From the IMG/VR virus record IMGVR_UViG_3300043409_001427, positions 1-64,000 of that record: a stretch of DNA of 64,000 nucleotides; one strand, given 5' to 3'. Of the stretch, positions 1-64,000 are shown one piece after another; the stretch's first letter is position 1; every line of letters begins with the position of its first letter. The notes below the pieces were generated by a model. That model did no database searches. It had not been told where the DNA came from and saw only the letters and a program-made list of their open reading frames with translations. The stretch comes from a virus. The position numbers and the translations under genes are program-made.

Positions 1-18
1 AGTATTTATCCAAAACAG

Positions 19-47
19 TTGCGTTAAATTATAATCACTGTTATACT
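19..47 (+). promoter_or_regulatory. sigma70-type promoter
   Basis: TTGCGT at 19-24 and TATACT at 42-47 with a 17-bp spacer. The predicted transcription start (about 53-55) coincides with the ATG of the next gene, so the transcript would have almost no leader. Confidence 0.7.
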
Positions 48-52
48 TGTTC

Positions 53-343
53 ATGAATGAATTATTTAAACCTACATTATATTGGATCAAAGATGACTTT
101 AAGTCTAACCGAGTTCGCTTTATTATTGAGTTGCTTGCTTGGGCTATTAGTATTGGTTGCGCTATCACTATGGCAGTCACGGTCCCCACTCCTCCGCTTC
201 TTACTCTTTATCCTATTTGGATCGCTGGCTGTGCTATGTATGCTTGGGCTAGTTGGACTAGGAAATCTTTTGGCATGCTCGCTAACTATATATTGTTAGT
301 AAGTATCGATTCTGTTGGTCTGATACGAATGTTGACTAAATAA
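53..343 (+). CDS. small membrane protein, unknown function
   Basis: A 96-residue protein starting MNELFKPTLYWIKDD. After a charged N-terminal stretch there are two or three hydrophobic segments (about residues 26-45, 50-66 and 76-90), so it is probably an inner-membrane protein. Similar small membrane proteins are, from memory, common beside gene 43 in marine T4-like phages, with no known role. An in-frame TTG at 47 could also start it, but that codon overlaps the -10 box, so the ATG at 53 is preferred. No Shine-Dalgarno site precedes it, which fits a leaderless message. An overlapping hydrophobic frame (57-299) is taken to be its shadow. Confidence 0.65.
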   Translation: MNELFKPTLYWIKDDFKSNRVRFIIELLAWAISIGCAITMAVTVPTPPLLTLYPIWIAGCAMYAWASWTRKSFGMLANYILLVSIDSVGLIRMLTK

Positions 344-419
344 TTTTGAGAAAGGTTTGATCAGCCACAAATGATCACTTTGGTATGTGCAAGCCGCAAA
401 TTGCATAAGGAGATGAGCA

Positions 420-3089
420 ATGAGTTATATCGATGCGTTATGGGATCGAGAGAAAGACATCATACAAGTTGTCGAACGCGATCCAAAAAAGGGTAGGATC
501 TATCAAACTTATCCTGCTAGGTATTTGTTTTATTACCCGGACCAACGGGGCAAATATAAATCAATCTACGGCGAAAACCTTAGCAAGGTAAGTGCTAAGA
601 GTTACAAAGAATTCCAAAAAGAACAAAGAATCCACAGCAGTCACAAACTTTACGAAAGTGACATCAATCCGGTTTTCCGTTGCCTTGAAGAAAACTATCT
701 AGGTAAAGATTCTCCAAAACTAAATGTAGCGTTTTGGGATATTGAGGTAGACTTTGATCCAGAGCGTGGCTACGCAAGTCCAGACGATGCGTTCATGCCA
801 ATTACTGCCATTGCTGTACATTTGCAATGGATGGATACATTAGTATGTCTTGCAGTACCTCCAAAAACACTTACAATGGAACAGGCAGAAGAACAGGTTA
901 AAGACTTTCCTAACACTATGTTATTTGAAACCGAATACGAGATGTTAGACACATTCTTAGACCTTATACAAGATGCAGATATTTTAAGTGGATGGAACAG
1001 TGAGGGCTTTGACATGCCCTATACTGTAAACAGGGTTATTAAGGTACTAAGCAAAGAAGATACTCGAAGATTCTGTTTGTTTGGAGCGATGCCCAAAAAA
1101 CGAGAGTATGAAAAATATGGGAAGCAGGCTGTTACTTATGACCTTGTTGGTCGTGTTCACCTAGACAGTCTCGAGCTGTACCGCAAGTATACATATGAAG
1201 AACGGCACACCTACCGATTGGACGCGATTGGAGAAATGGAAATAGGTGAGTCAAAAACAGTCTATGAAGGTACGCTAGATCAACTTTACAACAACGACTT
1301 TAAAAAGTTTATTGAATACAATAGGCAAGACTGTGCGTTGTTGGACAAGTTAGATAAGAAGTTAAAGTTTATTGATCTCGCTAATACTGTTGCTCACGAA
1401 TGTACTGTGCTACTACAAACCACAATGGGTGCTGTAGCTGTTACTGAACAGGCTATTGTAAATGAGGCACACCATCGTGGCATGATTGTTCCAAGTCGGA
1501 CCAAGCGTGAAGAAGGTGCAAGCAGTCAGGCGGCGGGTGCGTATGTTGCATATCCTAAAAAAGGATTGCACGACTACATTGGTTCGATGGACATCAACTC
1601 ACTATATCCGTCTGTTATTCGTGCGTTGAACATGGGTCCGGAGACTATTATTGGTCAGTTGCGGCAAGAGTATACACAAACAGAAATTGATGCCAAGATA
1701 GCCAAGGGGTCTAGTTTTGCGGCTGCTTGGGAAGGCAAGTTTGGTAGTAACGAATACGAATTTGTTATGGCAAAAGATCGCACACACGACATTATTGTTG
1801 ACTGGGAGAACGGGTCTACTGATGTTATGAGTGGGGCACAGATTTACGAAGTAATATTCGAAAGCCAAAAGCCTTGGATGCTAAGTGCTAACGGAACTAT
1901 CTTTACCTACGAGAATGAAGGTATTATTCCCGGGTTGCTGAAACGATGGTATTCCGAACGAAAAGAAATGCAGTCCAAATTAAAAGATGCTATTAAAGCA
2001 GAGAATAAAATTGAAGAAGAATATTGGGATAAGAGACAGTTGGTTAAGAAAATTAATCTCAATAGCTTGTACGGTGCTATTCTTAACATGGGCTGTAGGT
2101 TCTTTGATGATCGGATTGGGCAATCTACAACTCTTACCGGCCGACAAATTGCTCGTCATATGGCCGCAAAAATAAATGAAGTTGTAACAGGTGAGTACAA
2201 TCATACAGGCAAGGCTATTATCTATGGTGATACAGACTCTGCATATTTTAGTGCCTATGGCAGTTTAAAAAATGAAATCGCTAAAGGACAGATTGCATGG
2301 GATAAAGATACTGTAGTTCAACTGTATGATACTATTGCCACCGAAGTTAATAGTACCTTTCCACAAATGATGGTAGATTATTTCCATTGTCCTAAGAGCC
2401 GTGGGGAAGTTATCAAAGCTGGTCGAGAAATTGTTGCTATCAAAGGGCTGTTCATTACTAAGAAGCGGTATGCTGTATTGTATTATGACAAAGAAGGCAA
2501 GCGCAGTGATGTAGATGGAAAACCTGGTAAAATTAAAGCAATGGGCTTAGATTTGAAGCGGAGTGATACTCCAGAATTTATGCAAAAGTTCTTGGAAGAG
2601 CTTCTAACTAAAGTACTTAACGGTAGCCAAGAAAAAGAAATTCTAGATCGGATCAGCGAGTTCCGGACAGAGTTTAAGGCTCGCCCAGGTTGGGAAAAAG
2701 GTAGTCCAAAACGGGCTAACAATATTGCAGAGTATCAAGAAAAGGAAGTTAAACAAGGTAAAGCCAATATGCCCGGACATGTCCGTGCAAGTATTAATTG
2801 GAATACTCTGAAGCGAATGAATGGTGACAAATATAGCCAACAGATCGTTGACGGAATGAAAGTGATTGTTTGCAAAGTAAAACCTAATCCATTAGGATTT
2901 ACTAGTGTAGCATACCCCACTGACGAACTAAGACTTCCCCGTTGGTTTCAGGACTTACCATTTGACGACGGGGCGATGGAATCAACCATTATCAATAATA
3001 AGCTAGAAAATCTCATTGGAGTACTTGAATGGGATCTAGACAGCACAACTGACAATAATACATTTGGCAACTTATTCTCTTTTGAATAA
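420..3089 (+). CDS. 43: DNA polymerase gp43 (family B)
   Basis: The replicative DNA polymerase with 3'-5' proofreading. Of its 889 residues, the exonuclease motif I Asp-Ile-Glu is at 107-109. Polymerase motif A (Asp391, then SLYPS at 394-398), motif B (NSLYG at 548-552) and motif C (YGDTDS with Asp604 and Asp606) are all intact. The acidic/hydrophobic C-terminal tail (GNLFSFE) resembles the clamp-binding tail of T4 gp43. A good ribosome-binding site (AAGGAGATGAGCA) precedes the ATG. The gene is a single piece, without the split or intein seen in some relatives. The clamp gene follows with its own promoter, so the two can be expressed separately. Confidence 0.97.
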   Translation: MSYIDALWDREKDIIQVVERDPKKGRIYQTYPARYLFYYPDQRGKYKSIYGENLSKVSAKSYKEFQKEQRIHSSHKLYESDINPVFRCLEENYLGKDSPKLNVAFWDIEVDFDPERGYASPDDAFMPITAIAVHLQWMDTLVCLAVPPKTLTMEQAEEQVKDFPNTMLFETEYEMLDTFLDLIQDADILSGWNSEGFDMPYTVNRVIKVLSKEDTRRFCLFGAMPKKREYEKYGKQAVTYDLVGRVHLDSLELYRKYTYEERHTYRLDAIGEMEIGESKTVYEGTLDQLYNNDFKKFIEYNRQDCALLDKLDKKLKFIDLANTVAHECTVLLQTTMGAVAVTEQAIVNEAHHRGMIVPSRTKREEGASSQAAGAYVAYPKKGLHDYIGSMDINSLYPSVIRALNMGPETIIGQLRQEYTQTEIDAKIAKGSSFAAAWEGKFGSNEYEFVMAKDRTHDIIVDWENGSTDVMSGAQIYEVIFESQKPWMLSANGTIFTYENEGIIPGLLKRWYSERKEMQSKLKDAIKAENKIEEEYWDKRQLVKKINLNSLYGAILNMGCRFFDDRIGQSTTLTGRQIARHMAAKINEVVTGEYNHTGKAIIYGDTDSAYFSAYGSLKNEIAKGQIAWDKDTVVQLYDTIATEVNSTFPQMMVDYFHCPKSRGEVIKAGREIVAIKGLFITKKRYAVLYYDKEGKRSDVDGKPGKIKAMGLDLKRSDTPEFMQKFLEELLTKVLNGSQEKEILDRISEFRTEFKARPGWEKGSPKRANNIAEYQEKEVKQGKANMPGHVRASINWNTLKRMNGDKYSQQIVDGMKVIVCKVKPNPLGFTSVAYPTDELRLPRWFQDLPFDDGAMESTIINNKLENLIGVLEWDLDSTTDNNTFGNLFSFE

Positions 3090-3097
3090 AAAAGTTG

Positions 3098-3126
3098 TTG
3101 ACTTTATCATTAAATCTAAATATACT
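3098..3126 (+). promoter_or_regulatory. sigma70-type promoter for the clamp gene
   Basis: TTGACT (3098-3103), 17 bp, TATACT (3121-3126), just after the gp43 stop. The leader carries GAAAGGA before the gp45 ATG. Confidence 0.85.
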
Positions 3127-3144
3127 AACTGAAAGGACATTTAT

Positions 3145-3879
3145 ATGAAATCTATTTTACAAGACATCGTTGCTCATACTAACAAACTAGGCTTTTTGAA
3201 CATCGTAAAGATCACTGGCACATCCGATAAAACTCTTATCGATTCTATGGCTGATGACCGAAGCGTTATCATGTATGCCGAAACAACAAATCCACAACCG
3301 GAAATGATCGGTACATATGGAATGCCACAATTAGAAAAACTTCGTTATCTAGTTGACGGTAAAGAATACCAAGAAGATGCAACTATCGAAGTTATGACAG
3401 CAGATCGAAATGGTGAAACATTGCCGGTGGGCTTGCACTTTGAAAATAAAGACGGCGACTTTAAAAACGACTATCGTTTTATGAATCAAGAAATTATTAA
3501 CGAGAAACTGAAGACCGTTAAGTTTCGCGGGGTTAACTGGCATGTTACAGTTGCTCCTACTGTTGCCGCTGTTCAGCGTTTTGGTTTCCAAGCAGGTGCT
3601 AATACAGAGCACACAACATTCCTAGCAAAAACGGATGGTGATAAACTTGTGTTTACTTTTGGTGATCAAAGCAGTCACGGTGGCGAGTTTGTATTTGCTA
3701 CGGGTATTACAGGTAAGCTATCAAAGGCATGGACATGGCCAGTTAATAGTGTGTTGAGCATTTTGAAGATTGCAGATGCTAACAATACTACAGTAAGTTT
3801 TAGCGATGAAGGTGCTATGCAGATTACTTTAGATAGTGGTCTCGCTGTTTACAAATATATTATTCCTGCAAATACATGA
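3145..3879 (+). CDS. 45: sliding clamp gp45
   Basis: A 244-residue homolog of the T4 gp45 clamp (T4: 228 residues), the ring that tethers gp43 to DNA and in T4 also activates late transcription with gp55 and gp33. The N-terminal ILQDIVAHTNKLGFLNIVKI and the SVIMYAET segment fit the family, as does the position directly after gene 43. AAGGACATTTAT gives a clear ribosome-binding site. Its promoter is the strongest match to consensus so far in the window, consistent with a need for many copies. The stop codon overlaps the start of the next gene (ATGA). Confidence 0.92.
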   Translation: MKSILQDIVAHTNKLGFLNIVKITGTSDKTLIDSMADDRSVIMYAETTNPQPEMIGTYGMPQLEKLRYLVDGKEYQEDATIEVMTADRNGETLPVGLHFENKDGDFKNDYRFMNQEIINEKLKTVKFRGVNWHVTVAPTVAAVQRFGFQAGANTEHTTFLAKTDGDKLVFTFGDQSSHGGEFVFATGITGKLSKAWTWPVNSVLSILKIADANNTTVSFSDEGAMQITLDSGLAVYKYIIPANT

Positions 3880-4244
3880 TCAAAGGATTACGAGGCGATC
3901 AAGGTATTACGGTTAGTGGCGGCGATACTGCTGTTCCTTATATTAACCAAAATACCACCAACCCCATGCAAGGCATGATGCGAGTCTGGGGAGCGGACCT
4001 GCAGACATTTGATGGCAGCAATTGGATTTGTATGAATTCCAGTTATGCCACTGTAAGTTTAGATCCAGAGTTACAAGTATTATTAGATTGGGTTAAATCA
4101 AAACAACGACAAGAAATTGAATTGTTAGAATTAGCCGTAAAAAACGAAGCAGTGCGTATTGCATTAGAAAATGTAAAAAAGGCACAAGATCAACTTACCA
4201 TAACAGCACATTTATCGAGAGAACATGAAACAGTTACCAGTTAA
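3876..4244 (+). CDS. unknown protein with Gly-rich N-terminus and helical C-terminus
   Basis: A 122-residue protein translationally coupled to gp45 by an ATGA overlap. The first half is Gly/Asn/Thr rich (GLRGDQGITVSGG), a style seen in small phage structural or adhesin-like proteins. Residues about 65-110 are charged and heptad-like (KQRQEIELLELAVKNEA), suggesting a coiled coil. Its last 20 bases overlap the start of the DpdA-like gene. No function can be assigned; the resemblance to structural proteins is weak. Confidence 0.6.
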   Translation: MIKGLRGDQGITVSGGDTAVPYINQNTTNPMQGMMRVWGADLQTFDGSNWICMNSSYATVSLDPELQVLLDWVKSKQRQEIELLELAVKNEAVRIALENVKKAQDQLTITAHLSREHETVTS

Positions 4245-5871
4245 TTTAACACCACTACAAAAAGACTATGCTGTCTATTTGCCAGCTATTAGCTCTTTCT
4301 ATAGCACCTATGTTGCTAAACAGCGACTAGAAGAATTTGTACCTAAAGATCGTATTCCTCCGGGATTTGATCGCGGCATTGAAGGTATGAACTTTCTTAA
4401 CCCGGAACAAGGATACTTTACTTATAAGTATGCTCTTTATTCTGCAGGTCATGCACAACTAGATCTAGAAAAAAGTGTAGAACAAGAATCAATGATCCAA
4501 CAACGAGATCGTGCCAATACCATGATACTTGGCGACTCAGGTGGATACCAAATTGGTAAGGGTGTGTTGAAGTTTGATTGGTTAAACTTTGAAGGACCAG
4601 AAGCTAACAAGACTCGTAAAAAGATTTTAGAGTGGTTAGAATTGACTGCCGATTGGTCAATGATGCTCGATGTGCCAACCTGGGCCTGTGACCATATACA
4701 TAGTCCAAAGACAGGCCTTAAAACTTTTGAAGATTGCCTAGATAAGACAAAATTCAATAATGATTACTTCTTAAAGAATAAATTAGGACAGACTAAATGG
4801 CTCAATGTATTGCAAGGGTCAAATTGGGAAACAGCCGAAGCATGGTATGATGGTGTTAAGGAATTTAGTGATCCGAACGGACCTTATGCCGGCAGAGAAG
4901 CAGAAGGTTGGGCATTTGGTGGTGCCAATATGTGCAAAATGGATATTACTCTTAAGCGTCTAATGACTCTTAGAGAAGACGGTTTGCTGAAGGGCAAAAA
5001 CTGGATCCACTTCTTGGGTACAGCGCAACTTGACTGGAGTTGCTACTTAACTTTAATTCAAAGGGAAATCAGGAAACATGTCAACGAAGAAATTACCATA
5101 TCTTTTGATTGCGCCTCACCGTTTATCGCAACAGCACACGGACTTGTCTACACAAATGCCGTCCACACACCAAAACGGTGGAGCGTTATTATGGACAAAG
5201 CCCCAGACAACAAATCATTGTCAGGAAGCGATATCCCGTTCCCATTCGAATCAACGATTGGTCGCAGGCTAACAATGGCAGACATCGCCTACTATAACTT
5301 AGGTGTTCGTAAAACGGATGCCGAGTTAGGTGTAGGTCCAAGGGGTGGAAAAATTGAGTTTGATCACTTAAACCCCGAACACTACCATGTAGTTCCCAAA
5401 CTTAATAAGCTAGGTAAGATTCCAAATAGAACAAGTTGGGATAGTTTTGCCTACGCACTCATGATGGGTCATAATGTTGAGTGTCATATTGTTGCTGTAC
5501 AACGGGCACAACAGTTAATGGACATTGAAATTACTAAGACCAAAGATAAACTTTCTTGGAAGCATTGGAAAAAAGTTAAAACTCAAGATATGAGTGATGA
5601 GTATTCAGACTGGGTACCTCGCAATATTTTATATTTTAATTCCTTTGTGGCAGAGTTGTTTAATACAACATCTAAAGACGAAGCATTTAAAATGATTGAG
5701 CAGGCAAAGCCTTTCTTGAAAACATTAGAAGGTGCTCGACTACAAGGTGGTCCTGCTGATAATGTATTTGACAACTTATTCCAAGTCGAAGAAAAGATAC
5801 AGGATCAGATCGATTTTGCGAATCCCGATGATGATAATCTTCGAGCATTGAAAGACGAGTTAGAAGCATAA
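4225..5871 (+). CDS. dpdA: DpdA/TGT-like DNA deazaguanine transglycosylase
   Basis: A 548-residue protein of the tRNA-guanine transglycosylase superfamily. It has the substrate-binding DSGGYQ motif (Asp104), MLDVPTWA (Asp149), LNVLQGSNWE and AFGGANM in TGT order. SFDCASPF (Asp295) matches the region of the TGT nucleophile (FDCVLPTR in bacterial TGT). The TGT zinc motif CxCxxC is not visible. Phage members of this family (DpdA) exchange guanine in DNA for a 7-deazaguanine base, which protects against host restriction. QueE-like and QueD-like genes lie within 7 kb and support DNA modification rather than tRNA modification. A tRNA-directed or other substrate remains possible. Confidence 0.75.
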   Translation: MKQLPVNLTPLQKDYAVYLPAISSFYSTYVAKQRLEEFVPKDRIPPGFDRGIEGMNFLNPEQGYFTYKYALYSAGHAQLDLEKSVEQESMIQQRDRANTMILGDSGGYQIGKGVLKFDWLNFEGPEANKTRKKILEWLELTADWSMMLDVPTWACDHIHSPKTGLKTFEDCLDKTKFNNDYFLKNKLGQTKWLNVLQGSNWETAEAWYDGVKEFSDPNGPYAGREAEGWAFGGANMCKMDITLKRLMTLREDGLLKGKNWIHFLGTAQLDWSCYLTLIQREIRKHVNEEITISFDCASPFIATAHGLVYTNAVHTPKRWSVIMDKAPDNKSLSGSDIPFPFESTIGRRLTMADIAYYNLGVRKTDAELGVGPRGGKIEFDHLNPEHYHVVPKLNKLGKIPNRTSWDSFAYALMMGHNVECHIVAVQRAQQLMDIEITKTKDKLSWKHWKKVKTQDMSDEYSDWVPRNILYFNSFVAELFNTTSKDEAFKMIEQAKPFLKTLEGARLQGGPADNVFDNLFQVEEKIQDQIDFANPDDDNLRALKDELEA

Positions 5872-5886
5872 TAAAGGAAAACTAAA

Positions 5887-6105
5887 ATGGCAACACACAA
5901 AAAGAAAACTGAATCTACCGATACTTTACCTAACATCATCCGCGGAAGCCATAGTACACGAACAGAGTATCCAGATGGTCGAGTTGAATTTGAAACACAC
6001 TGGGACGAGCTAGTGAGCGATGTTCAAATGGCTATTTTAAGTGCGGAAAGTAGAATTCCAGTAGCAGCCGAAAAACCAAAAAGAAAACGCAAAGAAAAAT
6101 TATAA
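5887..6105 (+). CDS. small basic-tailed unknown protein
   Basis: A 72-residue protein preceded by AAAGGAAAACTAAA, 15 bp after the DpdA-like gene and probably in the same operon. It has a Lys-rich start, an acidic middle (DELVSDVQMAILSAE) and a very basic tail (KPKRKRKEKL) that could touch nucleic acid. No recognisable domain. It is the last gene before a new promoter. Confidence 0.6.
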   Translation: MATHKKKTESTDTLPNIIRGSHSTRTEYPDGRVEFETHWDELVSDVQMAILSAESRIPVAAEKPKRKRKEKL

Positions 6106-6125
6106 CATTTTGGTAATCATTGTGT

Positions 6126-6154
6126 TTGACTTTCAGGTTAAATTACAGTATACT
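6126..6154 (+). promoter_or_regulatory. sigma70-type promoter
   Basis: TTGACT (6126-6131), 17 bp, TATACT (6149-6154). It drives the run of small genes and the QueD-like to phosphoribosyltransferase genes that follow. Confidence 0.85.
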
Positions 6155-6183
6155 AATAACATATTAACAAGAAGGACACGCAG

Positions 6184-6375
6184 TTGAATAACCCAAAAAT
6201 TATCGTCAATTTTGCTCCTGGTGCGTTTGATGACTTTGAAGGCACACAAGAAGAACTCGACTCACTGGTTAATGAAATTACCAAAACTTTTCAAAACATA
6301 TCACCTGAAAAATTGTTAGAAGATTCAATTCTAACTGATTGGGAATCTACTTCTAGCCAAAGGTCTTTACAATGA
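6184..6375 (+). CDS. small acidic unknown protein (TTG start)
   Basis: A 63-residue acidic protein. The TTG at 6184 is preceded by AGAAGGACACGCAG, a good ribosome-binding site downstream of a strong promoter, and no in-frame ATG offers an equally placed start. Its end overlaps the next ATG by 4 bp. No function recognised. Confidence 0.55.
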   Translation: MNNPKIIVNFAPGAFDDFEGTQEELDSLVNEITKTFQNISPEKLLEDSILTDWESTSSQRSLQ

Positions 6376-6890
6376 ACCGAGATTATACAAGTGGTGAACA
6401 GGACAATGTTTTATTTTTTACAGGGGTAGAAGTCGAACACACTCCTGCATATGGTAAAAAAACACTGTTTGTTACTGGTGTACAACCAGTTGAACACATT
6501 GCACTTAACTTAAACGGGGCAGAGCATATTTTCTTTGGTGCTAATCACAGTTTCAATCCCGCACACAACGATTATAATAATTGGAAGCAGTGGGACGATA
6601 TGATTACGCATTTCCTTGATAAAGGATACCTATGCTCGTTAGATATTCCACTTAGTGCCGTAGAAGAATTTCACGATGGCGGATTATGCGACTATAATAA
6701 TTTTATTCCGCAAATCCGAATTCCGTTGCCCTATATCAAGCTATGGAATTATAATACAATGATTAAGATTGACGATAAAGATTTTAAGGCAACTAATCCC
6801 GGTGTGTGGTCCCACAGTCTACATACACTAATGGATCGTAGTAAATTTACAGACTGGAATCAATATAAAAACGACGAGGTAATAAAATGA
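6372..6890 (+). CDS. conserved-looking protein of unknown function
   Basis: A 172-residue soluble protein rich in His, Asp and aromatic residues, with no signal or membrane segment. Notable stretches are FFGANHSFNPAHNDY, SLDIPLSAVEEFHDGG and WSHSLHTLMDRSKFTDW. It sits inside the DpdA-QueD-QueE interval with 4-bp overlaps on both sides, so it is expressed with them. A part in the deazaguanine pathway is possible by location only. I recognise no enzyme motif. Confidence 0.65.
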   Translation: MNRDYTSGEQDNVLFFTGVEVEHTPAYGKKTLFVTGVQPVEHIALNLNGAEHIFFGANHSFNPAHNDYNNWKQWDDMITHFLDKGYLCSLDIPLSAVEEFHDGGLCDYNNFIPQIRIPLPYIKLWNYNTMIKIDDKDFKATNPGVWSHSLHTLMDRSKFTDWNQYKNDEVIK

Positions 6891-7096
6891 TTAACGCTAA
6901 AGTTAGCAAAGGTGCTCCCAAAGATGACGCCCAAGAAAGACTTTTTAAATTGCTAGAAAGTATGGATTGGAAATTGTGGGAGATGTATAACATGATGAAG
7001 GATCTACATCAATCCGAGACCGGAGGCTATTTGCCGGGTACTCCGACTGTTGTTGCTAAAGATACTAAAAAGAAATCAGCAGATGACTCCAAGTAA
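6887..7096 (+). CDS. small unknown protein
   Basis: A 69-residue protein that starts in the ATGA overlap with its neighbour. The central amphipathic helix (QERLFKLLESMDWKLWEMYNMM) is followed by a basic tail. No function recognised. Confidence 0.55.
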   Translation: MINAKVSKGAPKDDAQERLFKLLESMDWKLWEMYNMMKDLHQSETGGYLPGTPTVVAKDTKKKSADDSK

Positions 7097-7100
7097 TTCA

Positions 7101-7493
7101 ATGATTTGGGTAACCTTCCAAAAAGAAGGTGTTCATAAATACCCTGTAGCACTAACTGATCCTAAGTTAGCAACAGGAGATGAATATGATGTATCGTTTT
7201 TGGGTTATCCTCATCGCCATATCTTTCATTTCAGGGTGTGGATCACTGTGTTCCACGATGATAGGGACATCGAGTTCATCCAGTTCAAACGCTGGTGTGA
7301 GTCACTGTATAATAGTCAAGTTCCAGTTTTAGATCTTGATTACAAATCCTGCGAAATGATTGCAAAAGATTTACATGCGACCATTTTTGCAAGATATCCA
7401 GATCGTGAGATCTGGATAGAAGTAAGCGAGGACGGTGAAAACGGATGTTTCATTAAATTTCCTAATCGCGAAGACCTAGGTTTCCATTCTTAA
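7101..7493 (+). CDS. divergent QueD/6-pyruvoyl-tetrahydropterin synthase-like (T-fold) protein
   Basis: A protein of about 130 residues that follows the plan of the PTPS/QueD family. An early His (FQKEGVHKYP) stands where family members have F-x-A-A-H. A His-x-His pair (YPHRHIFHFRVWI) matches the family HGH zinc site. DIEFIQFKRW corresponds to the V-x-DF-x-x-LK segment, SCEMIAKDL to the T-x-E-N helix, and IEVSEDGEN to the C-terminal Glu strand. The catalytic Cys usually just before HGH is absent. QueD makes 6-carboxytetrahydropterin, the substrate of QueE. An upstream ATG at 7083 overlaps the previous gene; 7101 starts directly at the predicted first strand. Confidence 0.5.
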   Translation: MIWVTFQKEGVHKYPVALTDPKLATGDEYDVSFLGYPHRHIFHFRVWITVFHDDRDIEFIQFKRWCESLYNSQVPVLDLDYKSCEMIAKDLHATIFARYPDREIWIEVSEDGENGCFIKFPNREDLGFHS

Positions 7494-7530
7494 AAACAAT
7501 TCGTTAATTTTAAAAGGTATTAAAAATATC

Positions 7531-7752
7531 ATGTCAGTTCCTGCATATATTCAAAAAACTCTTCGTATGAAGCCCGAAGTTGCTAAAATCTTTGAAGACC
7601 TTGAGGCATGGCACGGAGAGTGTCGTCTTAACCTTACCAAGTTTGATCCAAAAGATCTTTATAGGTCCCAGGGATATAAAGATTGGCAAAAGAATGTTGA
7701 ATATGCTACTCGTAAACATAAGCGAGAAAACAAGTATCGTAACGGAAATTAA
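7531..7752 (+). CDS. small basic unknown protein
   Basis: A 73-residue, strongly basic C-terminal protein (EYATRKHKRENKYRNGN) with AAAGGTATTAAAAATATC before the ATG. No domain recognised. It ends 3 bp before the glycosyltransferase gene, so it is probably co-transcribed with it. Confidence 0.6.
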   Translation: MSVPAYIQKTLRMKPEVAKIFEDLEAWHGECRLNLTKFDPKDLYRSQGYKDWQKNVEYATRKHKRENKYRNGN

Positions 7753-7755
7753 TCT

Positions 7756-8829
7756 ATGTCTACTATCTTTCTAGTTGACTTAGAAAGCGTAGAAACCAGG
7801 TATACGGGTCAATGGAAGACCCATATACCTAATCTTTTACGAAAGGCAGGTCACGATGTTAGAATTATTACTGGTCCAGAGGATATCCCAAGTGCTACTA
7901 CTCCTGGCGCTTTTCTCAATTTTGGTGGAACCAATATCTATAAGGCAGTACAAGTTGAAAAAATGGGTAGACTTTTCTGCGATGGACAAGTTAAATCTGG
8001 TGATCACTTTATCTTTACTGATGCTTGGCATCCTGGTGTCATAAACTTAAAGTATATGAGTGAGTTACTGGATATTCCAGTAACTATACATGGCTTGTGG
8101 CATGCTGGCAGTTATGATCCTCAAGACTTCCTAGGACGGCTTGTTGGTGCTAAACCTTGGGTAAGACACGCTGAAAAGAGTTTCTTCCACTCATTTGATT
8201 ATAACTACTTTGCTACAGAGTTTCATATTAACATGTTTACTGAAAACTTGTTCCATGATACTCTTACTCCGCCAAACTATTATACCAATCAAAGTAAAAT
8301 TGTACGCACAGGTTGGCCTATGGAATATATGGATTCAACATTGAATCTTTATAAAGGTATGCCCAAGCGCGATCTTATATTGTTTCCACATCGTATTGCT
8401 CCAGAAAAACAAGTTGAAATATTCCGTGACTTAAAAGAACACCTGCCTCAATACGAATTTGTTGTTTGTCAAGATCAACAATTATCTAAAAATGAATATC
8501 ATAATTTGCTAGGCGAAGCTAAGATCGTGTTCAGTGCTAACTTACAAGAAACACTTGGTATCAGTTGTTACGAGGGTGCTGTAGTAGATGCTATTCCTAT
8601 GGTTCCGGATCGCCTGTCATATACAGAAATGTACTATGATGGATTTAAATATCCTAGCCAATGGACTGAGAGCTTTGATAGTTATCTAAAATTTAGGCAG
8701 CAACTTTGCCATCATATCATAACAACAATGACTCATTATGAAAAGCGGATTCCCCAGCTTAGAAAACAAACACAAGATCTAACTGAAAATTTCTTTTCAT
8801 GTCAAACCTTGTTAAGTAAATTAAATTAA
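7756..8829 (+). CDS. GT-B glycosyltransferase (GT4-like)
   Basis: A 357-residue protein with two Rossmann-like halves. The C-terminal half has LFPHRIAPEKQ (start of the donor-binding half), YEFVVCQ, AKIVFSANLQ and ETLGISCYEG. The last resembles the E-x7-E sugar-nucleotide motif of GT4 enzymes. The N-terminal half contains IFLVDLES and a region rich in His and Trp. No signal peptide or membrane anchor is seen, so it acts in the cytoplasm. Such enzymes glycosylate DNA bases, proteins or host surface sugars. Location between deazaguanine-type genes makes DNA hypermodification a plausible but unproven role. Confidence 0.7.
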   Translation: MSTIFLVDLESVETRYTGQWKTHIPNLLRKAGHDVRIITGPEDIPSATTPGAFLNFGGTNIYKAVQVEKMGRLFCDGQVKSGDHFIFTDAWHPGVINLKYMSELLDIPVTIHGLWHAGSYDPQDFLGRLVGAKPWVRHAEKSFFHSFDYNYFATEFHINMFTENLFHDTLTPPNYYTNQSKIVRTGWPMEYMDSTLNLYKGMPKRDLILFPHRIAPEKQVEIFRDLKEHLPQYEFVVCQDQQLSKNEYHNLLGEAKIVFSANLQETLGISCYEGAVVDAIPMVPDRLSYTEMYYDGFKYPSQWTESFDSYLKFRQQLCHHIITTMTHYEKRIPQLRKQTQDLTENFFSCQTLLSKLN

Positions 8830-8838
8830 AATATAATT

Positions 8839-9300
8839 ATGTTATTACAACTTCTTAATCGATTAGGCAGAAAACGGATCATTTATGATCGAGTATGTAA
8901 TGAACCATATCTTGAGAGATACTATCTTTTTTTAAAAGAGCGTAAGCGGTTTCCTTTCAATGTATTCTTGCATAAATTTTTAAAAGGAGATCCAGATGAT
9001 GTTCACGACCATCCATGGCCTTATGCGACTCTTATCCTTCGTGGAGGATATTATGAATGGATACCGCAGTTTAACTCCGATGGAACAAAGAATTGTGAGA
9101 TACGAAAGTGGCGCGGCCCTGGCCACTTTCGTATATGTAAGCCTACTTCTTACCATCGTGTTGAGTTAAAAGAAGGAGAGCCTGCTTGGACATTGTTTAT
9201 GCCGGGGCCGCATAAACGAGAGTGGGGATTTCTCGTAAAGAATAAATGGATACACAACGAACAATACTTAAAGGAACGATATGAACAAGCAAATAATTAA
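8839..9300 (+). CDS. cupin-like protein
   Basis: A 153-residue protein with a cupin signature: DDVHDHPWPYATLILRGGYYE supplies the His-x-His and Gly-rich turn of motif 1, and PTSYHRVEL supplies the motif 2 His. This predicts a beta-barrel with a metal site. Cupins include isomerases, epimerases and dioxygenases, so the reaction is open. It has no obvious ribosome-binding site and ends inside the next gene with a 20-bp overlap, indicating coupled translation with the phosphoribosyltransferase. Confidence 0.65.
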   Translation: MLLQLLNRLGRKRIIYDRVCNEPYLERYYLFLKERKRFPFNVFLHKFLKGDPDDVHDHPWPYATLILRGGYYEWIPQFNSDGTKNCEIRKWRGPGHFRICKPTSYHRVELKEGEPAWTLFMPGPHKREWGFLVKNKWIHNEQYLKERYEQANN

Positions 9301-9778
9301 TTACGAAAACTACCTTAATCATATTAGCAGTATATGTAGAGATATCTCTTTGAGCGATTGGCGGCCTGATTATATAGTTGGCATCACCCGGGGAGGATTA
9401 CTTCCTGCTGTTATGATTAGCCAATACTTTAGCATCCCTATGCAATCGTTAGATGTTAGTCTTAGAGATGGTGGGGCATGTGTAAGTAATCTTGGCATGG
9501 CTGAAGATGCGTATGAAGGTAAAAATATTCTTATTGTAGACGACATCAATGATAGGGGTGCTACATTAAATTGGATCATGGCAGACTGGCCAAGCGGGTG
9601 TTTTCCAGCCGATTTAAAATGGGACACTGTATGGAATAACAATGTTCGATTTGCTGTTGTTGTAGATAATCTTGCCAGTCGGTGTCGAGTAGGAATGGAC
9701 TATGTTGGCATGGAAGTTAACAAAGCAGAAAAAGATGTGTGGATCGAATTTCCCTACGAAGAGTGGTGGTCTAAGTAG
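9281..9778 (+). CDS. phosphoribosyltransferase
   Basis: A 165-residue type I phosphoribosyltransferase. The PRPP loop ILIVDDINDRGATL (about residues 85-98) is intact, and GITRGGLLPAVMIS supplies the earlier PPi-loop region. The small size and lack of a signal fit the hypoxanthine/xanthine/guanine salvage group. It would join a free base to PRPP. It could salvage purines or handle deazapurine bases made by the neighbouring genes; the sequence does not decide. AAGGAACGAT precedes the ATG. Its stop overlaps, tail to tail, the opposite-strand radical SAM gene. Confidence 0.8.
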   Translation: MNKQIINYENYLNHISSICRDISLSDWRPDYIVGITRGGLLPAVMISQYFSIPMQSLDVSLRDGGACVSNLGMAEDAYEGKNILIVDDINDRGATLNWIMADWPSGCFPADLKWDTVWNNNVRFAVVVDNLASRCRVGMDYVGMEVNKAEKDVWIEFPYEEWWSK

Positions 9779-10751
9779 TTTTTGGAAATTTTGTTATCTG
9801 TTGATCGCTTCCATTAACGCAGGCTATCATTGTACAAATCTGAGGGCCAGTAGGCGGTTTCCATCCATCATGCCAAATATTGCCCAACGGTTGGTTATTA
9901 CAGTTACTACCTGATACCCAACCTTGGGCACCAATATTTAAATACTCAACTCCTGCATTGCATAGTTGTCCAGCATAAACCGGTTGGGCATTATATGTTG
10001 CCTTGTATCGTTCGTCCCAAGTTGTTTCTTGAAAATATATCTTCTGTTGCACCGAGGGAGTCGGTGGTGCTGGTGGAGTCGGTGGTGCTGGTGGCGGGTT
10101 CAATGCATCTAGAGCTCGTTGCCGGTCTCTTTCTAAAATCTTTTCTCTTTGCTCTTTTGAATTGTTGTAAAAATCCAATGATTTTAGGTCTGTGATCTTG
10201 TAATCATACATACCTGCAGATGGATCACTTTCTTTATATAACAAAGTTTTTTGTACAAGTAGCTCTATAGAATCTTCAAGTTCCAATACTCTGTCTAAAT
10301 CTTCTTTAAAATGATCGTGCCTAATTGGAGAAGTTATTTTAAAATTTTTATTTTTATTTTTAAAGGTTTGTGTGATGTATTTTATTAAAGCAGGATTTTG
10401 CCAATAGTGAAAAGTTAAATTTAAATGATCAACATACGGTTCAATTGCCCACCAATCTACCCAAAGTCGACCTCCGTTAGTGTGTAGAGTGATGGACGAT
10501 CTTTCTGTTTTGCATGCCTTTAATAACATTGCAATGTCGTCAATGTCTAGTGGTTCTCCTCCATTAAGAACCCATTTAATATATCGAGTTTGTTTGGTTT
10601 GATAAGATTCAATTAGTGAATCTATTATCCGAAGATAGTTTTTTGTTTCGGGGGGCTCTGCTCCGCCTCTTAAACTTATTGGACAGTACTCGCATTCCGA
10701 TTTGCAGAAATCGTTTAATATCCAATTAATTGTGGTTACTAAATTATCCAT
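9771..10751 (-). CDS. radical SAM protein with SPASM-like C-terminal domain
   Basis: A 326-residue protein with a canonical CxxxCxxC cluster motif (Cys16, Cys20, Cys23), then VLNGGEPLD, the GGEP motif that contacts SAM. After a helical charged region comes a Pro-rich linker (NPPPAPPTPPAPPTP). The C-terminal tail carries four Cys with the GxxxxGxxC spacing (GWVSGSNC, then ICTMIAC) of SPASM/twitch auxiliary Fe-S domains. Such proteins modify peptides or sugars. It is the only minus-strand gene in the first 19.8 kb, overlaps its plus-strand neighbour tail to tail, and shares a head-to-head promoter region with the MazG gene. The substrate is unknown. Confidence 0.8.
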   Translation of the reverse strand: MDNLVTTINWILNDFCKSECEYCPISLRGGAEPPETKNYLRIIDSLIESYQTKQTRYIKWVLNGGEPLDIDDIAMLLKACKTERSSITLHTNGGRLWVDWWAIEPYVDHLNLTFHYWQNPALIKYITQTFKNKNKNFKITSPIRHDHFKEDLDRVLELEDSIELLVQKTLLYKESDPSAGMYDYKITDLKSLDFYNNSKEQREKILERDRQRALDALNPPPAPPTPPAPPTPSVQQKIYFQETTWDERYKATYNAQPVYAGQLCNAGVEYLNIGAQGWVSGSNCNNQPLGNIWHDGWKPPTGPQICTMIACVNGSDQQITKFPKTT

Positions 10752-10758
10752 AATTGTC

Positions 10759-10787
10759 TTGACATGCCTAAATAATATGTGTATACT
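10759..10787 (+). promoter_or_regulatory. sigma70-type promoter
   Basis: TTGACA (10759-10764), 17 bp, TATACT (10782-10787). It lies 8 bp from the start codon of the divergent radical SAM gene and drives the MazG, QueE and RNase H genes. Confidence 0.88.
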
Positions 10788-10814
10788 ATACTTATCTTAA
10801 ACCCTAGGACTTAC

Positions 10815-11117
10815 ATGTTAACTAATCAAAAACAACAAGAGATCCTGCTCATTACACAAGAGGAATGTGCAGAAGTAACACAGGCTATTAGCAAGTGTTT
10901 TAGATTTGGCATCGATGGATTAAAACCGGGCAAGCCAAAAACTAACAGAGAACATTTGGAAGAAGAAGCAGGTGACCTGCTGTGCATGATACAACTAATG
11001 ATGGAACATGGACTCCTAGAAGAATCTAAAGTTTATGCGGCTTCTCTAAATAAAAGAACAAAGTTGCAAACTTGGTCAAGTATCTTTAAAAAGGAATTAG
11101 TTGATGAGCAAAATTAA
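10815..11117 (+). CDS. MazG-like nucleotide pyrophosphohydrolase
   Basis: A protein of about 100 residues of the all-alpha NTP pyrophosphatase type. EECAEVTQA near the N-terminus and EEEAGDLLCMI further on form the ExxE...ExxD metal-binding pattern of MazG. It would hydrolyse (d)NTPs to monophosphates. Phage MazG proteins are linked to nucleotide-pool control, and here it could also remove unmodified or aberrant nucleotides. The ATG at 10815 has AGGAC upstream and lies downstream of the predicted transcription start; an in-frame upstream ATG at 10779 lies in the -10 box and is rejected. It overlaps the QueE gene. Confidence 0.8.
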   Translation: MLTNQKQQEILLITQEECAEVTQAISKCFRFGIDGLKPGKPKTNREHLEEEAGDLLCMIQLMMEHGLLEESKVYAASLNKRTKLQTWSSIFKKELVDEQN

Positions 11118-11970
11118 AGTATCAGAATTATTTTACAGCATACAAGGTGAAGGTCGGTACATGGGAGTCCCGTCTGTTTTCTTGCGTACATTCGGATGTA
11201 ACTTTACCTGTCAAGGTTTTGGTATGCCTAGAGGCGAACTAAGCACAGAAGCAGATACTGTTGCATTTGCACATGGTAACCATTCATTTACAGAATACAA
11301 ATCACTACCGCTTGTTAGTACAGGGTGTGATAGTTACGCAAGTTGGCATCCTGCATTTAAAGACCTTAGCCCAATGGTAGAAATTGAAGGACTTGCCAAT
11401 AGTATTGTAGATCTACTGCCATTTAAAGAATGGCGAGAAGAACATCTTGTTATTACAGGTGGAGAACCGTTGTTGGGGTGGCAAAAGGCTTATCCAGACT
11501 TGTTAAATCAACCGTGTATGACATCATTAAAAGAAATTACATTTGAGACAAACGGCACAATGCGGCTAACTCCTAAGTTTAAAGAATATCTAGCAGAATG
11601 GGCGACATATACATCAGGTAGTGATATATGGAGAGAAATTACATTCAGTGTAAGTGCTAAACTTCCGGCGGCAGGTGAACCCTGGAAAGATGCTATTAAA
11701 CCTAAAGTTGTTTGCGACTATGAAACTGTAGGTACAGTCTATTTGAAATTTGTTGTAGCAACTGAACAAGATATCGAAGATGCGCTAAAAGCAACAGAAG
11801 AATTTCGTTCCGAAGGGTTTAAAGGTCATGTATATTTGATGCCAGTCGGTGGGGTTGAGTCAGTTTACGCTTTAAATAATAAAGCAGTAGCATTAGCGGC
11901 TATGAAACACGGTCTCCGTTACAGTGACCGATTGCAGGTACCATTATTTAAAAATGAGTGGGGAACTTAA
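11104..11970 (+). CDS. queE: QueE-like 7-carboxy-7-deazaguanine synthase (radical SAM)
   Basis: A 288-residue QueE-family protein. The N-terminal ELFYSIQGEGRYMGVPSVF is the hallmark of QueE, followed by RTFGCNFTC (Cys32, Cys36), ITGGEP and ETNGT. QueE converts 6-carboxytetrahydropterin to 7-carboxy-7-deazaguanine, the precursor for DpdA-type bases. The usual third cluster Cys (CxxxCxxC) is Phe39 here; a Cys75 in TGCDSYASW, after a 38-residue insertion, aligns with the family C-D-T-x-Y-x-W segment and probably replaces it. ATG 11104 has AAAAGGAAT at the right distance; a TTG precedes it. Confidence 0.82.
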   Translation: MSKIKVSELFYSIQGEGRYMGVPSVFLRTFGCNFTCQGFGMPRGELSTEADTVAFAHGNHSFTEYKSLPLVSTGCDSYASWHPAFKDLSPMVEIEGLANSIVDLLPFKEWREEHLVITGGEPLLGWQKAYPDLLNQPCMTSLKEITFETNGTMRLTPKFKEYLAEWATYTSGSDIWREITFSVSAKLPAAGEPWKDAIKPKVVCDYETVGTVYLKFVVATEQDIEDALKATEEFRSEGFKGHVYLMPVGGVESVYALNNKAVALAAMKHGLRYSDRLQVPLFKNEWGT

Positions 11971-12416
11971 TGAAACAATTTATTAAAAAAATATTTGGTA
12001 TAGATAAGATTGAAGCAGAAACTGCGGAGGCAATTCGATTAAAAATTGAAGCAGAAGCGGCTGCGACTATTTCTATAAAAGAAGCAGAAGATGCTAAAGA
12101 AAAAGAAAGACTGGCAAAACTTAGTCCAAAAGAACTTGCCACAGAAAATAATACACCGTGGGTGCAAGTTTTAGAAACCCATGTCAATAAAGAAAATGTA
12201 AGGCATGGATTCTTTGAGCTTGACTGGAACGACCTCTTTGTGTTACAATTAAGAGAAGCCGGATACACTGGTGTATCAAGTGAAGATATTGTGGATCAGT
12301 GGTTTTCGGAATTGTGTCGAAATGTAGGTGCCGACGAGAACATTGACATGAAAGGTCGAGATTCTGGATATGTTAATCGGGCACTCCGTGATGATGGGAA
12401 AACTGAGGTTTCTTAA
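11970..12416 (+). CDS. unknown protein with N-terminal coiled coil
   Basis: A 148-residue protein whose ATG overlaps the QueE stop (TAATG). Residues about 10-55 are Ala/Glu/Lys rich and helical, a likely coiled coil. The C-terminal half (PWVQVLETHVNKENVRHGFFELDWND) looks globular and well conserved in style. It ends in a one-base overlap with the RNase H gene. Position next to rnh suggests a replication-linked role, but no motif supports this. Confidence 0.6.
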   Translation: MKQFIKKIFGIDKIEAETAEAIRLKIEAEAAATISIKEAEDAKEKERLAKLSPKELATENNTPWVQVLETHVNKENVRHGFFELDWNDLFVLQLREAGYTGVSSEDIVDQWFSELCRNVGADENIDMKGRDSGYVNRALRDDGKTEVS

Positions 12417-13408
12417 TGACAAAAACATATATTATAGTTGATACTGCAAATACTTTTTTTAGAGCACGGCATGTTATTCGTGGAGATCTAAATGACAAGA
12501 TTGGTATGAGTATTCATACTACTTTAGGTAGTGTTCGAAAGGCGTGGCGTGATTTTAAAGGCGACCATATTGTATTCTGCCTTGAAGGTCGAAGCTGGCG
12601 TAAGGATGCCTATGCTCCGTATAAGCGGCAGCGCACCGAAGCCCGTGCCGCGCAAAGTCCAAAAGAAGCAGAAGAAGATCGTGTGTTTTGGGAAACATTT
12701 GATCAGTTTAAAGATTTTGTAATTAATAAAACTAACACAACAGTACTGCAAAATCCGCAACTCGAAGCTGACGATTTAATCGCGGGATGGGTACAGGGTC
12801 ATCCAAATGATAACCATGTTATCATTAGTACCGACGGCGACTTTGCACAACTCATTGCGCCGAATGTCAAGCAATATAATGGCATAATGGAAATTACAAC
12901 GACACACGAAGGTTACTTTGATGCTAAGGGTAAGCGTGTAGTTGATAAAAAAACTAAAGAAGAAAAGCCTGCGCCCGACCCAGAATGGTTGCTATTTGAA
13001 AAATGTATGCGTGGCGATACCAGCGACAACATATTCTCAGCATATCCCGGTGTTCGAGAAAAGGGTTCAAAGAATAAAGTTGGTCTACGCGAAGCATTTG
13101 CCGATAAAGTAAGTAAAGGTTATTCATGGAATAATCTGATGCTACAAAGATGGTCTGATCACGACGGACAAGAACATCGAGTAGTCAATGACTATAATAG
13201 AAATGTATTACTATGTGATTTAACTGCACAACCAGACGACATAAAAGTACTGATTAAAGAAACAATTAAAACTGCCATCAACGAACAAAAGAATATTCCG
13301 CAGGTGGGAGTACGGCTTCTTAAATTCTGCGCAGAATTTGATCTACAGAAAGTTAGCGAACAGATACAAAGCTATGCAGAACCACTAAATGCAAGGTATG
13401 CAGAATGA
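12416..13408 (+). CDS. rnh: RNase H / 5'-3' exonuclease (T4 Rnh family)
   Basis: A 330-residue FEN-type nuclease that removes RNA primers from lagging-strand fragments. Acidic metal sites are IVDTAN near the N-terminus, EADDLIAG, STDGDFAQL and MRGDTSDNI, all in family order, and YKRQR provides the basic arch residues. T4 Rnh has 305 residues, so the length is normal. The start overlaps the stop of the upstream gene (TTAATGAC), implying coupled translation. Confidence 0.9.
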   Translation: MTKTYIIVDTANTFFRARHVIRGDLNDKIGMSIHTTLGSVRKAWRDFKGDHIVFCLEGRSWRKDAYAPYKRQRTEARAAQSPKEAEEDRVFWETFDQFKDFVINKTNTTVLQNPQLEADDLIAGWVQGHPNDNHVIISTDGDFAQLIAPNVKQYNGIMEITTTHEGYFDAKGKRVVDKKTKEEKPAPDPEWLLFEKCMRGDTSDNIFSAYPGVREKGSKNKVGLREAFADKVSKGYSWNNLMLQRWSDHDGQEHRVVNDYNRNVLLCDLTAQPDDIKVLIKETIKTAINEQKNIPQVGVRLLKFCAEFDLQKVSEQIQSYAEPLNARYAE

Positions 13409-13887
13409 ACTCAACTGCCAAAATATTAGTTCCTGGTCAAGAGTGGTTAGTTAGAACGGATGATGGAAAAATAGGAGCCCTTTCAAAATCAAGGAAAGGG
13501 TATACTTTTTTTAAAAATGGATATGCATTCGGATTTAAAAATCTTAATGATGTAAAAACTCAATTGGGTATCGAGTTGTTTGAAGAGAGTCTAAAGAAAA
13601 CTGCCGGGGATGTAGAACCAAAAACATTTTCAATTCACGACTATCCGTGTAGAACTAAACCATTTGATCCTGTGTATAATGTTAAAGAGAAACTTCCACT
13701 TTATGCTAAAAATATCAAAAGTAAGAGCAGATATTGTGCAGGATATTATGTAATTAAATTCCGTAAAGGGTGGATTAGGACATTCTGTCCGAAATTAATT
13801 ACCCTGCAACGCTATCCTTATTTTGGACCGTTTAAAACAGAAGCCGAAGTTAAATCTGTGTTAAATAATGTTAATAGCAAACTATGA
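13405..13887 (+). CDS. unknown basic protein
   Basis: A 160-residue, Lys/Tyr-rich, basic protein starting in the ATGA overlap with rnh. It has predicted beta strands (WLVRTDDGKIGALSK, GYTFFKNGYAFGF) and a second block (YYVIKFRKGWIRTFCP). The charge and its operon position after rnh suggest nucleic-acid binding. No family recognised. Confidence 0.6.
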   Translation: MNSTAKILVPGQEWLVRTDDGKIGALSKSRKGYTFFKNGYAFGFKNLNDVKTQLGIELFEESLKKTAGDVEPKTFSIHDYPCRTKPFDPVYNVKEKLPLYAKNIKSKSRYCAGYYVIKFRKGWIRTFCPKLITLQRYPYFGPFKTEAEVKSVLNNVNSKL

Positions 13888-14096
13888 AAGCATTAAACAC
13901 ACTACCAATTGAAGACTTCTTAGATAAGGCGCGAGTTGCTATCAAAACCAATCAAAAAAATCTCACGCTGTCAATCAAAGAAATATCAGATCTGCAGAAT
14001 AGTCTGAGTGTCGTAATGACCCGATTAGCAGGTGAATTTTCTGAGGGTACCGAACAAGAAGATATCGTCATTAAAATGGACGGTGGTAAATTTTAA
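13884..14096 (+). CDS. small unknown protein
   Basis: A 70-residue mostly helical protein starting in a 4-bp overlap with its upstream neighbour. It is the last gene of the run from the MazG promoter. The central helix (TLSIKEISDLQNSLSVVMTRL) may mediate dimerisation. No function recognised. Confidence 0.55.
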   Translation: MKALNTLPIEDFLDKARVAIKTNQKNLTLSIKEISDLQNSLSVVMTRLAGEFSEGTEQEDIVIKMDGGKF

Positions 14097-14143
14097 CTTC
14101 TTAGGATAAATATATACGCACTTATTTGGAGGTTGCGTATATT

Positions 14144-14443
14144 ATGAGCAGGCCTAAGCCAACGATTCTGTTAGAAATGACTAACAAAAAAACATATAAA
14201 ACAGAACAAGTTTTGGATGCAGAGGCCATTTGGGCTGTTTTTTATCAAGAAAAGCCAATTAACCTAAAGACCAGCAGTATCGTAGCACAACAACTTGGTC
14301 CAAAATATAAAAAAGTGTCATTTTCCAATGCTGGACACGCATTTAATCTTGCTGAAAAACTTAACAAAATGTTCAATTCGCAAGACTTCTCTGTATTCAA
14401 ATTAACCACCGGTGAGAAGTTAGCTAATGAGTCGCAAGTCTGA
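14144..14443 (+). CDS. unknown protein
   Basis: A 99-residue protein with a strong ribosome-binding site (GGAGG at 14128-14132) before the ATG at 14144. A GATAAATA element at 14105-14112 could be a late-type promoter for it. The sequence includes SRPKPTILLEMTNKKTYKTEQV and a helical, basic middle. It overlaps the next gene by 17 bp. No function recognised. Confidence 0.6.
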   Translation: MSRPKPTILLEMTNKKTYKTEQVLDAEAIWAVFYQEKPINLKTSSIVAQQLGPKYKKVSFSNAGHAFNLAEKLNKMFNSQDFSVFKLTTGEKLANESQV

Positions 14444-14816
14444 AATTACTAAGTACATTGCCCAAACTGAAGGGTTAGATATAGATGATATTGCCATCCG
14501 AAAAATGGCAAGAAAACTGTGGCAAAATCCAAGACCTAAACCAATAGGCGGACTCAAATTAACAGATACAGGATTTGAGATTCTTTGCAAACACTTCACT
14601 ACACACCAAGTCCGTTTTGAAAATCGCATAGATTTAAAGTTTACTAACCAAATGATACTTCGTTTGGATAACTTTATCACTTGCCCGTGGTATATTACCA
14701 AAATGGGTATGTGGGTTTTTGATGATAAAATGGCTGTCCAATTGGTGTTGTTTTCTGGAAACATTGAAAAATTTACCAATGCGAAGGCTAGATCGCTTGA
14801 CATCTCTCAGAGTTGA
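14427..14816 (+). CDS. unknown protein
   Basis: A 129-residue protein, basic in the first half, with a beta-rich C-terminal half (CPWYITKMGMWVFDDKMAVQLVLFSG). The promoter of the MoxR gene lies inside its last codons. No family recognised. Confidence 0.6.
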   Translation: MSRKSEITKYIAQTEGLDIDDIAIRKMARKLWQNPRPKPIGGLKLTDTGFEILCKHFTTHQVRFENRIDLKFTNQMILRLDNFITCPWYITKMGMWVFDDKMAVQLVLFSGNIEKFTNAKARSLDISQS

Positions 14817-14825
14817 GTGTATAAT
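14797..14825 (+). promoter_or_regulatory. sigma70-type promoter for the MoxR gene
   Basis: TTGACA (14797-14802), 17 bp, TATAAT (14820-14825), a near-perfect consensus. Confidence 0.88.
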
Positions 14826-14884
14826 TAATACATATTGAAGCATAAGAGATTCAATATTTTTAATCAACTTTGAAAGAGCAAACA

Positions 14885-15970
14885 ATGTCAAAAGAGCAGA
14901 TTAGCACTAACCGGACCGTTACTCCTAATGAGGCAAAACGGAGTCTTCGTAAGTGTATCAAAATTCAACGCCCTGTTTTTATGTGGGGTCCTCCCGGAAT
15001 TGGTAAAAGCGATATTATCAAACAACTTGGCGACGAGCAAGACCGCGAAGTTATTGATGTGCGTTTGAGTCTTTGGGAACCTACAGACATTAAGGGTATT
15101 CCATATTACAATTCCAATTCTAATACAATGACATGGGCTCCTCCTGCAGAATTGCCCACTGATCCGGAGTCTACCGCTATCCTGTTCTTGGACGAGTTGA
15201 ACTCTGCGGCTCCTGCTACACAGGCGGCGGCTTTCCAGTTGGTGTTGAACCGTCGTGTTGGTACTTACATTCTTCCAAAAGGTGTTGCTATTGTTGCCGC
15301 AGGTAACCGCGAAACTGACAAGGGGGTAACTTATCGTATGCCTGCTCCGTTGGCAAATCGTTTCGTTCACTTGGAACTGAAAACTGATTACGAAGATTGG
15401 TTGCAGTGGGCCACTATGAACAAGGTGCATGAACAAGTAGTTGGTTATGTTGGCTTTGCCAAACAAGACTTGTACGATTTTGATCCAAAAAGCTCAAGCC
15501 GGGCTTTTGCTACTCCGCGGTCTTGGTCTTTCGTTAGCCAACTTTTGCAAGATGACGACTTGTCCGAAAACACCTTAACTGATTTGGTTGCAGGTGCTGT
15601 CGGTGAAGGCCTTGCTATTAAGTTTATGGCACACCGTAAAGTTGCCAAACAGATGCCAAAGCCTGAAGATATTTTGGACGGCAAGGTTAAAAAGTGCGAC
15701 ATCAAAGAAATCTCTGCAATGTATTCTTTGACTGTTAGTATGTGCTATGAACTCCAAACTGCATATGAAAAGAAATCTAAAGATTGGGATTCTATGGCAG
15801 ATAACTTCTTTGGATTTATGATGGGAAATTTCCCAACTGAATTGGTTGTAATGGGTGCTAAGGTTGCGCTCACTAACTATAAACTGCCGTTTGATGCTTC
15901 TAAGTTGAAGAACTTTGATGAGTTCCATGACAAATACGGTAAGTTTATTATTACCGCAATGGAAGGTTAA
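14885..15970 (+). CDS. MoxR-type AAA+ ATPase
   Basis: A 361-residue AAA+ protein. Walker A is GPPGIGKSD (Lys41), Walker B is ILFLDELNSA, sensor 1 is AAGNRETD, and PLANRF holds the arginine-finger region. MoxR ATPases act as chaperones with VWA-domain partners encoded next door, as here. It has its own promoter and is closed by a terminator, so expression is tightly bounded. An in-frame TTG at 14870 is less likely than the ATG with GAAAGAG upstream. The role in phage growth is unknown. Confidence 0.85.
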   Translation: MSKEQISTNRTVTPNEAKRSLRKCIKIQRPVFMWGPPGIGKSDIIKQLGDEQDREVIDVRLSLWEPTDIKGIPYYNSNSNTMTWAPPAELPTDPESTAILFLDELNSAAPATQAAAFQLVLNRRVGTYILPKGVAIVAAGNRETDKGVTYRMPAPLANRFVHLELKTDYEDWLQWATMNKVHEQVVGYVGFAKQDLYDFDPKSSSRAFATPRSWSFVSQLLQDDDLSENTLTDLVAGAVGEGLAIKFMAHRKVAKQMPKPEDILDGKVKKCDIKEISAMYSLTVSMCYELQTAYEKKSKDWDSMADNFFGFMMGNFPTELVVMGAKVALTNYKLPFDASKLKNFDEFHDKYGKFIITAMEG

Positions 15971-15971
15971 T

Positions 15972-15997
15972 AAATTGGACCCTTCGGGGTCCAATTT
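15972..15997 (+). terminator. intrinsic terminator after the MoxR gene
   Basis: A perfect 11-bp stem (15972-15982 with 15987-15997) closed by a TTCG tetraloop. The U-run is short and lies within the stem end. It sits directly before the next promoter. Confidence 0.75.
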
Positions 15998-16000
15998 AAC

Positions 16001-16029
16001 TTGCATTTTTTATACTTTGAGTGTATAAT
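16001..16029 (+). promoter_or_regulatory. sigma70-type promoter for the VWA gene
   Basis: TTGCAT (16001-16006), 17 bp, TATAAT (16024-16029), starting 4 bp after the terminator hairpin. Confidence 0.8.
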
Positions 16030-16061
16030 TACATATATACAGTTAAACAGGAATGAACACT

Positions 16062-17330
16062 ATGTCAGCAAAAACTACAACCGCTAGCAAAGCATCAAAA
16101 TCGGACCTAAGTCAAAAGCGAGAATTTTCTCAACAAGAGAAAAATAAAATTGTTGATAAATTAGTAACTGCTCGTATCGGTCTGTTGTTGCGTCATCCAT
16201 TTTTTGGTAATTTGGCAACCCGCCTTAAACTAGTGGATGCTAGCGATTGGCTCAATACTCTTGCCACAGACGGTCGGTATTTTTACTACAGCAACGACTT
16301 TGTTCATAAACTAACTCCTAAAGAATGTGAGTTTGGTTTTGCTCACGAGGTGTTGCACAATGTATTTGATCACATGGGCCGTCGTGAACATCGAGATCCC
16401 CAATTGTCAAACATTGCCGCAGATTATGCCGCTAATCAAATCCTTAAAGATGAACGCATCGGTGAAGTGCCGAGTTGGATTAAAATTTTCCAAGATAACA
16501 AATATCGCGGTCAATCATATGAACAGATCTATGAAGAAATAGAAAAGAATTCTATTAAGATTGATATTAACCAACTTGGCGAATTGCTCGACGAACACCT
16601 TGACGGTGAAGACGGCGAAGGTAACGACCAAGACGGTGACGATAAAGAAGGCAAGGGCAAGCGTCCTGTTTTGTCAGCCGAAGAAAAGAAAAAGATTCGT
16701 GACGAAATTAAAGAAGCAATGGTGGCCGCGTCACAGGCCGCAGGCGCAGGTAGAGTACCGGCAGGTATTGCTAGAATGATCCAAACTTTTACCGAGCCAA
16801 AGATGGACTGGCGTCAAATGTTGCGTATGAATATCCAAAGTATTCTGAAGAGCAATTTTAGTTTTAGTCGTCCTAACCGTAAGTCACAGCATTGCGGTGC
16901 TATTTTGCCCGGGATGATGAACGAAGAAACTATTGATGTATCAGTTGGCATCGATATGAGCGGTAGTATTTCAGATAAACAGGCACAAGATTTCTTGTCC
17001 GAAGTTAAAGGTATTATGGATGAATACAAAGACTTCAAACTAAGCCTGTGGTGCTTTGATACCGCAGTTTATAACTACGCTCAATTTACCGGAGATACTG
17101 CCGATGAAATTGATGACTATAAAGTGACAGGTGGTGGTGGTACTGATTTTGATGCCAATTGGGAATTTATGAAAGAAGAGGGCATCGAGCCTAAGAAGTT
17201 TATCATGTTTACTGACGGTTATCCTTGTGGCAGTTGGGGCGATGAAAACTACTGCGACACACTGTTTATCATCCACGGTAATGATGCAATTGAAGCACCG
17301 TTTGGACAAACTACATACTATAAAGAATAA
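16062..17330 (+). CDS. VWA protein with metallopeptidase-like domain (MoxR partner)
   Basis: A 422-residue protein in two halves. The N-terminal half has FAHEVLHNVFDHMGRR (His95, Glu96, His99), a zincin-type motif as in DUF2201-like proteins. A very acidic linker follows (about 185-205). The C-terminal half is a VWA domain with an intact MIDAS site: DMSGS (Asp298), GGGGTDF and FTDGY. It pairs with the upstream MoxR ATPase, as in bacterial RavA-ViaA-type modules. The ATG at 16062 is 9 bases from AGGA; the ATG at 16053 is too close to it. Confidence 0.82.
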   Translation: MSAKTTTASKASKSDLSQKREFSQQEKNKIVDKLVTARIGLLLRHPFFGNLATRLKLVDASDWLNTLATDGRYFYYSNDFVHKLTPKECEFGFAHEVLHNVFDHMGRREHRDPQLSNIAADYAANQILKDERIGEVPSWIKIFQDNKYRGQSYEQIYEEIEKNSIKIDINQLGELLDEHLDGEDGEGNDQDGDDKEGKGKRPVLSAEEKKKIRDEIKEAMVAASQAAGAGRVPAGIARMIQTFTEPKMDWRQMLRMNIQSILKSNFSFSRPNRKSQHCGAILPGMMNEETIDVSVGIDMSGSISDKQAQDFLSEVKGIMDEYKDFKLSLWCFDTAVYNYAQFTGDTADEIDDYKVTGGGGTDFDANWEFMKEEGIEPKKFIMFTDGYPCGSWGDENYCDTLFIIHGNDAIEAPFGQTTYYKE

Positions 17331-17623
17331 TGTCGTTAAACAGAAATCAGCCAAATCCGCTAAGTGTTCTGGGTATAAGAAGGTTAAATTTTATACCAGA
17401 ACACTTTGCCAAAATAACTATTGAAAAATCTGATATCAAAATGTTAGACCATTGGATTAACTATAACTTAAATAGTAGGTATGCAATCCGGCGAGGTTTA
17501 ACTTTGGACCATAATAAAAAAATGGTAGAAGCGATCGAAGTGGGTATAGAGGATCCTAAAGAGATTACTATGCTAACGCTAGGTTGCCCATTTATACATC
17601 AAAAAGAGAAAAGGAATATTTAA
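17330..17623 (+). CDS. unknown protein
   Basis: A 97-residue protein whose ATG shares a base with the VWA stop (TAATG). It has RNQPNPLSVLGIRRLNFIPEHF and DHWINYNLNSRYAIRRGL segments. Translation coupling ties it to the VWA gene. No function recognised. Confidence 0.55.
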   Translation: MSLNRNQPNPLSVLGIRRLNFIPEHFAKITIEKSDIKMLDHWINYNLNSRYAIRRGLTLDHNKKMVEAIEVGIEDPKEITMLTLGCPFIHQKEKRNI

Positions 17624-17624
17624 A

Positions 17625-17891
17625 ATGAATGAAGAACAAGCAACGGTAGCTAGCCCAGATGTTGGTGGAGAAATGCCGCAGGCGCAACCGCAACAACAGC
17701 CAGAATTAAACATTAATGATTTGCAAAATTTGCGAGCCGTTATTGATACTGCATGTCGTCGTGGTGCATTTGGTGCTAATGAGATGTCTTCTGTAGGTGT
17801 TGTATTTGATCGATTAAACACATTCTTAAATGCTGTTACTCCTCCGGTGGCACCCGATGCAGAACTAGAAAAAACTAAGGAACCAGTATGA
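17625..17891 (+). CDS. small unknown protein
   Basis: An 88-residue protein with a Gln/Pro-rich N-terminus and a globular centre (LQNLRAVIDTACRRGAFGANEM). From memory, similar short proteins are common in marine T4-like phages, with unknown function. GAAAAGGAATATTTAAA gives a good ribosome-binding site. It overlaps the next gene by 4 bp. Confidence 0.6.
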   Translation: MNEEQATVASPDVGGEMPQAQPQQQPELNINDLQNLRAVIDTACRRGAFGANEMSSVGVVFDRLNTFLNAVTPPVAPDAELEKTKEPV

Positions 17892-18493
17892 ACTTAATCA
17901 AACATGTAGGAAAGATGAAAAACAATGGTGCGAAAGTTGCCGTTGTGTATAGATCATTGCCAGGCGACTCGGGCAACTGTCTAGTAATTGGAACAGGAAA
18001 CTTGCCCGATTCTTGGCATGACTCTCTAATGCAACTTATCCAAGATCCGAGTGGGCAGGCCGCAAACGAACTTGCAGATGTTTTGGCTGTTCGTAAATTT
18101 CCAGACGGTTCAACTATGCTAGGTGTGTTGCATGAAAGAGGAATGTTAAAGAGGGTGCCGACCAACGGTGTCATAATGACTCCTACTCCCCAGGCCGCGG
18201 TACTGTTAAGTGAGCTTAACCAAATCATGGCGGAGCAAAAAGGAATCACCATCGATCAGTTGGCAGTAACCGACGGCGTAAATCCTAATCCAAAAACTAA
18301 AAAAACAGCCGAGCCTGGAATCGTTAATAGTGAAACCGAAATTGAAATTGCAGAAGACGAAATGTCTCCAACGCAAATGAGAAGCCGTGCTGACGCATTG
18401 TTTAAACAGGCGCAGGCTCTGCGTAAGCAAGCAGATACTATTGATCCTCCTAAAAGCAAAAAGAAAGAAGTAGTCGTTGACGAAGTTGAATGA
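17888..18493 (+). CDS. unknown protein
   Basis: A 201-residue protein with a predicted alpha/beta N-terminal domain (KVAVVYRSLPGDSGNCLVIG) and a Lys/Glu-rich, probably disordered tail with a helix (RSRADALFKQAQALRKQADT). It overlaps the DHFR gene by 4 bp. No family recognised. Confidence 0.6.
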   Translation: MNLIKHVGKMKNNGAKVAVVYRSLPGDSGNCLVIGTGNLPDSWHDSLMQLIQDPSGQAANELADVLAVRKFPDGSTMLGVLHERGMLKRVPTNGVIMTPTPQAAVLLSELNQIMAEQKGITIDQLAVTDGVNPNPKTKKTAEPGIVNSETEIEIAEDEMSPTQMRSRADALFKQAQALRKQADTIDPPKSKKKEVVVDEVE

Positions 18494-18966
18494 TCAATTG
18501 CCTAGTAGCTATAGATCGTAACCGGGGCATTGGATTTGAAGGTCAGATGCCCTGGCCTCACCTTAAGGGTGATATGAAATGGTTCAAGCAGATGACGACT
18601 GGGCAAGTTGTTATCATGGGATCAACTACATACGATAGCATGGGCAAGCCATTACCCAATCGCGTTAATGTGGTAATAAGTAGAAAGCGACTGTTAGGTG
18701 ATCACACATTCGATGATTGCGGAAGTGCATTAGACTATTGTGCTGTAGAATATCCCGACAAGGATATTTTTGTTATTGGTGGAAGTGCCATTTACGAGCA
18801 ATATTTAGATATCATTGATCGATTTTATGTAACAGAGATCGATGCTACTTACCAATGTGATAAATTTTTTGATTTTAATTATGTTCAAAAATACTTTACA
18901 AAGGTTACAGAACATGCTACATTTAACGATCCAATAAAATATACCATAAAAGAATATAACATATGA
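18490..18966 (+). CDS. frd: dihydrofolate reductase
   Basis: A 158-residue DHFR. NCLVAIDRNRGIGFEGQMPW contains the substrate-pocket segment, WFKQMTTGQVVIMGSTTY the NADPH-binding strand and helix, and FVIGGSAIYEQYL the C-terminal GG motif. It regenerates tetrahydrofolate consumed by the adjacent thymidylate synthase, as in the T4 frd-td pair. The start lies in the ATGA overlap with the upstream gene. Confidence 0.95.
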   Translation: MINCLVAIDRNRGIGFEGQMPWPHLKGDMKWFKQMTTGQVVIMGSTTYDSMGKPLPNRVNVVISRKRLLGDHTFDDCGSALDYCAVEYPDKDIFVIGGSAIYEQYLDIIDRFYVTEIDATYQCDKFFDFNYVQKYFTKVTEHATFNDPIKYTIKEYNI

Positions 18967-19847
18967 TACATCCAGATACTGTTTACCTCAACGCATTAAA
19001 AGATATTGTAAATCACGGAAATGATCGGCCGGATCGCACAGGTATAGGTACCCGTAGTATATTTGGTCTTCAAATGAGATTTAATCTTAGTGACGGTTTT
19101 CCTGCAATCACTACTAAAAAGTTAGCATGGAAGGCTGTAGTTAGTGAACTCCTTTGGTTTATTGAAGGCAGTGGAGACGAATTTCGTTTGAGAGAAATAC
19201 TGCACGGAGAGCGATATTCAGAAAAAAGAACTATCTGGACCGACAATGCCGAAGCAGACTATTGGGTCAAGCGGCGAAAACAGCGGCATCCGGGAGACCT
19301 TGGGCGTGTATATGGTGTACAATGGCGCAGGTGGCGTAAACCACTTATTCGAATTAACAAAGTTGTTCTACAAAATCACGATCAACTACTTGAATTAATT
19401 GACAGCATTAAAACTGATCCATACAGCCGTAGACATATCATTACCGCATGGAATCCCGGCGAACTTGATTTAATGGCATTACCACCTTGTCATATGATGG
19501 CACAATTTTATGTCGAGAACGGTAAACTGAGTTGCCAAATGTATCAGCGTAGTGCAGATATGTTCCTTGGCGTACCATTTAACATCGCGTCATACGCATT
19601 GTTTACTCATATGATTGCACAGGTGTGTAACCTAGGAGTAGGTGACCTAATTATTACAGTTGGGGATGCACACATTTACCAAAATCACTTTGATCAAGTA
19701 GCAGAGCAACTTACTAGAGAGCCGTTGCCGCTAGCAACATTAAAATTAAATCAAGATATTTCTGTTATTACTGAATTTGGCATGGAAGATGTTGAGCTAG
19801 AAGGCTATACTAGCCACGAAGCCATTAAGGCTCCGATGGCTCGTTAA
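18963..19847 (+). CDS. td: thymidylate synthase (ThyA type)
   Basis: A 294-residue ThyA enzyme making dTMP from dUMP. The catalytic Cys176 is in ALPPCHMMAQFYV. RPDRTGIG, RRHIITAWNPGE and QMYQRSADMFLGVPFNIASYA are family blocks. It overlaps frd by 4 bp. No intron interrupts it, unlike T4 td. Its stop overlaps the end of the opposite-strand fibre gene by 4 bp, and a terminator hairpin lies 26 bases past the stop. Confidence 0.97.
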   Translation: MIHPDTVYLNALKDIVNHGNDRPDRTGIGTRSIFGLQMRFNLSDGFPAITTKKLAWKAVVSELLWFIEGSGDEFRLREILHGERYSEKRTIWTDNAEADYWVKRRKQRHPGDLGRVYGVQWRRWRKPLIRINKVVLQNHDQLLELIDSIKTDPYSRRHIITAWNPGELDLMALPPCHMMAQFYVENGKLSCQMYQRSADMFLGVPFNIASYALFTHMIAQVCNLGVGDLIITVGDAHIYQNHFDQVAEQLTREPLPLATLKLNQDISVITEFGMEDVELEGYTSHEAIKAPMAR

Positions 19848-21043
19848 ACTTTAACTTCAATGATACCTTCGGGCCCTGGGAAATTTTCCAGGGCTTTTCC
19901 TATTACGGCATCTGAAGAATCATTATCCAATTTGGATGTAGCGTATCCCCTTTTCATCCCACTAGCAACTAGTAGATCGCCCTTTTTAATAGGACCTGTA
20001 ATCTTGCAAGGAACTCGACCTTTTAAGGCAATATAGGGGTGAGTTTCGTCGGATCCTGCTTCGGAATTCATCATATACGCCGGGTTTTTAGACACTATAC
20101 CTGCGACTGCTGTCGTAGCATGTACCTTAGCAATAGTAACTTCTTTTTCGCCGCCTAGCATTAAAACAGTTCCAGCTTCGTATACTGCATCTGCTTCGTA
20201 TCTTTCAGCAATATCTGCATACAAGGCGGCTGACGCAGTAACTTGAAGGATATCTGTTGTAGAATCATAACTTACCGCAGACCTAGTCACTAAATTCTGT
20301 GTTCCAGATACTGAAGTTGAAAATATCAAATAGTGTGTTCCGGTAGTAGTAGATTCTGTAACATCAACCTTTTGTGTTTTTAAAGAATCGGAGGCCGTTC
20401 CCCAAAATAGATAACCTGTGGATGTGCTAGTAGCTGATCGCCCAGTGATTGCATTTGCACCTGTTAAATTAACACCTTTCTTAATAACTGGAAATGCGCT
20501 GGTTAATCCAGTAGTAGAACTTGGTATGTAATTATTATTAGAAATTTCAATTACAGGAGTAGTTAATATTAGACCTCGGATAGCAGGTCGATCAACTTCG
20601 GTGTTATCTGGTATTCTAGAAAAATCCCAAGAACTACTTGCGCCACCGTATGGTTGATTGGAATTCCATGTATTAGTACTTGCGTCATATACTTTTATTT
20701 GTTGATTATAAGAATCCCACCATAAGTCACCTGTGTTTGCACCAGTTGGAGCAGTTACACTATATGGAATATTAGCTAAGTCTCTAAAACTGGTACCATC
20801 ATAGGAAACTAATAGTCTACGAGACGACGGAGTGGAGTTAAACCACAACTGTCCTTGTACTGGTTTCTTTGGAGCAGTAGTATTGGCAAAGTTTTCTAAC
20901 AACTTAACTAGGTTTTGTTCTACCGGTTGCCCGTATCCCGAATAATTTCTTCCAACAAATGTTAAACTTGTTGAATTATCGACTGTAGCATCTTGAACTG
21001 TTGCTAAAGTCTCCCCATTTGTTTTCTTTAAAATATATGGCAT
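19844..21043 (-). CDS. fibre-like virion protein with Peptidase_G2-like C-terminus
   Basis: A 399-residue protein. Residues 1-80 (SLTFVGRNYSGYGQPVEQNL, then GQLWFNS) are a repeat of the N-terminus of its neighbour. The middle is Ser/Thr/Gly-rich and beta-type, with the structural signature TGDLWWDSYNQQIKVYD. The C-terminal about 110 residues start ADIAERYEADAVYEAGTVL, typical of Peptidase_G2-like or chaperone domains ending phage fibre proteins. It probably decorates the baseplate or tail fibre. It is last in the minus-strand baseplate run. Confidence 0.75.
   Translation of the reverse strand: MPYILKKTNGETLATVQDATVDNSTSLTFVGRNYSGYGQPVEQNLVKLLENFANTTAPKKPVQGQLWFNSTPSSRRLLVSYDGTSFRDLANIPYSVTAPTGANTGDLWWDSYNQQIKVYDASTNTWNSNQPYGGASSSWDFSRIPDNTEVDRPAIRGLILTTPVIEISNNNYIPSSTTGLTSAFPVIKKGVNLTGANAITGRSATSTSTGYLFWGTASDSLKTQKVDVTESTTTGTHYLIFSTSVSGTQNLVTRSAVSYDSTTDILQVTASAALYADIAERYEADAVYEAGTVLMLGGEKEVTIAKVHATTAVAGIVSKNPAYMMNSEAGSDETHPYIALKGRVPCKITGPIKKGDLLVASGMKRGYATSKLDNDSSDAVIGKALENFPGPEGIIEVKV
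19873..19898 (+). terminator. intrinsic terminator for thyA, inside an antisense gene
   Basis: Stem GCCCTGG (19873-19879) with CCAGGGC (19888-19894), an 8-base loop, then TTTT. It only terminates plus-strand transcripts; the same bases encode residues near the C-terminus of the opposite-strand protein. Confidence 0.7.
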
Positions 21044-21055
21044 GATCTTTTCTTC

Positions 21056-21844
21056 TTATAAGGCAGCTATAGCGTTTTTAAAATCAGTAAAACTCGTGCA
21101 AGTTGATATAATCGTTTTTAAATTTTCAATACTTATGCTTGCACCTGTTTGAATAGATTCATCTGGAAATGATAAAGAACTGACTGTCACTGTATTAAGT
21201 TCACTTATTCCAGTTATTCTGATGCCCCCTATTATTGTTAGTCCGTCAACAATCTTAAATTCAGCATCGTTTGCCCTAGAGAAATATGATGTAGCATCTC
21301 CGCCACTAACAATAAATGTAGCAGTAGATATCGCTCCAATTACATCTCCGTGATTCTTTAACAAAGTAACCTGTTGTGTTTCGGCATCCGTAGCATCGTC
21401 AAACACCGGTACAGGAGGATATGACCAACCACTTATAACATTCCTAGGAAAATGTGTTATGGATTGGTACTGTCCACTTGCATCTAAAAAGTTTAATGTG
21501 CTTCTAAGTGTATCGTACCAAAGTTCGCCTGCAATCTGTCCAGTTGGAGAACTATCTTTAATAATAACCGGATTGACTAATTTAAATCCGGTGTCATGAT
21601 CATAGACTTTTAACTTATTGTAAGTAGTATCATACCATAATTGTCCAGGCAGTGGATGTTCTGGTGGAAGTGCTGATACATTGGCAAAATTTGTCAACAT
21701 ATCAATTAAATTTTGATTGTAATATTTTCCATAATTAAGCACATCTCTACCGACCAATGTAATGCTGGAGGTAGAAGTGTTAATTTTTCCCGAAGGGACT
21801 GTTGTTAATACTGTTCCGCTAGTGTTATAAATGATATATGACAT
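21056..21844 (-). CDS. fibre-like virion protein, paralog of its neighbour
   Basis: A 262-residue protein. Its N-terminus (TLVGRDVLNYGKYYNQNL, then LPGQLWYDTTYNKLKVYD) matches that of the downstream 399-residue protein, but the C-terminal half differs and lacks the Peptidase_G2-like end. AAGGGG precedes the ATG. Possibly the two form one fibre or connector with different tips. Function inferred from context. Confidence 0.7.
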   Translation of the reverse strand: MSYIIYNTSGTVLTTVPSGKINTSTSSITLVGRDVLNYGKYYNQNLIDMLTNFANVSALPPEHPLPGQLWYDTTYNKLKVYDHDTGFKLVNPVIIKDSSPTGQIAGELWYDTLRSTLNFLDASGQYQSITHFPRNVISGWSYPPVPVFDDATDAETQQVTLLKNHGDVIGAISTATFIVSGGDATSYFSRANDAEFKIVDGLTIIGGIRITGISELNTVTVSSLSFPDESIQTGASISIENLKTIISTCTSFTDFKNAIAAL

Positions 21845-21856
21845 TTACTATACCCC

Positions 21857-22474
21857 TTAACTCGTTAAACTCTGTATGCGAACAGTGTAGTCTATCTGTA
21901 TTAGTCTGTTTAGTGATTTTTGGACGGGATGAAAAATTACATGGGTAAGCAATACTCCCGATCCAGGACCACTTGCACCATATGATCGCAGGCCTAATTC
22001 ATCAAACACAAATGTTCCTTCGGAGGTCGTTGCATTGTCAAACGCCTGTTGCCCTTCGGGCTCGCCAAAATCTAACAAACAGCTAACTAGAATATCTGAA
22101 TACGGGGCTCCGGCAACATGTCTTACTTCCATGAAATTGCGCCTAGGATCTAAATCATATGGGCTCGATGCATCAATGTTTTTTATGTAGGTTTGATTAT
22201 ATAAACTTGATGATGAATCAAGTGTATTTGGGGTCAAATAAGTTATAATTCCAGTATCATCAACTCGGGTACCGCCATTACCAAAACACATTTCTCCGAT
22301 AAATCTTCCTTGATTGCTCATAGCATGAGCCATTGCTATGCTAAAATTCTCATAATGTATAGCATTAGGTTTATCAATTAAAATCTCGTCCGTTAACGGA
22401 TCAAATATTTTGATATGCCCCTGTATGCTAAAAGCACCTTGATCTTTATGCTGTGTATTGTCACTTCTGTTCAT
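21857..22474 (-). CDS. structural protein, unknown (baseplate region)
   Basis: A 205-residue, beta-rich protein lying between the giant gene and the fibre-like genes. It contains FSIQGHIKIFDPLTDEILIDKPNAIHYEN and a Gly-rich FGNGGTRVDD. A late-type CATAAATA element sits at 22495-22502. An in-frame ATG at 22489 would be almost on the predicted transcription start, whereas the ATG at 22474 has GGGAA 8 bases upstream, so 22474 is preferred. It occupies the position of T4 gp8-gp10-type wedge genes, without recognisable similarity. Confidence 0.65.
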   Translation of the reverse strand: MNRSDNTQHKDQGAFSIQGHIKIFDPLTDEILIDKPNAIHYENFSIAMAHAMSNQGRFIGEMCFGNGGTRVDDTGIITYLTPNTLDSSSSLYNQTYIKNIDASSPYDLDPRRNFMEVRHVAGAPYSDILVSCLLDFGEPEGQQAFDNATTSEGTFVFDELGLRSYGASGPGSGVLLTHVIFHPVQKSLNRLIQIDYTVRIQSLTS

Positions 22475-22494
22475 TTTAATATTTCCCATATCGG

Positions 22495-22502
22495 TATTTA
22501 TG
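22495..22502 (-). promoter_or_regulatory. late-type promoter element (CATAAATA)
   Basis: One mismatch from the T4 late consensus TATAAATA on the minus strand, 20 bases before the preferred start of the 205-residue structural gene. Confidence 0.5.
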
Positions 22503-25500
22503 CCATCTTAATCGGAGCATTTGGCAACTCGGCTGGTCTTTCTTTTAAGAAAGTTGCTATTGTAGATGTACTATCTAGTAAAGGTACAGTCTCAAACAGA
22601 GAAATCTTGTCATTCCACTCATCAGTTACAGCAAATTCTTTCTTAATAATGGTCAACTGTACATCGTCTGCAACATTAAGCACCTCATTATTTAACATTA
22701 TTGATTGCCCTGCTACATTGATTGAAAATTCCTCTGGTAAGAATTTTGTTCCAGAATATACCCAGCCCGGAGTTGCACCAGGTTCGGATCTAGTTCCAAC
22801 AAAGGTCCAAATTTCATTGTTAGAAGTTAATCTGCAAGAAGCTCCAATACTTACTCCTGTTGGTAATAATGAGGAATTTGTCCTATTTCCTAAAAGATGA
22901 TTTACTGGTACGCTATCATAAGAAACTGCCGGATCATGTAAGTATATCCCGGCTTTTCTTAATAGCCTACCGCCATAATATACATCAACTTGATCTTTTC
23001 CATTAATATTAGATGTTAGGTGATGCGATTCTAACATAGCTAGTGGATCGGAAGATACCGATAAAGTAATTCCGTCAGATCTAACAAGATCGTCCGTTCC
23101 AGGATAATATACTAATTCTGTAGATGTACTAATACCATATGTGTATGTTGACGAACTAGTAAATGTATTTTGGATATATGTATTTTCAATTGATTCAATT
23201 TCTTGCCAATGCCCTTGATCAACCACCGAAGTACCGGCAGGATAAAGATTTGCCGGGCCCGTACCCAATGTTCCTCTTCTAAATGCTGTTATTGTAGTGC
23301 TGGTATAATCAGTAAATTCAATACGCTCGCCATTGATGTAAATAATTCCCGGAATATTTTCTTCTTCAATTGGGGGACTTAACACGGATGTGTCTCCAAC
23401 ATAGATAACATCGTCATCTACTGCCAAATTTCTAGTTAGGTAAGTTGAGTTTTCAGCACTCAACCTAGTAAATGTAATTCCGCCCAACATATCATTAAAG
23501 ATTCTATATCCAATTAACTCAGCTGGTACATCTTGACTGATAAAGCTAATAATTTCTACAAAATCACTAGGATCAATCACCCAACTATCACTTATTTCAA
23601 CAGTCTTGTTATCTTCTAAGACAGTAAAGTCATAACTATTAATCAACGGATAACTTTGTAATGGTAATCCGTCGCCTAAACTCTTAAACAATGTAACCCA
23701 AACATATCTATCATCAATTACCGGACGAGACATTTGGAATCGTCTATTTGGATCGCCATTAAATTTTTCAGTATGCATTAATAGGCCGTCGTGATTAGTA
23801 TATGTAATAACCCGAATGGATGCAGATTCTATCATATCAGAATTTGGAACTTGCGCTCCGGGTGCAATGAACAACTCAGTCCCATCTACTCGATAATCAT
23901 AAGCATAATCTGTTAATGTGTTTGCAACTCCAACTACATCCGGTAATAATGTTTCAATAGCAACTGTATCGCCTACATAAGTTGTAGTATTAACTGTTAC
24001 AACACCTAAAGAATATGCAAATGGTACTATCTCGCCGTTGTTGTAAACAACTATCGTTGTCTCTGATAGATACTCTGTAAATATATTTGTCAACGACACA
24101 TTAAATGTAGCACCGGTTGATGTGGTTTCAATCGTATAATAATCAGTTTCTGGTGCTAGCAATCTCCTTGTTCCAATACTATCTGTAATTTCTACAATAG
24201 TTTGAGCAGACTGGGGACCAGATATACCCGGAGGATACATTAAAGTTAATGGATAGTTAGTAGAAGTGCTATCAATTATAAATGTCTGCTCTCTAATTTC
24301 GTTAAAGTAATCATGTGATTCATCAAAGAACCAAGCCTGAACTACATGATTATCACTTACAGGAAGATTATAAAGATTTATTATACACTTTCCAGTTGAT
24401 GTGGTTTGAGATAACATGTAACCGTATTCACTAGAAGATACTACCTCTTCAAGATTGATCCCGTTGACTGTAACATACGAATCAACAATCATATTAAAAT
24501 CAACTACAGTCTCAACTATTAAGTTTGTTTCAGTCCCCGCAAAATAAATGTGCTTATCAATTATTCCCCAAGTTTCTGCATCGCCGCTGCCGCCGCCAAT
24601 TCCAACAATAGTGTATCCTAGTTCACCTAAAGATGATTGTGCAGGAATTGTTAAAGTAGCAGTATCCCAATCTAAATTATAATAGGGTTCATCATATCCT
24701 AATTCGTTAGTGGTGTATGCTAATTCAACTCCGTTGCATATAACACTGATTGCGGCAATGGTAGAAGGTAATCGACTTAACACATACGAAGTAGTGTCTA
24801 CTGACACAACTGTATCAAACTTGGCACTATATATTATTGCTGGTCCAGAACTGCCCCTAGTGAAAACATTTATTCCTAAACTATCTACTACTAGTCCGGG
24901 AACATTTTCTTCGGGGGCATATCCTGCTTCAGCTGTTAAAAATCCGGATTGGCCGTCAATTATAATATCGTTTGGAGCAACCCCTAGAGCTGAATTAAGA
25001 ACACCGTCTTGCCAATCACCGCCCTGTACAATGGAATCAAGATAGATTCCGCCTCGTGGATCGTAAAATGTTTGTCCGCCAACGACTGTTCCTGGATAAT
25101 CAACTCCGTACATTAGTTGACCCAAATCTAATCCTACCATACCACTAGTTGCAGTATAATAACTTAATAATCGATCAGATGCACTTATCAAATCTGCACT
25201 CTTTTCATATGAAATAGTAATTACAGATCCATTTGCAATTGGTTCTTCATCAAAGAAGACAAGATTAGCATATTTTTTATGATACCCATTATATAAGTCT
25301 GTAAAATATCTTATTGTAAATTCACTAGATAGATATAGTCGCCCATCAACCCTAACAGTGATAGAACTCTTATTAGCATTAGGTACCCAGTTTAATAAAA
25401 ATTCTGTTGCTACGCCATTGGCGATAAACATATCAGAAGTTCCAAATTCTCCGGACTCGCTCATTGAGGTAATTCTATCAAATTTCATAGTTACAGAGGT

Positions 25501-28500
25501 TGTTCGATCTTGCTCAACTACTTCAGTGTTACTTTTTTCAGTAACTGAATATTTGTTAGTAAATTCTCGTATCTGCGTATGGTACGGTTTTACTTCGTTA
25601 ATATAGCTTTCATAGAATGCACTATCTTGTAGCTTATAAACCGGAGGTTGTGTAAGGTCTCCAGCAGTATTGATTACACTAATGAACGAAGTTTTGAACG
25701 CCCAGTCTAACATCTTCTGCTCAGTTAATGCATATCTAACAGCGGTAAAGAATAATAAATTCCATTTAGATTTTAATTCATTGATAAAGATATCATTTTT
25801 AAGAGCTGTAAATATGTAACGGATCTCAGTATCGGGAGTTTGATCCCATAAAGTCTCATCATAGGTGTTGAGATAATCCCAACCTAACCCACTATTCTTA
25901 ACATCCCAAATACTACTATTAATTTGTATAGTACCATTTTGTTTAAAAACGATATCATACTCGGGACCATATGTGCCCCTTACACCATTCTCTAATTTGT
26001 TAAGAACAATATAATTTCCGTCGCCACCGTTATTAACTTTAACATACTCGTTAGGTCTCAAACTTATTTCAGAAAGTTCGTACGGGCTTCCGACTACCGC
26101 AGAATAAATTTGATATGACTTATAATCTGTACTAGTCCAATCGATGTAATCCCAATATAAAGTAGTGTTAAATGATTGTGTATGGGCTCGAACCCATGTT
26201 AGTTCTACATAGTCCCACTCGTATCTTGTCCATTTTCCATTATATGTATCGTCACTTTGTACAAATACAGTATGAGGGCGAGTCTTAAATGTAAAACCTG
26301 AGGCAAAATTCTTACCGCCAGTTATCACAGATGCATGTATGAATTGACCCTGGGCATCAACCATTGTTTGTATTCTTAATCCCGATCCATAAGAATTAAT
26401 AGTGCTATCTTTAAAACTTGTTAGTTGGCTATCAAATGTTGTGGATCCGTTATCAAACACGGTGTCGTTTGATATTTCAGTTAAGACCGGACCTTCATAC
26501 CCGATAACAGTCCCGGTAATATCTTTAATTGGATTTTCTGTACCGTAGCCAAAACCAGGTTCTGCAATAGTAACGCTCGCAACAGATCCGTTTTCATCTA
26601 CTATGCAATTTATAGACCCTCGTTCAAACCCTGCTGTAGAAATAATTTCTAATGCACTGTTATCTTCAACTAAATGATCGTACTCATTTAAATGTTTATT
26701 TGGTATTTCTTCTTGAGCATTTAGATTTTTGAAACTATAATTGTTTGTTATTGGTACGGTTAATAGTACATTATTTGAAAATTCAACTAAGTTTCTAAGG
26801 GCCTCCATCCGATCTTTAAATAATGTTTGTTGTGGTCTAACTCCCAATCCATATCGTACACGATCTGATAATTCAGGATTTGGAACTAAGTTGCCCAACT
26901 CGTCGTGCCCTAATAAACTATCTAGTAGTTTCTTTTCAAAGATAGCAGGTGGCATGTCTTCGTCACTATCTTCCTTTAACAATATCCATTGAGTATGTCT
27001 TGGAGTGGTAGTTATTTCTAGATCTTTTGCAATGTTAATACTAATCTTTGAATCAACTGGTACATTACCAAGATTACTTAACATTATTGCATCTTTATCT
27101 ATTATTGAAATAAACCGTAATCCGTATGCGGTTGGGTCAGCAATAGCACTAGCAACTGCATAGGCGCTTATTCGTCGATCTTTTCTATCAGGAACTAATA
27201 CTTTATTTTTTACCCAATAATAGTATACATTAGAATAGCTATTTGTTACCGAATCATAAACTTGCTTGACAGAAATTACACTATTATCTGGAAATTTAGG
27301 TTGCCCGCTAATTCCCTGAGAAAGCCCAGAGGAGGTATCTGATTGACTTGCCCATTCGCTAGGCAGCAATGTAGACCTTACCCATTCATAGATATCAATG
27401 GTGGCTCCTGGAAATAGTTTACCCCAATTATTTTTACGGTATTCAAGGTCTCCTTGTTCATACCAAATATACTTGGCGGTGCTTAAATCCCACCATAGCT
27501 TTCCAACATACTCATCGAGCCAATTCTTTTCTGTATCATTGTTAGTTCCTGCAACACCGATACTGTAAATTGCAGGATCACTCACTAGCTTAAACGAAAG
27601 TTCTTGTTCTGCTATCCCAGGAACTTTACCCTTCAGTGGATCATATATGTCAAGATATTCAATGATCTGCTCTTCTTCAGTATTAATTAATGCTATGCGT
27701 TTTAAATAAGTTGTGTCTACAAAATCATCCTGAGTTACAATCTTATCCCAAGGATACTTTTCAGAACTTGTTCTTTCAAATTTTAAGAAACCGCTATCAG
27801 CATTTGAATTATCTAGCGCAGGAAATCCTACACAGATCATAGTATCGTCGACGGTCAAGCTACTTCCGTAGTTAGTACCCGGAGTTGAATATATGTAAGC
27901 GTCAGATAACTCTTGTCCATACACAAATCTAGAATCACTTCGTTGATAAAGATAAACAGAACCGCTGCCTGTTTCAGTTCCTTTAATTTTAGTAATGCCG
28001 CCGTCAAAAGTCATTAAGCTATTATCAAAAGTAGTTGGCAGGGTATGTTGTATACCAGTAGCAGAAATTGCCAACATATCTGTTGATTCAGTAACATCAA
28101 TTACAATACCAAACTCCATGCCTTCACCGATTACAGGATTTGTGATAGTTTGATCAAGAACAAATGTTCCGTTAGAATTTTTATAAACAAATACCTTGCC
28201 CAATGAGTAATCGTCGTTAACTTCTGTTGGGGATGAAACAAACAGATACTCCCCCAGCGGACTCATTGATAGTGCGGTTCCAAACTTAGAGTCAGATCCA
28301 GTAAGGGTTAATATTTTTGTTAGAGACTTGTTATAAATCTCAACGGTGCCTGCTAATCCAACAGCAATAAAAGAAGCGTTGTCTGTACCTGCAATAGCGT
28401 TAACCGTTTTTTCGGTAATCAGCGGCGTTCCTGAGGATATAGTAATTGTACCTGCATTATCCGATACTGTATACGAATAGACAGCATTTTCTGCACCCAC

Positions 28501-31500
28501 TAATACAAGTTTTGTAGTTGCGTTCCTTTCAACAAATATGCTAGAACCAAATTTAGTTACAGAATCTGTATTAGGACTATTAATATACGCAGTAGTTTTT
28601 ACAATTAATGATCTTGAATCTATTGCGTCAATTTGTACAATCCCCTGATTAGAGAATGCAAGTGGTGCTCCGGCAAAGATTGTGCCATAATTGGATCCTG
28701 TAAATGGAATATCATCATAAACAATAACAGATCCAAACCCAGACGGTTGGTTAAGATAGTCGGCACCAAATCTATATTTTACTAACGGCCCAAAGGTTCC
28801 ATTACTGTCAGTGTCATACACCCAAATATTTCCATATTGAGCTCCTCTATAATTATCAGGAGATCCGACAACGACTATATTACTGCCCTTTCGTTGACTA
28901 ATTGCAGAGCCTAGGTGAGGCTCTGCAGGAATACCCAATTCAACATACGATGTAGAAGAATAATTGTTTATTTTTTCATACACTTCCCAAGATCCAGAAT
29001 TGTCAATCCAATATTTTGTTCCGGCTGGCAGTCTGTATAACTCTTGGTCAGACGGTAAGTTATCAAAACTAGATAATCTTGCACTGGCAAATACATACAA
29101 CTGCCCTGGTGATAGTAACTCAGCATCTCGAATATTTGCTAGTGAACTTGCAACTGTGAAACGATTGGCGGAAGGTATTGCTATTACTGTGTGAATACCA
29201 TTCACTTGTTCGTTAAATTGGCTAACTCCAATAATCTGTCCAACTGATAAGTTGTGAGGATATTGAGAAGTAAATGTTATCGACTTAGCTGGTTCTGCAA
29301 CAAATACACCAATCAGCAATGCAGGGTTATATGTGTACCTAAGTACATCCCAAGATCCATCTTTCTTAAATCCTACCCATACTGTATTACCATCCTTTAA
29401 TTGGTTGCTGTTAGCAATGTCCAACAAGCTGTCTTCATTGTACGCAGTCGCAGTAACATCAACTGACCTTACATACCCCGAATGTTGTAACAATAATATA
29501 TCTTCAGTTGAAGTGGTATTAAATGTGTTTGCAGGATTGTAATTAGGAGGACTAATCGTTAAATTAGATGATAATGTATAATGAATTAAATCGTTTGCCG
29601 AAGCTGCCGGAACTTCCGAAACAAATTTAATAATTTGTGGATTTTCTAAAAAGGTTCCTTCAATCAACGGAGTTTCTATTTCTTGGTAAGTAGGAAAGGA
29701 CCCAAAATTTCCAACTCTAAAGGCCCATTCTTCATTGTAAGAAATGTTACCCCTTAATACAGATGAACTAGCCTTGGCTAATTTAGAAATTGCATTTTGA
29801 GTTCCTTTTTCTCTAATAAACCCTTGATAAAATTTGTACTGAGATATAGTGTTAGGAAAAATATTATTTAGATAAACTCGAGGTGTATAGCCAGTAAGGT
29901 GTTGGCTCAGCCGTTGTTGCCCTTCATCAAAGTTATCAGAATCTAAACTGTAGAAATCTTCAAACTGGCTTATCTTATAATCAAAGTTTGGCAACAGAGC
30001 AGGCTCTGGTTTCTTATCTAGTACGGCCCATTGATTAAAATCAAAAGAAGATCGTCGTTCAATGTTTCTTATAGCAGAATAATATTTTCCATTAAATCGA
30101 ACCGTCGTTCCGGCAGTGTAGGGTGTGTTAGGAACCCAATCAACTATTTCGGCGGTATCGTAAACAAATCCGGGACTAAAATAATCCCCGTTCCAATTTG
30201 CGGTTCTAAAGCCCACAAGTTTAATACGGCGTTGACGGCTTCCGGTTTCTAATTTATAAATTACATCATTAAAAATAGTGTTATTATCAAAAATAATTAC
30301 ATGTTCTTTCTGGACTAAATTTAATTGAATAAAATATATGCCGTCTGAATTAGGAGCGGTAGCGATTGTACAGGTCCCGTCATCTCTTGAAATATTTAAA
30401 TCAGTTTTTAGAAATACAGACTTGTCTGCTCGTAACACTTCATAAGACTGAAACAAATTGTCAACAACTGCATTTGAACTCTTATAAACTACTTTATCAG
30501 AAAATGGACTTAATGTAATAATACTCCCAGTGGCCCATGGTTGTGTAGACCAAAATAGGAACTCTTTGGCACTAAGATTCCAATCTAGAACTGAATCAAG
30601 ATCTATATTATACTCAGAAAAAACAAATCCCCTGCTTTCAAGCCATCGACCATACCCAATAATAACATCGTAGATTTCCTGGATGCTAGAAAATGTGGTT
30701 CCGTACTCAATAGGAGTTACTGTAGATTCAAATGCCACTGCAACTTGCACAGAGGCGCCACCCTCAGTGGGCAGTCTTGGTACCTTTTGAAAATACTCAA
30801 CATTAAACACATTGCCTGCTCGGTGTCCAACTTTGGTTACATAAAAATCACTACCGTATTGTACATACTGACCTGTTTTATAAAAGTTGCCAACCGGAGC
30901 AGACGATGCTGAAGTTGTATCGACAGAATTTAATCCGGTAGCACTAGCTGTTCTCGACGGCGCCCATACTACATAAGACACTGTCTCGCCGCCTACTGTG
31001 ATAAATGTAGTTCCAAGATTTCTTATAGGTTTAAATATATTAAAATACCCCGATCTATCATATCCGGAAATATTATAACCACTCCGCGTTCTCTCAATGA
31101 TCATCCCGGAAGCAGTAACTGATAATATAGGATTTCCTACATTTAATCGCAATTTATAATTTTGAGACGGTAATATAGAACCAGGAGAAGTACTTGTTGG
31201 TGCGTAGGCATCAACAATTATTTGCAATGTATCTTTATCAGCAAACCCATTTAACTTGTAAATTAAATTATAACTTGCATAAGTTAGATCTTGCCTTAAA
31301 TTTTTAATATAATCTTTATCTTCTTGCATTCCTATTTCAGAAAGGAATACACTATACCCGCTAGTCTGAGTTTTATTTTCGTTGTGAATAAACATCTCTG
31401 CTAACTGTGGGAACTTCTTGTTAGAAGTATGGATCCACTGATTTGCTGAATTTTTCTTAATCCTACTGGTATCATACATTAATGCGGCATACCTTGCAGG

Positions 31501-34500
31501 CTTAGTTAATGCCATTGCTTTTTGCATGGTAAATGGAAAATAACTACTACGATGCCATGCTACTTTTACAGGACTACGCTCATCAATCTGCCAATCAAGT
31601 TGCTTGCTTTCATCTGTCATTCCAGTAATCAACGCTTCGGGACTCAGTAAATTGCCACTACTATCTACAGGAATGATGTTATTAAAACCATTAGAACGAA
31701 CGAACAACGGATTTACAACACCGTTAACTCGACCATGTTGAATATCGGACCACATTACTAGATTACCACCAGTGTACGGAGCAGGTCCGTATAGGTCCTC
31801 CCACCAATTTGGTTTTTCCGATAGTCCCAACATTTCCCAAGGACATGTATGAGGACGCTCGGTATCATATAGTTTGTCTAGTATACCCCTCCAACTTCCA
31901 TTAAAGGTTATTCCAGTTGATATATTTCTAGTGTTATAAAAATTCCAAGTTTTTGAATTATTAGGATCAAATGTAGTATTTGGAATTGGTTTTAATCCAA
32001 ACTTTGCTGTCCAAGTTGAAAAATCACGAGAGGTAATAGTGTTAAAATAATTGCCGCCATACCCGTCCGGCATACTTCTCCATGGGCGTTGTCTAATTGA
32101 GTCAATAGCTAAGATATCATCTCTATACTCAACCTTGATATTATTATAAATCCTTTTTTCTAATTCAAGTATAATCGCATCCCTATAGTCTTCGTAGGCT
32201 ATTATGATACTACCATCATGTCCTTGGATCACCGTTTGGGGAGTTGCATATACATCGTCAACAAAGATGTCAGGTTTGAATTTAGAATATAACCCTAATT
32301 TAGTAGGAGTAGGTGGTATGTAGCAACCTTCGGTATCTTTGTATTCATTTATAACTAGCTCATCGCCGACTTCTAACGGTACTAATATTTCTACACTGTC
32401 AATAGTACTATCAAATAGGTAATCAGTGCCGTGAAGTAATTGTTCGCCGTCTAAATAAACATAGATAGCCTTTAACGAAAGGTTAGTTAAATTAAAACTA
32501 TCAGTTGACAATGGATAAATTGTGTTATTTGAATTTGTTACTATCCAAGTTTTAGAATGTTCCGGGGTTCCGTAACCTGCCATATCTGTTAGATAGTAAG
32601 GATCCTGACTAGATTTATACTGATTTAACTCAGTTAAAATTTGATCTACGGCGGCGCTTGCAGATAACTGATCGCTAACTTGTAGCATCTTGTTTAAAAA
32701 TGCTAGTTTAAAATTATTATAATTTTCAGCAGACTTGTCTATCGCATTAATCAGATCAGTTTCTCTACCTCCCAAAAACATCTGTGCAAACGATAACGGA
32801 TTTGAACTTGAAATTAGTTTAGTTCCAAGGTTAGAAAAATCTTCACGATCTCTTAAATTTCCATCATAGTCCTCTATTCGATTAGTCATCGATAGCACAT
32901 GTTCAGTTAATTCACTAATCGTAAATTTTTCTACAATGCCATTTAATGGATTATTTGTTAACCCAAGAGGTTCTTCATAATAACTTGTGATGCCTGTAGC
33001 AGTTGACGCCAATACCGGTATTTCATATACTGATGTTTCTACCCAAGAATTCTTAAGTTGATTGTCAATCTTAATAAATCCAATATTTGAATTGATATTA
33101 TAACTAGGAACACCGATTTGACTAAGGACAATTGTTTCAATAGCTAGGTTGTTATCAAATAATATACTGCCAATTGCATTTAAATTCTTATACGCAATAG
33201 GAAATCCTAGATAGGGATCATCGTTACCGGTACCCGCAGTGTAACTAAAAATTTTGTTACCACTAAAGTTACTTAGATAATAATTTTTATCTGAATAACT
33301 GTTTCCGTTTTCGTCAAACAGATCAAATAATGGAGATTGATTAAGTGTATCTCTTTGCTGAGAACTGACCCAGATCGTTCCATCAAACCGCCAATCAGTG
33401 CTATTATTTTCATCCCCTAATAAAATAGTAACTGTAGCATCGGTTAGAGGATCATAATCATAAGCAGGTTGTAAGGTTAAAGTTCTAACCCCTTGAATAA
33501 AAACAAAGTGAATCTCAAATATCTTTCCTTTCACATTGGGGTCGTCAATGGCATTAAAAATAACTCGATGTCCCTCTTCTAACTCAATTCCATCAACATA
33601 GGTTGCCATAGTAGTACCGGCAATTGTATCAAATGGATCCGTCGTGCTAGTGTCAAGAAGATCAACTGGATCAATACCAACTGTTCCAAAATTAAACAAT
33701 TTAATATTAGGCTTAAATTCAATAATAGGGCGTTGGGCTCTATTCTGAGAAAAGTCTGGTTCTACTCCGTTAACTAATGCGCTTGTCCGTATTACATCCT
33801 TATGAACCCATCGGTTGTATCGACTCCACGGATTAAGGTCGGTGCTGGCTCGATTAATTGTTACATATTCTGCATACAGTATTGGTAATTCTCTATCATT
33901 ATCAAATGGTAGAGTATCAAATCCGTAAGAATCAAATCCGTCCGGATAAGAACTCATAAATTTTTCGGAAACTAATAACCGATCTAACGGAATTAATTTA
34001 ATACTGGTTCCAACACCTTCTACGAAAAAGGCCCGATTATGGTATGTGTCATTAACTTCTTGACCTAAAAATTCTAACATCATACCATTTGACAGATTAA
34101 TTAAAGTGCTAGTTCCCGTAGTTGTTAACACTTCTACCGATGCATTAACTTGTCCTTCAATTTCTGTTTCAACATCTAAGTATTCGGTTGTTACAGATAA
34201 CACTTCAGGACCTTGAGGCATCCAATAGTAATTTTGATAGTTAACTAATTTGTCCCAATCAATATGCGGAGTATATGAATAGGCCTCTGTTCTAAATAGA
34301 TAATCTAAATTATCAATATTTGCACCCTTAGATTTTAGTGCATTTAAAAGGTCATCATATCCTTGTACAGTTTTTATATTTTCTAAATTATCATATATAA
34401 TAAATGCAGGAGATAATTGATAAGGGTTACTATTAGAAATATAAATATCGGCTGTTGAATTATATGTAGGGGTTAGTGTTGAACCTACATATCCATCTAA

Positions 34501-34620
34501 TCTTTCTAGTTGGGGTTTTTGTATAAGTTGGTCAAGGGTACTTGTTAAGAATTTTTTATTTCTTTCAGTTTTTAAAAATTCAGGTAATAGACTAACTGCG
34601 CTAATTTTTTTATCTGCCAT
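22498..34620 (-). CDS. giant baseplate/fibre structural protein (4040 aa)
   Basis: A single uninterrupted 12.1-kb reading frame. It follows gp6 by 5 bp with AAGGA before its ATG, so it stands where T4 has gp7, a baseplate wedge protein of about 1030 residues. The sequence is mostly beta-rich, Ser/Thr/Asn-rich and aromatic-spiked. Around residues 1900-2290 several FG-GAP-like blocks (e.g. VVVGSPDNYRGAQYGNIWVYD, TKFGSSIFV, SKFGTALSMSPLGEYLFVSSP) suggest a beta-propeller. From memory, very long proteins occur at this locus in marine T4-like phages. Wedge or side-fibre roles are inferred; no enzymatic motif was found. Confidence 0.8.
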   Translation of the reverse strand: MADKKISAVSLLPEFLKTERNKKFLTSTLDQLIQKPQLERLDGYVGSTLTPTYNSTADIYISNSNPYQLSPAFIIYDNLENIKTVQGYDDLLNALKSKGANIDNLDYLFRTEAYSYTPHIDWDKLVNYQNYYWMPQGPEVLSVTTEYLDVETEIEGQVNASVEVLTTTGTSTLINLSNGMMLEFLGQEVNDTYHNRAFFVEGVGTSIKLIPLDRLLVSEKFMSSYPDGFDSYGFDTLPFDNDRELPILYAEYVTINRASTDLNPWSRYNRWVHKDVIRTSALVNGVEPDFSQNRAQRPIIEFKPNIKLFNFGTVGIDPVDLLDTSTTDPFDTIAGTTMATYVDGIELEEGHRVIFNAIDDPNVKGKIFEIHFVFIQGVRTLTLQPAYDYDPLTDATVTILLGDENNSTDWRFDGTIWVSSQQRDTLNQSPLFDLFDENGNSYSDKNYYLSNFSGNKIFSYTAGTGNDDPYLGFPIAYKNLNAIGSILFDNNLAIETIVLSQIGVPSYNINSNIGFIKIDNQLKNSWVETSVYEIPVLASTATGITSYYEEPLGLTNNPLNGIVEKFTISELTEHVLSMTNRIEDYDGNLRDREDFSNLGTKLISSSNPLSFAQMFLGGRETDLINAIDKSAENYNNFKLAFLNKMLQVSDQLSASAAVDQILTELNQYKSSQDPYYLTDMAGYGTPEHSKTWIVTNSNNTIYPLSTDSFNLTNLSLKAIYVYLDGEQLLHGTDYLFDSTIDSVEILVPLEVGDELVINEYKDTEGCYIPPTPTKLGLYSKFKPDIFVDDVYATPQTVIQGHDGSIIIAYEDYRDAIILELEKRIYNNIKVEYRDDILAIDSIRQRPWRSMPDGYGGNYFNTITSRDFSTWTAKFGLKPIPNTTFDPNNSKTWNFYNTRNISTGITFNGSWRGILDKLYDTERPHTCPWEMLGLSEKPNWWEDLYGPAPYTGGNLVMWSDIQHGRVNGVVNPLFVRSNGFNNIIPVDSSGNLLSPEALITGMTDESKQLDWQIDERSPVKVAWHRSSYFPFTMQKAMALTKPARYAALMYDTSRIKKNSANQWIHTSNKKFPQLAEMFIHNENKTQTSGYSVFLSEIGMQEDKDYIKNLRQDLTYASYNLIYKLNGFADKDTLQIIVDAYAPTSTSPGSILPSQNYKLRLNVGNPILSVTASGMIIERTRSGYNISGYDRSGYFNIFKPIRNLGTTFITVGGETVSYVVWAPSRTASATGLNSVDTTSASSAPVGNFYKTGQYVQYGSDFYVTKVGHRAGNVFNVEYFQKVPRLPTEGGASVQVAVAFESTVTPIEYGTTFSSIQEIYDVIIGYGRWLESRGFVFSEYNIDLDSVLDWNLSAKEFLFWSTQPWATGSIITLSPFSDKVVYKSSNAVVDNLFQSYEVLRADKSVFLKTDLNISRDDGTCTIATAPNSDGIYFIQLNLVQKEHVIIFDNNTIFNDVIYKLETGSRQRRIKLVGFRTANWNGDYFSPGFVYDTAEIVDWVPNTPYTAGTTVRFNGKYYSAIRNIERRSSFDFNQWAVLDKKPEPALLPNFDYKISQFEDFYSLDSDNFDEGQQRLSQHLTGYTPRVYLNNIFPNTISQYKFYQGFIREKGTQNAISKLAKASSSVLRGNISYNEEWAFRVGNFGSFPTYQEIETPLIEGTFLENPQIIKFVSEVPAASANDLIHYTLSSNLTISPPNYNPANTFNTTSTEDILLLQHSGYVRSVDVTATAYNEDSLLDIANSNQLKDGNTVWVGFKKDGSWDVLRYTYNPALLIGVFVAEPAKSITFTSQYPHNLSVGQIIGVSQFNEQVNGIHTVIAIPSANRFTVASSLANIRDAELLSPGQLYVFASARLSSFDNLPSDQELYRLPAGTKYWIDNSGSWEVYEKINNYSSTSYVELGIPAEPHLGSAISQRKGSNIVVVGSPDNYRGAQYGNIWVYDTDSNGTFGPLVKYRFGADYLNQPSGFGSVIVYDDIPFTGSNYGTIFAGAPLAFSNQGIVQIDAIDSRSLIVKTTAYINSPNTDSVTKFGSSIFVERNATTKLVLVGAENAVYSYTVSDNAGTITISSGTPLITEKTVNAIAGTDNASFIAVGLAGTVEIYNKSLTKILTLTGSDSKFGTALSMSPLGEYLFVSSPTEVNDDYSLGKVFVYKNSNGTFVLDQTITNPVIGEGMEFGIVIDVTESTDMLAISATGIQHTLPTTFDNSLMTFDGGITKIKGTETGSGSVYLYQRSDSRFVYGQELSDAYIYSTPGTNYGSSLTVDDTMICVGFPALDNSNADSGFLKFERTSSEKYPWDKIVTQDDFVDTTYLKRIALINTEEEQIIEYLDIYDPLKGKVPGIAEQELSFKLVSDPAIYSIGVAGTNNDTEKNWLDEYVGKLWWDLSTAKYIWYEQGDLEYRKNNWGKLFPGATIDIYEWVRSTLLPSEWASQSDTSSGLSQGISGQPKFPDNSVISVKQVYDSVTNSYSNVYYYWVKNKVLVPDRKDRRISAYAVASAIADPTAYGLRFISIIDKDAIMLSNLGNVPVDSKISINIAKDLEITTTPRHTQWILLKEDSDEDMPPAIFEKKLLDSLLGHDELGNLVPNPELSDRVRYGLGVRPQQTLFKDRMEALRNLVEFSNNVLLTVPITNNYSFKNLNAQEEIPNKHLNEYDHLVEDNSALEIISTAGFERGSINCIVDENGSVASVTIAEPGFGYGTENPIKDITGTVIGYEGPVLTEISNDTVFDNGSTTFDSQLTSFKDSTINSYGSGLRIQTMVDAQGQFIHASVITGGKNFASGFTFKTRPHTVFVQSDDTYNGKWTRYEWDYVELTWVRAHTQSFNTTLYWDYIDWTSTDYKSYQIYSAVVGSPYELSEISLRPNEYVKVNNGGDGNYIVLNKLENGVRGTYGPEYDIVFKQNGTIQINSSIWDVKNSGLGWDYLNTYDETLWDQTPDTEIRYIFTALKNDIFINELKSKWNLLFFTAVRYALTEQKMLDWAFKTSFISVINTAGDLTQPPVYKLQDSAFYESYINEVKPYHTQIREFTNKYSVTEKSNTEVVEQDRTTSVTMKFDRITSMSESGEFGTSDMFIANGVATEFLLNWVPNANKSSITVRVDGRLYLSSEFTIRYFTDLYNGYHKKYANLVFFDEEPIANGSVITISYEKSADLISASDRLLSYYTATSGMVGLDLGQLMYGVDYPGTVVGGQTFYDPRGGIYLDSIVQGGDWQDGVLNSALGVAPNDIIIDGQSGFLTAEAGYAPEENVPGLVVDSLGINVFTRGSSGPAIIYSAKFDTVVSVDTTSYVLSRLPSTIAAISVICNGVELAYTTNELGYDEPYYNLDWDTATLTIPAQSSLGELGYTIVGIGGGSGDAETWGIIDKHIYFAGTETNLIVETVVDFNMIVDSYVTVNGINLEEVVSSSEYGYMLSQTTSTGKCIINLYNLPVSDNHVVQAWFFDESHDYFNEIREQTFIIDSTSTNYPLTLMYPPGISGPQSAQTIVEITDSIGTRRLLAPETDYYTIETTSTGATFNVSLTNIFTEYLSETTIVVYNNGEIVPFAYSLGVVTVNTTTYVGDTVAIETLLPDVVGVANTLTDYAYDYRVDGTELFIAPGAQVPNSDMIESASIRVITYTNHDGLLMHTEKFNGDPNRRFQMSRPVIDDRYVWVTLFKSLGDGLPLQSYPLINSYDFTVLEDNKTVEISDSWVIDPSDFVEIISFISQDVPAELIGYRIFNDMLGGITFTRLSAENSTYLTRNLAVDDDVIYVGDTSVLSPPIEEENIPGIIYINGERIEFTDYTSTTITAFRRGTLGTGPANLYPAGTSVVDQGHWQEIESIENTYIQNTFTSSSTYTYGISTSTELVYYPGTDDLVRSDGITLSVSSDPLAMLESHHLTSNINGKDQVDVYYGGRLLRKAGIYLHDPAVSYDSVPVNHLLGNRTNSSLLPTGVSIGASCRLTSNNEIWTFVGTRSEPGATPGWVYSGTKFLPEEFSINVAGQSIMLNNEVLNVADDVQLTIIKKEFAVTDEWNDKISLFETVPLLDSTSTIATFLKERPAELPNAPIKMA

Positions 34621-34625
34621 GATCC

Positions 34626-37600
34626 TTATCCAACATTAATAAGTGTTGTATTCAATTGTTGTGCTGTGATTGCATCAATCACTGCGATATCCGATGCTCT
34701 AGCACCGCTAATAAAAATTTCATTACTTTGACATGCTACTTCATATAGGCTACCAAAGTTATTAGCGGTGGGTACTATCACAAAGTTAGTTACATCAGGA
34801 GTTAATAAATTCATTATGTAAGTTGACAATTCACTAAAGTAAAAACTTTGGCCAAAGTCCCATTTTTCTAAAGTAAAGAAGTCATTAATTCCGGCAAGTA
34901 TCTTAGAAATAATTTCGTTATTACTTAGAGTACTTGCTGAATTTTTAACTACTTTAAACCTTGCTTGTAAATTCGTAGGAGCAGATGTTCCAAATAATAC
35001 TTTATACTTAACCGGTTGATAAATTATTTCATCGCTAATAGATTTAATTGGTTCTAAATCTCTTGAATAATTATTTTCTAGAGATTGGCTTGATGGAGAC
35101 ATTGGTTCAGAACCATTCCCAGTTAATAACCAGTTTCTAAAACTTTGATCATACTCAAAGGTTAACATATAAACATCAATTAAATTGCTCTTACTAGGAT
35201 CAATCCTGTATTCTTCACCGCTGTTATGTTGGTAATGAAAGCTCAATTCTTCACGCCCCTGATAAGCAAAGTAGGAAGGAGCCAATACAAATTCATTAAA
35301 CTCATCCACGGTCTTTACAGTATTACTATCTATAAAATAATATAAGAATTCGGCATCCGGGCTTCCACTATAGTAGGTGTTGGCAGCATTTTCTGTTTCA
35401 AAGACCAAATAATCATTAGAGCTAACAGGAGAAGCACCCATTCCGTCAGTAGTGAATTTAAATAGGGTATAACCGTCTGCGGTTCCGTTGGTATAATTAC
35501 CAACGATAATGTCAAATATATCAGGATCAATTATCTGCCCAATTGTTCCACTATCTTGATGGTTATAAAAACTTACTTCAACTCTAGACGGATCAACATA
35601 TCCATCAAGTTCAATTATAGGGCCATCTATTTGCCATACACAATCTTTTCCAATTGGGGAGGTAGACCCAGTAATGGTATTAATTCCTAATACATTAATT
35701 TTATCTCGTATAACCGTATTATTTGTAAAATCAAAATTTACATCATTTTTATCTACATAGAAACCGGTCTGGTTTACACTCTGGAACATATATCGGGCCT
35801 GCCTATACAATACCTTATACTCAAATCCTTGCCAAGTAAATGCGACCATCCAACTTGAGTCTTTATTAGTGTTTGAAATGTCGCCTTCATTATCAAAGCT
35901 AAATTTTTCAACTAAATTTAAATTAGTATCTTCAATGATTTTCCAAGAACGAGTAGTACTGTCAAATCTAATTCCAAAATTGCGCTGTGTTAAGCATAAG
36001 TTAACGATATTATTTTCAAATGCGTACGACAGTGTTTTAATAAACGCAGGAATAATCTCAATTGGTATAGCACCCTGTCCGGGACGATTTCCTAGTATAA
36101 TTGGGCCAGTACCGTCACTTAAATTTCCAGTACCTACATTAGATCCATCGCCGACGACTTGTATTACAGTACTCCATACATGATCAGAAGTCTTGCTTGA
36201 TGGTGCTGGAACAATTTTACCATTAGGTAGAAAATACTGAGGATCTCCACTTAGTGTATTAGGTGCTAAAAATTTAATCATTGCGCCCGGTGTTATATAT
36301 TTTAAAGAATTAGAAACATAAGAACCAACTGACTGCGGTTCATTAATGGCTAGTGAATTATTCTTAGAATAAAAATATCCGCGACCTTGGCCGGCAACGA
36401 CATTAGAAGAATTCCATTGATAATTTATATTTTCTAAATTTGAATTTAATATTACAGGTTTCCCAGATCTATATTTGTCATGATAATAAGTTAGTAAAGA
36501 ATTATTTGAAAAAATAGGTTCTAGTTGTTTTTTGATTACTGAAAAAATATCATTTTTAGAATAATAAGAAAAACTAAAATTATTTTCAGTAAGTTCTTTA
36601 AAAATAATACCATCAGTTCCAAAGATATTAGTAGAACTGTACTTTCCACTAACATCACTTAATTCAAAATATTTACTAACTCCGCTACTTTCCCTATTAA
36701 TACTCTTAACTTTTAATATGTTAGAAGTTAATGTTAATGGAGCGATATTATAGTCTTCACCGGTAACCATCCTGTTTTGTAGATAGTATGTTTGCGGGGC
36801 ATTTCTCTGTATACTAGCATTAGATTCAGTACCTGAACTATTACTAACGGTATCCTGCAGAGCAAGTGTGACTGTTAATATGTGACTCTGCCCGCTTTTA
36901 TTAGAATACGGAATATCAAGAGACACTCCAGCCAATTGCTCAGATTTAATTGAATAAGACAATCCGTTGCTTTGTCGATAAAACAATACGAAGTTTCCTT
37001 TGGGTAAATCTCCAAAATTACCATCCGAAAAGTTTAAATCAACTTGGTCGCCGTCTCTATTTGTGATACTATATGTTTTTCTAATACTACTATTCAAACT
37101 ATTGAATATGATATTATTTCCTACTAATGCCGGTATTTTAGTCCAAGTGTCTGATGGATACGAACCGTCAGTATCCAACTGCCATAACCAAACATCGGTG
37201 TCGTTAATATTAGAAACATTGATTCCAATAATTTCATTTGGTACAGGATTAGTAACCGAAAATGTGTTTACTCCTATCGAGCCTTGCTTAAACATCGCAA
37301 AGAATCCCGTATTTGAACTGCCGGTGCCTTGATTATCATTTTGATAAACAATACTAAACATACCGTTAGGCTTGGGTGGAGATTCATATAGATAAGACTT
37401 TCCACTAAATGTAGCTGGAACAATTTCAAAATTCATTGAAGTTCCGTTAATATTTTTTAAGAAGCTATAAACAGACACATCCTCGTTAGTTGTATCGAGT
37501 TGATATTGCTCGGTTAATATTCCACTAATTACATTTCGGTCGTTAGGTCTTCCAAACACAGTTTCACCTACCATTGAAGAATTTAAAATACTAGTAAATT

Positions 37601-38063
37601 GATCATACCAATTAGGATTTGATGTGTCATTCCATGCAATCGTTGTATTCGCTAAATTAATTCCCGAGCTGTCAATTACATTGTCAGTTGTACTAATTGC
37701 GGTCATTTTAAGAAGGCCAGTTGCGGCCCTATTTCTTTTTGGAACATAGCTTACTAACTGTGCGAGGCGCAAAATACTGTCTCGGCGTTTTGCTGTTTCA
37801 AGAAAATTCTCACGAGCATTTAGGTCAATACGGAAACTTAGATTTTGTCCTAGGTAAGCAATCACATCAACAAGTGCAATAAACTCACTACTGTCTATAT
37901 AATCATTAAAATCTTCGGGGTAGTTTTCCTGCAGATAAGAAATTAAAATCCTTCGAATGGTCTCAAAGTCGTAACTTTGGAAGTCGGCATTTCGAAAAGA
38001 CTGATAGATTTTAGTCCAATCTTCAGTAACTAGTAGTTTTGTATTTGTTGAAGGAATAGTCAT
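34626..38063 (-). CDS. 6: baseplate wedge protein gp6
   Basis: An 1145-residue gp6-like protein. The N-terminus (DFETIRRILISYLQENYPEDF, then ALVDVIAYLGQNLSFRIDLNARENFL) is the conserved gp6/gpJ wedge domain that with gp25 and gp53 forms the wedge core. T4 gp6 has 660 residues, so this one carries about 500 extra, mainly in the middle. The gp25 gene lies just upstream in transcription order. An AATAAATA element at 38081-38088 could be its late promoter. Confidence 0.88.
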   Translation of the reverse strand: MTIPSTNTKLLVTEDWTKIYQSFRNADFQSYDFETIRRILISYLQENYPEDFNDYIDSSEFIALVDVIAYLGQNLSFRIDLNARENFLETAKRRDSILRLAQLVSYVPKRNRAATGLLKMTAISTTDNVIDSSGINLANTTIAWNDTSNPNWYDQFTSILNSSMVGETVFGRPNDRNVISGILTEQYQLDTTNEDVSVYSFLKNINGTSMNFEIVPATFSGKSYLYESPPKPNGMFSIVYQNDNQGTGSSNTGFFAMFKQGSIGVNTFSVTNPVPNEIIGINVSNINDTDVWLWQLDTDGSYPSDTWTKIPALVGNNIIFNSLNSSIRKTYSITNRDGDQVDLNFSDGNFGDLPKGNFVLFYRQSNGLSYSIKSEQLAGVSLDIPYSNKSGQSHILTVTLALQDTVSNSSGTESNASIQRNAPQTYYLQNRMVTGEDYNIAPLTLTSNILKVKSINRESSGVSKYFELSDVSGKYSSTNIFGTDGIIFKELTENNFSFSYYSKNDIFSVIKKQLEPIFSNNSLLTYYHDKYRSGKPVILNSNLENINYQWNSSNVVAGQGRGYFYSKNNSLAINEPQSVGSYVSNSLKYITPGAMIKFLAPNTLSGDPQYFLPNGKIVPAPSSKTSDHVWSTVIQVVGDGSNVGTGNLSDGTGPIILGNRPGQGAIPIEIIPAFIKTLSYAFENNIVNLCLTQRNFGIRFDSTTRSWKIIEDTNLNLVEKFSFDNEGDISNTNKDSSWMVAFTWQGFEYKVLYRQARYMFQSVNQTGFYVDKNDVNFDFTNNTVIRDKINVLGINTITGSTSPIGKDCVWQIDGPIIELDGYVDPSRVEVSFYNHQDSGTIGQIIDPDIFDIIVGNYTNGTADGYTLFKFTTDGMGASPVSSNDYLVFETENAANTYYSGSPDAEFLYYFIDSNTVKTVDEFNEFVLAPSYFAYQGREELSFHYQHNSGEEYRIDPSKSNLIDVYMLTFEYDQSFRNWLLTGNGSEPMSPSSQSLENNYSRDLEPIKSISDEIIYQPVKYKVLFGTSAPTNLQARFKVVKNSASTLSNNEIISKILAGINDFFTLEKWDFGQSFYFSELSTYIMNLLTPDVTNFVIVPTANNFGSLYEVACQSNEIFISGARASDIAVIDAITAQQLNTTLINVG

Positions 38064-38108
38064 AATTTTATTTTATACCTTATTTATTTTATTCATTAAC
38101 TGAGCATA

Positions 38109-38546
38109 TTATTGTACGCTAAGTCCAATATGTTGATCAAAGGATAATCTTAAAACACTTGACTGGTCTGTTCCATTTAGGAGAAGCGCAACTTCGATAA
38201 TATATCCTGTTGGGTATTCTGTTAAATTTATTTGTGTAGGTGTAACCCGGGGGTCACTGTTACAAATTGCTGTTATATCATCATTAAGAGCATGGCGAAC
38301 CTCGGGTGTCATTGGTTCCATTAGCACATCCCAAACAATACTACCAAAGTTTGGATTCATAACACGCTCGCCCTTTCTTGTATTAAACTGATTAATAATG
38401 TCTTGTTTTATTAGTTCTAAGTCAAATAGCTTGGCGGTAGTATTGCTAGGATTAACACTACTAAACCCTTTATAGAAATGACTAACTTGTTGAACCTGTT
38501 CAACAATAGCATTGGCATTATTAATTTCAATTGATTTGTATGGCAT
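38109..38546 (-). CDS. 25: baseplate wedge protein gp25
   Basis: A 145-residue gp25/lysozyme-like wedge protein. Recognisable blocks are LIKQDIINQFNTRKGERVMNPNFGS and IVWDVLMEPMTP, the latter including the conserved Glu. It forms the inner wedge ring with gp6 and gp53. The start codon lies 5 bases after an AATAAATA sequence (38552-38559), so either the leader is nearly absent or that element is coincidental; AAGGA further upstream may serve. Confidence 0.92.
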   Translation of the reverse strand: MPYKSIEINNANAIVEQVQQVSHFYKGFSSVNPSNTTAKLFDLELIKQDIINQFNTRKGERVMNPNFGSIVWDVLMEPMTPEVRHALNDDITAICNSDPRVTPTQINLTEYPTGYIIEVALLLNGTDQSSVLRLSFDQHIGLSVQ

Positions 38547-38564
38547 GATTGTATTTATTTGTCC

Positions 38565-40808
38565 TTAAGACCCGGACCTTATAGGGTTCCCGTTGCTGTC
38601 TGTCACAATTCCTCCAGACCCTGTTCCCACAATACCCGACGGTTTAACTCCATCTTTTTCAAATTTAGCCTTGTACTCTGCATAATATTGCTTTCGTTTT
38701 TCAAAGCCGTTGCGACCGCCGTTAACAAGACCAGTCACTGATACTGGATCGTCCCAAAATGCTGTCGTGTCTTGGTACGGTTGAGTCATTGTTTTATTTT
38801 TAAATCCTTTAGGTTTATAAACATTGAAGAAATATAATACGGATTTACTTGCCCACTCAATGCCTTCTACTAGATCGGGTTGTTGTTCAAAGTCAATTCC
38901 TGCTTTAAAATATCCGGTCATTTTTCTATAAACATCTTTACCTGTAAGTTGTATAAAGCCGCGGCCTTTGTACTTAACACCGTCGCCTGCTGTTCTATTT
39001 CCTAAATCAGTACGACCTTCGTATTCTGCACCACTTGCATATTCTCTCAAGGCCCTAAAGTGATCACTTTCAACTTTACACTGGGACATCCAGGCCGCTA
39101 ATTTTATCGGATCTGTTACACCGTTTGCTATTAAAGTAGCCTGTAGGTATTGCTCATTATCTGCCGCTTTTCCTTTTAGGGGGGCAGCAACCGGAGCATC
39201 ATTTACTGGCGGCGCGGCACCGGAACCAGCTTCCGGTGCAGGTGCGGTTGGGCTAACACTGCTGTCTCCACCGGGTCGAGGAGTTACAACAACATTGGTA
39301 CTAGCTGGGGTAAACTTTTCAGGATTAACATTCTCATGATGCGGCCAAGGTTCGTGAGTAGGAACCCGTTGCATTATAGTAGTGATAGTACCTGTATTAT
39401 AAAATTTGTCAGGCCCCCAACCGTAACTAATTTCTCGATTAGGTAATGCAAAGATATCTAACTTTTCTGGAACTTCGGCAGACTCGGGCTTATTAGGATC
39501 TGGTGCGGCTGGGCCGTTTAAGTGAATCTGTGTGGCTGCGGCGATTATATTGCCGCTTGCACCTAGCGAAAGCGTACCTGATGCTCCGCAGATTAAATTA
39601 GCGGCAGTTCCTATGCTGTATGCACCAGCCGATGCGTGAGAACTGGTTCCGCCTGCTTCAGAATTTATGTTACCGCCCGAAGAAACTCTAAAATTATCAC
39701 CGGTTGAGATATTAAGATTATCACCAAATATTATCTTTCCACTAGTATCGCAAATAAGATAAAATCTACTCTTACAATTAACTTCTATTCCATCAAATGC
39801 ATTCATGTGTATATTGCGGCCTGCTTCAAAGTTGATATCTCTATCTGCTCTAAAGTTAAAATCTTGTTCCGAATGTATACTGATGCTATCCTGAGCAAAA
39901 ATATCAATCTTTCCGTTGCTGGTTAATTCTATCCACGCACTGCCTTTACTATTACCAATGTAAATTAAATCCTGGCTATTATGCATGAGGATCTGATGTC
40001 CAGTCCTAGTGCGGATTCTCACCAATTCATTCTGTCCGTTAATATCGCCGTCGTCCATTACAAATGTAGTGCCGCCCAGCCTACTTACAGGTGCTTGACG
40101 CTTTTGTTCATAGCCAATCATACCGGTTTTGGCTCCTGCACTGGTGTCTAGTGGGCCCGGGGTGCTAATACCAAATACTGAACTTGGCACCTCTCTTCTT
40201 GCACCGCTAGAAGTAACTCCTCTAACAGTATCTAACAACAATCCTTGTTCCACTAGTCTATCGGCAAACGGATGAACAGGTTTTTTAATAGTATCAACGT
40301 TAGGAACATTTAAATTCTGTGTACTTTTTAAATACTCAGCAACTGGTAGGTAAGTAGTTCCATACTTTTGTAACTGTTCAGAAGTTACAGCAGAATTTTG
40401 ACTTGCGGCAATTCCCGGTACCATATGATTTTGGAATTGATCCGGAACACATCCCATCCAATAACCTTGATTTGGATCTCCGTCAACAAAGATAACCATA
40501 ACGATCGTTCCCACATCGGGAGGAATACACCACATACCATAGCTTTTCTGCACATCGTTAAAATTACTACTGTTATTACCTTCAAACCTAGGACTAGTCA
40601 CTCCATAGAACGGACTGAGATACTTAACAACAAAAGTGTTTTCTTGAGAGTCAACGGTATTATGAATTGTCTTAACTAGGGCAACTTCTAATCCTCCCAT
40701 ATAAGTAGGATCTAGATGACTTGTTACTTCTGCTAAGAATGGGCCAGGTGAGGATAACAAACCACTTCCACCGCCTCTGCGTGTTGACATTCGTGTTTCT
40801 GTAGCCAT
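38565..40808 (-). CDS. 5: baseplate hub spike gp5 with C-terminal GH19-like lysin domain
   Basis: A 747-residue spike protein. Residues about 20-140 form a gp5/VgrG OB-fold (FLAEVTSHLDPTYMGGLEVAL, PPDVGTIVMVIFVDGDPNQGYWMG). About 265-450 is a beta-helix needle with repeating short motifs (DFNFRADRDINFEAGRNIHM). A Pro/Ala-rich linker leads to about 555-720, which reads as a GH19 chitinase/endolysin domain (QCKVESDHFRALREYA, KYKGRGFIQLTGKDVY, VTGLVNGG). T4 gp5 instead has a lysozyme between OB-fold and helix. AAGG precedes the ATG. Confidence 0.88.
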   Translation of the reverse strand: MATETRMSTRRGGGSGLLSSPGPFLAEVTSHLDPTYMGGLEVALVKTIHNTVDSQENTFVVKYLSPFYGVTSPRFEGNNSSNFNDVQKSYGMWCIPPDVGTIVMVIFVDGDPNQGYWMGCVPDQFQNHMVPGIAASQNSAVTSEQLQKYGTTYLPVAEYLKSTQNLNVPNVDTIKKPVHPFADRLVEQGLLLDTVRGVTSSGARREVPSSVFGISTPGPLDTSAGAKTGMIGYEQKRQAPVSRLGGTTFVMDDGDINGQNELVRIRTRTGHQILMHNSQDLIYIGNSKGSAWIELTSNGKIDIFAQDSISIHSEQDFNFRADRDINFEAGRNIHMNAFDGIEVNCKSRFYLICDTSGKIIFGDNLNISTGDNFRVSSGGNINSEAGGTSSHASAGAYSIGTAANLICGASGTLSLGASGNIIAAATQIHLNGPAAPDPNKPESAEVPEKLDIFALPNREISYGWGPDKFYNTGTITTIMQRVPTHEPWPHHENVNPEKFTPASTNVVVTPRPGGDSSVSPTAPAPEAGSGAAPPVNDAPVAAPLKGKAADNEQYLQATLIANGVTDPIKLAAWMSQCKVESDHFRALREYASGAEYEGRTDLGNRTAGDGVKYKGRGFIQLTGKDVYRKMTGYFKAGIDFEQQPDLVEGIEWASKSVLYFFNVYKPKGFKNKTMTQPYQDTTAFWDDPVSVTGLVNGGRNGFEKRKQYYAEYKAKFEKDGVKPSGIVGTGSGGIVTDSNGNPIRSGS

Positions 40809-40811
40809 ATA

Positions 40812-43800
40812 TTACCTTATCATTATTTTATCTAACGGACTTGTTCCTGCAGACCTACTACCAAATTTATTAACAACGGAGCTTCCTAGGTCGCCCACGA
40901 TGTTAACTGGGCCTAGTTGATTCCTGACTCCGATAAAGTTACCTTCTAGTGACCCCAGAATTCCAGTCGGTCCCATCAATGACTTTCTCTCTGCATATAA
41001 TTTAGCACCTAATACGGCTGCATCAGTAAGATTGTTTACCCCCAATCTACTTGCATATTTTTGAACAATTGATGGTGAATTTGACATTGCTTCTTGAGCA
41101 GTATCACCAGATAATTGTGTTTGAGATATTTCCGAAATGTTGTTTGCTCCATATGACCTAGCCAATGCGGTCGGCCCCCCATACGATACAATACTGTTAA
41201 GAGCACCAATATCCGGCCTTGGTGGTTGGGCAACTGCATACGGAGCACTAGGTGGTAATCTAGAAATGCCTCCGTACGACATTCCGTTAAGATTTATTCC
41301 TTGGGCCGCAGCCGTTGCTAAATTAGTATCAGCAGGAATATTGCTAGCAATTCCTGATAATTGTCCTAACACCTTACTTTCTAGGTTAGGACTTAATCCA
41401 GATAGTTGACTTTGGTCTACACCAAATAATGGTGCAATAGCATGAGGGTCTGCATTAGACCCCTGAGTTAATGACCTCAATCGAGATGTAACATCTCCAA
41501 CTAGGCCGGCGCCGCGGTCTGGCATAGACGATGTGGCTCCAATCATATTAGAATTTAACCCTTGAATGGGACTATTCCCTATTGGTAACGCAGACGGAAT
41601 AATTTGAACATTAGCACCGGCACCAATTCCTGATCCAATGACACCAAGTTGACTAACCTTCCTGGCCTGTATCCCAACAAATTGATCTAACAACTGCCTT
41701 GGGGCGCCGCTAATACCAAAGCTATTGGCCAGTGTGCTAGCTAACTGTTGTACATAGCCGCCAGGGCTATATACTCGATTTTGTAAACCTACTGCCGCCC
41801 TAGCAGGTAATGGCATACCAAAAGCAGGCTGAAATTGTCCACCAGGTATTGATCCTCCGAACCCTTGACCGGCAAGTCTTGCGGCGCCTGCTAGGTTTGG
41901 AGTTGCTCCGCTTACTGCTGAAATACCGGCAGATAACCTTGATGCGCCTGCTAGGTTTAGATTACTACCGGCTACTGCTGAAACAGTTCCCCCAAGTCCA
42001 CCAGTAGCCGCAGTAAAATTAGATAGGTATCCTGGTAATCCTGGTGAAGGAAGTCCTCTGTTTATTTGATTCCACAAGTTTAATTCATCTGGTCGTTGTC
42101 CGGGTGCGGATGGTTCTGCTGGCGTTGCGTCTTGAACTACTGTATCTCTTCTGTTAACCGCTTGACTAATCCGAGCCGTTGGATCTGTCGGTTTATTTTT
42201 TCCTTTGTTAGAAACCTCCCCTGCTCTAGATTGTCCCGGTACTCGAACAATCTGTAATGTTTGTTTAAAGGCGCCGCCTTTAAACGCACTCTTGCAGGTA
42301 GTAACCATATACACACCACTAAACGGAATCTTTTCAGGTTCAAAAAACATTTGGCCGCCTTGTTCGAGCGGCTGAATGTCAATTGGGTTCATAAAATTAA
42401 TAGTGATCAACACTTCGCCGTAATTAAAAGACGCCTCGCCATCTTGTGTTTCTCTGGGACTAGCCTTAGAAGGTTTGGGACTGTAATTTCCTATTCCGCC
42501 AGTTACAATATAAAACGGATCTCCGACAATTTCTATTTCGCCGGTAAGCATATTACTAGTAGAATCAACTACTGCCGAGTGCATGGCCTGGGCCATCGCA
42601 AAATATGCACTTTGCTGAGTTTGACCTCCGGAGTTTTCCATATCGTTCGTTAAGTCAGCCGTAGTTTGAACCGGGTGTCCTGGCAATCCTGTTTCTTGCG
42701 ACCTATCTATATCAGACTCACTCGTTGTAATTTTTATATTAGGCTTATCAGTCGGGGCCGCAGAATTTCTCGAAGGTGGTCCGCCAGTATTTCCTAATCT
42801 TGCAGGAACTGCTTCAAAGAACATATTATTAAAATTTAATTTAAAATTAGTTACATCTATATTTTTTCCTGTATAGATATAATTGTATTCTCTCATTGAC
42901 TGCTTTGACAATTTTTCCATATCTAGTCTGTTATTTCCATAATTTGGAATACGAGTATATAAAATTTTAAAAGGAGTAACAACAAAAGTATAAATTTGAT
43001 AAGGTCGTTTCTTCTCTTTGCTTGTAGACTGTTTGTTTTCTACTTCCATTTTAATTAAGAAATAATCAACCATATTATCTTTTACTACTGTCTGCCATTC
43101 AGACGGTGACGATAGCTTTTCAAGTATGTCTCTTATATAATGACTATCCTTAATAATTGAAGTTATGCATTCATGTATTTTCTTTCCTTCAGGAAACTGT
43201 ACTGCTGATACTCCGGGAGACAATTTAAATACTTCGGGTCGTTTAGCACTCTGTTCAGGTGTGGGATTCTTTTGATCTTTAGGTTGATTTGCTGTTGGTT
43301 TTTGATTTGTTCCGGCATCAGGAAACTTATAAGAGGCGCTGTCTTTTAATAGTTCTGTAACCTGTGCTCCGGCAAGTTTATTCACTATCTTAACACCATC
43401 ACTCCATCCGGTTGTATCATTCCATTCAGGAAATCTAATTTTATATTCATCAAAGGAGTCAGCCCCTAAAGGAGTTTTACTAATAGATTGGTCATGCTCC
43501 TTTGCTTGTTTCTCGACCGACTGTACTAAATTTTGTAAGATTGATTGAACAGTTCCCCCAGAAATTTTAACAGGCATTTTAATTTCGGAAGGATTTCCAA
43601 ATCCCTTCTGCTCTAATGGGACTGCTGTTACATTATATTTCGTACCTTTCTCGTCTACACTTACTTCTACATTGCTTAATTGTATGGGGAAATATCTAAC
43701 AGCATTTTTTTCGTATATTGGATCTGAAATATCATCACCGTCTGGGTACCCAACAACTTCCATTTTTAATAAAAAAGTAGCATCGTGATACGATGCATAT

Positions 43801-44402
43801 CCTGCCGCGATAGAAGCCACATGCATTGATTCGAGAAACCCACTTATACTGTAGGGTTCAATAACTTCAAATATAACCTTTGTAGGTTGTGTTACTCCGC
43901 TTTGACCATCCGAAGACATAACAGTTTCTACCTCAACATTGTCAACAAACATGTCAAAGCGACCCGGACTTTTTTGATTAAACTCACTGATAAGAGCGTT
44001 ACCTGAAGAATCTAAATAATCAACCTTAGTAGTTGCTGTTGTCACCGTAGGGACTGTTTTCTTCCACCACAATGAGCCAGTTGTTGCAGTACCGCGCTTT
44101 TCTTCTTTCACTTCCATCGTTCGAGGAACTGGTACTGCTTTTGACGGATCAATTCCTTTGGTACCTTTTCCTGATGATCTTAAAATAACATAGTCTAACG
44201 CACTATCTCTATAAGTTTCGGGCCTATACGCATCGTCTCTTTTTAATGTAGACAAAGTAAAAAGATATGTATAGGATTTATATTTGTGTAATACATTACT
44301 ACCAGTTGACCCTCGAATCGCGCCGTTAGCAGTGTCCAGCCCGATTGGTGCAGGTGTTGCTGACTTTTCTGTTTTCTTTTCAACACTAGTACTATCAGCC
44401 AT
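40812..44402 (-). CDS. large baseplate hub-region structural protein
   Basis: A 1196-residue protein between gp5 and gp53 genes. The N-terminal half (KSYTYLFTLSTLKRDD, FMVDN-like FDMFVDNVEVETVMS, YSISGFLESMHVASIAAGY) is globular and resembles hub or gp27-like proteins of marine T4-like phages by position. Residues about 760-1000 are low complexity, Gly/Ala/Asn-rich, with an imperfect internal repeat. RBS AGGAA. The gene ends 3 bp before gp5, consistent with a shared hub. I cannot match it to one T4 gene. Confidence 0.7.
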   Translation of the reverse strand: MADSTSVEKKTEKSATPAPIGLDTANGAIRGSTGSNVLHKYKSYTYLFTLSTLKRDDAYRPETYRDSALDYVILRSSGKGTKGIDPSKAVPVPRTMEVKEEKRGTATTGSLWWKKTVPTVTTATTKVDYLDSSGNALISEFNQKSPGRFDMFVDNVEVETVMSSDGQSGVTQPTKVIFEVIEPYSISGFLESMHVASIAAGYASYHDATFLLKMEVVGYPDGDDISDPIYEKNAVRYFPIQLSNVEVSVDEKGTKYNVTAVPLEQKGFGNPSEIKMPVKISGGTVQSILQNLVQSVEKQAKEHDQSISKTPLGADSFDEYKIRFPEWNDTTGWSDGVKIVNKLAGAQVTELLKDSASYKFPDAGTNQKPTANQPKDQKNPTPEQSAKRPEVFKLSPGVSAVQFPEGKKIHECITSIIKDSHYIRDILEKLSSPSEWQTVVKDNMVDYFLIKMEVENKQSTSKEKKRPYQIYTFVVTPFKILYTRIPNYGNNRLDMEKLSKQSMREYNYIYTGKNIDVTNFKLNFNNMFFEAVPARLGNTGGPPSRNSAAPTDKPNIKITTSESDIDRSQETGLPGHPVQTTADLTNDMENSGGQTQQSAYFAMAQAMHSAVVDSTSNMLTGEIEIVGDPFYIVTGGIGNYSPKPSKASPRETQDGEASFNYGEVLITINFMNPIDIQPLEQGGQMFFEPEKIPFSGVYMVTTCKSAFKGGAFKQTLQIVRVPGQSRAGEVSNKGKNKPTDPTARISQAVNRRDTVVQDATPAEPSAPGQRPDELNLWNQINRGLPSPGLPGYLSNFTAATGGLGGTVSAVAGSNLNLAGASRLSAGISAVSGATPNLAGAARLAGQGFGGSIPGGQFQPAFGMPLPARAAVGLQNRVYSPGGYVQQLASTLANSFGISGAPRQLLDQFVGIQARKVSQLGVIGSGIGAGANVQIIPSALPIGNSPIQGLNSNMIGATSSMPDRGAGLVGDVTSRLRSLTQGSNADPHAIAPLFGVDQSQLSGLSPNLESKVLGQLSGIASNIPADTNLATAAAQGINLNGMSYGGISRLPPSAPYAVAQPPRPDIGALNSIVSYGGPTALARSYGANNISEISQTQLSGDTAQEAMSNSPSIVQKYASRLGVNNLTDAAVLGAKLYAERKSLMGPTGILGSLEGNFIGVRNQLGPVNIVGDLGSSVVNKFGSRSAGTSPLDKIMIR
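41875..41990 (-). repeat. imperfect tandem repeat inside the hub-region gene
   Basis: Two diverged copies encode SAVAGSNLNLAGASRLSAG and SAVSGATPNLAGAARLAG. The DNA copies share stretches such as GCGCCTGCTAGGTTT (reading the plus strand). Probably a recent duplication in a low-complexity linker. Confidence 0.6.
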
Positions 44403-44403
44403 T

Positions 44404-44703
44404 TTAAATTCCTAATGAGGCTTTAAGAGAACTTAATTTAGGAACAAATATTTTAATTCCTGCCTGCATGTCAAACACCGGGTCTCTCAATATAGAAGGA
44501 TTCCTTGCCGCAAATACCCACCATAGGCTAACATCATTATAAACATCGTGAGCAAGGAGATCGGGCCTAGTTTCGTAGCTTTTAGTTACAGTGAATAATA
44601 TGTCATCTGCTTCGACAGGAACCTGTCGCCAGGTCATAACATCTAAATACCCAATAGTTTGCTCAGTATTATAATAAGGACTTGTATTTTTATATTCAGC
44701 CAT
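44404..44703 (-). CDS. 53: baseplate wedge protein gp53
   Basis: A 99-residue protein with the gp53 pattern YLDVMTWRQVPVEADDILF and NDVSLWWVFAARNP. It forms the wedge core with gp6 and gp25 and holds wedges around the hub. The C-terminal GIKIFVPKLSSL is LysM-like, as in T4 gp53. AAAAGGA precedes the ATG. It overlaps the gp48-like gene by one base. Confidence 0.88.
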   Translation of the reverse strand: MAEYKNTSPYYNTEQTIGYLDVMTWRQVPVEADDILFTVTKSYETRPDLLAHDVYNDVSLWWVFAARNPSILRDPVFDMQAGIKIFVPKLSSLKASLGI

Positions 44704-45566
44704 TATAGATATCCTTTTCCTTTGTATGTTCCATTAATAAATCCAGTAACACTCGAAGCTTGCATCTCGGCTCGACTGTACATCAGTTTGCAATTAATCG
44801 TTAAAGTGCTTCTTGTTGGAACACTTGCTGCCCCAAATGGTTGACTACTTTCTAACAACGAGTAAAAATCGCAATCGTCAGGAAAGTCGTGTTTAAAACT
44901 TGTGATAACCACTGGAATATTTTTTAAATTATATTCACCGTAAGCATCTAATCTACATACCGGAGGGGGAGACCCGGCAGTTGGATCATTACCAAAACTC
45001 ATTTTAGTTAGTGCGGCTAATAATCGCACAGTTGCTAGCCAGATGACCGCATCGACTTCATTCTGCACAGTAAATTTTCCAGTTATTGAAATATCCGAAA
45101 CACTACTGCTCTTATAAAAATTAATAGGAAAGTTTGAGTGAATGGGAGTTAACGATCCATACTCTGCTTTGTGTTCCATTGTAACTTGCGGGGTGTATGG
45201 AAAAATAATTCCACCTAAATAACTTGGACCCAATTCAGCTAGGCTAGTACCTTGCGTAAATGTTGTGAGATAAGTTTTAGGTACACGGATCCGAACTCTA
45301 AGATCGGTACTTTGAGAAGCGGGTTGAACATTTCCTTCAGAATCCTGTTTTTGCTGAGTTACTTCTTGAGCGGCTGGTGGGGTAGGCGGTGCTGCCCCAG
45401 GTGTTAGGTTCCCCATATCTCTAACCGGGCCTTCTTTTAGAGGTGGAGTCGGAGCTTGTTTGCGGCGCGGGTCTCTAAATATAATGGCGGCTCCACCTTT
45501 GGTGTCGGATCCAATAAAGCCCTTAGCGGCATAATTTTTACTTGCTTCACCTAAAATGTCACTCAT
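44703..45566 (-). CDS. gp48/gp54-like baseplate tail-tube junction protein
   Basis: A 287-residue protein at the head of the minus-strand run. The first 85 residues are Pro/Gln-rich and probably disordered. The rest is compact: GGIIFPYTPQVTMEHKAEYG, FPINFYKSSSVSDISITGKF and NIPVVITSFKHDFPDDCDFYS. This matches, by position and style, the tube-initiator proteins gp48/gp54 that cap the hub. I cannot decide between the two. AAGGG gives the ribosome-binding site. Confidence 0.6.
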   Translation of the reverse strand: MSDILGEASKNYAAKGFIGSDTKGGAAIIFRDPRRKQAPTPPLKEGPVRDMGNLTPGAAPPTPPAAQEVTQQKQDSEGNVQPASQSTDLRVRIRVPKTYLTTFTQGTSLAELGPSYLGGIIFPYTPQVTMEHKAEYGSLTPIHSNFPINFYKSSSVSDISITGKFTVQNEVDAVIWLATVRLLAALTKMSFGNDPTAGSPPPVCRLDAYGEYNLKNIPVVITSFKHDFPDDCDFYSLLESSQPFGAASVPTRSTLTINCKLMYSRAEMQASSVTGFINGTYKGKGYL

Positions 45567-45621
45567 AGTTTTTTTCCCTTATAGCTTATTTAACCAATAA
45601 ATAAAATGCTAATATTTCTGG

Positions 45622-45649
45622 TTGACACATTGAAAAATCGTGTTATACT
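45622..45649 (+). promoter_or_regulatory. sigma70-type promoter for gene 55
   Basis: TTGACA (45622-45627), 16 bp, TATACT (45644-45649), in the divergent gap between the structural run and gp55. Confidence 0.88.
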
Positions 45650-45671
45650 TGTACAAAGGAACCTACCCACA

Positions 45672-46613
45672 ATGACTATCGGAATAACAACAATAAGAAA
45701 AGCCAAATATTTAAACAATCGAGATTTACTAGCAGAGATACATCGTAGCAAGTGTTCATTTTCTAGCTTTATTACTCCGGAGCACGGCACCTACGACATT
45801 ATCCTCCCAAATTTAGATAAAGTAAATCAAAGAACTGTAGCCGAAGCTAAAAGAAATAGGGCTAAACGACTGGGATTACAAGCATTTGCTATAGCAAGAA
45901 ACTCGGGCGACAAGAAAACAAAACTTGCAGAAGTAACCCCGGACTATAAAACTGTTACGAAGACCGATGTTGTTATTCGTATAATGACCTTTGATCATAT
46001 TCCCCTAGCCCCCGGTCGTAAGAAAACTACCAAAACTACCGCCGATAGCCACGATAAAGTAAACTTCCCCCCATTCCAACATTGGAAGTTTGACGAAACC
46101 GATCCTGATAAACTTGTCTGTGTTGGCAAAAGCCACTGGAAAGGTCCGCTCGATACTGGACATTTTGGTAAAGACCACGGTCGCATTACAGAAAACTTAG
46201 GTAGAATGTATATTAAACTAAGTGAACGCTATGCTCAGCGATCTAATTGGCGTGGTTATACTTACATTGATGAAATGAAAGGGCAGGCAATTCTACAACT
46301 AAGTCAAATTGGTTTACAATTTGATGAAAGTAAATCGGAAAATCCGTTTGCCTACTATACCGCCGCAGTTACTAATAGTTTTACAAGAATCCTAAACTTA
46401 GAAAAGAAAAGCCAAAATATCCGTGACGACTTGTTAGAGGAAAATGGATTAACCCCAAGTTTAACTCGACAAAACAAACAAGAGTACGCAGAAGAAACAG
46501 CAAGGCAAGCAGAACTATACAAAAATATGCGTCAGCCCAAGAGTGAAGATACTGCATCGGATGAAGACGAGGCAGGTATTGACATTGTTGAAGGAGGAGA
46601 AATAAAGGCTTGA
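45672..46613 (+). CDS. 55: late-transcription sigma factor gp55, with N-terminal extension
   Basis: A 313-residue protein. The C-terminal half has the gp55 core, RGYTYIDEMKGQAILQLSQIG and ENPFAYYTAAVTNSFTRILN, the sigma region 2-like part that reads TATAAATA late promoters. T4 gp55 has only 185 residues; here about 140 extra residues precede the core (NNRDLLAEIHRSKCSF, YDIILPNLDKVNQR). The ATG at 45672 is downstream of the promoter and has AAGGAACC; the longer frame from 45606 would run through the promoter. The typical clamp-binding tail is not obvious. Confidence 0.88.
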   Translation: MTIGITTIRKAKYLNNRDLLAEIHRSKCSFSSFITPEHGTYDIILPNLDKVNQRTVAEAKRNRAKRLGLQAFAIARNSGDKKTKLAEVTPDYKTVTKTDVVIRIMTFDHIPLAPGRKKTTKTTADSHDKVNFPPFQHWKFDETDPDKLVCVGKSHWKGPLDTGHFGKDHGRITENLGRMYIKLSERYAQRSNWRGYTYIDEMKGQAILQLSQIGLQFDESKSENPFAYYTAAVTNSFTRILNLEKKSQNIRDDLLEENGLTPSLTRQNKQEYAEETARQAELYKNMRQPKSEDTASDEDEAGIDIVEGGEIKA

Positions 46614-46638
46614 CTTTATTCAACATTGTTTGTACACT
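46610..46638 (+). promoter_or_regulatory. sigma70-type promoter for the gp47-gp46 operon
   Basis: TTGACT (46610-46615), 17 bp, TACACT (46633-46638). It overlaps the gp55 stop codon. Confidence 0.75.
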
Positions 46639-46661
46639 ATTAGTTACAAGGGAACTATAGA

Positions 46662-47675
46662 ATGGCTTTATTCAAAAAAGTAGCGTGTTTTACTGACATA
46701 CATTTTGGACTTAAATCAAATAGCACTACGCATTTAAAAGATTGTGAAGAGTTTGTAGATTGGTTTATTGCAGAAGCTAAGAAAGAGGGTTGCGAAACCG
46801 CAATCTTTCTTGGCGACTGGTCACACAATCGAAACAGCCTTAACCTATTCACATTAGATTCCAGCTTACGATGCCTTGAAAAACTAGGTGCGGCATTTGA
46901 TAACTTTTATTGGTTCCCTGGCAACCACGATTTGTTCTATAAAGACAGGCGCGACATCCATAGCAGTGCATTTGGGCGGCATGTTCCCGGAGTTACCGTA
47001 GTAGAAGAAATAACTACCATAAACGATGTAACCTTTGTACCTTGGCTAGTTGGAAACGAGTGGAAGTCTATGAAAGACTTAAAAAGCAAGTATGTCTTTG
47101 GCCACTTTGAATTGCCCAGGTTCTATATGAACGCGATGATACAAATGCCCGACTATGGAGAGCTACGGGCAGAAGACTTTAATGGTCCCGACTACATTTT
47201 TAGTGGTCATTTCCATAGGAGGCAAGAAAATAACAAAGTAATTTACATTGGTAATGCATTTCCCCATAACTATTCCGATGCTTGGGACGACGACCGGGGC
47301 ATGATGGTCATGGAATGGGGCGGTGTTCCCCAATTTATCAACTGGGAAGATTGTCCTAAGTATAGATCTATTAAATTGTCAGACCTTATTGACAAAAAAG
47401 ATACGATTATAAAAAGCAAAATGCACTTCAAGGTTAACTTAGACATTGATATAAGCTATGAAGAAGCAAATTTCATTAAAGAAACTTTTATCAATGATTA
47501 CGATATTAGAGAAATCAGTCTTATTCAAGACAAAACAAACCTTGAAGGATCAATGGACAATAGTCCAGACACGCTATTTGAAAGTGTAGATCAAATTGTT
47601 ACTGAACAATTGATTAATATTGACAGCAAAGACTTTGACAAGAATACCTTACTAGAGATTTATAATAACCTATAA
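46662..47675 (+). CDS. 47: recombination endonuclease subunit gp47 (Mre11-like)
   Basis: A 337-residue Mre11-type phosphoesterase that with gp46 resects DNA ends for recombination-dependent replication. Metal motifs are FTDIHFG, FLGDWSHN, FPGNHD and FSGHFHRR, plus FGHFELP, all intact. AAGGGAACTATAGA gives a ribosome-binding site. It shares one base with the gp46 start (TAATG), ensuring balanced subunit production. Confidence 0.95.
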   Translation: MALFKKVACFTDIHFGLKSNSTTHLKDCEEFVDWFIAEAKKEGCETAIFLGDWSHNRNSLNLFTLDSSLRCLEKLGAAFDNFYWFPGNHDLFYKDRRDIHSSAFGRHVPGVTVVEEITTINDVTFVPWLVGNEWKSMKDLKSKYVFGHFELPRFYMNAMIQMPDYGELRAEDFNGPDYIFSGHFHRRQENNKVIYIGNAFPHNYSDAWDDDRGMMVMEWGGVPQFINWEDCPKYRSIKLSDLIDKKDTIIKSKMHFKVNLDIDISYEEANFIKETFINDYDIREISLIQDKTNLEGSMDNSPDTLFESVDQIVTEQLINIDSKDFDKNTLLEIYNNL

Positions 47676-49450
47676 TGTTTAAACTGAAAAATTTAACCGT
47701 ACGAAACTTTATGAGTATTGGGGCGCAGACCCAAGCTGTTAATTTTGACAAGGAACTATTGACTCTAGTATTAGGATCTAACCTTGATCTAGGGGGCGAC
47801 GATACTGGTAGTAGGAACGGAACCGGCAAAACTACAATGATTAATGCTCTAAGCTATGCATTATACGGGCAAGCATTAACTAATATCAAGAGAGAGAACT
47901 TAATCAATAAGACTAACGGTAAAAATATGTTAGTTACGGTTGAATTTGAGAAAAGTGGTAACAAATATCGTATTGAACGCGGTCGTAAGCCCAATGTTTT
48001 AAAATTGTTTATCAACGATAATCAATTAAAGCTGGCCGAAGAAGAGGATGAGAGCCAAGGTGATAGTAGAGAGACTCAGAAGTCTATCGAAGAGATGTTA
48101 GAAATGTCACATACTATGTTTAAGCACTTAGTAGCACTAAACACCTACACAGAGCCGTTCTTAAGCATGAAAGCGGCTGATCAACGAGAAGTAATTGAAC
48201 AACTGCTTGGGATAACACTACTAAGTACCAAAGCAGAAGCATTAAAGTTACAAATAAAAGAAACTAAAGATCAAATTCAAGTAGAAGAATTTAAAATTGC
48301 AGGAATTAAGACCGCAAATGAGAATGTACAAAAAAGTATTGATAGTTTACAGCTAAAAAATTCTGCTTGGGATAACAAACAGCAACAAGAGCTAGAAAAT
48401 CTTGGTCGTGCAATCGTTAATCTTGAATCAGTAGATATTGAAGCTGAATTATTGGCACACGGATCGTTACAACTGTGGATTGAAACTGACAATAAAATAA
48501 GAGGTCTTACAAAACAAAAGGCTACACTAGATTCGGCTGTAGGACAAGCAGAAAAAAGTCTAGCAAAGTATACAAAAGATTTAGAAAGTCTAGCAAACAA
48601 GACATGTCACGCTTGTGAGCAAGAGCTTCATGATCACAAACATGAAGAAATGACTACTACTGCTACTCAGCATTTTAACGAAGCACACGAATACTTTCAA
48701 AAGATGTGTGCTCAACTTAAACAAGTTACAGAAGAAATAGCAACAATAACACAAACTAAGAAACCTGTTACATTTTATGAAACAGAAGCAGAAGCTCTTG
48801 GACATAAAAACAATTTAGATAGTTTAGAAAAGTCTCTTATAGGTAAGGCCGACGAAATTAATCCTTATGCTGAGCAAATTGAAGAATTAACAAAGACTGC
48901 TATACAAGAAATTACTTGGGATCAAGTGAACTCTCTTATCCGTTTGCGAGATCATCAAGAATTTTTACACAAGCTATTAACAAATAAAGATAGTTTCATC
49001 CGCAAGAAGATAATTGATCAAAATTTAACTTATCTAAACAAGCGGCTAACTTATTATATCGACAAGTTAGGGCTTCCACATCAGGTAGTATTCCAAAATG
49101 ACCTGTCGGTTGAGATTACTCAACTAGGACAAGACTTAGATTTTGATAATTTGTCACGCGGTGAACGCAATCGTTTAATATTGTCCATGAGTTTTGCCTT
49201 CCGTGATGTGTGGGAAGGCCTATATCAAAGTATCAACTTGTTGTTTATTGACGAACTAGTGGATGCAGGCATGGATGCTGCCGGAGTAGAAAGCGCATTG
49301 GCGGTCCTTAAGAAGATGGCAAGAGAAAGAAACAAGAACATTTATCTAATATCACACAAGGATGAACTAGTGGGTCGCGTGAATAGTGTTCTTCGCGTGA
49401 TCAAAGAAAACGGATTTACCAGTTACAGTAACGATATTGAATTTGTTTAA
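47675..49450 (+). CDS. 46: recombination endonuclease subunit gp46 (Rad50-like ATPase)
   Basis: A 591-residue SMC-type ATPase. Walker A is NGTGKTT (Lys52), a zinc hook CHAC (Cys311, Cys314) splits the coiled coil (about 170-440), the ABC signature LSRGERNR begins at 493, and Walker B is LLFIDE (Asp526, Glu527). T4 gp46 has 560 residues. It partners gp47, forming the dsDNA end-resection complex. Confidence 0.96.
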   Translation: MFKLKNLTVRNFMSIGAQTQAVNFDKELLTLVLGSNLDLGGDDTGSRNGTGKTTMINALSYALYGQALTNIKRENLINKTNGKNMLVTVEFEKSGNKYRIERGRKPNVLKLFINDNQLKLAEEEDESQGDSRETQKSIEEMLEMSHTMFKHLVALNTYTEPFLSMKAADQREVIEQLLGITLLSTKAEALKLQIKETKDQIQVEEFKIAGIKTANENVQKSIDSLQLKNSAWDNKQQQELENLGRAIVNLESVDIEAELLAHGSLQLWIETDNKIRGLTKQKATLDSAVGQAEKSLAKYTKDLESLANKTCHACEQELHDHKHEEMTTTATQHFNEAHEYFQKMCAQLKQVTEEIATITQTKKPVTFYETEAEALGHKNNLDSLEKSLIGKADEINPYAEQIEELTKTAIQEITWDQVNSLIRLRDHQEFLHKLLTNKDSFIRKKIIDQNLTYLNKRLTYYIDKLGLPHQVVFQNDLSVEITQLGQDLDFDNLSRGERNRLILSMSFAFRDVWEGLYQSINLLFIDELVDAGMDAAGVESALAVLKKMARERNKNIYLISHKDELVGRVNSVLRVIKENGFTSYSNDIEFV

Positions 49451-49452
49451 CG

Positions 49453-49734
49453 ATGTCAGAAAATAAATTTTTAGATCACTATAAAGAACTTTATTCAAAA
49501 TATGTAGATACCCGAGTAAAGTTGCATAACTACCATGTCGTGTTCGTAGAGAACATCGGCACCGAATCAATGATCGGCGTTCGGAAGATGCTGTCGAGTA
49601 TGCCTAGGTTAGAAAGAGAACTTAGATATGCTGCCAGAGATGCATTTAAAGAACAGAAACGGTTAAACAGAGAAGCAAACAAGCTAAGAAAAACTGCCAT
49701 ACGGCAGAAAAAATTACCAAAATTGGAAACATAA
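49453..49734 (+). CDS. small basic unknown protein
   Basis: A 93-residue protein, helical, with a strongly basic C-terminal half (KEQKRLNREANKLRKTAIRQKK) likely to bind nucleic acid. It starts 2 bp after gp46 in the same operon. Similar small proteins beside gp46 occur in marine T4-like phages, from memory. No function recognised. Confidence 0.65.
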   Translation: MSENKFLDHYKELYSKYVDTRVKLHNYHVVFVENIGTESMIGVRKMLSSMPRLERELRYAARDAFKEQKRLNREANKLRKTAIRQKKLPKLET

Positions 49735-49736
49735 AA

Positions 49737-49934
49737 ATGAATGATACTATTACACAACTACAAACAACTTTTGCAGAATTCCTAGCAGAAGATGCTAAGT
49801 TTACAGCGGGCAACAGTGCCGCGGGCACACGCTCGCGCAAGGCTCTAGCAGAGTTAAGCAAGTTAGTTAAAGCTCGCCGCAATGAAATTACTGCTGAGAA
49901 AAATGCTCGCAAGGAAGCCAAGGCAGCAAAATAA
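49737..49934 (+). CDS. small histone-like basic protein
   Basis: A 65-residue Ala/Lys/Arg-rich helical protein. The segment NSAAGTRSRKALAELSKLVKARRNEI resembles short DNA-binding or histone H1-like proteins, but no domain is certain. It starts 2 bp after the previous gene and is probably co-transcribed with gp46. Confidence 0.6.
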   Translation: MNDTITQLQTTFAEFLAEDAKFTAGNSAAGTRSRKALAELSKLVKARRNEITAEKNARKEAKAAK

Positions 49935-49937
49935 TTA

Positions 49938-50372
49938 ATGACTTGGCACCACAAAGGGTCTATAGTTACAGAACTGCCTGAAGATTGTGTGGGATTTGTT
50001 TATCTTATCTCATGTAATACCTCCGGCCGGATGTATATTGGCAAAAAATTAGCAAAATTTAGTAAAACGACCTACAAGACTGTAAAGTTAAAGAACGGCA
50101 CCAAGAAGAAAAAGAAAATCAGAAGCAAAATAGACAGCGACTGGCAAGAATATTATGGCTCAAATATAGAACTTAACAAAGATGTTGAGTTACATGGCAA
50201 AGATAATTTCACACGAGAAATATTACATTACTGTAAAAGCAAAGCAGAAACATCGTACATTGAGGCCCGCGAACAATTCGACCGCAAAGTATTAGAATCA
50301 AAAGAATATTATAACGGACAGATCTCAGTCCGTGTACATGGCTCCCACATAATCAACAAAATTGGCTCATAA
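49938..50372 (+). CDS. GIY-YIG-like nuclease fold protein
   Basis: A 144-residue basic protein. GFVYLISCNTSGRMYIGKK reproduces the GIY-YIG start (Y-x-L...YIGKK), and the later EARE and the basic KKKKKIRSK loop fit Seg-type or repair-type members. The usual second-strand Arg and the Glu are plausible but not secure. It may be a free-standing homing nuclease or a DNA-repair enzyme. It lies immediately before the structured intergenic region. Confidence 0.6.
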   Translation: MTWHHKGSIVTELPEDCVGFVYLISCNTSGRMYIGKKLAKFSKTTYKTVKLKNGTKKKKKIRSKIDSDWQEYYGSNIELNKDVELHGKDNFTREILHYCKSKAETSYIEAREQFDRKVLESKEYYNGQISVRVHGSHIINKIGS

Positions 50373-50722
50373 GCGGTACTAAGCTCGCACTAGCTAATAT
50401 CTTGTGCCCGGAAACCTGGATCTCGGATCGCAGGGAGGGAAATCTCTTGCCGCAAAGAGTACTTAATCAGCATCCTTTACAGGACCACGATCGCAAAATG
50501 CCTGCGGTTTGATTATTTGAATAGAGTGAATATAGGCCCAATGAGTGGATAAAACCACAGGTTTATGAATATGTTAGTGTATATTTGTAAGCTGCCGTCG
50601 TGTGTGAAAACACAAATAACTGAGCTCGAGGTACCGGATGACCGCCTCTGTAATGCTTTAACACTAGTGACTGTAAGAACTCAGATAATGTTCTTCTTTT
50701 TATTTTGCCCGTGCAAACGGGC
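50373..50722 (+). ncRNA. candidate structured non-coding RNA (no gene in this 491-bp gap)
   Basis: The gap 50373-50863 has no credible ORF but is full of local helices: 50387-50407; 50444-50459 (CTCTT/AAGAG); 50473-50484 (TCCT-TTAC-AGGA); 50490-50508 (6 bp, loop AAATGCC); 50549-50566; 50601-50614 (TGTGT-GAAA-ACACA, a GNRA loop); 50675-50695; 50707-50722 (GCCCGT-GCAA-ACGGGC, another GNRA loop). The base composition is richer in G and C than its flanks. No group I intron core, tmRNA or RNase P signature is visible. The 5' end and the strand are inferred; the plus strand is favoured because a T-rich tract follows the 50675-50695 stem. Confidence 0.5.
50675..50706 (+). terminator. possible intrinsic terminator of the RNA
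   Basis: Stem AAGAAC (50675-50680) with GTTCTT (50690-50695), followed by CTTTTTATTTT. The stem is AU-rich, so only moderately stable. A GNRA-capped hairpin follows. Confidence 0.5.
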
Positions 50723-50826
50723 AATTGTGACTGACGAATCTAGATAATACTTAAATTACTTCGTAATATATCAATTAAAAAAATGCTTCGAGCGATTAGC
50801 GAAGAAGCAAACGAACGCAGTTCGGT

Positions 50827-50834
50827 TATAAATA
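50827..50834 (+). promoter_or_regulatory. T4-type late promoter TATAAATA
   Basis: Exact late consensus 30 bases before the ATG at 50864. It marks the start of the 50.8-53.9 kb structural genes and argues against the upstream in-frame ATG at 50783. Confidence 0.75.
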
Positions 50835-50863
50835 GTTCTAATAACTTCTGGAATAATTTACCC

Positions 50864-53200
50864 ATGAGCATCAAACATATTATTGATCGATTAGATGAGA
50901 TAGAACAAAATACCCCGACAATTAAGAAATATATTGTTGAGAGTGTATACAATGCTCCGGAAATGACTAAGCATTGGAGGAAACTCGATGAAGGGTTTGC
51001 CAAGGGCTATAGTCGATACTTAAATGAGGTTGCTCTAACTCCTGATCAGATACAAAATATCTTTAAACAGGCAGGTGGTACGGCAGGTGAAGCTCCAAAA
51101 GATCCGAGCAAGCTAGCAGGGCTTGTTGATAAAATTCTTCCAACAGGCCAAGCAGCCAATTTAGAAAAGACATTACCTGAACCGGATGCAGGTCCTGTCC
51201 AAGGATTTGAACAAAAAGCCGCAGCCGCAGTACAGAACATCCAAGGTGCAGACAGCGCAACTAAGCAAAGTTTGATGCAATGGATCAAACAAGGTGTTGC
51301 TAAACCAGAATCACAACAACTTATTCTAGCCGCGGTAGGCGCCGGATTAGGTACTATCCTAAGTAAAGTTGGCCCAATTATTAGTATGATACCCGGTGCA
51401 GGACCATTTGTAGCTGCCATAACTGGTGCTTTAATTGCAGGAGCGATATCAGTTGCTAGTGCTAAACTACAAGGTAAAGACTGGAAAACGGCATTTAAAG
51501 GTGCAATTAAACCAGCATTAATGGGCGGTGCTGCCGCAGTTGTTGGTAATTTAGCGGCTACTGCGATAGGTACAGGTTTAGGTGCAATGACCGGCGGTCA
51601 AGATCAAGCAGCCGCCCCACTACCTGGCGCAAGTTTAGGTGTTGGAAAAGAACTTCCAGATGGTGAAGTCATTAGTGCATTAGATTCAAGTAATCCAAAT
51701 TCAGGAGTCACAATTCAAAGACCAGATGGCTCAACATACACAGTTAGTCGAGACACTGCCCAAGCTATGACGGGTCAAACTGGTATCAGCAATCAGGCAA
51801 ATATGACAGGACCTGTTAGCATGGGCGCCGCAAGTGATCCTCAAGCAGGGGTAAGCGATAGTGGAGGATCTGGTGCAAAAACAAATACTGATAAATCCTT
51901 AATGAGATTAAAGGGATATGATCCAGATGCTCCTAATGAGGTAAAAGCATGGGACAAGATCACCGCAGGGAATAAAGACTTAAACACAATACCCAATATT
52001 GATTCCGGTTTTAGTGGGGCGCAAGCAGGCGGACCCAAACCAACTATTGGACAAAACTTTGATCCAGGCTCCGCACCAATTGGCGCAAACGGACAACCAA
52101 TGCGCCAAGTGCCTATGGATGCCCCTGCTGTTACACCTAGCACACCTAGTGATGGTTCGTATCAACAAGCCGCACCAATTGGTGCAAACGGACAACCAAT
52201 GCAACAAGTTCCTATGGATGCCCCTCCACCTAAAGGAGCCGGTATGGATCCTGAATATCTAGCGAAGATTGCTAGAGGGGAAGGCGGTCGTGCATTAATA
52301 AGTCAAGATGCCGCCAAAGCTGCCATTGCCTGGCAAGCGCAAAATGGCGGGCAGGTTATACCTCCTCCAGCACCATCAAGTAATGTAACATTACCGGGTG
52401 GACTTTCTCAATACTATAAAGATAATCCTGGCATTAGAGAAAATGCAATCGATCAACAGGCAACACTTCGTGGTTGGCTTAAAAAAGATCAACAAGGTAT
52501 TACTATAAACTCGGTTCAATTAACACCTATGTTTGTTGAAGGCATTATGGATTTCTTTAAAGGTAAAGGTAAAGAAGCCGCACCTGCTGCCGCAGGTAGT
52601 GGAGTTACTCCTGATGCGTTAAACAAAGCCTGGGCAGACGCAGGCAGTCCAACGGACAGCGATGAAGTTTCTAAAGTATTACAGAGCGCCGGAGTCCCAG
52701 CAGAAACAGTTACAAAGATTTTTACAGATTTAAAAATACCCGCTCCTGGAGCATCTCCGGAAGCACCAAAAGATCCGGCCGCAACACCAACAGCGGCAGA
52801 CGGCGAAACTCCCCCAGCACCAGCAGGAGAGAAACCGGCTGATGCTTCAGCCCCAGATGCTACAACACCGCCAGATGAGTTAGCCGATATTAAAAAGAAT
52901 GCCGGACTTCCTACAACTCCACCTCCTACAGATGCTACAGCACCTGCTTCGACAACCGGTAGTGTTGATCCGGCAACATCTGCGGCAGTAGAACCTCCTC
53001 CGACACCACAAGCAGAAAAACAATCTAAGGTAGGAGTTGGTCAAATTAATAAAGTTATTCCAACTTTGAGAGTTAGAGATTTAACCAGTGTTCAAAAGAC
53101 TGTTGATAATACACTGGCAAAAAGACAATCGACAAAGCAACCAACAGCAGAAGGTAAATATGTTGGAGTTTACAGCAACTTTTTAGGAAGAGACATATAA
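50864..53200 (+). CDS. large low-complexity virion-like protein
   Basis: A 778-residue protein. The first 60 residues are helical (IKHIIDRLDEIEQNTPTIKKYI). About 155-260 is a hydrophobic Gly/Ala-rich stretch (LAAVGAGLGTILSKVGPIISM, VAAITGALIAGAISVASA) that could cross or penetrate a membrane. The middle and C-terminal parts are Pro/Ala/Gly linkers with two copies of APIGANGQPMRQVPMDAP. The end has SKVGVGQINKVIPTLRVRD, shared with the next protein. A late promoter lies 30 bp upstream. The ATG at 50783 is rejected. It is probably a minor virion or injected protein; this is inference. Confidence 0.65.
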   Translation: MSIKHIIDRLDEIEQNTPTIKKYIVESVYNAPEMTKHWRKLDEGFAKGYSRYLNEVALTPDQIQNIFKQAGGTAGEAPKDPSKLAGLVDKILPTGQAANLEKTLPEPDAGPVQGFEQKAAAAVQNIQGADSATKQSLMQWIKQGVAKPESQQLILAAVGAGLGTILSKVGPIISMIPGAGPFVAAITGALIAGAISVASAKLQGKDWKTAFKGAIKPALMGGAAAVVGNLAATAIGTGLGAMTGGQDQAAAPLPGASLGVGKELPDGEVISALDSSNPNSGVTIQRPDGSTYTVSRDTAQAMTGQTGISNQANMTGPVSMGAASDPQAGVSDSGGSGAKTNTDKSLMRLKGYDPDAPNEVKAWDKITAGNKDLNTIPNIDSGFSGAQAGGPKPTIGQNFDPGSAPIGANGQPMRQVPMDAPAVTPSTPSDGSYQQAAPIGANGQPMQQVPMDAPPPKGAGMDPEYLAKIARGEGGRALISQDAAKAAIAWQAQNGGQVIPPPAPSSNVTLPGGLSQYYKDNPGIRENAIDQQATLRGWLKKDQQGITINSVQLTPMFVEGIMDFFKGKGKEAAPAAAGSGVTPDALNKAWADAGSPTDSDEVSKVLQSAGVPAETVTKIFTDLKIPAPGASPEAPKDPAATPTAADGETPPAPAGEKPADASAPDATTPPDELADIKKNAGLPTTPPPTDATAPASTTGSVDPATSAAVEPPPTPQAEKQSKVGVGQINKVIPTLRVRDLTSVQKTVDNTLAKRQSTKQPTAEGKYVGVYSNFLGRDI
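52069..52227 (+). repeat. two-copy repeat inside the low-complexity gene
   Basis: Copies at about 52073-52124 and 52169-52226 encode APIGANGQPMRQVPMDAP and APIGANGQPMQQVPMDAP. They are nearly identical in DNA too, separated by about 45 bp. Confidence 0.75.
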
Positions 53201-53201
53201 T

Positions 53202-53909
53202 ATGCGTATCAATGAATTATTAGCAGAACAAGAACAACTAGATGAACTAAGCCTTAAGGGGTTAGGTCAGGGCATAGGCAAAGCAGTAGGTGCAGCCGCT
53301 GGGGGAATAGTTCAAGGCGCAAAAAATGTTTGGTCAGGTGCAAAACAAGGTTACGCCGCAGGGCAGGCAGCATTAGCGCCAGGGGCTGATCCAGCCGCTG
53401 ATCCAGCCGCCGCAGGCAGTACTGCACCAGCAACGGGCAGCGGCGGCGCTGTAGCAACACCTCCAGCAGGACAAGCACCGGCAGCAACACCTCCAGCAGG
53501 ACAAGCACCGGCAGCAACACCTCCAGCAGGACAAGCACCGGCAGCAACACCTCCAGCAGGACAAGCACCGGCAGCAACACCTCCAGCAGGTGGAGAAGCT
53601 CCTGCAAGTCCAGCAGTAGATCAAGCAAGTAAAGTTGGTGTAGGACAAATTAATAAACTTATTCCAACACTACGAACCCGAGATTTAAACAGCGTAAAGA
53701 AAACTGTTGACGCTACTCTTGTTAAGAAACAAAAGCAACCGGCAGCACCAGCGGCAGCGCCAGCTAAACCAGGAGCGGTGGCACCAGCGGCGCCAACTCA
53801 AGCAGAGCTTGATGCTGATCGAGAAAGATTAATGGGACCAGATAACGGTGGCGCGAACGAAAGCAAGATCGTTAGATTTGAAAGTCGTTTCTTAGGAATG
53901 ATGATTTAA
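53202..53909 (+). CDS. Pro/Ala-repeat virion-like protein
   Basis: A 235-residue protein. The N-terminus MRINELLAEQEQLDELSLKGLG is helical, followed by a Gly/Ala segment and a repeat (PPAGQAPAAT) with four perfect copies. The C-terminal part (SKVGVGQINKLIPTLRTRDLN, then KTVDATLVKKQ) matches the end of the preceding protein, so the two share a domain. It is separated from the next gene by converging terminators. Unknown function, probably a structural partner of the previous protein. Confidence 0.65.
   Translation: MRINELLAEQEQLDELSLKGLGQGIGKAVGAAAGGIVQGAKNVWSGAKQGYAAGQAALAPGADPAADPAAAGSTAPATGSGGAVATPPAGQAPAATPPAGQAPAATPPAGQAPAATPPAGQAPAATPPAGGEAPASPAVDQASKVGVGQINKLIPTLRTRDLNSVKKTVDATLVKKQKQPAAPAAAPAKPGAVAPAAPTQAELDADRERLMGPDNGGANESKIVRFESRFLGMMI
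53454..53590 (+). repeat. 30-bp tandem repeat, four perfect copies
   Basis: Units begin at 53461, 53491, 53521 and 53551 (each starting CTCCAGCAGGACAAGCACCG), with a partial copy after 53581. In frame, each unit adds ten residues, so copy changes would keep the frame. Confidence 0.95.
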
Positions 53910-54130
53910 AAGAAAGGCTGTCCGCTTTCTTTTGTTATCTCTAAATTCTTTTCTACAATCTTACCTATGATAACCCTGTCTTCATAGGAAAGCATATAAG
54001 CTTCTGCAGGACCCATTCCTCGCATATACCAGCATAGTCTAAAAAGTTCTTCTTTTAAGGCTTTTGACTCTCTATCGTAATCATCAACTAGCTGATTAAT
54101 CCCATCGATATCGAGGGCCAAAAGCCTCAT
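53906..54130 (-). CDS. small tail-assembly protein, gp51/gp26-region type
   Basis: A 74-residue protein downstream of the gp26-like gene with a 4-bp overlap. ELFRLCWYMRGMGPAEAYMLSYEDR resembles, from memory, the small tail-assembly or hub chaperones next to gp26 in marine T4-like phages. A role in hub or tape-measure assembly is plausible because gene 29-like lies divergently beside it. Confidence 0.55.
   Translation of the reverse strand: MRLLALDIDGINQLVDDYDRESKALKEELFRLCWYMRGMGPAEAYMLSYEDRVIIGKIVEKNLEITKESGQPFF
53908..53933. terminator. bidirectional terminator between converging genes
   Basis: AAAAGAAAG (53908-53916) pairs with CTTTCTTTT (53925-53933) around an 8-base loop. It gives a terminal U-run in both directions and overlaps both stop codons (plus 53907-53909, minus 53906-53908). 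Confidence 0.75.
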
Positions 54131-54978
54131 ACGAAAAAAGTTGATGGGTCAAAAGTTATAGGAACATCGACAGTATCACCAGTAACACCCTTTGCTCGCA
54201 TTTCTTCAGTAACCGCAACCTGCATCGGTTTGATATTGTTTTGTTCTCGAAGTTTAGTTAGATGAGATTCAATTTTAGAATACATGTCCTTGTCAATATT
54301 ATTAATAAATTCGTAAATGTGTTCGGGGTCGCTAGTAACACCACCGGGACTTTCTATCCTATCAATACTATTAATAATAGTACTCAATGTAGCATCTGTA
54401 AGTTTTGCAAAACTTTCCTGAAACAATTTAATTTTTTGTTCTTCGGACATTTTTTCATCGTTAACTACATTCATTATTTTTTGTGTTTCAAATGCTTCAA
54501 TAGCCGCACGACTGATATGTTTGTAAGTTAGTGGACGAACAAATACAGTTAGTTCGTCATTAATAGGTACTACTGGATCCCAACTGATCCGATTAATTAA
54601 TCCGTCCATCACAGTACGCAGATCTAATCGATATTCTAATTCTAATTCATCGTTAAATTTAACTGGAACAGTCATCATTTCACCGTAAGTTGCCAGTCTA
54701 ATTGCTATTAATATTAGATCTAAATCCAAATTAGTGCAGTCCCAAGCATTTTTAACATTTGGAACACAGTGTTGTATTACATCTACAATGGCTTGCCCGT
54801 TCATGAGCGCATCAGGAATTTTTAATGCTAGTTCGTCTTTAGCAGTCATAGAATAAACAGGGAATTCACCATTTTCTGTCATAACCAAACTACCTTCGGG
54901 CCAAAATTGGCCGTTGCTTGGCAACCTAATGTAGATTTTAGGCTGACGCATGTACACTGATAAAGGATTGACGCTCAT
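54127..54978 (-). CDS. 26: gp26-like baseplate hub assembly protein
   Basis: A 283-residue protein. The N-terminus (IYIRLPSNGQFWPEGSLVMTENGEFPVYSMTAKDEL, in parts) and LKIPDALMNGQAIVDVIQHC are typical of phage hub/tail-assembly proteins annotated gp26 in marine T4-like genomes; T4 gp26 has 208 residues. It is transcribed away from the tape-measure gene, with a late-type promoter 48 bp upstream. Hub assembly role inferred from family and neighbours. Confidence 0.65.
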   Translation of the reverse strand: MSVNPLSVYMRQPKIYIRLPSNGQFWPEGSLVMTENGEFPVYSMTAKDELALKIPDALMNGQAIVDVIQHCVPNVKNAWDCTNLDLDLILIAIRLATYGEMMTVPVKFNDELELEYRLDLRTVMDGLINRISWDPVVPINDELTVFVRPLTYKHISRAAIEAFETQKIMNVVNDEKMSEEQKIKLFQESFAKLTDATLSTIINSIDRIESPGGVTSDPEHIYEFINNIDKDMYSKIESHLTKLREQNNIKPMQVAVTEEMRAKGVTGDTVDVPITFDPSTFFV

Positions 54979-54994
54979 ATGGGTATTATCTCCG

Positions 54995-55002
54995 AATAAA
55001 TA
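54995..55002 (+). promoter_or_regulatory. late-type promoter element (AATAAATA), tape measure gene
   Basis: One mismatch from TATAAATA, 56 bp before the ATG at 55059. Confidence 0.5.
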
Positions 55003-55025
55003 AGTTTAAAGAATTATCTTTAAAG

Positions 55026-55033
55026 TATTTATG
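55026..55033 (-). promoter_or_regulatory. late-type promoter element (CATAAATA), gp26-like gene
   Basis: Minus-strand CATAAATA 48 bp before the start at 54978. It forms a divergent pair with the plus-strand element at 54995-55002, the two reading across each other. Confidence 0.55.
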
Positions 55034-55058
55034 TACGCAGAAAACTCTAGGAAAAACA

Positions 55059-57620
55059 ATGGCAGATGAAGTAATTAGTGGTGGTCAACAGATAGCATCA
55101 GAAGCAACTTTGCAACGGTTATTAGACTCCGTCGCCGGAAGTGGTGATTCGTCTGCCGCTCTCAAAATTAAAGAGTTAGGTGAAAAATCAAAAGTTGCGG
55201 GTAAAGAACTTGAGCAGTTTAAAGATTGGATTGGTAAAACTATAGAAGCATCTTCTGCGTTAACCAAATCTTTTATTTCAGGGACCGCAACAACTAGTCA
55301 AATGGCAGGTGTGTTAGGAACTTTACCGGGACCAATTGGATTAGTGTTTCAAGGCCTAAGTAAACTAGCAGGTTTCCAAGAACAAGCTATGACACAATAT
55401 CAGGTCATGAGCAAAGCTGGTATTAGTTTTGGAGGCAGCTTAACCGAGATGCGTAAGGCCGCCGCCGATACACACATGACATTAGAACAATTTGCTTCTT
55501 TTATGAAAAACAATGCCGCCGATATGATAAGATTGGGCGGTAGTGCAAATGAAGGAGCAAAGGCATTTAGATTGTTGAGTAATGAATTATTAACTAGCCC
55601 AGCTGGTGCAAATTTACAAGCACTGGGTTATACCACTGAAGAAGTTAATCAAGGTATGATTAACTATATTGCAATGACTGGTGGCAGAACTAAAGAAGAA
55701 TTAAAAAACTCTAAAGAAGTTACTGCCGGCGCTCAAAATTATCTAGAACAGATGGATAGACTTGCAGATATAACAGGTAAGACTAGAGATGAACTACAAA
55801 AAGAATTAAAACAAAAACAAGAAGTCGCTGATATAGAATTATATAAAGCATCACTTAGCAAAGAAGATCGAGAAAAGTTCAGCGCAGTTTATAATGATGC
55901 ACTAGCAAAATATGGACAAGGTGCTGCCGATAATGTATTGGCACAGGCACAAGGACGAGCAGTGACAACAGAGGCAGGCAAAAAATATGCCGCACTTGCC
56001 CCACAAGCCGCTAATGCATTAAAAGATCAATACAACATGACGATGCAATATGGTGCAAAAAGCGCCCAGGCTCGTCAAGCAGAAGACAATGCTAGACTAT
56101 CAAATAGAGATGCTTTCCAAAGATTTTCTGGTACGCTAGCATCTTCCACTGACCTATTAAAAGGAAATGAATCAGCCGCAATACGAGCCGCAAAAGATAC
56201 GGCGGCAGGCATGACCACTCAGAAAGCACTAACTGATGCAGAAAAATCAAGAGATGCCGCTAAAGCAGAACAAGTAGAAAGCGAAGCTAAGTCAATGGCT
56301 ATAGCAAATCAGAATTTAAAAGAGTTTAGTTCTGTAATATTATCATTTATTAGTCCATTCATCAGCGCATTAACTCCGCTTATTTCAGGATTAAGTTATT
56401 TGACGCCTATTATAGGTACAGTTGCCGCCGTGTTAGTAGCAGTAAAAGTTGCCGGAATGGCAGTTGCGGCTTGGGAATGGCAAAAGCTAGCGGTCGCCAA
56501 AGCAAAAGCTGCGTTTCAAGGCGGCGGCGCTAAAGGAGTTGCCTCAATGCTACTTGGTGCAAAAGGCGGCGCGGCCCCAACAGTTCCAACACCTCCTGCT
56601 ACTGGACCACTTGCTGCCGCTAAAGGCGGTGGTGGCGGGTTTATTGACTTTATCAAATCTCTAGGTAGGGGACTTGCAAGTCTAGCACCTATTGCTGTTC
56701 CTATGTTGATTGGTGCTGCCGCAGTTTCGGGTGTTATTGCATTACTGGGTCTAGGTATTGCAGCCGCAATAGCGTTAATTGGTTTAAGTTTACCTGTGTT
56801 TGCCAAAGGATTAAAAGACATTGCAGAGATTGACGGCATGAACTTATTAAAGGTTGCCGCAGGTATAACAGCACTAGGATTTGCGATGGTTGCGTTTACC
56901 GCAGGCAGTGTTGTTGGGGGACTAGGAGCAATTGGTGCTAAAGTATTAAACTTCTTTTCCGGTGGTGGCCCAATTGGATTAATTAAAGATTCAGTAAATG
57001 AACTTAGTCCGATATTGCCGCAATTGCTTGCCCTTGGACCAGCATTACAAACATTTTCAACAAGTTTGAATGCAGGGTTTAGCGGTATAGATACTGCTAA
57101 GTTACAAGAGTTAGCTTCTGGTATTAGTTCACTAGGATCATCTTTAGTTGCATTTTCCGGAGCTACAGTTGCCGCAGGATTGGCGGGAGCAGGATCACAA
57201 ATTATTAGTTTCTTTACTGGTGGTGGACCAATTGCACAGATTAAAACTACAGTTGCCGAACTAAGTCCATTAATACCATCAATGCAGGCATTGGGACCTG
57301 CATTAAGCAACTACTCGTCTGCAATAGTTAGTTTTGGTAAAGCAGTTAGCGGTGTTGATATTGCCAAAGCAGAAAAATTAAAAGAAGCAATGAAAGGTCC
57401 GGGACTAGCTGAATCTATCAGTAGTGCCGCTGGCAAAATGGTTTCGGCTACAGCAAACCTAGTATCAGGCCAACAAGGGTCTGGAGAAAAAACTAGTTTG
57501 GCCTTAACTACATTAAATAACACTATAAATGATTTAAAAGTTATCATGAGAGAAGTGGCTGAAAACACTAAGAATAATGTCAATGCTACTAAGAAACTCA
57601 ATGGTAATCTATTTGCGTAA
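55059..57620 (+). CDS. 29: tape measure protein (gp29-like)
   Basis: An 853-residue protein with long helical coiled-coil-like stretches, hydrophobic Gly/Ala segments (about 445-475, 545-590 and later) and repeated units such as FFSGGGPIGLIKDSVNELSP and FFTGGGPIAQIKTTVAELSP. This is the pattern of tail tape measure proteins, which set tail length inside the tube and probably reach the host membrane. AGGAAAAACA precedes the ATG. T4 gp29 has 590 residues. The gene is followed by the portal, 15 bp away. Confidence 0.85.
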   Translation: MADEVISGGQQIASEATLQRLLDSVAGSGDSSAALKIKELGEKSKVAGKELEQFKDWIGKTIEASSALTKSFISGTATTSQMAGVLGTLPGPIGLVFQGLSKLAGFQEQAMTQYQVMSKAGISFGGSLTEMRKAAADTHMTLEQFASFMKNNAADMIRLGGSANEGAKAFRLLSNELLTSPAGANLQALGYTTEEVNQGMINYIAMTGGRTKEELKNSKEVTAGAQNYLEQMDRLADITGKTRDELQKELKQKQEVADIELYKASLSKEDREKFSAVYNDALAKYGQGAADNVLAQAQGRAVTTEAGKKYAALAPQAANALKDQYNMTMQYGAKSAQARQAEDNARLSNRDAFQRFSGTLASSTDLLKGNESAAIRAAKDTAAGMTTQKALTDAEKSRDAAKAEQVESEAKSMAIANQNLKEFSSVILSFISPFISALTPLISGLSYLTPIIGTVAAVLVAVKVAGMAVAAWEWQKLAVAKAKAAFQGGGAKGVASMLLGAKGGAAPTVPTPPATGPLAAAKGGGGGFIDFIKSLGRGLASLAPIAVPMLIGAAAVSGVIALLGLGIAAAIALIGLSLPVFAKGLKDIAEIDGMNLLKVAAGITALGFAMVAFTAGSVVGGLGAIGAKVLNFFSGGGPIGLIKDSVNELSPILPQLLALGPALQTFSTSLNAGFSGIDTAKLQELASGISSLGSSLVAFSGATVAAGLAGAGSQIISFFTGGGPIAQIKTTVAELSPLIPSMQALGPALSNYSSAIVSFGKAVSGVDIAKAEKLKEAMKGPGLAESISSAAGKMVSATANLVSGQQGSGEKTSLALTTLNNTINDLKVIMREVAENTKNNVNATKKLNGNLFA

Positions 57621-57635
57621 TTAAAGGATACTAAA

Positions 57636-59342
57636 TTGTCTTGGAAAAAATTCTTTACTCCAGTTGATGTAAGTGGAAAACTGGGCCCGATCAGCGGGAA
57701 CATGTCCACCGGCGGCAATATGCCTGGTCGAACAAATTATTCTAGTTATCTGCCTGATATCTATGCTGGACATCCTAATCGTTTAGAACGATATGGTCAG
57801 TACGATACCATGGACACGGACAGCGAGGTTAATGCCGCATTTGATATTTTGGCTGAGTTTTGTACACAGTCAAATGATGAGAATGGAACACCGTTTCAAA
57901 TCTTTTTTAAAGAACAGGCAACACAAACGGAAATTAAAATCATTAAGAAATATCTACAACAGTGGACTAGACTGAATCATTTCCAAATCCGCATGTTTAA
58001 GATCGTTCGCAATGCATTTAAGTATGGTGACACTTTCTTTGTAAGAGATCCGGAAAATCAATCGTGGATGTATATTGATCCCGCTAAGGTAGATAAAATC
58101 ATCGTAAACGAAAGCGATGGTAAGAAACCCGAGCAATATTTTATCCGTGACTTTAACCCTAACTTAGAGACACTGGCAGTGACTGCTATTCAACCCACTA
58201 ATGCAAATGGTGGAGGTAGTAGTTATGGTTCAGGAAATACCGGCGCAGGTGGTAGCAGAGGTATGACAGGGTCGGTTCCCCAAGCAACTGGAAGCCGCTT
58301 TACACAAAATCAAAATCAATATGCAATAGATGCTCGCCATGTGATTCATATTAGCATGAGCGAAGGATTAGATAACAACTATCCATTTGGAAATAGTCTA
58401 ATGGAAGGTATTTTTAAAGTATTCAAACAAAAAGAATTACTTGAAGATAGTATTCTAATCTATCGTATACAGAGAGCGCCTGAGCGCAGAGTATTCTACA
58501 TTGATGTAGGAAATATGCCAAGTCACTTGGCTATGAGCTTTGTTGAGCGTGTTAAAAATGAAGTTAACCAACGCCGCATACCTAGTGTAACTGGCGGGTC
58601 ACAAAGCGTTATTGATGCAAGTTACAACCCTTTAAGCATTAACGAAGATTACTTCTTTCCTCAAACAGCAGAAGGTCGAGGAAGTAAAGTTGAAATCCTT
58701 CAAGGCGGTCAAAACTTAGGAGAGATCGATGATCTTAGATATTTTACTAATAAGCTATTTCGTGCTTTACGCATACCTTCAAGTTATCTACCTACCGGGT
58801 CTGACGACGGAGGATCTAACTTCAATGATGGTCGAGTTGGCACCGCGTACATTCAAGAATTAAGATTTAACAAGTATTGCGAACGACTACAAAGTCTATT
58901 AAACGGACCGTTTGATAACGAATTTAAATTGTATCTACATACACAAGGTGTAAATGTAGACAGCAATGTATTTGAAATCCAGTTTAATCCTCCGCAAAAC
59001 TTTGCCGCTTATCGTCAAGCAGAGATGGATACTGCCCGTGTTAATACATTTAACACTATGATAGCAGTTCCGATGATCAGCAAACGATTTGCAATGAAGC
59101 GTTTCTTAGGTATGACTACAGAAGAAGTTGCAGAGAATGAAAAACTATGGAAAGAAGAAAATGTTGATGAAGATCAATATCTAAGTGCTAGTAGCGAACT
59201 AAGAAGCGCAGGAATTACAGCAAACGGTATGGCCGCAGACTCTTCAGCATTAAGTTCTAGTGCTCTACCCCCAGAAGATCCAGCAGCCGATCCCACTGCC
59301 GCCGCAGAACCCGCCCCAGCAACTCCGCCAGCGGCAGCATAA
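57636..59342 (+). CDS. 20: portal protein gp20
   Basis: A 568-residue portal protein of the T4 type, the dodecameric head-vertex ring. Signature stretches are NRLERYGQYDTMDTDSEVNAAFDIL, LLEDSILIYRIQRAPERRVFYID-like and DDLRYFTNKLFRALRIPSSYLP. The start is TTG at 57636, preceded by AAAGGATACTAAA, and gives the family N-terminus (SWKKFFTPV). A C-terminal Pro/Ala-rich tail ends at a CATAAATA that spans the stop codon. Confidence 0.95.
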   Translation: MSWKKFFTPVDVSGKLGPISGNMSTGGNMPGRTNYSSYLPDIYAGHPNRLERYGQYDTMDTDSEVNAAFDILAEFCTQSNDENGTPFQIFFKEQATQTEIKIIKKYLQQWTRLNHFQIRMFKIVRNAFKYGDTFFVRDPENQSWMYIDPAKVDKIIVNESDGKKPEQYFIRDFNPNLETLAVTAIQPTNANGGGSSYGSGNTGAGGSRGMTGSVPQATGSRFTQNQNQYAIDARHVIHISMSEGLDNNYPFGNSLMEGIFKVFKQKELLEDSILIYRIQRAPERRVFYIDVGNMPSHLAMSFVERVKNEVNQRRIPSVTGGSQSVIDASYNPLSINEDYFFPQTAEGRGSKVEILQGGQNLGEIDDLRYFTNKLFRALRIPSSYLPTGSDDGGSNFNDGRVGTAYIQELRFNKYCERLQSLLNGPFDNEFKLYLHTQGVNVDSNVFEIQFNPPQNFAAYRQAEMDTARVNTFNTMIAVPMISKRFAMKRFLGMTTEEVAENEKLWKEENVDEDQYLSASSELRSAGITANGMAADSSALSSSALPPEDPAADPTAAAEPAPATPPAAA

Positions 59343-59350
59343 ATACTAAC

Positions 59351-59596
59351 ATGATACTAAGAGAATTCATTTATTTCGATCGCGATCACAGAGATCCTCA
59401 AGAGGACAATCGGTACAATAGTCAAAATGATACCAGCATTCTTAAGAGTAAAGACCTGCGTAAGACTCGGTTAACACTCCGTATGATCAACGATATTCGT
59501 AAAGCTGCCGAAGCCCACGATAAAGAAAAGCGTGAAGAACTTGGTCTAGTTAGAAAAATGTACGCCGCACCTCCTCCAGAAGCCGCCCCTATATAA
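59351..59596 (+). CDS. small protein at the gp67 position
   Basis: An 81-residue, highly charged helical protein (KDLRKTRLTLRMINDIRKAAEAHDKE). In T4 the 80-residue prohead core protein gp67 follows gene 20 here, so an analogous role in the prohead core is possible. I see no sequence similarity to T4 gp67. The ATG lies 5 bases after a CATAAATA element, so a late transcript would be close to leaderless. Confidence 0.55.
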   Translation: MILREFIYFDRDHRDPQEDNRYNSQNDTSILKSKDLRKTRLTLRMINDIRKAAEAHDKEKREELGLVRKMYAAPPPEAAPI

Positions 59597-59599
59597 ATA
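59592..59599 (+). promoter_or_regulatory. T4-type late promoter TATAAATA
   Basis: Exact consensus overlapping the stop codon of the upstream gene, followed by a 180-base leader to the acidic core protein gene. Confidence 0.75.
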
Positions 59600-59789
59600 T
59601 AGTAAACTACAAACATAAGTTTTGTTATCAAAAACTAAATATTTTTAACAAAACTTGTCAATTCCAGGATCAAATCCTCGGACTTTCTTGCCAGAACGGC
59701 TCGTTTTTGGCCTATTTCGCATACTAAAATTAACTATGCTGTAAATACCATACAGCATTGCCGCTACCATAATAGGAGAATTTATTAAC
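59600..59789 (+). other. structured 5' leader
   Basis: Perfect inverted repeats: 11 bp at 59617-59627 with 59646-59656, and 8 bp at 59736-59743 with 59751-59758, plus AGGAT-CAA-ATCCT between them. ATAGGAG at the end gives the ribosome-binding site of the next gene. No ORF seen. Confidence 0.6.
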
Positions 59790-60806
59790 ATGTCTACAAA
59801 ATTTGAAGAGTTGCTTGATCTTTTGATTAACGAAGAACACGAAAAAGCCAATGAGCTTTTCCATGAGATCGTTGTTGAAAAGTCTCGCTCAATATACGAA
59901 AACCTTATCGCCGAAGAAGAGGATGAGGAAGCCGACGAGAGTCAAGAAGATGATGATGAGTCTGTAGAAGAAGCTTCTGAAGAAGAAGACGAATCCGTAG
60001 ATGAAAGTGCCGACGAAGAAGCCGACGAAAGTGTAGACCTAGAAGATAGCTACATGATGGACGCTGGAGACGAGCATGACGACGGTCTTGGTGGTGACGC
60101 TACTGACGACCTAGGTGCAGAAATTGGTGCTACAGATGGCGCTGGTGAAGAAGATCCAGAATCGTCTGAAGAACAAGCAATTTTTGATATCAAGAACGCA
60201 ATTGAAGAATTAGAAGCAGCCTTTGCTGACCTAGAAGCATCTCAAGGTGCTGAAGCTGGTACAGACTTCGGTGACGAAGAAGGCGACGATGATTCCGAAA
60301 TGGGGTCCGACGATGAAATGATGGGTCAACCAGCATTTGAAGGTCGTAAACTTCGTGAGTACTCAGAAAAAGTTGGAAACGACTGGGAAAAGAACAGCCA
60401 AAAAACTGACGGTGATGAAGCTGGTGCAGGCACCGGTGAAAAGATGAGCCGACCAGTTGCAGGTAAAAGCCCAGTAAGTTCCGGTAAAGGTAAGCCTACA
60501 ACAGGTGCTACTGCTAAGAACATTCTAGGCGACCAGAAAGTTGGTCAAGGTAAGAATACCGGCGACCGTCCTGATAGCCTAAACAAAGGTATTGCACAAG
60601 TTAGCGGTGAAAAACTAGCTAATGGCATGCAGAATGTTGATGGTAAGAAGTCAGGTGTTAAGACATTGTCTAAACAAGGTGCTGGATATCCTGGTAATAA
60701 CAAGTCCGCTGGCCCAGTAGGTTCCGGAACAGGCGACAAAGCAGGACAAACAAGCGTTGGTAATGTAAAGAGCCCAATCAACGGTGCTCCTAACCGCAAC
60801 GCCTAA
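59790..60806 (+). CDS. acidic prohead-core-type protein (gp68 position)
   Basis: A 338-residue protein. The N-terminal helical part (KFEELLDLLINEEHEKANELFHEIVVEKS) is followed by a strongly acidic stretch (about 45-190, with runs of Asp and Glu) and a Gly/Lys-rich tail repeating GxGxK-type units. Highly charged proteins at this locus (gp67/gp68) form the T4 prohead core and are cleaved by gp21. Family membership is inferred from position, acidity and its place just before gp21. Confidence 0.65.
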   Translation: MSTKFEELLDLLINEEHEKANELFHEIVVEKSRSIYENLIAEEEDEEADESQEDDDESVEEASEEEDESVDESADEEADESVDLEDSYMMDAGDEHDDGLGGDATDDLGAEIGATDGAGEEDPESSEEQAIFDIKNAIEELEAAFADLEASQGAEAGTDFGDEEGDDDSEMGSDDEMMGQPAFEGRKLREYSEKVGNDWEKNSQKTDGDEAGAGTGEKMSRPVAGKSPVSSGKGKPTTGATAKNILGDQKVGQGKNTGDRPDSLNKGIAQVSGEKLANGMQNVDGKKSGVKTLSKQGAGYPGNNKSAGPVGSGTGDKAGQTSVGNVKSPINGAPNRNA

Positions 60807-60819
60807 TTAGAGAAACTGG

Positions 60820-61452
60820 ATGAAAAAAATAGCTTACTTAAGAGAACACCTTAGTTTTGATCAGTCCGGCATCGTAATGGAGTCGGACGATAAAGATGGT
60901 AAGACTCTTCATTTGAAGGGAATTGCAATTCAAGGTGGAATCCGTAATGCTAATCAAAGAGTTTACCCCGTAGACGAAATTGAAAGAGCCGTTAAATCGC
61001 TGAATGACCAAATTCAAAATGGTTATTCAGTGTTAGGCGAAGTTGATCATCCAGATGATCTTAAAGTGAATTTAGACCGTGTCAGCCACATGATTACAAA
61101 TATGTGGATGGAAGGTCCAAACGGCTATGGAAAGATGAAAATACTTCCTACGCCGATGGGAAATTTAGTCCGCACCATGCTTGAAAGCGGTGTAAAACTT
61201 GGTGTTAGTTCTCGTGGTAGTGGCAATGTCAACGACATGAACGGCCATGTATCCGATTTTGAGATTATCACTGTGGACATAGTAGCCCAGCCCAGCGCCC
61301 CTGGTGCTTATCCTACCCCCGTGTACGAACATTTAATGAACGCCCGCGGCGGTATGAGAGCATTCAAGGTTGCTACTGAAGTAAAAGAAGATCCCAAGGC
61401 CCAAAAATATCTACAAGAATCGATCTTGCAGATCATCAAAGGTCTAAAATAA
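60820..61452 (+). CDS. 21: prohead maturation protease gp21
   Basis: A 210-residue serine protease of the T4 gp21 family. GIAIQGGIRNANQRVYPVDEIERA, VLGEVDHPDDLKVNLDRVSHMI (His), KLGVSSRGSGNV (Ser) and DIVAQPSAPGAYP are the expected blocks. It cleaves core and capsid proteins during head maturation. It overlaps the gp22 frame by one base. Confidence 0.93.
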   Translation: MKKIAYLREHLSFDQSGIVMESDDKDGKTLHLKGIAIQGGIRNANQRVYPVDEIERAVKSLNDQIQNGYSVLGEVDHPDDLKVNLDRVSHMITNMWMEGPNGYGKMKILPTPMGNLVRTMLESGVKLGVSSRGSGNVNDMNGHVSDFEIITVDIVAQPSAPGAYPTPVYEHLMNARGGMRAFKVATEVKEDPKAQKYLQESILQIIKGLK

Positions 61453-61469
61453 TGCCCGAGGAGAAATAT

Positions 61470-62561
61470 ATGTTGGACGCATTCAAACAATTAGTTGAGT
61501 CAGGCGTAATGACAGAAGAGACAACTCAAGTTGTTGAGGCTGCTATTGCCGCTAAAATTCAAGAGAATCGCGACCAAGTAACCGCAGAACTTCGTGAAGA
61601 ATTTGCTCAAAAATACAATCAAGACAAGAGCTTGATCGTAGAAGCAGTCGACAAGATGTTAAGCGAACGATTGGCCGTTGAGATGACAGAATTGTATTCT
61701 GACAAACAAGCCTTAGCCGAAGCAAAACTAGCATATCAAAAAAAGATTGCTGGAGATGCTAAGAAACTAGAAGGATTTGTTATTAAACAATTAGGAAAAG
61801 AATTGGTCGAGTTCCAAGGAGACCGTAAGAAAGTTTCTGAGAACTTCGCTAAGTTAGAGCAATTTGTAGTTCATGCTCTATCGAAAGAGATCAAAGAATT
61901 TGCCACTGATAAGAAGGATCTAGCTGAAACGAAAGTTAAGTTAGTTCGTGAAGCTAAGAGCAGATTTAACGATATTAAGCATAACTTTATTAAACAAAGT
62001 GCTAAAGTAGTTGAGACAGCAGTAACTAAAAAGTTAACAACTGAAATCAAGCAATTGAAAGAAGATATTGACTCTGCTCGTAACAATGATTTTGGTCGTA
62101 AAATTTATGAAGCATTTGCACAAGAGTTTGCCGGTTCCTATCTAAACGAGAAATCTGAAACAAGTAAATTGTTAAAGATCATCGAGAAGAAAGAACATGA
62201 ACTAGCAGAAGCAAAAACCGCAGTAACTGAAAAGAATTCTCTAGTAGAATCCGCAAACCGCGAAATTCGAATCACAAAAGATTTGATGGAGCGCAAGCAA
62301 GTTATGGGCGAATTGTTAGCACCGTTAAGTGCTGATAAGCGAGCGTTAATGAAAGAACTTCTTGAGTCGACCTCGACAAAGAAACTTACAGAATCGTTTG
62401 ACAAATACCTACCAGCAGTTATGGAAGGCCAGAGGAAAGTAGTTGCTCCACAAAAAGCAATGTTATCTGAAGGTACAGAAGTAACCGGAAATCGTGAAGT
62501 TAAGCCCGAGGTAGGCTTAGATAACATTTTAGACATCCGCAAATTAGCGGGTCTAAAATAA
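61470..62561 (+). CDS. 22: prohead core scaffold gp22
   Basis: A 363-residue, almost wholly alpha-helical, Glu/Lys-rich scaffold around which gp23 assembles. MLDAFKQLVESGVMTEE starts a long coiled coil. The ATG at 61470 has GAGGAG 6 bases upstream and is preferred over the in-frame ATG at 61452 that overlaps the gp21 stop. It precedes gp23 as in T4. Confidence 0.88.
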   Translation: MLDAFKQLVESGVMTEETTQVVEAAIAAKIQENRDQVTAELREEFAQKYNQDKSLIVEAVDKMLSERLAVEMTELYSDKQALAEAKLAYQKKIAGDAKKLEGFVIKQLGKELVEFQGDRKKVSENFAKLEQFVVHALSKEIKEFATDKKDLAETKVKLVREAKSRFNDIKHNFIKQSAKVVETAVTKKLTTEIKQLKEDIDSARNNDFGRKIYEAFAQEFAGSYLNEKSETSKLLKIIEKKEHELAEAKTAVTEKNSLVESANREIRITKDLMERKQVMGELLAPLSADKRALMKELLESTSTKKLTESFDKYLPAVMEGQRKVVAPQKAMLSEGTEVTGNREVKPEVGLDNILDIRKLAGLK

Positions 62562-62588
62562 TTTTAATATTCAAGGAGAAGACATAAA

Positions 62589-63776
62589 ATGTCACAACTA
62601 TTAAATGAAAGATGGTCAGAGACCAAAGAAGCTCTGCTTGAAGGCCTATCTGGTAACCGTAAAGCATCTATGAGCGTATGCTTAGAGAATACTCGTCGGT
62701 ACTTGGGTGAGTCTGCATCAGCAGGTGCAACAAGCGCCGGTAATGTAGCAACACTTAACCGTGTTATTCTACCAGTTATCCGTCGTGTTATGCCAACAGT
62801 TATTGCCAACGAAATCATCGGCGTTCAGCCAATGACAGGCCCTGTTGGTCAGATCCACACATTGCGTGTTCGTTATGCTGATTCTAGCAACGAAGTTAGC
62901 GCAGGTGAAGAAGCATTGAGCCCATTCAAAATTGCTCAAGCATATTCTGGTAACGACAACAGCACAACCCCTCGTGCTGCTGCCACAAGTACTTTAGAAG
63001 GTACACCAGGTAAGCGTATGAGCATTCAAATCTTGAAAGCAGCCGTAGAAGCTAAGTCACGCAAGCTATCAGCTCGTTGGACATTCGAGGCAGCACAAGA
63101 TGCACAAGCTCAACAAGGTATCGATATCGAAGCAGAAATCATGGCCGCTTTAGCACAAGAAATTACTGCTGAAATCGACCAAGAGATCCTAGCAAGCCTA
63201 CGCGGGTTGGCAAGTGTTGAAGAAACATATGACCAAGCACTAGTGTCTGGTACAGCCACATTCGTTGGTGACGAGCATGCCGCTCTAGCTATTCAGATCA
63301 ATCGTGTTGCTAACTTAATTGCTCAGCGTACACGCCGTGGTTCTGCAAACTGGGCTGTTGTTTCTAACCAAGCATTGACAATCCTACAATCTGCTACTAC
63401 AAGCGCATTTGCTCGTACAACAGAAGGTACATTTGAAGCTCCTACAAACACTAAGTTTGTTGGTACATTGAATGGTGCAATGCGTATCTATGTAGATGCA
63501 TATCTACCAGATAGCGGTTCACAGGGAATCGAAGACAACCAAGTTCTAGTTGGATACAAAGGTACCAGCGAGGCTGATGCAGCCGCGTTCTATTGCCCAT
63601 ACATTCCTCTAATGAGCTCTGGTGTGGTTCTAGATCCAGCAACATTCGAACCAGTAGTTGGCTTCTTAACACGCTACGGCTATGTTGAGTTGACAAACAC
63701 AGCGTCTAGCTTAGGCAACGCCGCTGACTACCTAGGCAAAGTGTCTATCAATTCTGATAACACAAGCTTCAAGTAA
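62589..63776 (+). CDS. 23: major capsid protein gp23
   Basis: A 395-residue T4-type capsid protein. ENTRRYLGES, VILPVIRRVMPTVIANEIIGVQPM and FYCPYIPLMSSGVVLDPATFEP are family landmarks. It is smaller than T4 gp23 (521 residues) and lacks part of the insertion domain. AAGGAGAAGACATAAA precedes the ATG. An intrinsic terminator follows 32 bp after the stop. Confidence 0.97.
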   Translation: MSQLLNERWSETKEALLEGLSGNRKASMSVCLENTRRYLGESASAGATSAGNVATLNRVILPVIRRVMPTVIANEIIGVQPMTGPVGQIHTLRVRYADSSNEVSAGEEALSPFKIAQAYSGNDNSTTPRAAATSTLEGTPGKRMSIQILKAAVEAKSRKLSARWTFEAAQDAQAQQGIDIEAEIMAALAQEITAEIDQEILASLRGLASVEETYDQALVSGTATFVGDEHAALAIQINRVANLIAQRTRRGSANWAVVSNQALTILQSATTSAFARTTEGTFEAPTNTKFVGTLNGAMRIYVDAYLPDSGSQGIEDNQVLVGYKGTSEADAAAFYCPYIPLMSSGVVLDPATFEPVVGFLTRYGYVELTNTASSLGNAADYLGKVSINSDNTSFK

Positions 63777-63808
63777 TCACAAAGAACTGCTTTATAGCAA
63801 AAACAGGA

Positions 63809-63831
63809 AACCCGCGTTATGCGGGTTTTTT
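63809..63831 (+). terminator. intrinsic terminator after gp23
   Basis: Stem CCCGC (63811-63815) with GCGGG (63821-63825), extended by AA/TT pairs, loop GTTAT, followed by T6. Clean rho-independent design. Confidence 0.92.
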
Positions 63832-63891
63832 GTTGGACCTAATATCTGCAAACTTGCTAAATAATCATGTTCACCCCGTAAGGGAGTTTAT

Positions 63892-63905
63892 GCGGTCCCC
63901 ACCGC
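63892..63905 (+). other. hairpin in leader of the next structural gene
   Basis: GCGGT-CCCC-ACCGC, a perfect 5-bp stem, about 40 bp before the ATG at 63946. A CCC/GGG pair lies upstream at about 63874-63884. It may affect RNA stability or translation. Confidence 0.45.
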
Positions 63906-63945
63906 GTAGGCAATAGAACTGTCTAACAATTTAAGGAGAAACAAA

Positions 63946-64000
63946 ATGGGACGCCCTATTAAAAAACAATTTTTTGGAAATTTAAACCTAGGTGCTGCAA
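63946..64000 (+). CDS. start of a structural gene (cut by window end)
   Basis: Only 18 codons are visible: MGRPIKKQFFGNLNLGAA. AAGGAG at 63933-63938 precedes the ATG. It lies directly downstream of gp23, where T4-like phages often keep another virion gene. It continues beyond the window. Confidence 0.6.
   Translation, partial: MGRPIKKQFFGNLNLGAA

Follow-up and report, generated by a model that had tools for sequence, protein, structure and literature searches.

What occupies the gene-free gap of about 400 bases that lies between a GIY-YIG gene and a late-promoter-like site in the genome of a freshwater T4-like phage? We examined this gap within a 64,000-nucleotide stretch of that genome (hereafter the window). 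The gap is bordered on the left by a SegE-type GIY-YIG gene located directly upstream (49938-50372, + strand; Pfam SegE_GIY-YIG PF19835, E 7.9e-32) and on the right by TATAAATA, a late-promoter-like site of the downstream gene (50827-50834, + strand). An earlier note made from the sequence had placed a structured non-coding RNA at 50373-50722, between a GIY-YIG-like gene and a late promoter, and both of these borders were recovered here. We likewise found no credible ORF in 50373-50722, and the G+C content of the interval (0.44) is indeed higher than that of the upstream gene (0.37) and of the DNA just downstream (0.32), the value for the whole 64-kb window being 0.39. The predicted folding energy of the interval is unremarkable (z = −1.1, with 16 of 100 shuffled sequences equally or more stable). 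Support for an RNA at this locus therefore comes from covariation and not from stability.

Some neighboring features can be described from the same window. A gene for a 65-aa Hc1-like protein (histone H1-like, PF07432; 49737-49934, + strand) adjoins SegE. An ORF at 53202-53909 (+ strand) contains PAGQAPAATP peptide repeats in tandem, and no family match was obtained either for the long preceding ORF (50783-53200). Another freshwater RNA with an Rfam entry, freshwater-2 (RF02980), was detected at 63871-63948 (+ strand; 61.5 bits, E 6e-7); this match overlaps the start codon of a 301-aa ORF (L522:147-1052) and looks like a leader or ribosome-binding-site element.

Identity and extent of the RNA

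The 5' third of the locus belongs to a known family. With cmscan, positions 50382-50518 (+ strand) match Rfam RF01718, Polynucleobacter-1, over the full length of the model (model positions 1-141; 102.1 bits, E 5.9e-21), far above the gathering cut-off of 37 bits, and the RF01718 consensus helices P1b, P2, P3, P4 and P6 are kept by compensatory change. RF01718 was reported in 2010 as a probable RNA of Burkholderiales and of fresh water or estuary, probably cis-regulatory (Weinberg 2010, PMC2864571). The 3' two thirds of the locus match no Rfam family by cmscan, so that the statement in the earlier note that no RNA class was recognisable is correct for this portion but not for the 5' third.

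The RNA does not stop where the RF01718 model stops. At least 590 relatives of the window's SegE gene occur in IMG/VR, and blastn showed that the DNA just downstream of SegE is conserved in about 60 of the best 80 loci, mostly as a block of about 385 nt at about 70-76% identity among these roughly 60 relatives, with a steady spacing of about 465 nt to the next ORF. Conservation and covarying helices run on to about 50749, beyond both the end of the RF01718 match (50518) and the previously proposed end at 50722, which was too short. By blastn relatives and covariation, the conserved core is thus a structured RNA of about 375 nt (50373-50749, + strand), the start of which coincides with the SegE stop codon. 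The Rfam RF01718 model is a fragment of this larger unit. Taken as a whole, the unit is a new, longer version of an RNA that was known but has received very little study, and it has relatives outside Rfam.

Dozens of phage contigs in IMG/VR carry this RNA 3' of a GIY-YIG gene of the SegE type, with one module per large contig (in one of these, G012, the exact pattern missed the module). No isolated phage carrying it was found by blastn, the module is absent near SegE in Melnitz, among the nearest SegE isolates, and the module pattern had no exact match in bacterial genomes of 84,980 species. A phAPEC8-type match was rejected as a relative because it covers merely 45 bases of promoter-like sequence.

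Covariation and secondary structure

We examined pairing with a home-made R-scape-style test (G statistic with average-product correction) on 114 non-redundant relatives, using a null in which substitutions are redistributed along the tree. Many pairs exceeded this tree-aware null (E < 0.1), long-range and pseudoknot pairs included. A pseudoknotted model of 75 pairs was then written from the covarying pairs and counted on a fresh MAFFT alignment of 70 relatives. Under this model 88.8% of cells were paired, compared with 35-44% when partners were slid by 1-3 columns, although the model derives partly from the same loci and so has an advantage over the slid versions. Changes on both sides of a pair were found in 59 of the 75 pairs, and the covariation score was 0.436 (0.179 for shuffled and 0.07-0.10 for slid versions). 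On none of the five measures did any of 500 shuffles equal the model, and all 19 helices contained at least one pair changed on both sides. The number and spread of these double changes put the existence of an RNA here nearly beyond doubt: on comparative grounds the locus is almost certainly a structured non-coding RNA. The earlier note, which had read the locus as such and listed many local helices, was right on both counts, since these helices are conserved by covariation and compensatory changes in homologous intergenic regions were clearly found.

Other identities were rejected. Covariation and the lack of a conserved ORF exclude a degraded gene, ARAGORN predicted no tRNA or tmRNA gene in 14 loci, and a retron, DGR or other RT-linked RNA was dismissed because a reverse transcriptase occurred in none of 12 records, which may be fragments.

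The model contains four pseudoknots (all coordinates are on the + strand). In the first, PK1, which is absent from the Rfam structure, the 5' end (50373-50377) pairs with the P3 loop (50449-50453; 78% paired, double changes in 3 of 5 pairs). The second is an H-type pseudoknot at 50383-50407 formed by P1a (50383-50385:50392-50394; 90.5% of cells paired, double changes in 1 of 3 pairs) and P1b (50387-50391:50403-50407; 97.9% of cells paired, double changes in 4 of 5 pairs). The third, PK2 (50574-50667), joins the P7 loop (50574-50579) to 50662-50667 (93.3% paired, double changes in 5 of 6 pairs), and in the fourth P8 crosses P9 and P10. P8 (50597-50601:50638-50642; 96.8% paired), P9 (50622-50625:50655-50658; 92.1%) and P10 (50628-50631:50645-50648; 96.4%) all show double changes, and the region that they form (50597-50658) holds the conserved sequence GGUAC.GG...ACCGCC.

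The remaining helices are local. The loop of the P3 hairpin (50444-50459; 93.8% paired, double changes in 3 of 4 pairs) takes part in PK1. P4 (50465-50468:50511-50514, spanning 50465-50514; 99.6% paired, double changes in 4 of 4 pairs) encloses P5 (50470:50486 and 50474-50475:50482-50483) and P6 (50490-50494:50504-50508). P6b (50545-50558; 75% paired, double changes in 4 of 4 pairs) lies 3' of a conserved AGGC..AAAA.GA segment and is followed by P7, a 10-bp hairpin (50563-50590) with double changes in all 10 pairs. The P2 hairpin (50415-50434) occurs in several alternative sequence forms among the relatives, and forms that occupy the same position can be unrelated in sequence (L050, L105 and L122; columns 58-85 of alignment A1). 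One such form is a CUC-GAUAAUAA-GAG hairpin, the loop of which resembles the twin words described below without obviously tracking them.

Two hairpins had been singled out in the earlier note as GNRA-capped, but neither represents a conserved GNRA motif. The 'GAAA' hairpin (~50600-50615) falls in alignment columns that are mostly gaps, whereas the 'GCAA' hairpin has a conserved stem, the GC-rich P11 (50705-50724; double changes in 4 of 6 pairs, in a gappy part of the alignment), with a variable loop. The stem and T-run noted near the end are both present, but the T-run (~50694-50706) sits 5' of the stem, and an intrinsic terminator at 50694-50724 was rejected because the T-run is on the wrong side.

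Twin words in the 3' module

On the 3' side of the fold lie two single-stranded copies of one short word (written with T for U), here AGATAAT. The first, X1 (50683-50689, + strand), follows an invariant ACUC, and the second, X2 (50742-50748, + strand), follows GUGAC-N6-AUCU, giving the order ACUC-AGATAAT-G, the GC-rich hairpin P11, and GUGAC-N6-AUCU-AGATAAT-A. The module can be generalised as hairpin - UGRC - N - CUC-X1 - hairpin - UGRC - N - UCU-X2. We collected 188 loci by combining the SegE loci with a pattern scan of IMG/VR in which two dinucleotides and the purines were left free and identity of the words was not required. The word varies between phages, but X1 and X2 are the same within each phage in 188/188 loci, with no mixed state. 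Its dinucleotide is AG in 85 loci, GG in 68, GA in 18, GC in 10 and AC in 7, and its tail is AAT in 150, GAT in 30 and GAA in 8. On the RNA tree these differences amount to about 37 joint changes of X1 and X2 (20+7+9+1), with 20, 7 and 9 at the three main variable positions.

A second class of RNAs, defined by the core CTSTGWGAAAAAGATACAAC, carries far more diverse words that still match within each phage, for example ATGAAGAG, ACGAAGAG, ATAGCAG, ATCAGAA, ACGAAAT, AGGTAAT and AGATCAA, nearly all of them placed after CUC and UCU. Because detection of this class favoured identical words, its evidence for identity is weaker than that of the 188 loci. The matched words are 6-9 nt long, and in both classes the columns of X1 and X2 covary with each other only. 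We know of no precedent for such a twin-word module in a phage RNA.

The identity of the words might arise at the DNA level, through concerted evolution or recombination in which copying or strand exchange keeps the two copies the same while X has no role in the RNA. Direct repeats around a palindrome favour template switching and the words do flank a palindrome; identity without a third partner is, moreover, what recombination cores show. However, the identity is limited to 6-9 nt next to neighbors, CUC before X1 and UCU before X2, that are invariantly different, and we saw neither inverted arms nor a recombinase partner. We regard this explanation as very improbable. Ribosome hopping of the T4 gene 60 type, in which matched codons flank a hairpin, was considered because X often reads NNA-TRA; it was ruled out, as there is no ORF entering the module and the R of the supposed stop varies in step between the two words.

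Search for a partner of the words

We looked for anything beyond the two copies that follows X. Within the loci, in the RNA and its flanks alike, no extra copy or complement of X was enriched, and neither column covariation nor an alignment-free search revealed a partner in cis. In 16 large contigs with different X, no remote covarying DNA site was found in the alignable regions. With the exception of two stray cases, the homologous sites at which both genomes carry their own X all fell at the RNA locus; this comparison considered only DNA in the alignable part of each genome, to which a protein partner would be invisible. X is not a repeated regulatory DNA site, as it has just two copies in the window and there is one module per large contig. 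Nor is SegE the reader of X, because L070 and L072 share an identical SegE but differ in X.

These results also bear on whether the RNA is a ribozyme or processing element with the X sites as cut or exchange points, the hairpin between them being removed or circularised. The conserved fold is of catalytic size and the hairpin is flanked by two identical sites, but no internal guide complementary to X was found and there was no match to an Rfam intron or ribozyme family, on which ground a group I or group II intron or known ribozyme was rejected as well. Such an activity thus appears quite improbable.

A modular RNA family

Some relatives carry a different 5' part at the same place joined to the same 3' module. 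This is the case for a first cluster of five loci (L006, L047, L053, L054 and L060), for a second cluster of 12 loci, and for L152, which has a different gene context. Loci with near-identical SegE genes can carry different RNA classes (L004 vs L006, L051 vs L053) that share the 3' module only, which suggests that cassettes are exchanged beside the nuclease gene. Such exchange is made plausible by a paper entitled 'Nuclease genes occupy boundaries of genetic exchange between bacteriophages' (PMC10448857). In L324 a Polynucleobacter-1-like 5' part is fused, by eye, to the class 2 core. Class 2 (L305-L420) is widespread, occurring in other sample collections and in very large phage contigs, and the four class 2 loci that were compared with Rfam had no match at E up to 1. 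The RNA studied here is therefore one form of a modular superfamily in T4-like and larger environmental phages.

Transcription signals and gene context

With no space between the end of SegE and the start of the RNA, co-transcription with SegE or a promoter inside that gene is probable here. A sigma70-like promoter lies upstream of the RNA in 17 of 39 relatives without SegE and in 4 of 34 with SegE (Fisher p 0.004), and L342 has TTGACA-N18-TATACT shortly upstream. On the 3' side, X2 is closely followed by a UUCG-containing hairpin (50755-50767, + strand), and in 88 of 109 relatives CTTCG lies no more than 45 nt from X2. A terminator-like hairpin (50812-50824, + strand) lies 5' of the late promoter, and terminator-like hairpins were predicted downstream in 97 of 109 relatives, as compared with 9 of 109 shuffles. 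These signals suggest that + strand transcription continues past SegE and ends at the hairpins before the late promoter.

The RNA might act in cis, either within the gp47-gp46-SegE transcript, as a processing signal or 3' UTR structure, or as a leader of the downstream gene. Its start at the SegE stop codon would fit such control, and the 5' part was scored as probably cis-regulatory by its discoverers in 2010 (PMC2864571). However, terminator-like hairpins and a late promoter lie between the RNA and the downstream gene, the neighboring gene is not fixed, some relatives being found in other gene contexts, and neither role requires two matching words. We therefore consider control in cis unlikely.

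Possible mode of action

The transcript ColE1 RNA II, long and folded, remains paired with its template and serves as a replication primer (PMC5043065), and at T4 oriF and oriG replication starts at R-loops with an A+T-rich unwinding element (PMC3016281). These precedents lead us to propose that the RNA may be a transcript resembling ColE1 RNA II in which the upstream X settles on the template DNA at the downstream X and forms an R-loop or primer. The folded body of the RNA would hold X1 out as a single strand, and when RNA polymerase crosses X2, X1 of the nascent RNA would seize the template strand of X2. With this pairing a lasting RNA-DNA hybrid would begin in the A+T-rich DNA immediately 3' of X2 (A+T climbs to 0.7 after X2, from about 0.5-0.6), and the hybrid would open the DNA and prime or regulate replication. 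We infer transcription, the hybrid and any role in replication from sequence.

Several observations would be explained by a hybrid between X1 and the template. Since X1 equals X2, X1 is complementary to the template DNA strand of X2, so that by sequence the RNA contains, in all 188 loci, a segment complementary to template DNA elsewhere than at its own template. Pairing of this kind would account for word identity without a third partner, and the poor tolerance of wobble in RNA-DNA hybrids would account for strict identity without A/G mixing; wobble-free ordinary helices do exist, however (e.g. the pair 50599:50640, which lacks wobble intermediates), and the absence of A/G mixing in X is thus not decisive alone. 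The hybrid would also explain why each genome has a single copy and why so large a fold is conserved upstream. On the other side, T4 replication starts from several origins, 7 nt is short for a hybrid, and the invariant CUC and UCU before the words are left unexplained. In addition, R-loops at T4 oriF are reported to be independent of specific sequences (PMC3016281), and an X-recognising protein encoded in regions too diverged to align would fit as well. In only 3 of 11 contigs is the minimum of cumulative GC skew found at a distance of about 5 kb or less from the RNA, and its position may just follow gene orientation. Priming or R-loop formation at X2 is the most likely specific mechanism, but we put it forward tentatively, as a possibility that may well prove wrong.

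The chief alternative is an independent RNA or RNP that acts in trans, in spirit like GOLLD, ROOL or 6S, in which the folded body is a scaffold and a dimeric phage protein, or a single RNA target in trans that co-evolves with X, docks at the two identical words. The large pseudoknotted fold present in one copy per genome, the promoter-like sites in relatives without SegE and the lack of a fixed neighboring gene are all consistent with it, and a protein partner would escape the DNA comparison of large contigs. Nevertheless, as X differs even between loci with identical SegE (L070/L072), such a protein would have to change often. No nucleic-acid partner was found within the loci or the alignable genome regions, and if both words paired with one shared RNA, G/A wobble intermediates should occur, yet there are none. 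Both the scaffold and the docking sites are possible rather than probable; taken as a whole class, trans-acting RNAs are about as likely as an R-loop or primer formed by X1, while being less specific.

More generally, the 3' module might work by sameness, with the RNA recognising its own template DNA or a partner that follows automatically. This broader reading comes nearer to an even chance without reaching it, and it would imply an undescribed, widespread superfamily in which a word of 6-9 nt is free to change as long as its copies match. If true, it would point either to an origin or priming system of T4-like phages that is new and directed by RNA, or to some other self-referential mechanism, the latter without close precedent.

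Comparison with known systems

The catalogued Polynucleobacter-1 motif shares with our locus its fresh-water setting and, at 102 bits over window positions 50382-50518, the whole of its model. That model covers only the 5' third, without the 3' domain and the twin words, and lacks the pseudoknots found here (5' end/P3 loop and P1a/P1b). What had been catalogued as a small motif is a piece of a much larger pseudoknotted RNA of many uncultured T4-like phages, the tail of which is shared by relatives outside Rfam. GOLLD and ROOL are likewise large structured phage RNAs of unknown function, GOLLD with a conserved 3' and a variable 5' region (PMC12286853). They differ from the present RNA in being ~660 to >800 nt long, often near tRNA islands, and members of other families (PMC12286853), and the RNA has no Rfam match to either.

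The twin-word module presents a clean, testable puzzle, in that the words match each other and nothing else that we found. T4 oriF and oriG are similar to the present locus in belonging to the same broad phage group (gp46/gp47-like neighbors) and in combining a promoter-driven RNA with A+T-rich DNA. Unlike it, they are about 100 bp long, have no large, conserved folded RNA as their basis, and form a hybrid reported not to need a specific sequence (PMC3016281). The rules of R-loop formation are listed there as an open question, and if the words mark the formation of an RNA-DNA hybrid, they would offer a sequence handle on what governs R-loops at origins (PMC3016281).

With ColE1 RNA II the likeness would be one of mode of working alone and not of membership, and similarity in sequence or fold is not expected. 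In ColE1 RNA II an upstream G-rich RNA loop pairs with a downstream C-rich stretch of the template, so that there, too, the transcript contains a direct repeat. We know of no RNA I-like antisense for the phage RNA, in which the repeat varies between phages and its copies are merely ~60 nt apart. What the two would have in common is that a non-coding transcript, long and structured, remains persistently hybridised to its template DNA (PMC5043065).
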